Made by a program: the position numbers and the translations under genes
Part shown: positions 1 through 34,454 of the stretch, one piece after another
How the letters are laid out: every line of letters begins with the position of its first letter
How positions within the stretch are numbered: position 1 is the first letter of the stretch
NCBI GenBank assembly: GCA_021779995.1
Contig: JAJXZP010000024.1
Span: 1-34,454, forward strand
Direction of reading: 5' to 3'
DNA: 34,454 nucleotides
From: a bacterium
GTDB lineage: Bacteria > Spirochaetota > Spirochaetia > Treponematales > Rectinemataceae
Notes under the pieces: model-generated
Told to the model about the DNA's origin: nothing
What the model saw: only the letters and a program-made list of their open reading frames with translations
Database searches by the model: none

Positions 1-1113
1 CTCAATGGCCATGAGCACGGCGCGGTGCGCCGAATTGACGGGCGTTATCACGCGGCTTTCGCGCGCCGAGAGGGAGAGGGACCCGCCCGGACAGGCTCGG
101 ACGCAGACGCCGCAGCCCAGGCAGATCGAGGGGTCGAGCCTGGCCTTCTTGCGCCGGGGATTCCGCGGGTCGCCCGCCGAGACGAGAGCCATCGCCTCCA
201 CGGGGCAGGCTTCGACGCATTTGCCGCAGCCTGTGCAGGTTTCGGCGGCCACGGCGGGCAGGAAGTTGGTCGTCGCTATGGGATTGAGGACGGCGAAGCG
301 CTTCGCGGCCAGGAGGGCTTCGCAGCAGCAGCCGCAGCAATTGCAGATGAAGGCGGGCTCCTCGCGGATATTCTCGCCGAACTGCACGAGTCCATGGCCC
401 AGGGCGACGTCGAGAAGGTCCAGACACTCGGCCTCGTCGACCTCTCTCGCTATGCCGTGCCTGATCAGGGAATCGGCGGTGCCGCCGACGGTCATGCAGA
501 TATTCATGGGCGCGTCGCAGGCTTTATCGAGGTGGCTCATCTTGTGCCTGCAGTAGCAGTCGCCGATGCCGCGATGGGCCGTCGACGTGATGACCTCGCT
601 GGCGCGCTCGTAGTCGAGCACCCGCAGGGTCCGGTCGCCGGGCCCGAGCGCCTTCTCGTTCACGAAGACGCGGCCGAGCTGGGTCTCTCCCCCGACGAAG
701 AGGTTCCTGATGAAGTCCTCTTCGACGTTGAGGTACTGGTAATAGAGTTCCGCCAGGAGCTTCTGGTCGTAATTGCGCCCGATGCGCATCATCGAAAACT
801 CGAAGAAACCGGCCATGGGCGGGGGCATGACGAAAAAGCGGCCCTCTTCCGACACGATGTCGAGGAGCATGCCTCGGGAGGCCAGGGCGTCGAGAATGCC
901 GACGGTTTCGGCCTCGCCCTTCTTCCAGACCCGCGCCGCGGCGCCGACGGTGAAGGGCTTTATGGGGAGGAGGGCCGCCAGCCCCGCCTCCTTCTCCGAG
1001 AAGAGCACCTTGAGGATGTCGAAGAGGAGCTTGCCGGGCGGAGCGCCCTGCGGGAACAGATTGATGCGATCGGCCAGGCTGCTGTAGGCATTCTTGATCG
1101 TGGCGTGGGCCAT
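1..1113 (-). CDS. 4Fe-4S dicluster ferredoxin-type protein, C-terminus truncated by window edge
   Basis: Minus-strand reading from ATG at 1113 is open to position 1: MAHATIKNAYSSLADRINLFPQGAPPGKLLF...; contains CNCCGCCC, CTGCGKCVEACP and CLGCGVCVRACP ferredoxin motifs. The listed long ORFs in other frames do not carry these motifs. Confidence 0.85.
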   Translation of the reverse strand, partial: MAHATIKNAYSSLADRINLFPQGAPPGKLLFDILKVLFSEKEAGLAALLPIKPFTVGAAARVWKKGEAETVGILDALASRGMLLDIVSEEGRFFVMPPPMAGFFEFSMMRIGRNYDQKLLAELYYQYLNVEEDFIRNLFVGGETQLGRVFVNEKALGPGDRTLRVLDYERASEVITSTAHRGIGDCYCRHKMSHLDKACDAPMNICMTVGGTADSLIRHGIAREVDEAECLDLLDVALGHGLVQFGENIREEPAFICNCCGCCCEALLAAKRFAVLNPIATTNFLPAVAAETCTGCGKCVEACPVEAMALVSAGDPRNPRRKKARLDPSICLGCGVCVRACPGGSLSLSARESRVITPVNSAHRAVLMAIE

Positions 1114-1224
1114 GGCATTCCCTCTCACGTGATAGTATCATGAGTCTCGGACTGTCGCCTATATCGGCCCTGCCCGGCCGGGAGGAGGGCTCGCTCTTGA
1201 ATCTCTCTTGCGCCTGCATTAGGA

Positions 1225-3603
1225 TTGGCTAATACTTACGTGGTGGAAATACCAGTGGAGACAGGCACGAACGTGGAAGACCTGCTGCGATCGATGAGCT
1301 CCGCGCAAGGTTTGGATGAAAGTGTCGTCGAGGATTCCCTCGAGAGCGCCGCGGGTGAGCCGCCCGTCCAGACTCCTCCTGAGTCTCCCTCGAGCGCGGA
1401 TTCGATCTTCTCCCAGGTCATCGGCCAGATCGTCCAAGGCCACCGCATCAATCTCGGCGACGGCAGCGACGGGGCCCTCAGTCTCGAGATCCTTCTGGAG
1501 AACTGCAAGGATGCGGTCCTCCTGCTCGAAGCCGAGGGACTGATCACCGAGGCGAATCCCGTGTTTTGCTCGACCTACGGCTATCCGCGAGCGGAGCTGG
1601 TGGGATCCTCGATCCTTTCGCTGGTGCACGAGAGCGAGCGCGACCTGCTCCTCGGCAAACTTCGCCAATTCGCCTCGCACGAGGCCGACGATCGTCCCGC
1701 GAGGGCCGACGACGTCATCGTGTTCCACGGCCTCACCAAGAGCAGATCCATCTTCACGAAGAATTGCCTCGTCTCGCCCTTGTACGCGGGCAAAAAGCGC
1801 CGCATCATGGCGATCTTCCGCGACCGCTTCCTCGACGAGGAGCGCTTCGAGGAACTCAAGCTGAAAGAAGAGCACTATCTCGCCCTCGCCGAGACCATCA
1901 ACGAGGCGATTTTCCGCCTGGACGAGAAGTTCATGATCCTCTTCGCCAACGCGGGCGTCAAGAACGTGTTCGGCTTCGACAAGGAGGAGCTGGTCGGCCA
2001 GCCCCTGACGCGGCTTTTCCCCGAGGAAGTCTTCCGCCATCACGAGCCGGAGTTCCGGAAATATTTCCACATCGACGACGAGGACCGATCCAGTCTCGGC
2101 CTCAGGCGGACCGTCGAGCTCCTCGGCGTCACGAAGAACCGCGGCGTCGCCCCCGTGGAGATGTCCTTCGGCAATTCGAAGGAGCTGCGGGGGAGGACTC
2201 TCACCTGCATCATCAGGGACATCTCGCAGCGGAAGACCCTCGAGCGCAAGCTGCACCACCTCGCCTTCCACGACAAGCTCACCGGCCTCGGCAACCGCGA
2301 TCTTTTGACCGAGGACCTCCGCGAACTGCTCCAGCCCGAGGCCGTCGAGCGCGGCGAACTCGCCGCCCTGGTCCTCCTCGACGTCAGCGACTTCAAGCAC
2401 ATCAACGACACGCTCGGCCATACGATCGGCGACGAGATACTCGTCGAGCTGGCGCGGCGGACTCGCTTCAGCCTGCGCGAGAAGGACACGGCCTACCGCT
2501 ACTCGGGCGACAAATTCGTCGCGCTCCTGCGCTCGGTCAAGCACCAGCAGGACCCGGCCCTCATAGCCAGTCGGCTCCTGGACTCCATACGGATGCCCAT
2601 CGAGCTCCGCATCAATACGGGGGCGAGGCGGCGCATCGAGCTGGGCGCCAATATCGGCATAGCCGTCCTGCCCGAGCACGGCCTGACGGTCGAGGCCGTG
2701 GTGAAGAACGCCGAGATCGCCATGTACTTCGCCAAGGAATCGGGAAAGAACCGATTCATCATCTACAACGAATCGCTCAAGCCCAAGTCGACCGAACGCT
2801 GGCTCCTGGAGCAGGAAATGCGGGACGCGGTCGTCAGGGGCGAGTTCGTGCTTCATTATCAGCCCATCGTGGACCCCGAGGGGAAGATACTCGGCTGCGA
2901 GGCTCTCGTCCGATGGATGCGCGACGGCGCCATCGTCATGCCTTCGAGCATTTTCATCCCCGTCGCCGAGGAGAACGGCGTCATCCTCGCCATCGGCGCG
3001 TGGATCATGAGGCGGGCTCTCATCGACCTCAAGCACCTGTGCGCCCGCGGCTACTGCGGCATCTATTTCAGCATCAACGTCTCCACCCGCCAGTTCGAAC
3101 AGCCCGACTTCGTGAAGTCGGTCGCCGACGCGATCGACGACTCGGGCGTGGACGCCGGGCTCGTGAACCTCGAGCTCACCGAGACGACGCTCATGTCGCA
3201 TCCGGAGGACGCGATCCTGAAGATCCACGCCCTCAAACGCCGCTACCCGGGCATCAGGCTGACGATCGACGACTTCGGCACCGGCTACTCCTCGCTCTCC
3301 TATCTCGCGCGCCTGCCGATCGATTGTCTCAAGGTCGACATATCCTTCGTCCGCGCCCTCGATTCGGAGCAGAACCGCAAGGTCGTCAACGCGATCCTCA
3401 ACCTGGCCGACACGCTCCGCATCGGCGCCATAATCGAGGGCATCGACTCCAAAGAGCACTACAATTACTTCAAGACGCGGGACTGCTATGGCATGCAGGG
3501 CTTCCTCTTCATGAAGGCCGTGCCGCTCGAAGCTTTCGAGACCAAGCTCGATTCGATCCGCCTGGCGGCCAAGGCCTCCCGGAACGAGCATCCCTCGCCG
3601 TGA
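1225..3603 (+). CDS. PAS domain-containing GGDEF/EAL protein (c-di-GMP phosphodiesterase likely; GGDEF degenerate)
   Basis: 792-aa ORF with PAS-like segments, SGDKF in place of GGDEF, EAL motif CEALVRWM, DDFGTGYSSLSYL motif. Start codon uncertain (TTG 1225, GTG 1273 or ATG 1291). Confidence 0.92.
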   Translation: MANTYVVEIPVETGTNVEDLLRSMSSAQGLDESVVEDSLESAAGEPPVQTPPESPSSADSIFSQVIGQIVQGHRINLGDGSDGALSLEILLENCKDAVLLLEAEGLITEANPVFCSTYGYPRAELVGSSILSLVHESERDLLLGKLRQFASHEADDRPARADDVIVFHGLTKSRSIFTKNCLVSPLYAGKKRRIMAIFRDRFLDEERFEELKLKEEHYLALAETINEAIFRLDEKFMILFANAGVKNVFGFDKEELVGQPLTRLFPEEVFRHHEPEFRKYFHIDDEDRSSLGLRRTVELLGVTKNRGVAPVEMSFGNSKELRGRTLTCIIRDISQRKTLERKLHHLAFHDKLTGLGNRDLLTEDLRELLQPEAVERGELAALVLLDVSDFKHINDTLGHTIGDEILVELARRTRFSLREKDTAYRYSGDKFVALLRSVKHQQDPALIASRLLDSIRMPIELRINTGARRRIELGANIGIAVLPEHGLTVEAVVKNAEIAMYFAKESGKNRFIIYNESLKPKSTERWLLEQEMRDAVVRGEFVLHYQPIVDPEGKILGCEALVRWMRDGAIVMPSSIFIPVAEENGVILAIGAWIMRRALIDLKHLCARGYCGIYFSINVSTRQFEQPDFVKSVADAIDDSGVDAGLVNLELTETTLMSHPEDAILKIHALKRRYPGIRLTIDDFGTGYSSLSYLARLPIDCLKVDISFVRALDSEQNRKVVNAILNLADTLRIGAIIEGIDSKEHYNYFKTRDCYGMQGFLFMKAVPLEAFETKLDSIRLAAKASRNEHPSP

Positions 3604-3631
3604 GTTCGACGGCACCTTCCTCGCAACGCGT

Positions 3632-4579
3632 ATGTTTCGTATAACGCGCACGACGATCGGCCCGTTCCCGGCGTACCGCCTCTCCTCCGGCTCGGGCGAC
3701 GAACTGGTCGTCCTTGGGCTGGGCGGCACCGTGCGCGAGCTTGCCCTGTGTCCCGAGGGAGGCGGCCCGGGCCTGCGCCTGCTGTCGCGCTGCGGGATCG
3801 CCGAGATCGCCGAGGACCCGCTGTTCCGGGGCCGCCTGCTCTTCCCCTTCAACGACCGCATCCCCGGAGGGCGCTACGTCTTCGAAGGCCGGGAACACCG
3901 GCTCCGGATCAACTCGGCCGAGGACGGCTCGGCCATCCACGGCTTTCTCTACCGTCGCGGCATGGAGTGCGTCGGCGAGGACGCCGGCCTGGACGGCGCC
4001 CGCCTCGTCCTGCGCGAAAGGATCCGGCCGGGCGAGGAGCCGGGCTATCCCTTCGCGCTTTCCCTGCGGGTGGAGTACGAGCTGGGCCGTGGCCGGGCCG
4101 CGCTATCCTTCGTCGTCCGCAACGAGGGCAAGGGGAGGGCGCCCTTCGCCCTGGGCTGGCACCCGTATTTCGAACTCGGGAAGGCGGCGGACGAGCTCGT
4201 CCTCGAGCATCGCGGCGAGCGCTACCTGCCGGTGGACGAGTCCCTCATGCCGCTGGGCGGCCTGGCCGATGTCGCCGGCGGCCCCTACGACTTCCGCGGC
4301 GGCCGCCGCGTGGGGGCGCACAGCCTCGACGTTGCCCTCGCCGCGCCGCCCGACGGGCGCGTCCTGCTTTCCCGCCCGGGCGAGGCGGCCCTCGAACTTC
4401 ACGCCGACCGGGAGCTCTTTCCCTTCACCCAGCTCTTCGTCCCGCCGGCCCGGGATTCGCTCGCCGTCGAGCCGATAAGCTCGCCCACGAACGCCTTCAA
4501 CCGGAGCGAGCTCGGCCTGCAGGTCCTCGCGCCCGGCGAGGAGCGGCGCGGCCGCATAACGCTTGAGCGAAAGCGCTGA
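3632..4579 (+). CDS. aldose 1-epimerase family protein
   Basis: 315-aa ORF; NDRIPGGRYVFEGREHRLRIN...IHGFLYR, GWHPYF and PISSPTNAFNR typical of galactose mutarotase-like aldose epimerases. Confidence 0.85.
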   Translation: MFRITRTTIGPFPAYRLSSGSGDELVVLGLGGTVRELALCPEGGGPGLRLLSRCGIAEIAEDPLFRGRLLFPFNDRIPGGRYVFEGREHRLRINSAEDGSAIHGFLYRRGMECVGEDAGLDGARLVLRERIRPGEEPGYPFALSLRVEYELGRGRAALSFVVRNEGKGRAPFALGWHPYFELGKAADELVLEHRGERYLPVDESLMPLGGLADVAGGPYDFRGGRRVGAHSLDVALAAPPDGRVLLSRPGEAALELHADRELFPFTQLFVPPARDSLAVEPISSPTNAFNRSELGLQVLAPGEERRGRITLERKR

Positions 4580-5183
4580 GCCCGTGTACGATTGCGTGAT
4601 CCCTGCCGCCGGGGCCTCGTCCCGGATGGGCGAGTTCAAGCCTCTCCTGCCGTTCGGCCCGGCCAGCATCGTCGAGACCACCGTGGGTTCGGCCCTCGCC
4701 GCCGGCTGTCGCGTCATTCTCGTCGTAGGATATCGCGGCGCCGAGCTGGCCTCGCTCTTCGCCGGCCGGTCCGGCGTGCTCGTGGCCGAGAATCCCGACT
4801 GGGAACTCGGCATGCTCGGCTCGCTCCAGACCGGCCTACGGCGCGTCGAGAGCCCCTGGTTCTTCACCCTTCCCGCCGACATGCCCCTCGTTCTCCCCGC
4901 CGTCTACGACCTGCTGCACCGAGCGCGCATGGCCGGCTCCGCGGCGGCGGCCCCGGAGCCGGCCGCCTACTTCGCCTCCCACGAGGGGAGGGCGGGGCAT
5001 CCCGTCCTCATCCCTTCGGCCTGGATACCCGAGATGCTCGGGCTGCCGCCCGGCGGGCGGATGCGCGGCTTTCTCGAGAAGCGCCGCATGGTCCTGGTCG
5101 AGGCGGGGACGGAGGCGGTGCATCTCGACCTGGACCTTCCGATCGACTATCGACGAACGCTCGAAGAGCTTGGGCCCTCGTGA
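4563..5183 (+). CDS. MobA/MocA-like NTP-transferase family protein
   Basis: N-terminal CVIPAAGASSRMGEFKPLLPFG nucleotidyltransferase signature; FTLPADMPLV; overlaps upstream gene end (TTG start 4563 or GTG 4583). Confidence 0.82.
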   Translation: MSESAEPVYDCVIPAAGASSRMGEFKPLLPFGPASIVETTVGSALAAGCRVILVVGYRGAELASLFAGRSGVLVAENPDWELGMLGSLQTGLRRVESPWFFTLPADMPLVLPAVYDLLHRARMAGSAAAAPEPAAYFASHEGRAGHPVLIPSAWIPEMLGLPPGGRMRGFLEKRRMVLVEAGTEAVHLDLDLPIDYRRTLEELGPS

Positions 5184-5278
5184 GCGGAACGCGGGTGAAC
5201 GGGAAGGGGATCGGCGAGTCCGGCCGGGGAAAGGCCGCGCGGGAATCAGGCACCGAAAAAGGGCCGCCCCGGTGCGCG

Positions 5279-5314
5279 AAAAAAAAGGCGCTCGAAGGAC
5301 AGACCTTCGAGCGC
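5279..5314 (-). terminator. Rho-independent terminator of the minus-strand sugar ABC operon
   Basis: Perfect 11-bp inverted repeat gcgctcgaagg-acaga-ccttcgagcgc (5288-5314) flanked by A8 at 5279-5286, i.e. U-tract on the minus strand, just downstream of the permease stop at 5346. Confidence 0.9.
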
Positions 5315-5345
5315 TGTGTGCGATTCTTGCTCTCCGGGCCGAGGG

Positions 5346-6410
5346 CTAGGGCGCCTTCGCCGCCCGGCGGGCGGATAGCGATGCCTTGGCTCGGCCTCTC
5401 CGGATGAGTTCCGGCGCCATGATGGCGATGATGAGGATGAAGCCGTCGGCGATGTTCATCACCTGCCCCGGTATGTTGACGAGACCCATGCCGAACTGGA
5501 GGAAGCCAAGGAGGAAGACTCCGAGGGCCACTCCCCATATCTTGCCGCGGCCGCCGGTGATGGCCACACCGCCGAGAACGACGGTCGTGATGACATCGAG
5601 TTCCCAGCCCGTGGCGATATTCGGCCTCGTGCTCCCCACCCGGGAGGTGAGCAGAATCGAGGCGATACCGGCCGCGAGTCCGTTCAGCGTGAAGGCGATG
5701 AGGCGGTAGCGGTCGACATTCACGCCCGAGAAGCGAGTGGTCGTCTGATTGTTGCCGATGGCGTACACGCGCCTGCCGAACGAGGTCTTATGGAGGAGGA
5801 ATCCCGTACCGGCGGCGAGGACGGCGAAGAGGACTAGTTCGAAGGGCACGTGCGTGCCCGGGATGTAGCCCTGCCCGAAATAGGCGAAAGATCGCGGATA
5901 CACGGTATACGCGCCATCGCCGAGGATGACCGAGGCGATCCCCCGATAGAGCGAAAGCGTGCCGATCGTCACGGCGATGGAAGGGATGGCGAAGCGCGTG
6001 ATGAGCATGCCGTTGAACCAGCCGAGGGCCGAGCCCACGACAAGGCCGACGAGGATCAGCACGGGAGTGTGGGCGCCGGCAGCGGAGGCCATGCCCATGA
6101 AAACCGACGTCAGCGCCAGGTTGGAGGCGACGGAGATGTCGATATCTCCGCAGATGATGACGAGCATCATCGGCAGGGCCATGATCGCCTTTTCCATGAA
6201 ATTGAACGTGGAATCGAGCAGATTGGGGGCGTTGAGGAAATACGGCGAGATGAAGGAATTGACCAGGAACACGGCCACGAGGAGATAGACGAGGAGCATC
6301 TCCCACTGCGTGGCCAGATTCCGCAGACTGTGAGCGCGCGTCCGGGAAGCACCATCCCGAGACGTGCCGGCGCGGGCCGAGGTTTCGGTCCCCGATTTTT
6401 GCCCGGTCAT
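5346..6410 (-). CDS. sugar ABC transporter permease (RbsC/RhaPQ family)
   Basis: 354 aa, multiple TM segments; GDIDISVASNLALTSV, GWFNGMLITRFAIPSIAVTIGTLSLYRGIA, VVLGGVAITGGRGKIWGVALG. Confidence 0.92.
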   Translation of the reverse strand: MTGQKSGTETSARAGTSRDGASRTRAHSLRNLATQWEMLLVYLLVAVFLVNSFISPYFLNAPNLLDSTFNFMEKAIMALPMMLVIICGDIDISVASNLALTSVFMGMASAAGAHTPVLILVGLVVGSALGWFNGMLITRFAIPSIAVTIGTLSLYRGIASVILGDGAYTVYPRSFAYFGQGYIPGTHVPFELVLFAVLAAGTGFLLHKTSFGRRVYAIGNNQTTTRFSGVNVDRYRLIAFTLNGLAAGIASILLTSRVGSTRPNIATGWELDVITTVVLGGVAITGGRGKIWGVALGVFLLGFLQFGMGLVNIPGQVMNIADGFILIIAIMAPELIRRGRAKASLSARRAAKAP

Positions 6411-7384
6411 CAGAGCACTCTCCTTTTGAGCATACTGGCCTGCGCGCGCCGATCGAGTACGGTATTGAGGACGATCGCGAGCAGGATGACGAAACCTTGG
6501 ATCGCCACCTGCCAGAACGGAGAAATCCGGATCATGGAGAGGGCGTTTTTCACGACTCCGATGAAGATCGAGCCGAGGAGCACGCCGGCGATGGTCCCGT
6601 AGCCTCCCAGGATGCTGACCCCGCCGACGACGCAGGCCGCCACTGTCTGCAGTTCGAGGCCTGCGGCCGAATCATTCGCCGCCGAGGCGTAGAAGGCCAC
6701 CCAGAGATAGCCGGCGAGTCCGCTCAATATCCCGGAGAGGGCGAAGACCATGAAGTTCGTCTTCTTGACGTCGATGCCGACGTACTGCGAGGCGAGCATA
6801 TTGCCGCCGATGCCATAGATATCCCTGCCTTTGCGTGTCAGATGCAGGAAGACGGCGAAGACGGCGAAGACGACGATGGCGATGCAGATCATATTTGAGA
6901 GGCCTAAGAACGAAGCCTGGGGAAAGTCGCGGAAGGGCGCGGCCATCTGATCCGCGCTCACCCAGGTTCCGCCCGACAGCACGATGACGAAGCCTCGGTA
7001 GATGCTCAAAGTGCCCAGCGTGGCGATGATCGGCGGGATGTTGAGCGCCGAGACGAGCAGGCCGTTGAAGGAACCGAGGACGAAGCCGATGGCCATCGCC
7101 GCCAGGATGATCACGACTAGCGGCATATTGGGATTCACCTTGTCGAGCAAGGCCACGCTCATCCCCGTGAAGCCCATGATCGAGGCGACCGAGAGATCGA
7201 TGCCGCCGGTCAGGATCACGAGGAATTGCCCGATGCTCACCACGAAGAGAATGGAACTGTCCTTGAAGATGAACAGGAAATTCCCCGGAGTGACGAAATC
7301 GTGCGCGCGGAAGCCCACGGCCGCCGCCAGTATCAGGATGATGACGAAGAGACTCGTCTCCCGCCGTTTGAACAGGTCTTTCAT
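6410..7384 (-). CDS. sugar ABC transporter permease (RbsC/RhaPQ family)
   Basis: MKDLFKRRETSLFVIILILAAAVGF... start at 7384; GGIDLSVASIMGFTG, NIPPIIATLGTLSIYRG, CVVGGVSILGGYGTIAGVLLG. Overlaps the next permease by 1 nt. Confidence 0.92.
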   Translation of the reverse strand: MKDLFKRRETSLFVIILILAAAVGFRAHDFVTPGNFLFIFKDSSILFVVSIGQFLVILTGGIDLSVASIMGFTGMSVALLDKVNPNMPLVVIILAAMAIGFVLGSFNGLLVSALNIPPIIATLGTLSIYRGFVIVLSGGTWVSADQMAAPFRDFPQASFLGLSNMICIAIVVFAVFAVFLHLTRKGRDIYGIGGNMLASQYVGIDVKKTNFMVFALSGILSGLAGYLWVAFYASAANDSAAGLELQTVAACVVGGVSILGGYGTIAGVLLGSIFIGVVKNALSMIRISPFWQVAIQGFVILLAIVLNTVLDRRAQASMLKRRVL

Positions 7385-8898
7385 AGGGGGGACCTCTCTC
7401 CTCCATGCCCGGCCGTCGCGGCCGTCGCGGCCAGCATCACCTTTTCGGGGCTGGCCTCGGCTCGACTGATTCGGGCGGTGATTCGTCCCTCGTGCATGAC
7501 GATGACGCTGTCGGACATGCCGAGAATCTCGGGCAGCTCCGACGAGACGAGAATGACTGCTATCTTCCGGGCGGCCAGCTCGGATATGAACTTGTGGACC
7601 GTGGCCTTCGTCCCGACATCGATGCCCTTTGTGGGTTCGTCGAGCACGAGCACGCGCGGATTGGTGGCGAGCCACTTCGCGATGACGACCTTCTGCTGGT
7701 TTCCGCCCGAGAGGCTGTTCACCGGGGCTTCCCAGCCGGCGCTTTTGACCTGGAGCATGCTGCCGTAGCGCTCGGCGATTTCGTTCTCGGCCTCCCTGCG
7801 GAGGATGCGGTGCTTCGCGAGGTTCGAGATGATCGGGAGGGTCATGTTTTCGCGGATATTCATGGCGAGGATCGCGCCTTGGAGTTGCCGGTCTTCCGGA
7901 ACGAGGGCTATGCCCTGGCGCATCGCCTCGGCGGGATTCCGGATCGCGACCTTCGTGCCTCCGATGCTGATCTCGCCGCCGTCGGCTCGATCGATGCCGA
8001 AGAGGACCCGCATCACCTCGGAACGGCCGGCCCCGACGAGTCCGAAGAAGCCGAGGATCTCGCCCTGGCGCAGTTCGAACGAGATGTCCTTGAAGACGCC
8101 GTTTCGCGTCAGATGGTCGACCTTGAGCGCGACGGGCCCCGGCGCGACCTCGGTTTTCTCGTACATCTGGTCGAGGCTCCTGCCCACCATCAGGCGGACG
8201 ATCTGGTCGACCGTGCTCGTCTTGACCTGACCCTCGCCCACCCAGGCGCCGTCGCGCAGGACCGTATACGAATCGGCGATTTCGTAGATCTCCTCGAACT
8301 TGTGCGAGATGAAGATCACGGCCTTGCCGTCCGCGACGAGCTGCCGGACTATCTTGTAGAGATGCTCGACCTCGCGCAGCGTGAGGGCGGAGGTCGGCTC
8401 GTCCATGATGACGATTTTCGTGTTGATCGACAGGGCCTTGGCGATTTCCACCATCTGGCGCTCGGCGAAACTCAGGGTCTTGACCTTGGATCGCGGATCG
8501 ATCCCGATATCGAGGCTTGCCAAAAGCTCGCGCGTCCTCTTCTCCATGGACCCCCAGCCGATGAAGCCGCGCTTCGTGAGATGGTGGCCCATGAAGATAT
8601 TCTCCGTCACCGAGAGTTCGGGGAACATCGTGGCTTCCTGGTGGATGGCGGAGATGCCCACGAGCTGCGACTCGTGGGGCGACCTGAACGCGACCCGGCG
8701 TCCCTCGAGGTAAATCTCTCCCTCGGACGGAGGCAAGACGCCGGAGAGTATCTTCACCAGCGTCGATTTTCCTGCGCCGTTCTCCCCGATGAGCGCGTGT
8801 ACCTCGCCTGAGTGCACGCTCAGCGATACGTTGTCGAGCGCTCTGATCCCGGGGAATCTCTTGCTGATGCCGTTCAAACGTAGCAGTGGCTCTTCCAC
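7381..8898 (-). CDS. sugar ABC transporter ATP-binding protein (RbsA/RhaT-like, two ABC domains)
   Basis: 505 aa; Walker A GENGAGKST, LSFAERQMVEIAKAL, second domain LSGGNQQKVVIAKWL, IVIMDEPTSAL and VLVLDEPTKGIDVG. Confidence 0.95.
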   Translation of the reverse strand: MEEPLLRLNGISKRFPGIRALDNVSLSVHSGEVHALIGENGAGKSTLVKILSGVLPPSEGEIYLEGRRVAFRSPHESQLVGISAIHQEATMFPELSVTENIFMGHHLTKRGFIGWGSMEKRTRELLASLDIGIDPRSKVKTLSFAERQMVEIAKALSINTKIVIMDEPTSALTLREVEHLYKIVRQLVADGKAVIFISHKFEEIYEIADSYTVLRDGAWVGEGQVKTSTVDQIVRLMVGRSLDQMYEKTEVAPGPVALKVDHLTRNGVFKDISFELRQGEILGFFGLVGAGRSEVMRVLFGIDRADGGEISIGGTKVAIRNPAEAMRQGIALVPEDRQLQGAILAMNIRENMTLPIISNLAKHRILRREAENEIAERYGSMLQVKSAGWEAPVNSLSGGNQQKVVIAKWLATNPRVLVLDEPTKGIDVGTKATVHKFISELAARKIAVILVSSELPEILGMSDSVIVMHEGRITARISRAEASPEKVMLAATAATAGHGGERSPL

Positions 8899-8928
8899 CT
8901 ATTCCTCGCATTTACTGGAAAATTGATG

Positions 8929-9036
8929 GCCGCTTCAGCGGCGAACATGGATGCGGGTCCGTGAGGACCGTCGCCTGCGACTGATCCGGGCGGCGCCTGC
9001 CCGGGGAACCGGAGCCGATCGCGGCAACGGTTCCCC
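8929..9036 (-). promoter_or_regulatory. Cluster of three hairpins in the SBP-ATPase intergenic region
   Basis: gccgc-ttca-gcggc (8929-8942); ggtcc-gtga-ggacc (8956-8969); ggggaaccg (9003-9011)/cggttcccc (9028-9036). Lie between SBP stop (9070) and ATPase start (8898). Confidence 0.6.
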
Positions 9037-9069
9037 TGAACAGACCCGGGGTCACCGGGACCCTGCGTC

Positions 9070-10098
9070 TCAGTAGATGGACGCGAACTTGTCGATGTTG
9101 CTCTTGTCGAACACGAAGGGCTTGCCCATCACCACGACGTTGTTGTCGCCGACGGTGAGAGAGCCCATCTTCCCGACCGTGAAGGACTGGCCCGGGCTCA
9201 CCGAGGTCACGTTGCCCTTGACGAGGAGGTAGGAGATGTAGGTGGCAGTGTAGCCGAGATCGATCGGGTTCCAGAGTTCCATTTCCTGGCAGGTTCCGTC
9301 GGTTATGTACTGCTTCATCTGGGAGGGCAGTCCGAGGCCGGTGAGTTGGATCTTCCCGGCGAGCCCGGCGTCCTCGATGGCCTTGGCCGTGTACATTATG
9401 CCGACAGTCGTCGGGGAAATGATGCCCTTGAGGTTCGGATAGGACTTAAAGAGCCCGGTAGCCTCCCGGTAGCTCTTGTCGGCCAGATCGTCGCCGTAGA
9501 CCACCGCGTCGAGCTTCATGTTCGCGTACTTCGGATCCTGAAGTTCCTTCTTCATGTAGTCGATCCAGGTATTCTGGTTGGTCGCCTGGGCCGTGGCGCT
9601 CAGGATCGCGATCTCGCCCTGGTAATTGAGGAGCTTGGCGATGATCTGGACTTCGGAGCGGCCGATGAGTTCGTCGTTGGAGGCGGCGAGGTGGAGGATG
9701 CGTCCGTCGGGCGCGATGCCGGAATCGAAGGAGATGACCTTGATGCCAGCGGCCATGGCCTTCTTGGCGATGGGCACGAGGGCGTCGGTGTCGTTGGCCG
9801 AGATCTCGATGGCGTTGACGCGTTGGGCGATAAGCGAATCGATGAGGGCAATCTGCCCCTCGGGGGTGGGCGTGCTCGGACCCTGGTAGATGAGGTCGAC
9901 GTTGCCGAGTTCCTTGGCCGCCTGCTCTCCACCCTGATGGGCGGCATCGAAGAACGTATTGCCGAGACTCTTGACGACCATCGCGATCTTGATCTTCCCG
10001 CCGGCAGCCTGGCCCTCCTGCTGCCCGGCCGCGAACGCGAAGGAGGCCGCGAAAAGCCCTGTGACGAGAACCATGAGAACGACTGCGCTCTTCTTCAT
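9070..10098 (-). CDS. sugar (probably rhamnose) ABC transporter substrate-binding protein, RhaS/RbsB family
   Basis: 342 aa with signal peptide MKKSAVVLMVLVTGLFAASFAFAAGQ; IKIAMVVKSLGNTFFDAAHQGGEQAAKELG, IDSLIAQRVNAIEISANDTDALVPIAKKAMAAGIKVISFDSGI. Confidence 0.9.
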   Translation of the reverse strand: MKKSAVVLMVLVTGLFAASFAFAAGQQEGQAAGGKIKIAMVVKSLGNTFFDAAHQGGEQAAKELGNVDLIYQGPSTPTPEGQIALIDSLIAQRVNAIEISANDTDALVPIAKKAMAAGIKVISFDSGIAPDGRILHLAASNDELIGRSEVQIIAKLLNYQGEIAILSATAQATNQNTWIDYMKKELQDPKYANMKLDAVVYGDDLADKSYREATGLFKSYPNLKGIISPTTVGIMYTAKAIEDAGLAGKIQLTGLGLPSQMKQYITDGTCQEMELWNPIDLGYTATYISYLLVKGNVTSVSPGQSFTVGKMGSLTVGDNNVVVMGKPFVFDKSNIDKFASIY

Positions 10099-10129
10099 AA
10101 ATATGCTCCTTTCGAGGAAATATGTGGCT

Positions 10130-10155
10130 TTTCAAAAGTCAAAGGACTTTTGAAA
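10130..10155 (-). promoter_or_regulatory. Hairpin/operator-like inverted repeat in SBP leader
   Basis: Perfect 11-bp inverted repeat tttcaaaagtc (10130-10140) - aaag - gacttttgaaa (10145-10155), 32 nt upstream of the SBP start codon. Confidence 0.6.
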
Positions 10156-10316
10156 GAATCACCGTGGTCTGCGCCATGTGCGCGAGCTGCTCGAGAAGGC
10201 CGGGCGGACTCGAGGCCCCGGCCTTCAATTTTCGACTTCCGGGCCCCGCCCCGGCAAACCCGCGGAATATCCGGGAAATCCCGGTCGTCGCGGAATATAA
10301 AACTAACCTCGGATAA

Positions 10317-10345
10317 ATCCTAGGCTCCGCATCATCAGTTGTCAA
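10317..10345 (-). promoter_or_regulatory. Candidate sigma70-type promoter for the SBP/ABC operon
   Basis: Minus strand TTGACA (10345-10340), 17-nt spacer, TAGGAT (10322-10317). Confidence 0.55.
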
Positions 10346-10407
10346 TCCTGTCTCCCGCCCCGGACGCCAGGATGCACCGAAAGGACGCCTGCCGGGCGTC
10401 AGGTAGC

Positions 10408-10436
10408 TTGATGCTCCCGCTCTCCTGCCATAAAAT
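10408..10436 (+). promoter_or_regulatory. Candidate sigma70-type promoter for the AraC-family gene
   Basis: TTGATG (10408-10413), 17-nt spacer, TAAAAT (10431-10436). Confidence 0.5.
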
Positions 10437-10454
10437 CCTTGACGGAGGCCTCCG

Positions 10455-11357
10455 ACGGACAACCATAAGAGTTTCTTCCGGTATCTGACCTGCAGCGAGG
10501 AAGACGAAAAATGGAGCATCGTCTGCACCGACGCCGGACGGGCGGAAATCGAACCCCGAACAGTCTATCCGCCGAACCTGGAATCCCATCCGCGCCGCTT
10601 CAAGCCCGTGGCCACCGGCCGAATCCTGGACGAATACCAGATTCTCTACATCACGAAAGGTGCCGGATTTTTCGAGAGCGACGCGGCCAGCCGCAGGGTC
10701 GGGGAGGGGACGGTCATGCTTCTGTTCCCCGGTGTCCGCCACGTCTACAAACCCGATTTCGAGGTCGGGTGGACCGAATATTGGGTCGGCTGCCGAGGAG
10801 CCTACGTCGACAACCTCATCGCCCAGGGCTTCATCTCGGCGACGCGTCCCGTGCTGGACATCGGGCTCGATAATCGCGTGCTCGACCTGTTCTCGCGGAT
10901 CCTCGACCTGGTCCGCGACCAGGAGCCGCTCTATCAGATCCGGGCCGGCTCCCTCATCCTCGCCCTCATGGCGGAAATCCTGTCATCCGTGCGCAAGGCG
11001 TCGCTGTCCTCCAGCTCCGAACGGCTCGTGCAGAAGGCCAAGTTCTTCATGGAGGAGCATATCTACGGGGAAATCAACCTGCCGGCCGTCTGCGAAGCCC
11101 TCGGCGTCAGCCCGTCGCACCTCAACGAGGTATTCAAGGCCTACACGGCCATGACCCCGTACCAGTATTTCATCAGCATCAAGATTCAAAAGGCGAAGGA
11201 ACTCCTCACGGAAGGCGACCCGGTCGTAAAGGGCATTGCCTACCGCCTCGGCTTCAAAGACGAATACTATTTTTCCCGGCTCTTCAAGTTGAAGACGGGC
11301 GTTTCGCCCTCCAAATGGAGCGTCAGCGCTCCGATCCCCGTCGATTCCGGATCATAG
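10455..11357 (+). CDS. AraC family transcriptional regulator; putative ACG start codon
   Basis: In-frame sequence upstream of the listed GTG start (10608) reads T/M-DNHKSFFRYLTCSEEDEKWSIVCTDAGRAEIEPRTVYPPNLESHPRRFKPVATGRILDEYQILYITKGAGFFES, like a sugar-locus AraC N-terminal domain; GGAGG at 10444-10448 lies 6 nt before ACG 10455; C-terminal HTH INLPAVCEALGVSPSHLNEVFKAYTAMTPYQYFISIKIQKAKELL...AYRLGFKDEYYFSRLFKLKTGVSPSKW. In-frame TGA at 10440-10442. Confidence 0.85.
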   Translation, partial: TDNHKSFFRYLTCSEEDEKWSIVCTDAGRAEIEPRTVYPPNLESHPRRFKPVATGRILDEYQILYITKGAGFFESDAASRRVGEGTVMLLFPGVRHVYKPDFEVGWTEYWVGCRGAYVDNLIAQGFISATRPVLDIGLDNRVLDLFSRILDLVRDQEPLYQIRAGSLILALMAEILSSVRKASLSSSSERLVQKAKFFMEEHIYGEINLPAVCEALGVSPSHLNEVFKAYTAMTPYQYFISIKIQKAKELLTEGDPVVKGIAYRLGFKDEYYFSRLFKLKTGVSPSKWSVSAPIPVDSGS

Positions 11358-11522
11358 ATCCGCTCGCCGATGTCGACGTGTTGGCGCGGCTAGATGGTAA
11401 TAATATGTAACCGCAGACCGCCCGCCGCGCGATCCGCGCCGCCTATCCACCCCTCCCTGCGCTTTCAATGAACTCGACCGGCGGACATCCTGGAAGGGAC
11501 GCCGGCCGCGGCCAGTCGGTTC

Positions 11523-11555
11523 CGCCGACGAAGATCCGGGATCACGTCGTCGGCG
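11523..11555. promoter_or_regulatory. Nested inverted repeat in the araC-rhaA intergenic region
   Basis: cgccgacga (11523-11531)/tcgtcggcg (11547-11555) enclosing gatcc-g-ggatc. Confidence 0.5.
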
Positions 11556-11715
11556 TGTTTCCGCGAAGTGAGTATCAACCCGCTCGAGCCAATCGTGAAT
11601 GGACAATTCAATTTCGAGGATGCAATAAACAATCCGTCGAGGTACGACATGACGGGCCGGGCGCCAGGCAATCTCTGAATCGGCGATCGGATCGCCGACA
11701 TCCGACAGAAAGCTC

Positions 11716-11745
11716 TTGCGCGAATTGCGTGTTATGTTTTATAAC
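11716..11745 (+). promoter_or_regulatory. Candidate rhaA promoter with palindromic -10 region
   Basis: TTGCGC (11716-11721), 18-nt spacer, TATAAC (11740-11745); -10 lies in inverted repeat gttat-gtttt-ataac. Confidence 0.4.
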
Positions 11746-11856
11746 GCCGGAAGCGTTCCGTGTCCGGAAACGGTGATTCGGCGCCTGCCATGACGGGAAA
11801 AGCAAGATGTTTCGATCATGAGCGCACTTTCGATCTTCAGAACGAGGTGAAAAAGA

Positions 11857-13131
11857 ATGAACGACAACGACAGCTCCATCAGCAAGGCCTTCGAGCTCGC
11901 CCGCGAGCGCTACGGCGAGCTGGGACTCGACGTCGAGGCGGCGATGAAGAAGGTGGATGCCCTGCCCGTCTCCCTGCATTGCTGGCAGGGCGACGACGTG
12001 GGCGGCTTCGAGCGCCCGGGCGCCGTGCTCGCCGGCGGGGGCATTCAGACCACGGGCAACTACCCGGGCAAGGCGCGCAGCGTCGTCGAGCTGCGGGACG
12101 ACATCGAAGAGGTGCTGGCCCTGGTGCCGGGATCCAAGCGGCTTTCCCTGCACGCGTCCTACGGCGATTTCGGCGGCAAGCTCGTCGAGCGCGACGCCAT
12201 CGAGGCCGGCCATTTCTCCGAGTGGATGTCCTGGGCCCGCGCAAAAAAACTCAATCTCGATTTCAACGCGACCCTCTTCTCCCATCCGCTCGCGGCCGAC
12301 GGCTACACCCTCTCCCACCGCGACCAGGCGGTGCGCTCTTTCTGGATCGAGCACGTCAAGCGCTCCCGGGCGATCGCCGCGGCGTTCGGCCGTTTCCAGG
12401 GAAGCCCGTGCGTGAACAACACCTGGCTTCCCGACGGCGCCAAGGACAGTCCCGTGGATCGCCAAGGCTATCGCTCCCGTCTCGTCGAAGCGCTCGATGC
12501 GGTGTTCGCGGCGAAATATCCCGACGCCGAGCTCGAGGACTCGGTCGAAGGCAAGCTCTTCGGCATCGGCTCCGAGTCGTTCGTGGTCGGCTCGCACGAG
12601 TTCTATCTCGGCTACGCCGCGACGCGGAAGCTCTTCGTGACCCTCGATCTGGGGCACTATCACCCGACGGAAAACGTCGCCGACAAGGTGAGCGCCATCC
12701 TGCCCTTCGTGCGCGGCATTCTCGTCCATGTCAGCCGGGGCGTGCGCTGGGACTCGGACCACGTGGCCATCCAATCCGACGAGCTGTCCGAGCTGGCCCG
12801 CGAGATCCTGCGCTCGGGACAGCTGTCGCGCATCAGGGTGGCGCTCGATTACTTCGACGCGTCCATCAACCGCATCGGAGCCTGGGCCATCGGCGCGCGC
12901 TCGACGAGGCGAGCCTTCCTCGCGGCGGCGCTCGAGCCGCGCGAGGCTCTTTTGGCGGCCGACGCCGCCGGCGACGGTTTCACGCGGCTCGCGCTGCTCG
13001 AGGAGGCCAAGTGCCTGCCCTGGAACGCCGTGTGGGACGAGTACTGTCGCCGATCCGGCGTACCGACCGAGCACACGTTCGTCGAAGCCGTCCGCACCTA
13101 CGAACGCGACGTCCTCTCCAAGCGGAACTAG
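11857..13131 (+). CDS. rhaA: L-rhamnose isomerase
   Basis: 424 aa; LPVSLHCWQGDDVGGFE, GGIQTTGNYPGKAR, LDFNATLFSHPLAADGYTLSHRD, LFGIGSESFVVGSHEFYLGYA, HVSRGVRWDSDHV, DYFDASINRIGAWAIG as in E. coli-type RhaA. Confidence 0.95.
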   Translation: MNDNDSSISKAFELARERYGELGLDVEAAMKKVDALPVSLHCWQGDDVGGFERPGAVLAGGGIQTTGNYPGKARSVVELRDDIEEVLALVPGSKRLSLHASYGDFGGKLVERDAIEAGHFSEWMSWARAKKLNLDFNATLFSHPLAADGYTLSHRDQAVRSFWIEHVKRSRAIAAAFGRFQGSPCVNNTWLPDGAKDSPVDRQGYRSRLVEALDAVFAAKYPDAELEDSVEGKLFGIGSESFVVGSHEFYLGYAATRKLFVTLDLGHYHPTENVADKVSAILPFVRGILVHVSRGVRWDSDHVAIQSDELSELAREILRSGQLSRIRVALDYFDASINRIGAWAIGARSTRRAFLAAALEPREALLAADAAGDGFTRLALLEEAKCLPWNAVWDEYCRRSGVPTEHTFVEAVRTYERDVLSKRN

Positions 13132-13140
13132 GGAACGGAC

Positions 13141-14253
13141 ATGGGCAAGCTCGACGTTCTCGTGGAAATTTCGCAGCGCTACGGCGCCGATCCGGATTGG
13201 GTGCTCGCCGGCGGGGGCAACACGTCGTTCAAGGACGAGGATACGCTGTACGTGAAAGCCTCGGGCTTCTCGCTCGGGCAGATCGGCGTGGACGGCTTCT
13301 GCGCGATGGACCGGAAGGCGTTGGACGCGATCTGGACGCGAGGCTATCCGGCGGAACGCGAGGCGAGAGAGGCCGCCGTGCTCCAGGACCTGCTCGCCGC
13401 CCGGCAGTCGGGCGAGCACCGGCGGCCTTCTGTCGAGACGCTCATGCACGGCTTTTTTCCGCATGCCTATGTCGTGCATACGCATCCGGCCATCGTGAAC
13501 GGCCTCTGTTGCGGGAAGGAGGGGGAGGCGGCGTTCCGCCGGCTCTTCGCCCGCGACGCGATCTGGGTGCCCTTCGTCGATCCCGGCTACGTCCTGGCGC
13601 AGGAGGTTCGCTCGAGGGTGGAGGCCTTCCGCGCGAACGCGGGCGCCGTGCCCGCGATCATGCTCATGCAGAATCACGGGCTTCTCGTGGCCGGGGAGAC
13701 CCGCGCCGAGATCGACGAGCTTTCCGCCTCGGTGATTTCGCGCATCGCCTCCGAGCTGCGCCGCAGGCCGGACTTCGCGGCCCGCGCGGTCGACGTCGGG
13801 AGCGTGACGTCCCTGTCGTCGCGCATCGCGGCCCTCGCTCCGCCCCAGCCGTCGCTGCGCTTCCGCGGCGACGCCGAGCTCCTGCGCTTCGCCGCCTCGG
13901 AGGAGGCCTTCGCGCCCCTGTCCGCGGCCTTCAGCCCGGACCACATCGTGTACGCGGGCCACGAGTTCCTGCGCCTGGATTCGCCGGAGAGTCTCGAGGC
14001 CGAGTGGCGCTCCTATGTCGAACGCAACGGCTCTCCTCCCCGGATCGTGCTCATACGGGACCTGGGGGCCTTCTCCTGCGCGCAGGGAGCCCAGGCGGCC
14101 GAGCGGGCCATGGACCTCTTCGTCGACGCCTGCAAGATCGCGATCTACGTCGAGAGCTTCGGCGGCGCGCGGCACATGACGAAGGACCAGATCGACTTCA
14201 TCCGGAATTGGGAGGTCGAGCGCTACCGTTCGCGCGTGGCCGCGGAGGGCTAA
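13141..14253 (+). CDS. class II aldolase/adducin-family protein (possible rhamnulose-1-phosphate aldolase; stand-alone RhaE-like domain)
   Basis: 370 aa; GGGNTSFKDEDTLYVKASG, HGFFPHAYVVHTHPAIVNGL, MLMQNHGLLVAGET; directly follows rhaA with 9 bp between. Confidence 0.85.
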   Translation: MGKLDVLVEISQRYGADPDWVLAGGGNTSFKDEDTLYVKASGFSLGQIGVDGFCAMDRKALDAIWTRGYPAEREAREAAVLQDLLAARQSGEHRRPSVETLMHGFFPHAYVVHTHPAIVNGLCCGKEGEAAFRRLFARDAIWVPFVDPGYVLAQEVRSRVEAFRANAGAVPAIMLMQNHGLLVAGETRAEIDELSASVISRIASELRRRPDFAARAVDVGSVTSLSSRIAALAPPQPSLRFRGDAELLRFAASEEAFAPLSAAFSPDHIVYAGHEFLRLDSPESLEAEWRSYVERNGSPPRIVLIRDLGAFSCAQGAQAAERAMDLFVDACKIAIYVESFGGARHMTKDQIDFIRNWEVERYRSRVAAEG

Positions 14254-14272
14254 GGACCCGTCGTGGGATGGC

Positions 14273-14309
14273 AAAAGGGCTTGCCCCGGAGGGCAGCCCT
14301 TTTCCTTTT
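14273..14309 (+). terminator. Rho-independent terminator (probably bidirectional between converging genes)
   Basis: aaaagggc-t-tgccc-cgga-gggca-gccctttt followed by CCTTTT, 20 nt after the aldolase stop. Confidence 0.8.
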
Positions 14310-14316
14310 AGCGGGG

Positions 14317-14343
14317 ATCCCGATGGCCGTCGGCCATCGGGAT
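14317..14343. repeat. Perfect 12-bp inverted repeat between convergent genes
   Basis: atcccgatggcc (14317-14328) gtc ggccatcgggat (14332-14343). Confidence 0.8.
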
Positions 14344-14360
14344 GCGCCTCGTAGATGATG

Positions 14361-16796
14361 TCAGCCCTTTACGGGAATCCGCATCTTGTAGAAGCTCCTC
14401 CACACGAAGTAGAGGGCGGCCGCGAAGAAGACGATTCCGATGTAGGGGGCCACGTTGCGGAAGGCCACGGAGATGGAGATCTCCATCGCGAGGAGGCCGA
14501 ACAGCGTGGTGAACTTGATGATCGGGTTCATGGCCACCGAGGAGGTGTCCTTGAAGGGGTCGCCCACCGTGTCGCCGATGATGGTGGCGGCGTGGAGATC
14601 CGAGCCCTTGCCCTCGCCCTTGGCCTTGAGGGTCTTGTCGGTCTCGACGATCTTCTTGGCGTTGTCCCAGCAGCCGCCGGCGTTGGCCATGAAGACGGCC
14701 TGGAAGAGGCCGAAGACCGCGATGCCGATCAGGTAGCTCACGAAGAAGGAAATCGGTCTCAGGAGCGCCTGGTCTCCGCCGTCCATGTAGCCGGCGGGGG
14801 CCGAGAAGAAGGCGAAGCCGAGGGCGAAGGAGAAGATCGCGAGGAAGATGTTGTACATGCCCTTCTGCGCGTAGACGGTGCAGATGCGGACGACTTCCTG
14901 CGAGTCCTTGTCGCTCGCGGACTCCATCGACTTGGTGTTGAAGTTCTTCTTGATGAACTCGACCGCGCTGTACGCTCCGGTGGTCACCGCCTGCATGGAG
15001 GCTCCGGAGAACCAGTAGATGACCGCGCCGCCGGCGATGAAGCCGAGGATGGAGAAGGGGTTGAGGATGTTCAGGATCATCTCGGGCTGGATGCCGAAAG
15101 TCTTTCCGATGAGCAGGATGAGCGAGAAGATCATCGTGGTGGCTCCGACCACGGCCGTGCCGATCAGCACGGGCTTGGCGCTCGCCTTGAAGGTATTGCC
15201 CGCCCCGTCGTTCTCCTCGAGGAATTCCTTGGCCACATCGAAGTTGGGCTTGAAGTGGAACTGGTCCTCGATTTCCTTGGCGATGTTCGGGACCTGCTCG
15301 ATGCGCGACAGCTCGTAGACGGACTGGGCGTTGTCGGTGACCGGGCCGTAGGAGTCGACGGCGATGGTCACGGGGCCCATGCCGAGGAAGCCGAAGGCCA
15401 CGAGGCCGAAGGCGAAGACCGCGGGATAGACCATGATGCCGAGGATGAAGGTGCTGGCGAAATAGGCGATGCCCATGAGCAGGATGATGACGAGCCCGAT
15501 CCAGAAGGCGGAGAAGTTGCCGGAAACGAGGCCCGAGAGGATCGTCAGGGAGGCGCCGCCCTCGCGGGAGGCGGTGACGACTTCCTTCGTGTGCTTGGAC
15601 TTCACCGAGGTGAAAATCTTGGTGAACTCGGGAATCAGGGCCGCGCCGATCGTGCCGCAGCTGATGATGATCGAAAGGATGAGCCAGAGGTTGTTCGGGA
15701 GACTGCCCAGCTGCCAGTAGGTCACGCCGAAGGTCATCGCGATCGAGAGGATCGAGGAAATCCAGATGAGGTTCGAGAGCGGCCGCTCGAAGTCGAGCTT
15801 GTCCCGCTTGCCGAAGACGGCCTTGGTGATCGCCTTGTTGATGTAGTACGCGAGAACCGAGGTGACGATCATGAGGACGCGCATCACGAAGATCCAGGTG
15901 AGGAGCGTCAGCTGGTCGGCGGCCTGGCCCACGCCGAGGAGGATGAAGGTGATGAGGGCCACGCCCGTCACGCCGTAGGTCTCGAAGCCGTCGGCCGTGG
16001 GTCCGACCGAGTCGCCGGCGTTGTCGCCGGTGCAGTCGGCGATGACGCCGGGGTTGCGCGGATCGTCTTCCTCGACCTTGAAGACGATCTTCATGAGGTC
16101 CGAGCCGATGTCGGCTATCTTCGTGAAGATGCCGCCCGCGACGCGCAGCGCGCTGGCGCCGAGGGACTCGCCGATCGCGAAGCCCAGGAAGCAGTAGCCC
16201 GCGATGTTGCCGGGCACGAACATCATGATGGAGAGCATCATGATGAGTTCGATGGACACGAGCATCACGCCGATGGACATCCCCGACTGGAGGGGGATGT
16301 TGAGGACGGGTAGCGGCTTGCCCTCGAGCGAGGCGAAGGAGGTCCGGGCGTTGGCGAAGGTGTTCATGCGGATGCCGTACCAGGCGACTCCGTAGGAGCC
16401 GAGGATGCCGAGGACGGAGAAAATGAGGATCGTCACCACGTCTCCGGCCGGCTCGGCCTTGAGGAAGCCGAAGTAGCCGATCAGGCAGATGGCGATGAAG
16501 ACCCAGAGCACGATGAGGAATCTGCCCTGCTGGACGAGATAGGCCTTGCAGGTGCCGAAGATCTTCTCGCCGACCGCCTTCATCGAGTCGTGGACCTTGT
16601 AGCCCTTGACCTGGAGGAACTGGATGAGACCGAAAACGAGCCCCAGCACGCAGATGCCGAGCCCGATAAGGAGCAGAGTCCAGGGCGTGCCCGAGATCTC
16701 TGGGACTTTGAGGTCTGCCTCGCTCGCCATGAGCGGCAATCCGGTTGCAGCGATGGCGAGTATAGAGGCAACCCGCGCAAATGCGGAACGCTTCAT
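14361..16796 (-). CDS. hppA: membrane-bound (H+- or Na+-translocating) pyrophosphatase
   Basis: 811 aa, many TM helices; EEDDPRNPGVIADCTGDNAGDSVGPTADGFETYG, GNTFKASAKP, HAATIIGDTVGDPFKDTSSVAMNPIIKF. Confidence 0.93.
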   Translation of the reverse strand: MKRSAFARVASILAIAATGLPLMASEADLKVPEISGTPWTLLLIGLGICVLGLVFGLIQFLQVKGYKVHDSMKAVGEKIFGTCKAYLVQQGRFLIVLWVFIAICLIGYFGFLKAEPAGDVVTILIFSVLGILGSYGVAWYGIRMNTFANARTSFASLEGKPLPVLNIPLQSGMSIGVMLVSIELIMMLSIMMFVPGNIAGYCFLGFAIGESLGASALRVAGGIFTKIADIGSDLMKIVFKVEEDDPRNPGVIADCTGDNAGDSVGPTADGFETYGVTGVALITFILLGVGQAADQLTLLTWIFVMRVLMIVTSVLAYYINKAITKAVFGKRDKLDFERPLSNLIWISSILSIAMTFGVTYWQLGSLPNNLWLILSIIISCGTIGAALIPEFTKIFTSVKSKHTKEVVTASREGGASLTILSGLVSGNFSAFWIGLVIILLMGIAYFASTFILGIMVYPAVFAFGLVAFGFLGMGPVTIAVDSYGPVTDNAQSVYELSRIEQVPNIAKEIEDQFHFKPNFDVAKEFLEENDGAGNTFKASAKPVLIGTAVVGATTMIFSLILLIGKTFGIQPEMILNILNPFSILGFIAGGAVIYWFSGASMQAVTTGAYSAVEFIKKNFNTKSMESASDKDSQEVVRICTVYAQKGMYNIFLAIFSFALGFAFFSAPAGYMDGGDQALLRPISFFVSYLIGIAVFGLFQAVFMANAGGCWDNAKKIVETDKTLKAKGEGKGSDLHAATIIGDTVGDPFKDTSSVAMNPIIKFTTLFGLLAMEISISVAFRNVAPYIGIVFFAAALYFVWRSFYKMRIPVKG

Positions 16797-16845
16797 CGAA
16801 ACCTCCTATGTTTATGGAGCGATGAGAATGGATAATTCCGGATCG

Positions 16846-16875
16846 ACAGTACCGCAACATCAAATCGAGTGTCAA
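16846..16875 (-). promoter_or_regulatory. Candidate sigma70-type promoter for the pyrophosphatase gene
   Basis: Minus strand TTGACA (16875-16870), 18-nt spacer, TACTGT (16851-16846). Confidence 0.5.
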
Positions 16876-17068
16876 CAATAACGGAAGGAAGGTGCGCGGC
16901 CCTGCGGTGACCGAGGGGGAATTCGCCCCGCGCGAAGGCCGCGACCAGGGACAAGATGCGCGATCCCTTGTGGCGCCGGCCTGGGACCGCGGGGATATGG
17001 TCGGACCGCGTGCGGACGGAACTCACCCGTCGCGCACGCGCATCGCACGGCACGAAAGAGCTGCCGGC

Positions 17069-19195
17069 TCAGAACTCCTCGAAGTCGGCATCGACCTCGC
17101 CGCGTTGCGGCTCCTCGAGCCTGGGCGTGATTCCCCGTGCGCGCTCGGGCGTTCTCTGCACCTTGGATTGTGAAGGAGCGCGCGAACCCGCTCGGACGGT
17201 CTCATCCCGTCGAATATGCGAAATTTCGATTCTCTTCCGAGGCGCGGCGATCGACTCGCGCGCAGGGGACGCAGGAGGAAGGTCGCGATCGATGGTGAAA
17301 AATTCCAAAGAGTCCTGCATCTGCTCGGCCTGGCCGTTGAATTCCTCCGCGGTGGAGGCCAGTTCCTCGGAGGCGGAGGCGTTCTGCTGGATGGATTGGT
17401 CGAGCTGGAGGATGGCCTTGCTGATCTGCTCGGCCCCGTTCTTCTGCTCGGCGCTTCCCATGGCGATTTCCTGGACGAGGTCGGCGGTCTTCCTGATCTC
17501 GGGCACGATCAGCAGGAGGAGGGAGCCGGCCTTCTCCGCGATCTCGACGCTCGTCTTGGCCAGCTCGCTGATCTCTCCCGCAGCGACCCGCGAGCGCTCG
17601 GCCAGCTTGCGGACCTCGGAGGCGACGACCGCGAAGCCGCGCCCCTGCTCGCCCGCCCGGGCGGCCTCGATGGCCGCATTGAGCGCCAATAGGTTGGTCT
17701 GGCGGGCTATCTCTTCGATGATGGAAACCTTGCTCGCGATCTCCTTCATGGCCTGCACCGTCTGCGATACGGCCTGGCTGCCTTCCTGGGCGCCCTGGGC
17801 CGCCTTGACGGATATCTGTCCCGTCTGCAGCGCGTTGTCGGCGTTCTGGCTGATGTTCGCGCTCATTTCCTCGATCGAGGACGAGAGTTCCTCGGCGGCG
17901 GCCGCCTGCTCCGAGGCGCCCTGGGAGAGCTGCTGGGTCGTGGCGCTGATCTGCTGGCTGCCGGAGGAGACGTTGGCGGCGGCGTTCTGGATGCTCGCGA
18001 CGATCTCGCGCAGGTGGGTCGCCATGCTCGCGAAACCAGCGGCGAGCTTGCCGATGGAATCGCCGCGGGCCAGGTAGGCCGCGTCGATCTCCTCGGTGAG
18101 ATTCCCCTCGGCGATCTCGCCCAGGCTTTCCACCATGGCCATCAGGACGGTGTTGTCGGTGATGATCTCGAAGCCGCCGGAGGGCTTGCCCTGCTGATCG
18201 AAGAGCGCGCCGCAGCTCGCGCGCACGGGAATCACGGAGCCGTCCCGCCGCCTGGCCGTCGTCTCGGCGACGATCGTCGTGCCCGAGCGGATGCAGTTCT
18301 TGATCGTGCAGTCCGCGGTGCCGCAGACGGGAGTCCGGCAGATTTCGGCGCAGGTCATCTTGCCCACGACCTCGGCGCGGCTGTAGCCGAGGATGCCGAG
18401 GGCCGCGTCGTTGATGCTCTGGATGACGAGATCGAGGTCGGTGCGGAACGCGGCGTCCGCCATGTTGGCGAGGAAGCCCTCGTCGAGCCTGTCGATGGAC
18501 GAGAGCACCTCGAAGCCGCCCGTGACCTTCCCGGACTCGTCGGCGAGATAGCCGCAGCACGCCCGCACGGGAATCATCGCGTTGTCCTTGCCCCTCGCCA
18601 CGGTGGTGACGACCACGGTGGATTTCTCCTTCATGGCTCTCTTGATGGTGCAGGCCGAGCTGCCGCAGGCCGGGGTGCGGCACAGCTCGGCGCAGGTCAT
18701 CTTGCCGACCACTTCCTCGCGCGCGTATCCGAGGGCCCGGAGGGCGGCGGCATTGATGTTCTGCACGACGAGATCGCGATCCGTCCTGAAGGCCCCGTCC
18801 GCGAGATTGCCGAGGAAGCTGTCGTCCGCGTGACGGAGATCGGAGAGGGTCGCCCAGAAACCTATGGCGCGGCCCCTGGAGTCGAAGATTGCGTTGCCGT
18901 GGACCTTGAGGGGAACGAGCTCCCCGCCGCGCTTCTCGGCGATCATGCTATCGCCGACGGCCCCGCGAACCTCGACGCTGGCTTTCATGACGCAGCGCTC
19001 GGTGCCGCAGAGAGGAGTCCTGCAGAGTTCGGCGCAGGTCTTCTTGTCCACGACCTCCGAGGCCGCGTAGCCGAAAGCCTCGAGCGCCTGGTTGTTGATG
19101 TACCGGATCACGAACCGTTCATCCGTCAGGAAAAGGGGTTCCGCGTGACCATCCAAAAACGGCCTCGCAGATTTGATGAGAGCTTTTACATTCAT
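17069..19195 (-). CDS. methyl-accepting chemotaxis protein with three tandem Cys-rich PAS modules, no evident TM segment
   Basis: [16 protein letters not shown] start at 19195; three TCAE(L/I)CRTPxCGxxxC motifs; MCP signaling tip [42 protein letters not shown]-terminus DFEEF. Confidence 0.93.
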
Positions 19196-19340
19196 GTCGT
19201 TCCTCCTGCGCCGGCAGGAACCTCTGGGAGGAAAGATTTTTCTTTTCGCGACAGAAGCGCCGCCGAACACCGAAAAGATCAAGCGCAACAATTATCGGCA
19301 GCTCAAACCGTTGTGCAGCCGGAGCGGGAAGATGATTGTC

Positions 19341-19388
19341 GTGTCGCTTTGCGACACTCCGGCAAAACACGGACGCGTTTTGCCGGAG
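19341..19388. repeat. Two adjacent hairpins between uxaE-like gene and MCP gene
   Basis: gtgtcgc-ttt-gcgacac (19341-19357) and ctccggcaaaac (19357-19368)/gttttgccggag (19377-19388), both perfect. Confidence 0.7.
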
Positions 19389-19406
19389 CCGCCTTAGATC
19401 TAGAAG

Positions 19407-20672
19407 CTATTTTACACCGCCCCCCGGGGAAGTCAATGCCGAGAATAAAGGCTTAATATGTCGCTCGAGGATGTTCGTCCTCACTTCGCCCGCGATGACA
19501 TCCTCGTGGCGGTCGAGGGCGTCGAGGTAGCGTTTTCCCATATCGCCCGCCACCTTGAAGGCGACGTGGAAAAACTGGCGCAGATTCCTGTCGAAGCCGG
19601 CCGCGTGGCGGACGGCGCCCGCAAGACGCTTCCCTTCCCAGCCCGCGAGTTCGGAGGGCGGAGGCAGCGCGGCGCGATCGATGTCGACCACCGTGGCATA
19701 GGGCGCCACGAGTTCGTCGAATCTCGGGTAGGCCTGGGCGTACAGCTCCTTGGCGAAGGCCAGGCCTTCGCCCCCGGCCTCGGCGAGGCCGATGATTTCC
19801 TCGAGCCACGTGGTGCCGGCGGTCTTGAGGTGAAGTCCGGCGCCGCGCCTGGCGATGACCCGGGCGATGGGAGCGTAGAGCGAGAACTTGTCGCTGCCCG
19901 AATGGACCGAGAGCTTCAGGTCGCGGGGAAGCCCGAACTCGGCGGCCGCGAAGGTGGCGACGCAGACAAGACGGTCGAACTCCTCCTCGAAGCGCGCGAC
20001 GTCGCCCACGTAATCGACTCCCTTGTTGAACCTGCCGGGGAACTTCGGGGCGATGGTGGAGGCGCGCACGCCTTCCTCGGCGAGGGCTGCGATGATGAAG
20101 AACAGCTCGAGGGGAGTCTGCGGCGTATCGGTCTCGTCCATCGAGACTTCGGCGATGAAAGCGTCGGCGCCCTTCGATTCGAGCACGCGTCGGTAGACTT
20201 TGCCCGCCTCGCGGGCGGCGAGCAGGTAGCGGGCGGCTATCGCCTCGATCTCGCCTGACTTCGGGCGAAGGACGCCTGCCAGCCCCGGCACCGCGACGCC
20301 GTCGCGGTATCGCGACATCCTGCGCGCGAAGGCGGCGAGATCCTCGGCGGACGCCGTTTTCCCGATGAAATCGGCTACGTCGATCGTGAAGAAATCGCAG
20401 GGCCCGAGGAAGCTCTCCACCGTGGCGAGCCCGACGTGGTCGGCGTCGACGTAGTAGGATCCTTTCCAGCCGAGCGCGCGCACGGCGTCGTCGGCCTCGA
20501 TGCGCGCGTCGGCGGGCGAGGTGCCGATGAGACGGTGCTCGCGGAAGGACTTGTTCCAGACCGGGGTGATATCCATTCCCCCGGCCCTGGCCTCGACGAA
20601 GGCCGAGAGCTGCGCCCGGCCCTGCCGGCCGAATCTGTCGCCTATGCCCATGCTGTACTTTTCGAGGTTCAT
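19407..20672 (-). CDS. tagaturonate epimerase (UxaE)-family protein
   Basis: 421 aa; MNLEKYSMGIGDRFGRQGRAQLSAF...DITPVWNKSFREHRLIGTSPADARIEADDAVRALGWKGSYYVDADHVGL, TIAPKFPGRFNKGVDYVGD, LSVHSGSDKFSLY; recognised as UxaE-like by recall, no search done. Confidence 0.65.
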   Translation of the reverse strand: MNLEKYSMGIGDRFGRQGRAQLSAFVEARAGGMDITPVWNKSFREHRLIGTSPADARIEADDAVRALGWKGSYYVDADHVGLATVESFLGPCDFFTIDVADFIGKTASAEDLAAFARRMSRYRDGVAVPGLAGVLRPKSGEIEAIAARYLLAAREAGKVYRRVLESKGADAFIAEVSMDETDTPQTPLELFFIIAALAEEGVRASTIAPKFPGRFNKGVDYVGDVARFEEEFDRLVCVATFAAAEFGLPRDLKLSVHSGSDKFSLYAPIARVIARRGAGLHLKTAGTTWLEEIIGLAEAGGEGLAFAKELYAQAYPRFDELVAPYATVVDIDRAALPPPSELAGWEGKRLAGAVRHAAGFDRNLRQFFHVAFKVAGDMGKRYLDALDRHEDVIAGEVRTNILERHIKPLFSALTSPGGGVK

Positions 20673-20715
20673 GCTCGGACTCTCCTTCCTTGTGATTCAG
20701 GCTGCGCTCGCGCGC

Positions 20716-22035
20716 TCAGTCCGGAAGCGGCTCGGCAGTCCAGAGTCCCGCCGCCGGATTCGAGATGAAAAACACTCTCTCCCCGTCCTCCATGACATTC
20801 CATCCGGGCGAGAGGCGATCGGGATCGTAGCGAGCCGCCGTCTCGGCCAGAGCGGCCCAGCGATAGCCCACCGATTCCATCTCCGCGCGCCCGAGATGGC
20901 CCGGACAATAGGTTATGGAGAAGCGGCCCTCCGATGAGCCGTGGATGAGGTGGGCGGCGGCGGAGAGATTGTCGGCGAGCTCGGGGTCCTTCCCCACGGC
21001 CCGGAGCGTGGCCTCGGTGCCGCGGTAGCCCCATTTGCGGATAAGCGCGTCGATGGTCGCGTCCTCGCCGAAGCGGGACAGCCCCGGGGCGAGGACGAGC
21101 AGTTCGCCCCCGTCGGCCAGGACCATCCGCGTGCGGTAGACGCTCTTGTTGCCGAGCCAGGTCGAGCGGAACTCGCGTTCGGGCAGGAGGACGATCGCCT
21201 TCTTCACCCGTTCTCCGACGCAGTGCACGTTGAGCGCTCTCGACAGCCTGGCCGCCTCCTCGAAGGGTTCGCGCCCCCGGCCCACGAAGAGGCCGCGGAG
21301 GGCGTCGTCGCCGCAGTCGGGGCTTGCCGCGGCCGTCTCGTCCGAGCAGCCCCGGTCGACCGGGCCCACGACCGTCTGGGCGTAGAGCACGGGCAGCGAG
21401 GAGGCGAACTCGCGCGAGGCGTAGTCGAAGAGTTCGCGCACGGGCGTGTCGGTCCGGCCCATCATGCGCTCCATCCCGTAGACCGCGCCCAGATAGTGGC
21501 TGCGGTGGATGGCTTCGCTGCCTCCCGTGCCGACGAACAGGTTCTTGGCGTGGTTGGCCATGCCCGCGACCTCGTGCGGCACGACCTGGCCGATCGAGAC
21601 GATGAGGTCGTGGCGGCCCTCGACGATGAGCCTGTTGAGCTGGGCGGGCCACGAGAAATCGAGCCGGCCCTCGGAGAGTTCCCGGACGCGGCCGCTCGGC
21701 ACTTCCCCGATCTGCACGACATCACGGCGCCAGTCATGCTCGCGGAAGAGCTTGTGCGGGACGCCCGGATAGTATTCGTCGAGTTCGGCAGAGGTCATGG
21801 GCACGTGGGTTCCGAGAGCGGGCATGACATCGACGAGGGCTTCTCCGTAGTATTCGTACAGAAGCCGCAGGATGAGTCCCGAGCGCGAGCGCGAGCGCGT
21901 GCCGTCGGGAGGCAGGGCCAGGACGCGGTGGCGCGGACCCTCAGCCTCGAGGGCCTCGAAAAGGCAGGCCGCGACCGCCTCCGCCCGAATTCCCTCCCCC
22001 CGAGTCGGATCTATAATGGAATGAACCACCTTCAT
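20716..22035 (-). CDS. LarA-like (lactate racemase N-terminal / DUF2088 family) protein, putative nickel-pincer sugar-acid racemase/epimerase
   Basis: 439 aa; LALPPDGTRSRSRSGLI, SIGQVVPHEVAGMANHAKNLFVGTGG, LIHGSSEGRFSITYCPGHLG. Confidence 0.7.
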   Translation of the reverse strand: MKVVHSIIDPTRGEGIRAEAVAACLFEALEAEGPRHRVLALPPDGTRSRSRSGLILRLLYEYYGEALVDVMPALGTHVPMTSAELDEYYPGVPHKLFREHDWRRDVVQIGEVPSGRVRELSEGRLDFSWPAQLNRLIVEGRHDLIVSIGQVVPHEVAGMANHAKNLFVGTGGSEAIHRSHYLGAVYGMERMMGRTDTPVRELFDYASREFASSLPVLYAQTVVGPVDRGCSDETAAASPDCGDDALRGLFVGRGREPFEEAARLSRALNVHCVGERVKKAIVLLPEREFRSTWLGNKSVYRTRMVLADGGELLVLAPGLSRFGEDATIDALIRKWGYRGTEATLRAVGKDPELADNLSAAAHLIHGSSEGRFSITYCPGHLGRAEMESVGYRWAALAETAARYDPDRLSPGWNVMEDGERVFFISNPAAGLWTAEPLPD

Positions 22036-22096
22036 TCTCCTTAACGTGCGCTGATAAGAGAATTACTTATTGTTACGGAAAAAGAAATAATACGGA

Positions 22097-22125
22097 ATAG
22101 TAACCCAGGAGTGAATTTCTGTCAA
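22097..22125 (-). promoter_or_regulatory. Promoter for the LarA-like/UxaE-like operon
   Basis: Minus strand TTGACA (22125-22120), 17-nt spacer, TACTAT (22102-22097). Confidence 0.65.
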
Positions 22126-22309
22126 CGAAGTTTGTGCTTCGAAGGGGGGAGCCTCGCGCAAAACGCAGGGGCATTTTGCGGGACTTTCCCGAATCAGGGA
22201 GATTCACGCAGGTTTTTGCAGAAAAATGAGCTGGGATGCGGCCATTTCGATGCGACTGTTTCAATTGAGCCCCCGGTAAATTAATTGCTCCTCGATGCAA
22301 AGAAAAAAT

Positions 22310-22338
22310 TTGACAGGTTCAAAAACCAGTCCTATACT
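22310..22338 (+). promoter_or_regulatory. Promoter for the ABC/AGE/UxaC operon
   Basis: TTGACA (22310-22315), 17-nt spacer ggttcaaaaaccagtcc, TATACT (22333-22338); near-consensus. Confidence 0.75.
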
Positions 22339-22391
22339 GTCGCATGCTTTCGGATGATTTCACTATTCGAAAGACTATACAGGAGGCGTCA

Positions 22392-23567
22392 ATGAAGCGA
22401 CGTTTCGGTTACGCGCAGATTCTGTTCGCTGTTTTTGCGATCTTCGGGCTTGTGGGGCTGAGCGCCCAGGTCAGCTCGCTCAGGATCGCCAAGCCCGTGA
22501 GGCTGAGTATCATCGATGTCGCGGGCAATCTCCAGCTGTCCAAGCCCGCCATCGAGGAGTTCAAGGCGGCCAATCCCAACCTCGTCTCGGACATCGAGTA
22601 CATCCAGCTCACCGCCCCCGAGCTCCCCTCCAAGATCAAGGCCCAGCAGATGGCCGGCAACGTCGACACCACGCTCGTGCTCACGGGCTACGACGCCATG
22701 GCCTCGGGCGTGGATCAGGGCATCTACGAAAAGATCATGCCGAAGTACGCGGCGGATTTCAAAGGCCTGCTCAATAAGTATGTGCCGGGAGCCAAGGCGG
22801 CCTACGATCTCTTCGACGGCTACGGCATCACCTTCACCTTCTGCCCCGGCGGCCCCATGCTGACCTACAACCCGGACAAGGTGCCCAATCCGCCCAGGAC
22901 CGCCGCCGAGCTTCTCGCCTGGGCGAAGGCCAATCCCGGAAGGTTCATCTACGCCCGCCCCGCCAACTCGGGCCCCGGCCGCGCCTTCCTCATGGGCCTG
23001 CCCTACATTCTCGGCGACAAGAACCCGAAGGATCCCAGGACCTGGGACAAGACCTGGGCCTTCCTCGAGCAACTCGGCAAGTACATCGACTACTATCCCT
23101 CGGGCACCGGCATCACCTTCAAGGAGCTGGCCGAAGGCACCCGCTGGATGGTCGCGAGCCATCTGGGCTGGGACATGAACGAGCGCATCCTGGGAACGAT
23201 TCCGCCTAACTTCCAGGGCTATCTGCTCGACCATACGACCTGGGTGACCGACGCCCATTTCATGGCCATCCCCAAGGGCCTCGACAAGGATAGGCTGGCC
23301 GTGACCCTCGAGCTCATGAAGTGGCTCATGTCGCCCAAGGCCCAGGCCGTGACCTACGACGACGGCTACTTCTATCCCGGCCCCGCGATCAAGGGCGTGC
23401 CCCTCAGCATGGCCCCCGAGAAGAGCCAGGCCAGGATCCGCCCGGCCATGAGGCCCGCGTACGACAAGGCCGTAGCCGACCTGCCCTCCACCACCCAGCT
23501 CGACCCGGCCGCCATGGTGACGGCCTTCGACATGTGGGACAAGCTCGTGGGCTCCCAGAGCCACTAG
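22392..23567 (+). CDS. ABC transporter substrate-binding protein (extracellular solute-binding family)
   Basis: Start ATG 22392 with AGGAGG at 22381-22386; signal peptide MKRRFGYAQILFAVFAIFGLVGLSAQ; MLTYNPDKVPNPPRTAAELLAWAKANPGRF; followed by ATPase and two permeases. Confidence 0.88.
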   Translation: MKRRFGYAQILFAVFAIFGLVGLSAQVSSLRIAKPVRLSIIDVAGNLQLSKPAIEEFKAANPNLVSDIEYIQLTAPELPSKIKAQQMAGNVDTTLVLTGYDAMASGVDQGIYEKIMPKYAADFKGLLNKYVPGAKAAYDLFDGYGITFTFCPGGPMLTYNPDKVPNPPRTAAELLAWAKANPGRFIYARPANSGPGRAFLMGLPYILGDKNPKDPRTWDKTWAFLEQLGKYIDYYPSGTGITFKELAEGTRWMVASHLGWDMNERILGTIPPNFQGYLLDHTTWVTDAHFMAIPKGLDKDRLAVTLELMKWLMSPKAQAVTYDDGYFYPGPAIKGVPLSMAPEKSQARIRPAMRPAYDKAVADLPSTTQLDPAAMVTAFDMWDKLVGSQSH

Positions 23568-23577
23568 AATCTCATAC

Positions 23578-23671
23578 GGGAAGGGCGCGATCGCCGAGAG
23601 ATGGGTTTGGCCCCGGCCGAGCCCATCGCTTGACGATCGTCGCCGTCGCGTAGCGACGGTCGCGCCCTCCC
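23578..23671. promoter_or_regulatory. Three-way-junction-like inverted-repeat element between SBP and ATPase genes
   Basis: Outer stem gggaagggcgcga (23578-23590)/tcgcgccctccc (23660-23671); inner stem gatgggtttggcc (23600-23612)/ggccgagcccatc (23615-23627, with G-U pairs); inner stem ccgtcgc (23643-23649)/gcgacgg (23653-23659). Confidence 0.7.
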
Positions 23672-23689
23672 GACAGGCGCGGAGAACCC

Positions 23690-24865
23690 ATGAAAGACTT
23701 CAAGCATATTTCCGTCAGGCGGATGACCAAGCGTTTCGGCGACAAAACCGCCCTCCATGAATTTTCGCTCGCCTTCGACAAGGGCGAGTTCGTGACCTTC
23801 CTCGGGCCCTCGGGCTGCGGCAAGTCGACGGCGCTCAACTGCATCACGGGCCTCATCCCCATCTCCGGCGGCGAGATCTTCATCGACGACGAGTGCATCG
23901 ACGATTCCCGGAACAAAGTCGCTCCCGAGAAGCGCGAGTTCGGCATGGTGTTCCAGAACTACGCCCTGTTCCCCCACTTGAGCGTCTTCGACAATGTCGC
24001 CTTCGGCCTGCGGCTCCGCAAGCACACCAAGAAGAGCGTCAAGGAAAAGGTCGATACCGCGCTCAGGCTCGTGCATCTCGAGGGCTACGGTTCCAAGTTT
24101 CCCGCGCAGATGTCCGGCGGAGAGCAGCAGCGCGTGGCCATAGCGCGCTGCATCGTCCTCGAGCCGCGGCTGCTCCTGCTCGACGAGCCCCTGTCCAACC
24201 TGGACGCCAAGCTGCGGGTGGAGCTGCGCTACGAGCTCAAGGCTCTCCACGAGCGGCTGCGCGTGACCACCATCTACGTGACCCACGACCAGACCGAGGC
24301 CCTCGCCCTCTCCGATCGCATCGTCGTCATGCGCGCCGGGAAGATCCAGCAGGTCGGCACGCCCGAGGAGGTGTTCTCCGATCCGGCCAATCTCTTCGTC
24401 GCCGACTTCATGGGCTTCAAGAACATGTGGAAGGCGAAGATCGAGTCGCTCTCGCAGTCGCCCGACCATCTCGACGCGGTCGTGAAGACCGCGGGCGGAA
24501 GTCTCCGCGCCCATCTTCGCTACCCCGAGGGGGATCCGCGGCGCTCCGCCCTGGTGGCGGCCCAGGCCTCGGGGAAACCCGTCGTCACCGCGATCCGGCC
24601 AGAGGACATACTCCTGCACGCTCAGGCGGGCATGAACCTGCTCTCCTGCACGTCCACCTTGGTCGAATACCTGGGCCAGCAGAGCCAGGTGAGCGCCTGC
24701 TTCGACGCCTCCACGCCCGAGGGCGCGGCCGACCGGATCGACTTCCGCAGCTCGGATCGAGTCGAGGAAGGGCGAGGCCTCGAGCTCGGCGTGGCCCCGG
24801 ACAAGCTGCTCCTGTTCCCGGAGCTGGACACGATCGCGTCGACGGTCGAGGAAGGCTCGCCGTGA
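23690..24865 (+). CDS. ABC transporter ATP-binding protein (PotA/FbpC/MalK-like)
   Basis: 391 aa; Walker A GPSGCGKST, MSGGEQQRVAIARCI, LLLLDEPLSNLDAKLR, C-terminal TOBE-like region. Confidence 0.95.
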   Translation: MKDFKHISVRRMTKRFGDKTALHEFSLAFDKGEFVTFLGPSGCGKSTALNCITGLIPISGGEIFIDDECIDDSRNKVAPEKREFGMVFQNYALFPHLSVFDNVAFGLRLRKHTKKSVKEKVDTALRLVHLEGYGSKFPAQMSGGEQQRVAIARCIVLEPRLLLLDEPLSNLDAKLRVELRYELKALHERLRVTTIYVTHDQTEALALSDRIVVMRAGKIQQVGTPEEVFSDPANLFVADFMGFKNMWKAKIESLSQSPDHLDAVVKTAGGSLRAHLRYPEGDPRRSALVAAQASGKPVVTAIRPEDILLHAQAGMNLLSCTSTLVEYLGQQSQVSACFDASTPEGAADRIDFRSSDRVEEGRGLELGVAPDKLLLFPELDTIASTVEEGSP

Positions 24866-25719
24866 GTTCCGCGTCCAAGAGCGGCTCCAAGGTGCTCCTG
24901 GCGCCGGCCATAGCCTTCCTCGTCCTGCTCTTCCTCTATCCCTTCGCCTACGGCCTGTACCTCAGCTTCACCAAGGCGGACGGCGGGGCGACCTTCGCCA
25001 ATTACGTCCGCTTCTTCAAGGACCCCTGGGACTTCCGCACGATCTGGACCACGCTCTGGATCTCGCTTCCCATCACCTTCATCAACGTGGGGCTCGCCAT
25101 TCCCTTCGCCTACTACATGCGGCGGGGAATGAAGGGCGAAAAGACGATAACCTTCTTCCTCATCGTCCCCATCACCCTGGGCGCCGTGCTCATCTCCGAG
25201 GGCATGCTCAGCTACATGGGGCCGCGCGGCTGGCTCAACCAGTTCCTGATGGCGATCGGCCTGGTGCACCATCCCGTGCGCTTCACCCACAACTATCTCG
25301 GCGTGGTCATATCGCTCGGGCTGTCGGGCTTTCCCTACGCCTTCCTCATGCTCCTGGGCTACGTCTCGGGGATCAACCCTGATCTCGAAAAAGCCAGCCA
25401 GATGCTCGGCGCCTCCAAGTTCCAGACCTTCTGGAAGATCCTTTTCCCGCTCATGGTGCCGGGCGTCGCGATAGCGTTCTGCCTCAACTTCGTCATGGCC
25501 TTCTCGGTCTTTCCCTCGGCGGTCCTGCTCGGCCAGCCTTCGGGGCCCACGCGGGTCATCGCCATCGCGGCCTACCAATGGGCCTTCGAGAAATTCAACT
25601 TCAACGCCGCGTCGGCCATTTCCATGATCATGGCGGCGATTGAGCTCATCGTCATCACCCTCGTGCTCGTGTGGCGGGGCCGGATGTACAAGGGCGCGTC
25701 GATCGTGGGAAAGGGGTGA
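24862..25719 (+). CDS. ABC transporter permease
   Basis: GTG start at 24862 overlapping ATPase stop; VSSASKSGSKVLLAPAIAFLVLLFLYPFAYGLYLSF...; EAA-like loop EKASQMLGASKFQTFWKILFPLMVPGV. Confidence 0.9.
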   Translation: MSSASKSGSKVLLAPAIAFLVLLFLYPFAYGLYLSFTKADGGATFANYVRFFKDPWDFRTIWTTLWISLPITFINVGLAIPFAYYMRRGMKGEKTITFFLIVPITLGAVLISEGMLSYMGPRGWLNQFLMAIGLVHHPVRFTHNYLGVVISLGLSGFPYAFLMLLGYVSGINPDLEKASQMLGASKFQTFWKILFPLMVPGVAIAFCLNFVMAFSVFPSAVLLGQPSGPTRVIAIAAYQWAFEKFNFNAASAISMIMAAIELIVITLVLVWRGRMYKGASIVGKG

Positions 25720-25724
25720 GCGAC

Positions 25725-26540
25725 ATGCGATCGAAGCTCAAGCTCTCGAGTATCCTGTTCGCCGCGGCGATGGTCGTCTACGTGGCCAACGTCCTCGGCA
25801 TACTATTCACGGTCGTCCTGAACTCGATCTCGAAGGATTGGTTCAGGGGAGTCTTCCCGAAGATCTTCACGGGCGACTGGTACCGCTACGTGTCGCGCGA
25901 CCACGACATCGGCAGCCTCATGTTCGTCACCTTCACGGTCGCGTTCCTGGACGTCCTCATCGCGCTGGCCGTGGCCTTCCCCGCGGCCTACGTGCTCGCC
26001 CGCAAGGAGTTTCGCGGCAAGGGGCTCCTGCTCTCGCTCTTTCTCCTGCCCATGATCGTGCCGCCCATGGCCTACGGCATTCCCCTGGCCATGCTCTGCT
26101 ACAAGTTCCATCTCGCGGCGCGGCTCTCGGGCGTGATCCTCGTGAACCTCGTGCCCATCGTGCCCTTCATGATCCTCATCCTCATGCCCTTCATCGAGCA
26201 GGTTGGGACGAACCTCGAGTCGGCCGCCGTGATGCTCGGCGCCAAGCGCTGGACCATCTTCCGGAAGATTCTCGTGCCCTTGACCGTGCCGGGCATCCTC
26301 ACGGCCGGCATACTCTCGATCGTCAAGACGATTTCGATGTTCGACCTGACCTATCTCGTGGCCGGAGGCAACACGCAGACCATAGTCGTCGCCCTGTACG
26401 CCGACGCCTACGCCGCGGGGGCGCGGCCGCCCCAGGCGGTCGACGCGCTCGCCGTGATCTACTTCCTGACGGCCATGATATGTCTCCTCGTCGCGCTCAA
26501 ATTCGTCAGTCCGACGCAGATGGTGTTCAAGCTGAAATGA
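25725..26540 (+). CDS. ABC transporter permease
   Basis: MRSKLKLSSILFAAAMVVYVANVLG...; EAA loop ESAAVMLGAKRWTIFRKILVPLTVPGIL. Confidence 0.9.
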   Translation: MRSKLKLSSILFAAAMVVYVANVLGILFTVVLNSISKDWFRGVFPKIFTGDWYRYVSRDHDIGSLMFVTFTVAFLDVLIALAVAFPAAYVLARKEFRGKGLLLSLFLLPMIVPPMAYGIPLAMLCYKFHLAARLSGVILVNLVPIVPFMILILMPFIEQVGTNLESAAVMLGAKRWTIFRKILVPLTVPGILTAGILSIVKTISMFDLTYLVAGGNTQTIVVALYADAYAAGARPPQAVDALAVIYFLTAMICLLVALKFVSPTQMVFKLK

Positions 26541-27721
26541 GGGTTCCCGGTCTGGATTCCGCGGCGATCTGCGCCCAGTGGCGCGACCGCCTGCCGCTGG
26601 GCGCCTTCGGCTACGCCGAGGAAATCGACGATTCGTGGCGCGACGTCGGCGGGCCGACGCGGAGCATGCTCGCGCAGGCGCGGCTCGCCTATGTCTTCAC
26701 GCATGCGGGCATTCTCGGCGATGCGGCCTGCGCGACCGCGGGAGCCGAGGCCGTCGCGCGCATGCAAAGCCTGTTCTGGCGGGCCGAAGACCGGGGCTGG
26801 GCGCGCGCGATAGGAGCGTCGGGCGAGATCGCCGACCGTGTGATCGATACCTACGAACAGGCTTTCGGGCTGCTGGCCCTGGCCTGGCAGTATCGCGCCA
26901 CCGGGAATGACGCGATGCGGGCCCTCGCCCGCGTCGCGACCGAGGGGCTGCGCGACGCCGCGGGAGATGCGGCGGAGTTAGGCTATCCCGAAGCGCGCGG
27001 CGGGATGGTGGGCGGATCGGCCGACGGCGGCTTTCCGCGCGGCAGCCCGCCGCGGCGTCGGCAAAACCCGCACATGCACCTGCTCGAAGCCTTCCTGGCC
27101 TGGCATTCGGCCGACCCTTCGGGCCCCTGGCTCGACCTGGCGCGGGAGATCGTCGAACTCTTCCGAAGACGGTTCCGCGACCCTGCGGATGGAACGCTTT
27201 GCGAGCACTTCGACCAGGAGTGGCGCCCGGCGGCGGGCGATGCGGGAAGACTCAGGGAGCCCGGCCATCATTTCGAGTGGGTCTGGCTGCTAAGAAGATA
27301 TTACGAGGCGAGCGCGGACGACTCGGTGTTCTCGGATGCCGAAAGATTGTATTCCTTCGCCAAGGATCGCGGCGTCGACGTCGACGGCGTGGCTTTCGAC
27401 GCCGTCCACGCGGATGGCAGCGTCGTGGCCGACACGAAACTGCTCTGGCCCCAGACGGAAATGCTCAAGGCGCATCTGGCCTGGTACGAATGGACGCGGG
27501 ATCCCGGAGCCCGGGAGCTCGCGCATCGAACCTTGGCCGCCATCGGCGATTTCTACATGATCCCGGACAGCGCCCTGTGGCGCGGCAAGCTCGATCGAGC
27601 GAGGATGCCGGTGTCTCAGCCGGTCCTTTCACGCCTCCTGTACCACCTTTTCGTCGCCCTCTCGGAGGCCGAGAGGGTGCTGGAGAGCGCGGCGAGTATC
27701 TCTCCCGCGGGGGCGGTATAG
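26537..27721 (+). CDS. AGE (N-acylglucosamine 2-epimerase) family sugar epimerase/isomerase
   Basis: 394 aa, ATGA overlap with permease; RQNPHMHLLEAFLAW, REPGHHFEWVWLLRRYYE, DTKLLWPQTEMLKAHL. Confidence 0.88.
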   Translation: MRVPGLDSAAICAQWRDRLPLGAFGYAEEIDDSWRDVGGPTRSMLAQARLAYVFTHAGILGDAACATAGAEAVARMQSLFWRAEDRGWARAIGASGEIADRVIDTYEQAFGLLALAWQYRATGNDAMRALARVATEGLRDAAGDAAELGYPEARGGMVGGSADGGFPRGSPPRRRQNPHMHLLEAFLAWHSADPSGPWLDLAREIVELFRRRFRDPADGTLCEHFDQEWRPAAGDAGRLREPGHHFEWVWLLRRYYEASADDSVFSDAERLYSFAKDRGVDVDGVAFDAVHADGSVVADTKLLWPQTEMLKAHLAWYEWTRDPGARELAHRTLAAIGDFYMIPDSALWRGKLDRARMPVSQPVLSRLLYHLFVALSEAERVLESAASISPAGAV

Positions 27722-27723
27722 GC

Positions 27724-28491
27724 ATGGCCCACAGCCCGCGCGTCGAGTCGATCCTCGCGATCATCTCGCGAAAGCGCAGCGTCTCCGTGCTCGAGCTGAA
27801 GGAACGGCTCGGCGTCTCCGAGGTGACGATCCGCAAGGACCTGGACTACCTCGAGAGCGAAGGCATCATCGTGCGCACCCACGGGGGCGCGACCATGGCC
27901 GAAGACCAGCGCGTCATGCGCCCCGTGGGCATGCGCGAGGGCCTGCGCCAGGAGGAGAAGAACGCCATCGCCCGCTCCGCCCGGGAGTACGTCGCCGAGG
28001 GAGAGACCATTTTCCTCGACGCGGGCACGACCTGCCGCGCCATCGCGCACGAGCTTCGCGGCATGAGTCTCCAGGTGGTCACCACGTCCTTCGACGTGAT
28101 CGAGGAGCTGGCCGACGCCGAGGGAATCTCGCTGTACTGTCCCGGCGGCAGCCTCCGCCGCGAGTCGCGCTGTTTCATCGGCCCGGCGGCGATCGAGGCC
28201 CTGGAAAACATCCAGGTCCAGAGCTGCTTCCTCGGGGCGACGGGCTTCACGAGCGGCGGGAATTTCGCGACCCAGAACGCCAACGAGGCGCAGATCAAGC
28301 GGCAGGTGCTCAAGATGTCCAAACGCCGGATCATCGCTGCCGACTCGAGCAAGTACGGCGTCAGCGCGTTCTCGATCTACGCGAGGCCGGGCGACGTCGA
28401 TCTGCTCATCACGGATTCGGGCTTCGTCGACTCGGGGCAGCTGCTCTCGCTCGGCATCGAGGTGCTGCTGGCTCCGCCGGGAGAGTCCTGA
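27724..28491 (+). CDS. DeoR/GlpR family transcriptional regulator
   Basis: RVESILAIISRKRSVSVLELKERLGVSEVTIRKDLDYLESEGIIVRTHGGA; C-terminal sugar-phosphate sensor domain IFLDAGTTCRAIAHEL. Confidence 0.94.
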   Translation: MAHSPRVESILAIISRKRSVSVLELKERLGVSEVTIRKDLDYLESEGIIVRTHGGATMAEDQRVMRPVGMREGLRQEEKNAIARSAREYVAEGETIFLDAGTTCRAIAHELRGMSLQVVTTSFDVIEELADAEGISLYCPGGSLRRESRCFIGPAAIEALENIQVQSCFLGATGFTSGGNFATQNANEAQIKRQVLKMSKRRIIAADSSKYGVSAFSIYARPGDVDLLITDSGFVDSGQLLSLGIEVLLAPPGES

Positions 28492-28492
28492 C

Positions 28493-29719
28493 ATGCGGCT
28501 CGCCAACTTCCTCGTCGCCCAGTCGGGCGGACCGACCGCGGTCCTCAACGCCAGCGCCGCGGGGGCCGCCCTGGCCGCCCTGAGCCTGCGCGGGGTGGGG
28601 AATGTCTGGGCCGCCCGGGAAGGTCTCCTGGGCCTGTTCGACGACGATCTGATCGACCTCAGGGCCGAGGGCCGCAGGAGCCTTCGCGCCCTCGCGCGGG
28701 TTCCCGGAGCCGCCTTCGGATCGTGCCGGCGAGGCCTGGCTGACGAGCTCGACCGCGAGCGCGCGCTCGCGCAGCTGAGGCGGCGCGACGTGCGGCTCCT
28801 CCTCTACATCGGCGGCAACGACTCGATGCGGACCGCCGCCGACATCGACACGCTCGCGCGAGACTCGGGCTACGAGCTCGTCGTGGTGGGCGTCCCCAAG
28901 ACCATAGACAACGACCTTTTGGCCACGGATCACTGCCCCGGCTACGGCAGCGCGGCCAGGTACGTCGCGACGACGGTGATGGAGGCCGGCCTCGACACCG
29001 AGGCCCTGTCGAGCTCCGACCGCGTCAACGTGATCGAAACCATGGGCCGGGACTCGGGCTGGCTCGCGGCCGCCTCGACCCTGGGCCGGCGGGAGCCGGG
29101 CGAGGCGCCGAACCTGGTGCTCCTGCCCGAGTCGGTCTTCGACGAGGAGCGCTTCTGCGCCGCCGTGGAGGCCTCGCTCAGCCGGCTCGGACGCTGCGTC
29201 GTGGCCGTGGCCGAGGGCGTCAAGCGGGCGGACGGTTCCTACCTGAGCGCCCAGGGAGGGCCCTTCGGCGCCGATCACTTCGGGAACGTGCAGCTCGGGG
29301 GCGCCGCTCTCGCCGTGAAGGCCGTCGTCGAGGCGCGGCTGGGAGCCAAGACGAGATATTCCATCCCTTCGACCGCGCAACGCGTCGCCGGGCACTGGGC
29401 CTCGGGCCGGGACCTTGCGGAGGCCGCGGAGGCGGGAAGGGCCGCGGTGAAGCTGGCCGCCCGGGGGGAGGGAGGCCGGATGGTCACCCTGGAGCGCGTC
29501 TCCGACTCGCCCTATCGCTGCCGCACGGGGAGCGTCGGCCTCGGCGAGGTGGCCGGCAAGACCAGGACCTTCCCCGCCGCATGGCTGAGCGACAACGGCA
29601 TGGACGTCGACGAAGCCTTCGCGGCCTACGCCTTGCCCCTGGTCGCCGGCGAATCCCGCCCGAAGTTGCGCGACGGGCTTCCCGAATATCCGCGTTTGAG
29701 ATCGAGACCGTCAGACTGA
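28493..29719 (+). CDS. 6-phosphofructokinase family, PPi-dependent type by active-site residues
   Basis: AQSGGPTAVLNASAAG, YIGGNDSMRTA, VVGVPKTIDNDLLATDHCPGYGSAARY, NVIETMGRDSGWLAA. Confidence 0.88.
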   Translation: MRLANFLVAQSGGPTAVLNASAAGAALAALSLRGVGNVWAAREGLLGLFDDDLIDLRAEGRRSLRALARVPGAAFGSCRRGLADELDRERALAQLRRRDVRLLLYIGGNDSMRTAADIDTLARDSGYELVVVGVPKTIDNDLLATDHCPGYGSAARYVATTVMEAGLDTEALSSSDRVNVIETMGRDSGWLAAASTLGRREPGEAPNLVLLPESVFDEERFCAAVEASLSRLGRCVVAVAEGVKRADGSYLSAQGGPFGADHFGNVQLGGAALAVKAVVEARLGAKTRYSIPSTAQRVAGHWASGRDLAEAAEAGRAAVKLAARGEGGRMVTLERVSDSPYRCRTGSVGLGEVAGKTRTFPAAWLSDNGMDVDEAFAAYALPLVAGESRPKLRDGLPEYPRLRSRPSD

Positions 29720-29771
29720 GCGCCGCCCGGGGCGATGCCTCGGGACGGGGCCGGAGCGAAAGGAGTTTTGG

Positions 29772-30593
29772 ATGAGTTATATAGAGGATATGTTCGGCCT
29801 GAAGGACAGCGTCGTCGTGGTGACCGGGGCGGGCGGCGCGATAGCCGGGGTCATGGCCGAGGCCTACCTGCGCGCGGGCGCCAAGGTGGCCCTGTGGCTG
29901 CACCGCGCGGAAGGCCTCGCCGCGGCCCGCGAGCGCTTCCTGCCCTTCGCGGCCGGGCCCGACTCGCTCTTCGTCGTCGCCTGCGACACGGGCGACCGCG
30001 GCCGCGTCGAGGCCGCCTACGACGAGACTGCGGCCGCCCTGGGCCATCCCGTGGTGCTCGTCAACGCGGTCGGAGGCAACCGCGGCAAGACTTCCTTCGT
30101 CGAGGCCGATCTCGGGGCCTTCGAGGACATTCTCAAGCTCAACCTGCTCGCCGGGCTCGTCGTGCCCACGCAGGTCTTCGCCTCCCGCTGGATCGCCGCC
30201 GGGCTGCGCCGTCGTTCCGTCATCAACATGACCTCGATGGGATCCTACGTTCCGCTCTCGGGCGTCTGGGCCTACGACGCCGCCAAGGCCGGGGTGCTCA
30301 ACCTGACCGTCGCCTGCGCCAAGGAGTTCGGCCCCTCGGGCATCCGGGTGAACGCGATCGCGCCGGGTTTCTTCCTCGGGCAGCAGAACTACTCGCTGCT
30401 CATAGCCGACCGCGCGACGGGCGAACTCACCCGGCGGGGCGCGGACGTCGTGGCGCGCACGCCCTTCGGCCGCTTCGGCGACCTGGACGAGCTGCGCGGC
30501 GCGGCTCTCTTCCTCGCGAGCGAACGGGCCTCGGGCTTCGTCACCGGAATTTCGGTTCCCGTCGACGGAGGCTTCCTCGCCGACAACATCTGA
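29772..30593 (+). CDS. SDR family oxidoreductase (possible SDR-type fructuronate/mannonate oxidoreductase)
   Basis: VVVVTGAGGAIAGVMAEAYLRAGAKVALW, INMTSMGSYVPLSGVWAYDAAKAGVLNLTVACAKEFGPSGIRVNAIAPGFF; immediately upstream of uxaC. Confidence 0.88.
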   Translation: MSYIEDMFGLKDSVVVVTGAGGAIAGVMAEAYLRAGAKVALWLHRAEGLAAARERFLPFAAGPDSLFVVACDTGDRGRVEAAYDETAAALGHPVVLVNAVGGNRGKTSFVEADLGAFEDILKLNLLAGLVVPTQVFASRWIAAGLRRRSVINMTSMGSYVPLSGVWAYDAAKAGVLNLTVACAKEFGPSGIRVNAIAPGFFLGQQNYSLLIADRATGELTRRGADVVARTPFGRFGDLDELRGAALFLASERASGFVTGISVPVDGGFLADNI

Positions 30594-30603
30594 AAGGCGC
30601 ATC

Positions 30604-32007
30604 ATGAAGACATTCCTCGATTCCGACTTCCTCCTCTCGACGAAGACCTCGGTCCGGCTCTATCGCGAGCACGCGGAGAACGCGCCGATCCATGATTTCC
30701 ACTGTCATCTCGATCCCCGCGCCATCGCCGAGAATCGCGGCTTCGCGAATCTGACCGCGGCCTGGCTGGCGGGCGACCACTACAAATGGCGCGCCATGCG
30801 GGCCTCGGGCGTGCCCGAAGCACTCATCACGGGCGAGGCCTCGCCCAAGGAGAAGTTCGACGCCTGGGCGCGCACGATTCCCCTCATCGCCGGCAATCCG
30901 CTCTTCCACTGGTCGCACCTCGAGCTGCTGCGCTATTTCGGCATCCGCGGCGTCACGCTCTCCCCCAAGACCGCCGACGAGATCTGGGCCGAGGCCAATC
31001 GGCTCCTCGCCTCGGAGGGCTTCCGCGTCCGCGGTCTCCTCGCCTCGCGGGGCGTGAAGACCGTGTGCAGCACGGACGATCCGGCGGATTCCCTCGCCTG
31101 GCACACGGCGATCGCGGCCGATTCCGGCATGGGCTTCTCCGTTCGGCCGACCCTCAGGCCCGACAAGCTTTTCGCCCTCTCCGACCCGGCCGTCTTCCGC
31201 TCCTACCTCGAGCGCCTCGGCGCGGCGGCGAAGGTCTCGATCGATTCATGGGAAAGCCTCCTCGGCGCCCTCGACGCGAGGATCGAGTTCTTCGACTCCC
31301 TCGGCTGCCGCGCCTCGGACCACGCCCTCGCGGACACCGAGTTTCTCGAAAGCGGGCCCAAGGACGCCGACCGGATCCTGCGCGAGGTCCTTTCGGGCGG
31401 GAGCGCGGGGAACGAGGATCGCATCCGTTTCCGCTCCGCCCTCCTCGTCGAACTCGGCAGGCGGTACGCGCGCAAGGGCTGGGTCATGCAGCTCCACGTC
31501 GGAGCGGCGCGCAATCTCAATTCGCGCGCCTTCGCGAAGCTCGGCCCGGACACGGGCTACGACGCGATCGGGAGCAGCCTCGATCCCACGGGCCTGGCTT
31601 CCCTCCTCGACGCCCTCGACCGCGAAGAGTCGCTGCCGAAGACCATACTGTTCTGCCTCAATCCGGGCGACACGGAAATCCTCGCCGCCCTGGCCGGCGT
31701 GTTCTCCTCCTCCTCGCCCGGCAGGGTGCAGCTCGGGGCGGCCTGGTGGTTCCTCGACCGCAAGCAGGGCATGGAGCGCCAGCTCGAGGTCCTCTCCTCC
31801 TACGGGGTCCTGGGCACCTTCGTGGGCATGCTCACCGATTCGCGCAGCTTCCTTTCCTTCCCGCGGCATGAGTATTTTAGGCGCATACTCTGCGATATGC
31901 TCGGCCGCTGGGTCGAGGAAGGCGAGCTGCCCGACGACGAGAGCCTCCTGGGGCCCCTGGTCGAGGGAGTCTGCCACATCAACGCGCAGAGGTATTTCGG
32001 CTTCTAG
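30604..32007 (+). CDS. uxaC: glucuronate isomerase
   Basis: 467 aa; MKTFLDSDFLLSTKTSVRLYREHAENAPIHDFHCHLDPRAIAENR, DHYKWRAMRASGV, GMLTDSRSFLSFPRHEYFRRILCDMLGRWVEEGELP. Confidence 0.96.
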   Translation: MKTFLDSDFLLSTKTSVRLYREHAENAPIHDFHCHLDPRAIAENRGFANLTAAWLAGDHYKWRAMRASGVPEALITGEASPKEKFDAWARTIPLIAGNPLFHWSHLELLRYFGIRGVTLSPKTADEIWAEANRLLASEGFRVRGLLASRGVKTVCSTDDPADSLAWHTAIAADSGMGFSVRPTLRPDKLFALSDPAVFRSYLERLGAAAKVSIDSWESLLGALDARIEFFDSLGCRASDHALADTEFLESGPKDADRILREVLSGGSAGNEDRIRFRSALLVELGRRYARKGWVMQLHVGAARNLNSRAFAKLGPDTGYDAIGSSLDPTGLASLLDALDREESLPKTILFCLNPGDTEILAALAGVFSSSSPGRVQLGAAWWFLDRKQGMERQLEVLSSYGVLGTFVGMLTDSRSFLSFPRHEYFRRILCDMLGRWVEEGELPDDESLLGPLVEGVCHINAQRYFGF

Positions 32008-32016
32008 AGGGCGAGA

Positions 32017-32802
32017 ATGGACGGAGATCCGTCCTCGGCCCGCCGAGGGAGGTCGGCTACGAGAGCGGCGGAAAGCAACGACGAGCTCGTGCGGATCGTC
32101 AAATACCGGGCCGCCTCCTATCTGACCGGCGGCGTGCGGGACGCGCGCGTGCTGGACGCGATGCGCGACATCGATCGCGCCCGGTTCCTTCCCCATGAAT
32201 ACCTCTGGGCGGCCTATTTGGACGAGAGCGTGGACATCGGCCGCGGGCAGACCTGCTCGCAGCCGTCCATGACCGCCTTCATGCTCGACAAGCTCTCGCT
32301 GCGGCCCGGGCTGCGCGTCCTGGAGATCGGCGCGGGCTCGGGCTACGCCGCGGCCCTCGCGGCCCTGCTCTGCCGCCCGGGCGGCCGCGTGATCGCGGTC
32401 GAGATCATTCCCGAACTGGCCGCCCGGGCGCTGGCCAACTGCGCCTCGGCCGGGCCGCGCTACGGCCCGCCGCTCTCCGACGACATCGACTTCGTCGCGG
32501 CCGACGGCTCCGCGGGCCTGGGCGAGCGCGGCCCCTTCGACCGCATACTCGTCTCGGCGGGCGTCCGGCGTTCCCGGCTGCGCGGCCTGGGGGGCGGCCG
32601 CGAGGGCGGCAGCGGCGCCGAGGGCGGGGGCGGCGGCGGCTTCCGCGAGGAGCCGCTCCTGGACCAGCTCGGCCCCGGCGGCATTCTCGTCTACCCCGAG
32701 GAGCGCGGAAATCTGTACCGGATCGAGCGGCGCGGCGAGGCCTTGCTGCGGGACAGGTGGAGCGGCGTGGCCTTCGTGCCGCTGCGGGGCCGCAACGCCT
32801 AA
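32017..32802 (+). CDS. protein-L-isoaspartate O-methyltransferase family protein with Gly-rich insert
   Basis: AAYLDESVDIGRGQTCSQPSMTAFMLDKL, LEIGAGSGYAAALAALL, FDRILVSAG, LLDQLGPGGILVYP. Confidence 0.88.
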   Translation: MDGDPSSARRGRSATRAAESNDELVRIVKYRAASYLTGGVRDARVLDAMRDIDRARFLPHEYLWAAYLDESVDIGRGQTCSQPSMTAFMLDKLSLRPGLRVLEIGAGSGYAAALAALLCRPGGRVIAVEIIPELAARALANCASAGPRYGPPLSDDIDFVAADGSAGLGERGPFDRILVSAGVRRSRLRGLGGGREGGSGAEGGGGGGFREEPLLDQLGPGGILVYPEERGNLYRIERRGEALLRDRWSGVAFVPLRGRNA

Positions 32803-33602
32803 TCCCCTCGGCCCCCGCCCAGGTCGGCGTACAAGCGCTCCATGAAGGGCCCGAGGTTCCGGAAGTGGTCGCCCTTCCAGTAGGCCTTGCCACAGGGGAC
32901 GCAGACGAAGAACTCATCGTAGCGCCGGGCCACTATGGCCGGCACCAGGGGGCGGATCTCCTCCCGCGAGGCGCGCCGCAGGAGCGCGCCGCAGGCGGCG
33001 CAGCGGCTGAAGGGGCGGCAGCGATCGGCGAGGCCGAAGCGCCGCGAGACCTCCAGAAGCTGCGCGTAGGGTTCCGGCGAGAGGATGAGCATGGCCCGGT
33101 TCGGGGCGGCGTGGAGCTCCCGAGTGTAGAGAAGCGCGCGGTTTCTCGTGAGCACGATGCGATCTTCGGCGAGAGCGGTCCCGATGATGTCCGCGGTTTC
33201 CCGTTCGTTCTTCCAGGATGCGTCGAAGCCGAGCAGTCTGAGCGTGCGGGAGAGGGTGCCGAGGTGCAGGTCGAGGACGAAGCGCGGCTCGGAGTCGAGG
33301 GCGACGGGCTCCGGAAGCGGGAGGAGGAGGACGGTCGAGGCGTCCGGAGGCGGCAGTTCGAGAGGCCATTCCGCGCCGTCTATCAGGGCCGATCCGATCT
33401 CGAGTCGCGGGATGCCCACGCTTTCCGCCAGGTGCCCGAGGCTCTGGTCGGCGCGGAAACGAACGGGAAAGCTCAAACGCGCCGAGGCGTCTCCGTGGCG
33501 CCGACCCGGCGACTGACCGCCGCGGACGATCAGAGTGAGGCGACCGCGCACCTGGAAGCGCGTGCGCCGCTGGGCGAGTCCTTCTTCTTCCGACGAAGGC
33601 AT
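32799..33602 (-). CDS. Mut7-C RNAse domain-containing protein with ThiS/ubiquitin-like N-terminus
   Basis: FVLDLHLGTLSRTLRLLGFDASW...DRIVLTRNRALL, CAACG...CVPCGKAYWKGDHF zinc-ribbon and C-terminal motif. Confidence 0.88.
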   Translation of the reverse strand: MPSSEEEGLAQRRTRFQVRGRLTLIVRGGQSPGRRHGDASARLSFPVRFRADQSLGHLAESVGIPRLEIGSALIDGAEWPLELPPPDASTVLLLPLPEPVALDSEPRFVLDLHLGTLSRTLRLLGFDASWKNERETADIIGTALAEDRIVLTRNRALLYTRELHAAPNRAMLILSPEPYAQLLEVSRRFGLADRCRPFSRCAACGALLRRASREEIRPLVPAIVARRYDEFFVCVPCGKAYWKGDHFRNLGPFMERLYADLGGGRGD

Positions 33603-33611
33603 GGAAGGCCG

Positions 33612-33830
33612 TCAACCCGCCGCGATGAGCGTGTAGGCCCTCTCCTTTTCATGAGGGTAGAGCTCCACGGGCATCCTATCCTTGCCGAGAGCGTTGACGA
33701 CCATATAGCGGGCGCAATGCAAGTTGTTGTTTCTGCAATAGTGGACCTTGAGTTCCTCGACTTTTTCCGGCACGTTCCCCAGCTTGTCGTTGTAGAAGGG
33801 GCATTTCTCCATGAACTCGCACTCGCCCAT
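33612..33830 (-). CDS. small Cys-containing conserved hypothetical protein
   Basis: MGECEFMEKCPFYNDKLGNVPEKVEELKVHYCRNNNLHCARYMVVNALG...; AGGA 5-8 nt before ATG 33830; promoter at 33862-33890 excludes the longer 33890 start. Confidence 0.72.
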   Translation of the reverse strand: MGECEFMEKCPFYNDKLGNVPEKVEELKVHYCRNNNLHCARYMVVNALGKDRMPVELYPHEKERAYTLIAAG

Positions 33831-33861
33831 ACTCTTCCTCATAGTGCAACGATTCCAATCG

Positions 33862-33890
33862 ATACTATTTTCACCTGCTTCGCTTGTCAA
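33862..33890 (-). promoter_or_regulatory. Promoter for the small Cys protein gene
   Basis: Minus strand TTGACA (33890-33885), 17-nt spacer, TAGTAT (33867-33862). Confidence 0.65.
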
Positions 33891-33942
33891 TCGCGCATCT
33901 GGAAAGATGCGGCATACGGTTTTCGGAGTCTGGGCATCAAGT

Positions 33943-33983
33943 TCGGCGTGGATCGCGTACCCCTGGTCCGCGATCCACGCCGA
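33943..33983. repeat. Perfect 15-bp inverted repeat downstream of ygeW-like gene
   Basis: tcggcgtggatcgcg (33943-33957), 11-nt loop, cgcgatccacgccga (33969-33983). Confidence 0.8.
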
Positions 33984-34015
33984 TGGTTGGAAGAGTTTCG
34001 CCTAAAGCGGGCTTG

Positions 34016-34454
34016 TTAGGAATGGACGGCCCTGACGGCGCCCCGCTCGAGGAGCTTCGCGAGCGCGGCGGCCGGGTCCTTCTGCTTGCCCAGGAGGATC
34101 ATGGCGGCGATGATGTAGGGCTTGTAGCTCGCCTCGCGGTAGGTATCGTCGCGGTAGCGCTCGAAGACGCTCGCCGCGACTTCGCCGGCCGCGCAGGAGA
34201 CATCGGTGATGTCCGCGGGGAGGCAGTGCATGTACAGGGCCCTGCCGGACTTCGTGAGCTTCATCTTCTCCTCGGTGCACTCCCAGTCCTTGAACTTGGC
34301 GTTGTTGGCGAGGGCGCTCTTCTCAAGTTCCTTGAGGCCCGCCTGGTCTCCGGCGTGCAGGAGGGGCACGCGCTTCTGCATGACGTCGTAGGGGGCCCAG
34401 CTCTTCGGGTAGACGATGTCGGCGTTCTTGAAGGCCTCGTCCATCGAGTAGACG
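34016..34454 (-). CDS. ygeW: knotted carbamoyltransferase YgeW-type, C-terminal part (5' end outside window)
   Basis: FKNADIVYPKSWAPYDVMQKRVPLLHAGDQAGLKELEKSALANNAKFKDWECTEEKMKLTKSGRALYMHCLPADITDVSC...YKPYIIAAMILL. Confidence 0.85.
   Translation of the reverse strand, partial: VYSMDEAFKNADIVYPKSWAPYDVMQKRVPLLHAGDQAGLKELEKSALANNAKFKDWECTEEKMKLTKSGRALYMHCLPADITDVSCAAGEVAASVFERYRDDTYREASYKPYIIAAMILLGKQKDPAAALAKLLERGAVRAVHS

Follow-up and report, generated by a model that had tools for sequence, protein, structure and literature searches.

A candidate ACG start codon behind a Shine-Dalgarno sequence in an AraC-family regulator of a likely L-rhamnose cluster in an uncultured spirochaete

Introduction

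Initiation of translation at ACG is a known, rare event. In one reporter study in E. coli, ACG was among a group of codons giving 0.1-1.5% of the activity of ATG (PMC6925171), and hence a real ACG gene would be weakly expressed. Among the carbohydrate regulators of Enterobacteriaceae, non-ATG starts are enriched, and the start codon of lacI has measured fitness effects, in a study that leaves ACG unmentioned (PMC11445065). Among the titles listed in searches on natural bacterial ACG starts, no case was evident. In Leptospira interrogans, another spirochaete, abundant leaderless transcripts have been mapped (PMC5243855).

Here we describe an AraC-family regulator gene for which ACG is the proposed start codon. 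It lies in a window of 34,454 nucleotides, this being the whole stretch of DNA that was analysed, from the 3.45-Mb draft genome (334 contigs) of an uncultured spirochaete, the sole assembly of its genus in the comparison. The gene was compared with an orthologue set of 44 distinct sequences besides itself.

Results

The frame can be read directly from the DNA. A TGA at 10440-10442 is followed by GGAGG at 10444-10448, a 6-nt gap at 10449-10454, ACG at 10455-10457 and then TDNHKSFFRYLTCSEEDEKW; the 51 codons from this ACG to the GTG at 10608 contain no in-frame ATG, GTG or TTG. The coordinates of the TGA, the GGAGG, the ACG and the GTG, the last as the next canonical start, had been given exactly in the first-pass annotation. 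The frame is open to its natural end, with the stop at 11355-11357. Its naming as an AraC regulator was also correct, as the 300 residues from the ACG match both AraC_binding (PF02311, the N-terminal ligand-binding domain; 2.1e-17, 63.6 bits against a cut-off of 21.1) and, in the C-terminal part, HTH_18 (PF12833; 3.6e-20, 72.5 bits against a cut-off of 33.6). The features of the gene itself are:

10440-10442, plus strand: in-frame TGA closing the frame upstream, at the column of the ATG in most orthologues
10455-10457, plus strand: ACG, the proposed and unproven start codon
10455-11357, plus strand: AraC-family regulator gene, 300 aa from the ACG, identified by Pfam AraC_binding and HTH_18 and by orthologues
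10608-10610, plus strand: GTG, the first canonical in-frame start, use of which would remove the conserved N-terminus

Two ORFs flagged as start-less near their own 5' ends were rejected, each being a long open frame that lies upstream of a gene with an apparently ordinary ATG.

The spirochaete orthologues are mostly 45-67% identical to the protein overall, in alignments that cover the N-terminal stretch, and conservation of the frame runs from about residue 7 onward. The nearest named orthologue (L009, from a Spirochaetaceae MAG, 67% identical) has its ATG five codons upstream of the ACG column. The suggestion that real domain sequence lies 5' of GTG 10608 proved sound: the 51 N-terminal residues align with the spirochaete orthologues, and must therefore belong to a frame that begins upstream of the GTG. 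A shortened regulator starting at this GTG would have the first canonical in-frame start of the frame, but it would lack a Shine-Dalgarno sequence, and would have lost the block FFRYLT.SEEDE.W...CT.AG...YPP...HP, which, itself or as a close variant, precedes the position of GTG 10608 in full-length orthologues. Such a protein is highly improbable, and the GTG was rejected as the sole start. Orthologues that all begin at the GTG, without the 51 residues, are thus not what the comparison found. Decay to a pseudogene was likewise rejected: the frame runs to its natural end, and the protein deviates at only one of 58 near-invariant columns, most intact orthologues deviating at none or one; no decay of the gene is visible. 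L022 (1299-2238), an orthologue from a different draft genome within the family, is split over two reading frames.

The sequence directly upstream of the ACG has the appearance of a ribosome-binding site:

10444-10448, plus strand: Shine-Dalgarno sequence GGAGG, 6 nt before the ACG, of a kind enriched at starts genome-wide (12.8% versus 0.56%)
10443-10454, no strand assigned: perfect 12-bp palindrome CGGAGGCCTCCG, read from the sequence, unmentioned in the first-pass annotation and containing the Shine-Dalgarno sequence

That GGAGG sits exactly 6 nt before the ACG, as first reported, was confirmed, and such spacing is enriched at starts in this genome. In a sample of ~219 kb, GGAGG lay 4-10 nt upstream of 14 of 109 gene starts (12.8%, an approximate figure, these starts being assigned by a simple rule) and of 7 of 1240 internal ATG or ACG codons (0.56%), making it ~23-fold commoner at start distance before the starts of this sample than before internal codons. 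Of the three near-cognate codons in the open stretch, ACG 10455 alone has a strong Shine-Dalgarno sequence at a good distance. For that number of codons, the internal rate and the base composition give an estimated chance of ~1-3% for a well-placed GGAGG. The position of the motif within the palindrome means that GGAGG may be there for a different reason, for example as part of a protein-binding site. No hairpin hiding the Shine-Dalgarno sequence was found, since shuffled sequences fold as strongly as this RNA (z 0.8).

The orthologues bear on the start in both directions. In 42 of the 44, an ATG lies in the range from codon -8 to codon +4 relative to the ACG column, which counts against ACG initiation; of the remaining two, L050 has its ATG at codon -11 and L131 a GTG at codon -7. 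A need for a non-canonical start was seen in none of the 44. In an ungapped alignment the ATG is most often at codon -4, where the window has TGA 10440, five codons before the ACG, while one genus (L015 and L017-L021) has its ATG at codon -1, two codons upstream. Comparing orthologues for an ATG at the ACG codon itself, as had been proposed, therefore located it elsewhere in most cases, and the claim that the ACG marks the expected start position holds only in part: ACG 10455 is within the range of known orthologue starts, yet not in the usual column. The starts of L015 and L017-L021 are mostly ATG GAN AAY (ATG GAC AAT in L021, ATG GAG AAC in L018), which would resemble the ACG GAC AAC of the window if two codons of a variable linker were missing.

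The usual column raises an explanation absent from the three options first listed (true ACG initiation, an ATG-to-ACG mutation or a sequencing error), namely a small insertion or deletion at the 5' end, whether an assembly flaw or a recent mutation; one draft assembly proves none of the four. The former start would then have been upstream, near the column of the relatives, with the ACG and GGAGG incidental. The ATG that most relatives have five codons upstream, in a column that is TGA in the window, is as this predicts, and were the stretch to differ by one base, translation from the out-of-frame TTG at 10439 would reach the FF motif after the usual count of residues. Frame lesions also occur in a few family members from other draft genomes, and the -10 box and the FF motif are slightly close together, at 36 nt in the window versus usually 37-45 nt in relatives. 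Set against this, the well-placed GGAGG would be left to chance, and TTG 10439, which follows the -10 box by just 2 nt, probably lies beyond the bounds of the transcript. Nor does codon usage clearly favour the TTG, as the ACG frame and the out-of-frame reading differ by only a few bits. Within the regulator frame, the four codons that precede the ACG do not look coding (-4.8 bits), and those from the ACG onward are neutral to positive (+0.2 to +2.1 bits), a weak signal, from few codons, in favour of the ACG. An insertion or deletion is rated as unlikely.

The promoter places the Shine-Dalgarno sequence close to the predicted 5' end of the transcript:

10408-10436, plus strand: TTGATG-17-TAAAAT, the promoter predicted for the regulator gene, with 9/12 consensus matches and positioned as in relatives

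Two promoter matches were found in the region, versus 0.2 expected, and at least a 5/6 match to the -10 box precedes the FF motif by 30-60 nt in 32 of 45 sequences (the window included), versus 10.5 by shuffling. From the promoter spacing, transcription of the regulator is predicted to start at ~10442-10445. Many of the relatives L009-L024 and L118-L131 have a TTGNNN-17-TATAAT-like promoter with an ATG 5-9 nt after the -10 box, and look leaderless. The ACG of the window is 18 nt behind TAAAAT, rather than the ~7 nt after a -10 box that would mark a leaderless start. In the genus with the later ATG, the gap after the -10 box is 13-15 nt and the leader is purine-rich, with AGGAG in L018; this layout of -10 box and short leader appears similar to the GGAGG-6-ACG GAC AAC of the window, which would favour ACG.

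The neighbouring genes point to sugar uptake and catabolism. The regulator is accompanied by a divergent sugar-binding protein, an ABC ATPase, permeases and an aldose epimerase, and downstream lie a class II aldolase-family protein and RhaA, the L-rhamnose isomerase (9e-168). RhaA also adjoins two of the relatives, and arabinose/fucose-isomerase-like genes adjoin two others. The gene is hence likely to be an L-rhamnose regulator. Direct repeats of ATGGA type, 21 bp apart and in some cases in triplicate, occur in the araC promoters of relatives (24 of 45 promoters; 0.05 in shuffles), with 27 pairs at exactly 21 bp, and are probably an AraC-type operator, for which such repeats are expected. The araC promoter of the window itself has no such 21-bp pair; the best match in the whole window is instead between araC and rhaA:

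11599-11630, plus strand: candidate tandem operator ATGGACAATTC / ATGCAATAAAC, 21 bp apart, identified with the motif from relatives

This pair scores 17/22, versus 13-16 in 20 shuffles. Its position before rhaA suggests that a target site has been retained, which argues mildly for a regulator still in use. Two further repeats were observed in the region. GGACGCC occurs at 10362-10368 and 10383-10389, 21 bp apart between the divergent promoters, and could be a diverged operator, though the statistics are weak. A perfect inverted repeat, TTTCAAAAGTC-N4-GACTTTTGAAA, is at 10130-10155, ~30 nt upstream of the minus-strand gene for the sugar-binding protein.

Discussion

Taking the sequence as it stands, the best single reading is that translation initiates at ACG 10455, weakly and possibly natively, to which we assign a probability of roughly 0.45; the ordinary flaws, summed, are about as likely. 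Firstly, a Shine-Dalgarno sequence is present at the proper distance. Secondly, the frame has no usable canonical start. The product would be an intact AraC-family regulator of a cluster for L-rhamnose uptake and catabolism. The promoter at 10408-10436 would give a transcript in which a leader of ~10-13 nt has GGAGG at its 5' end or close to it. This Shine-Dalgarno sequence would recruit the 30S subunit, with the initiator tRNA mispairing with the ACG. The regulator, needed in few copies, would thus be made at a low level. A weak start is plausible for a carbohydrate regulator by the parallel with Enterobacteriaceae, which is not proof of ACG. That the ACG is moreover native is possible though doubtful: in a lineage with relatives whose ATG transcripts look leaderless, the regulator would have shifted to a Shine-Dalgarno sequence that opens a very short leader, and its weak start codon would set a low dose of rhamnose regulator.

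The same evidence would suit an ordinary start in which one base has changed. The organism, or most of its population, may have ATG, with the C at 10456 being a flaw of sequencing or consensus, or else an allele that recently lost its start and was captured in the assembly. The Shine-Dalgarno sequence, spacing, intact protein and gene context all resemble those of an ordinary start, the orthologues start with ATG, and the source is a draft in 334 contigs; but there is no direct sign of error, and consensus substitutions are rare per base. We judge an altered ATG to be unlikely, to about the same degree as an insertion or deletion, with the remaining probability, beyond the explanations already weighed, left to other causes. 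A native ACG and a flaw of sequence or assembly cannot be told apart from one draft genome alone.

Either outcome would be informative. If the ACG is used, this is a natural bacterial start codon of a type that gene finders normally miss, in a regulator whose dose probably matters; genes with such starts are truncated or missed in annotation. If it is not, the locus is an example of a seemingly exotic start produced by a flaw in a draft genome. Promoters and leaders, when compared, further point to a switch between leaderless and Shine-Dalgarno-led initiation within this regulator family, a testable example of changing translation signals.

Many of the araC relatives resemble the leaderless transcripts of Leptospira interrogans (PMC5243855) in having a -10 box 5-9 nt before the ATG, whereas the window gene appears instead to have a short leader bearing a Shine-Dalgarno sequence. 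Like lacI, cra and mlc, which have GTG starts (PMC11445065), it would combine a weak start with a role in the control of sugar use; however, the starts named in that study are canonical alternatives such as GTG, whereas the ACG proposed here is much weaker in the E. coli reporter (PMC6925171). It shares with the AraC/XylS sugar regulators the AraC_binding and HTH_18 domains, and its neighbours RhaA, the class II aldolase-family protein and a sugar ABC transporter, while many of its relatives have 21-bp tandem half-sites in their own promoters. By gene context it is RhaS/RhaR-like, and it differs from the AraC/XylS sugar regulators in having no canonical start codon.
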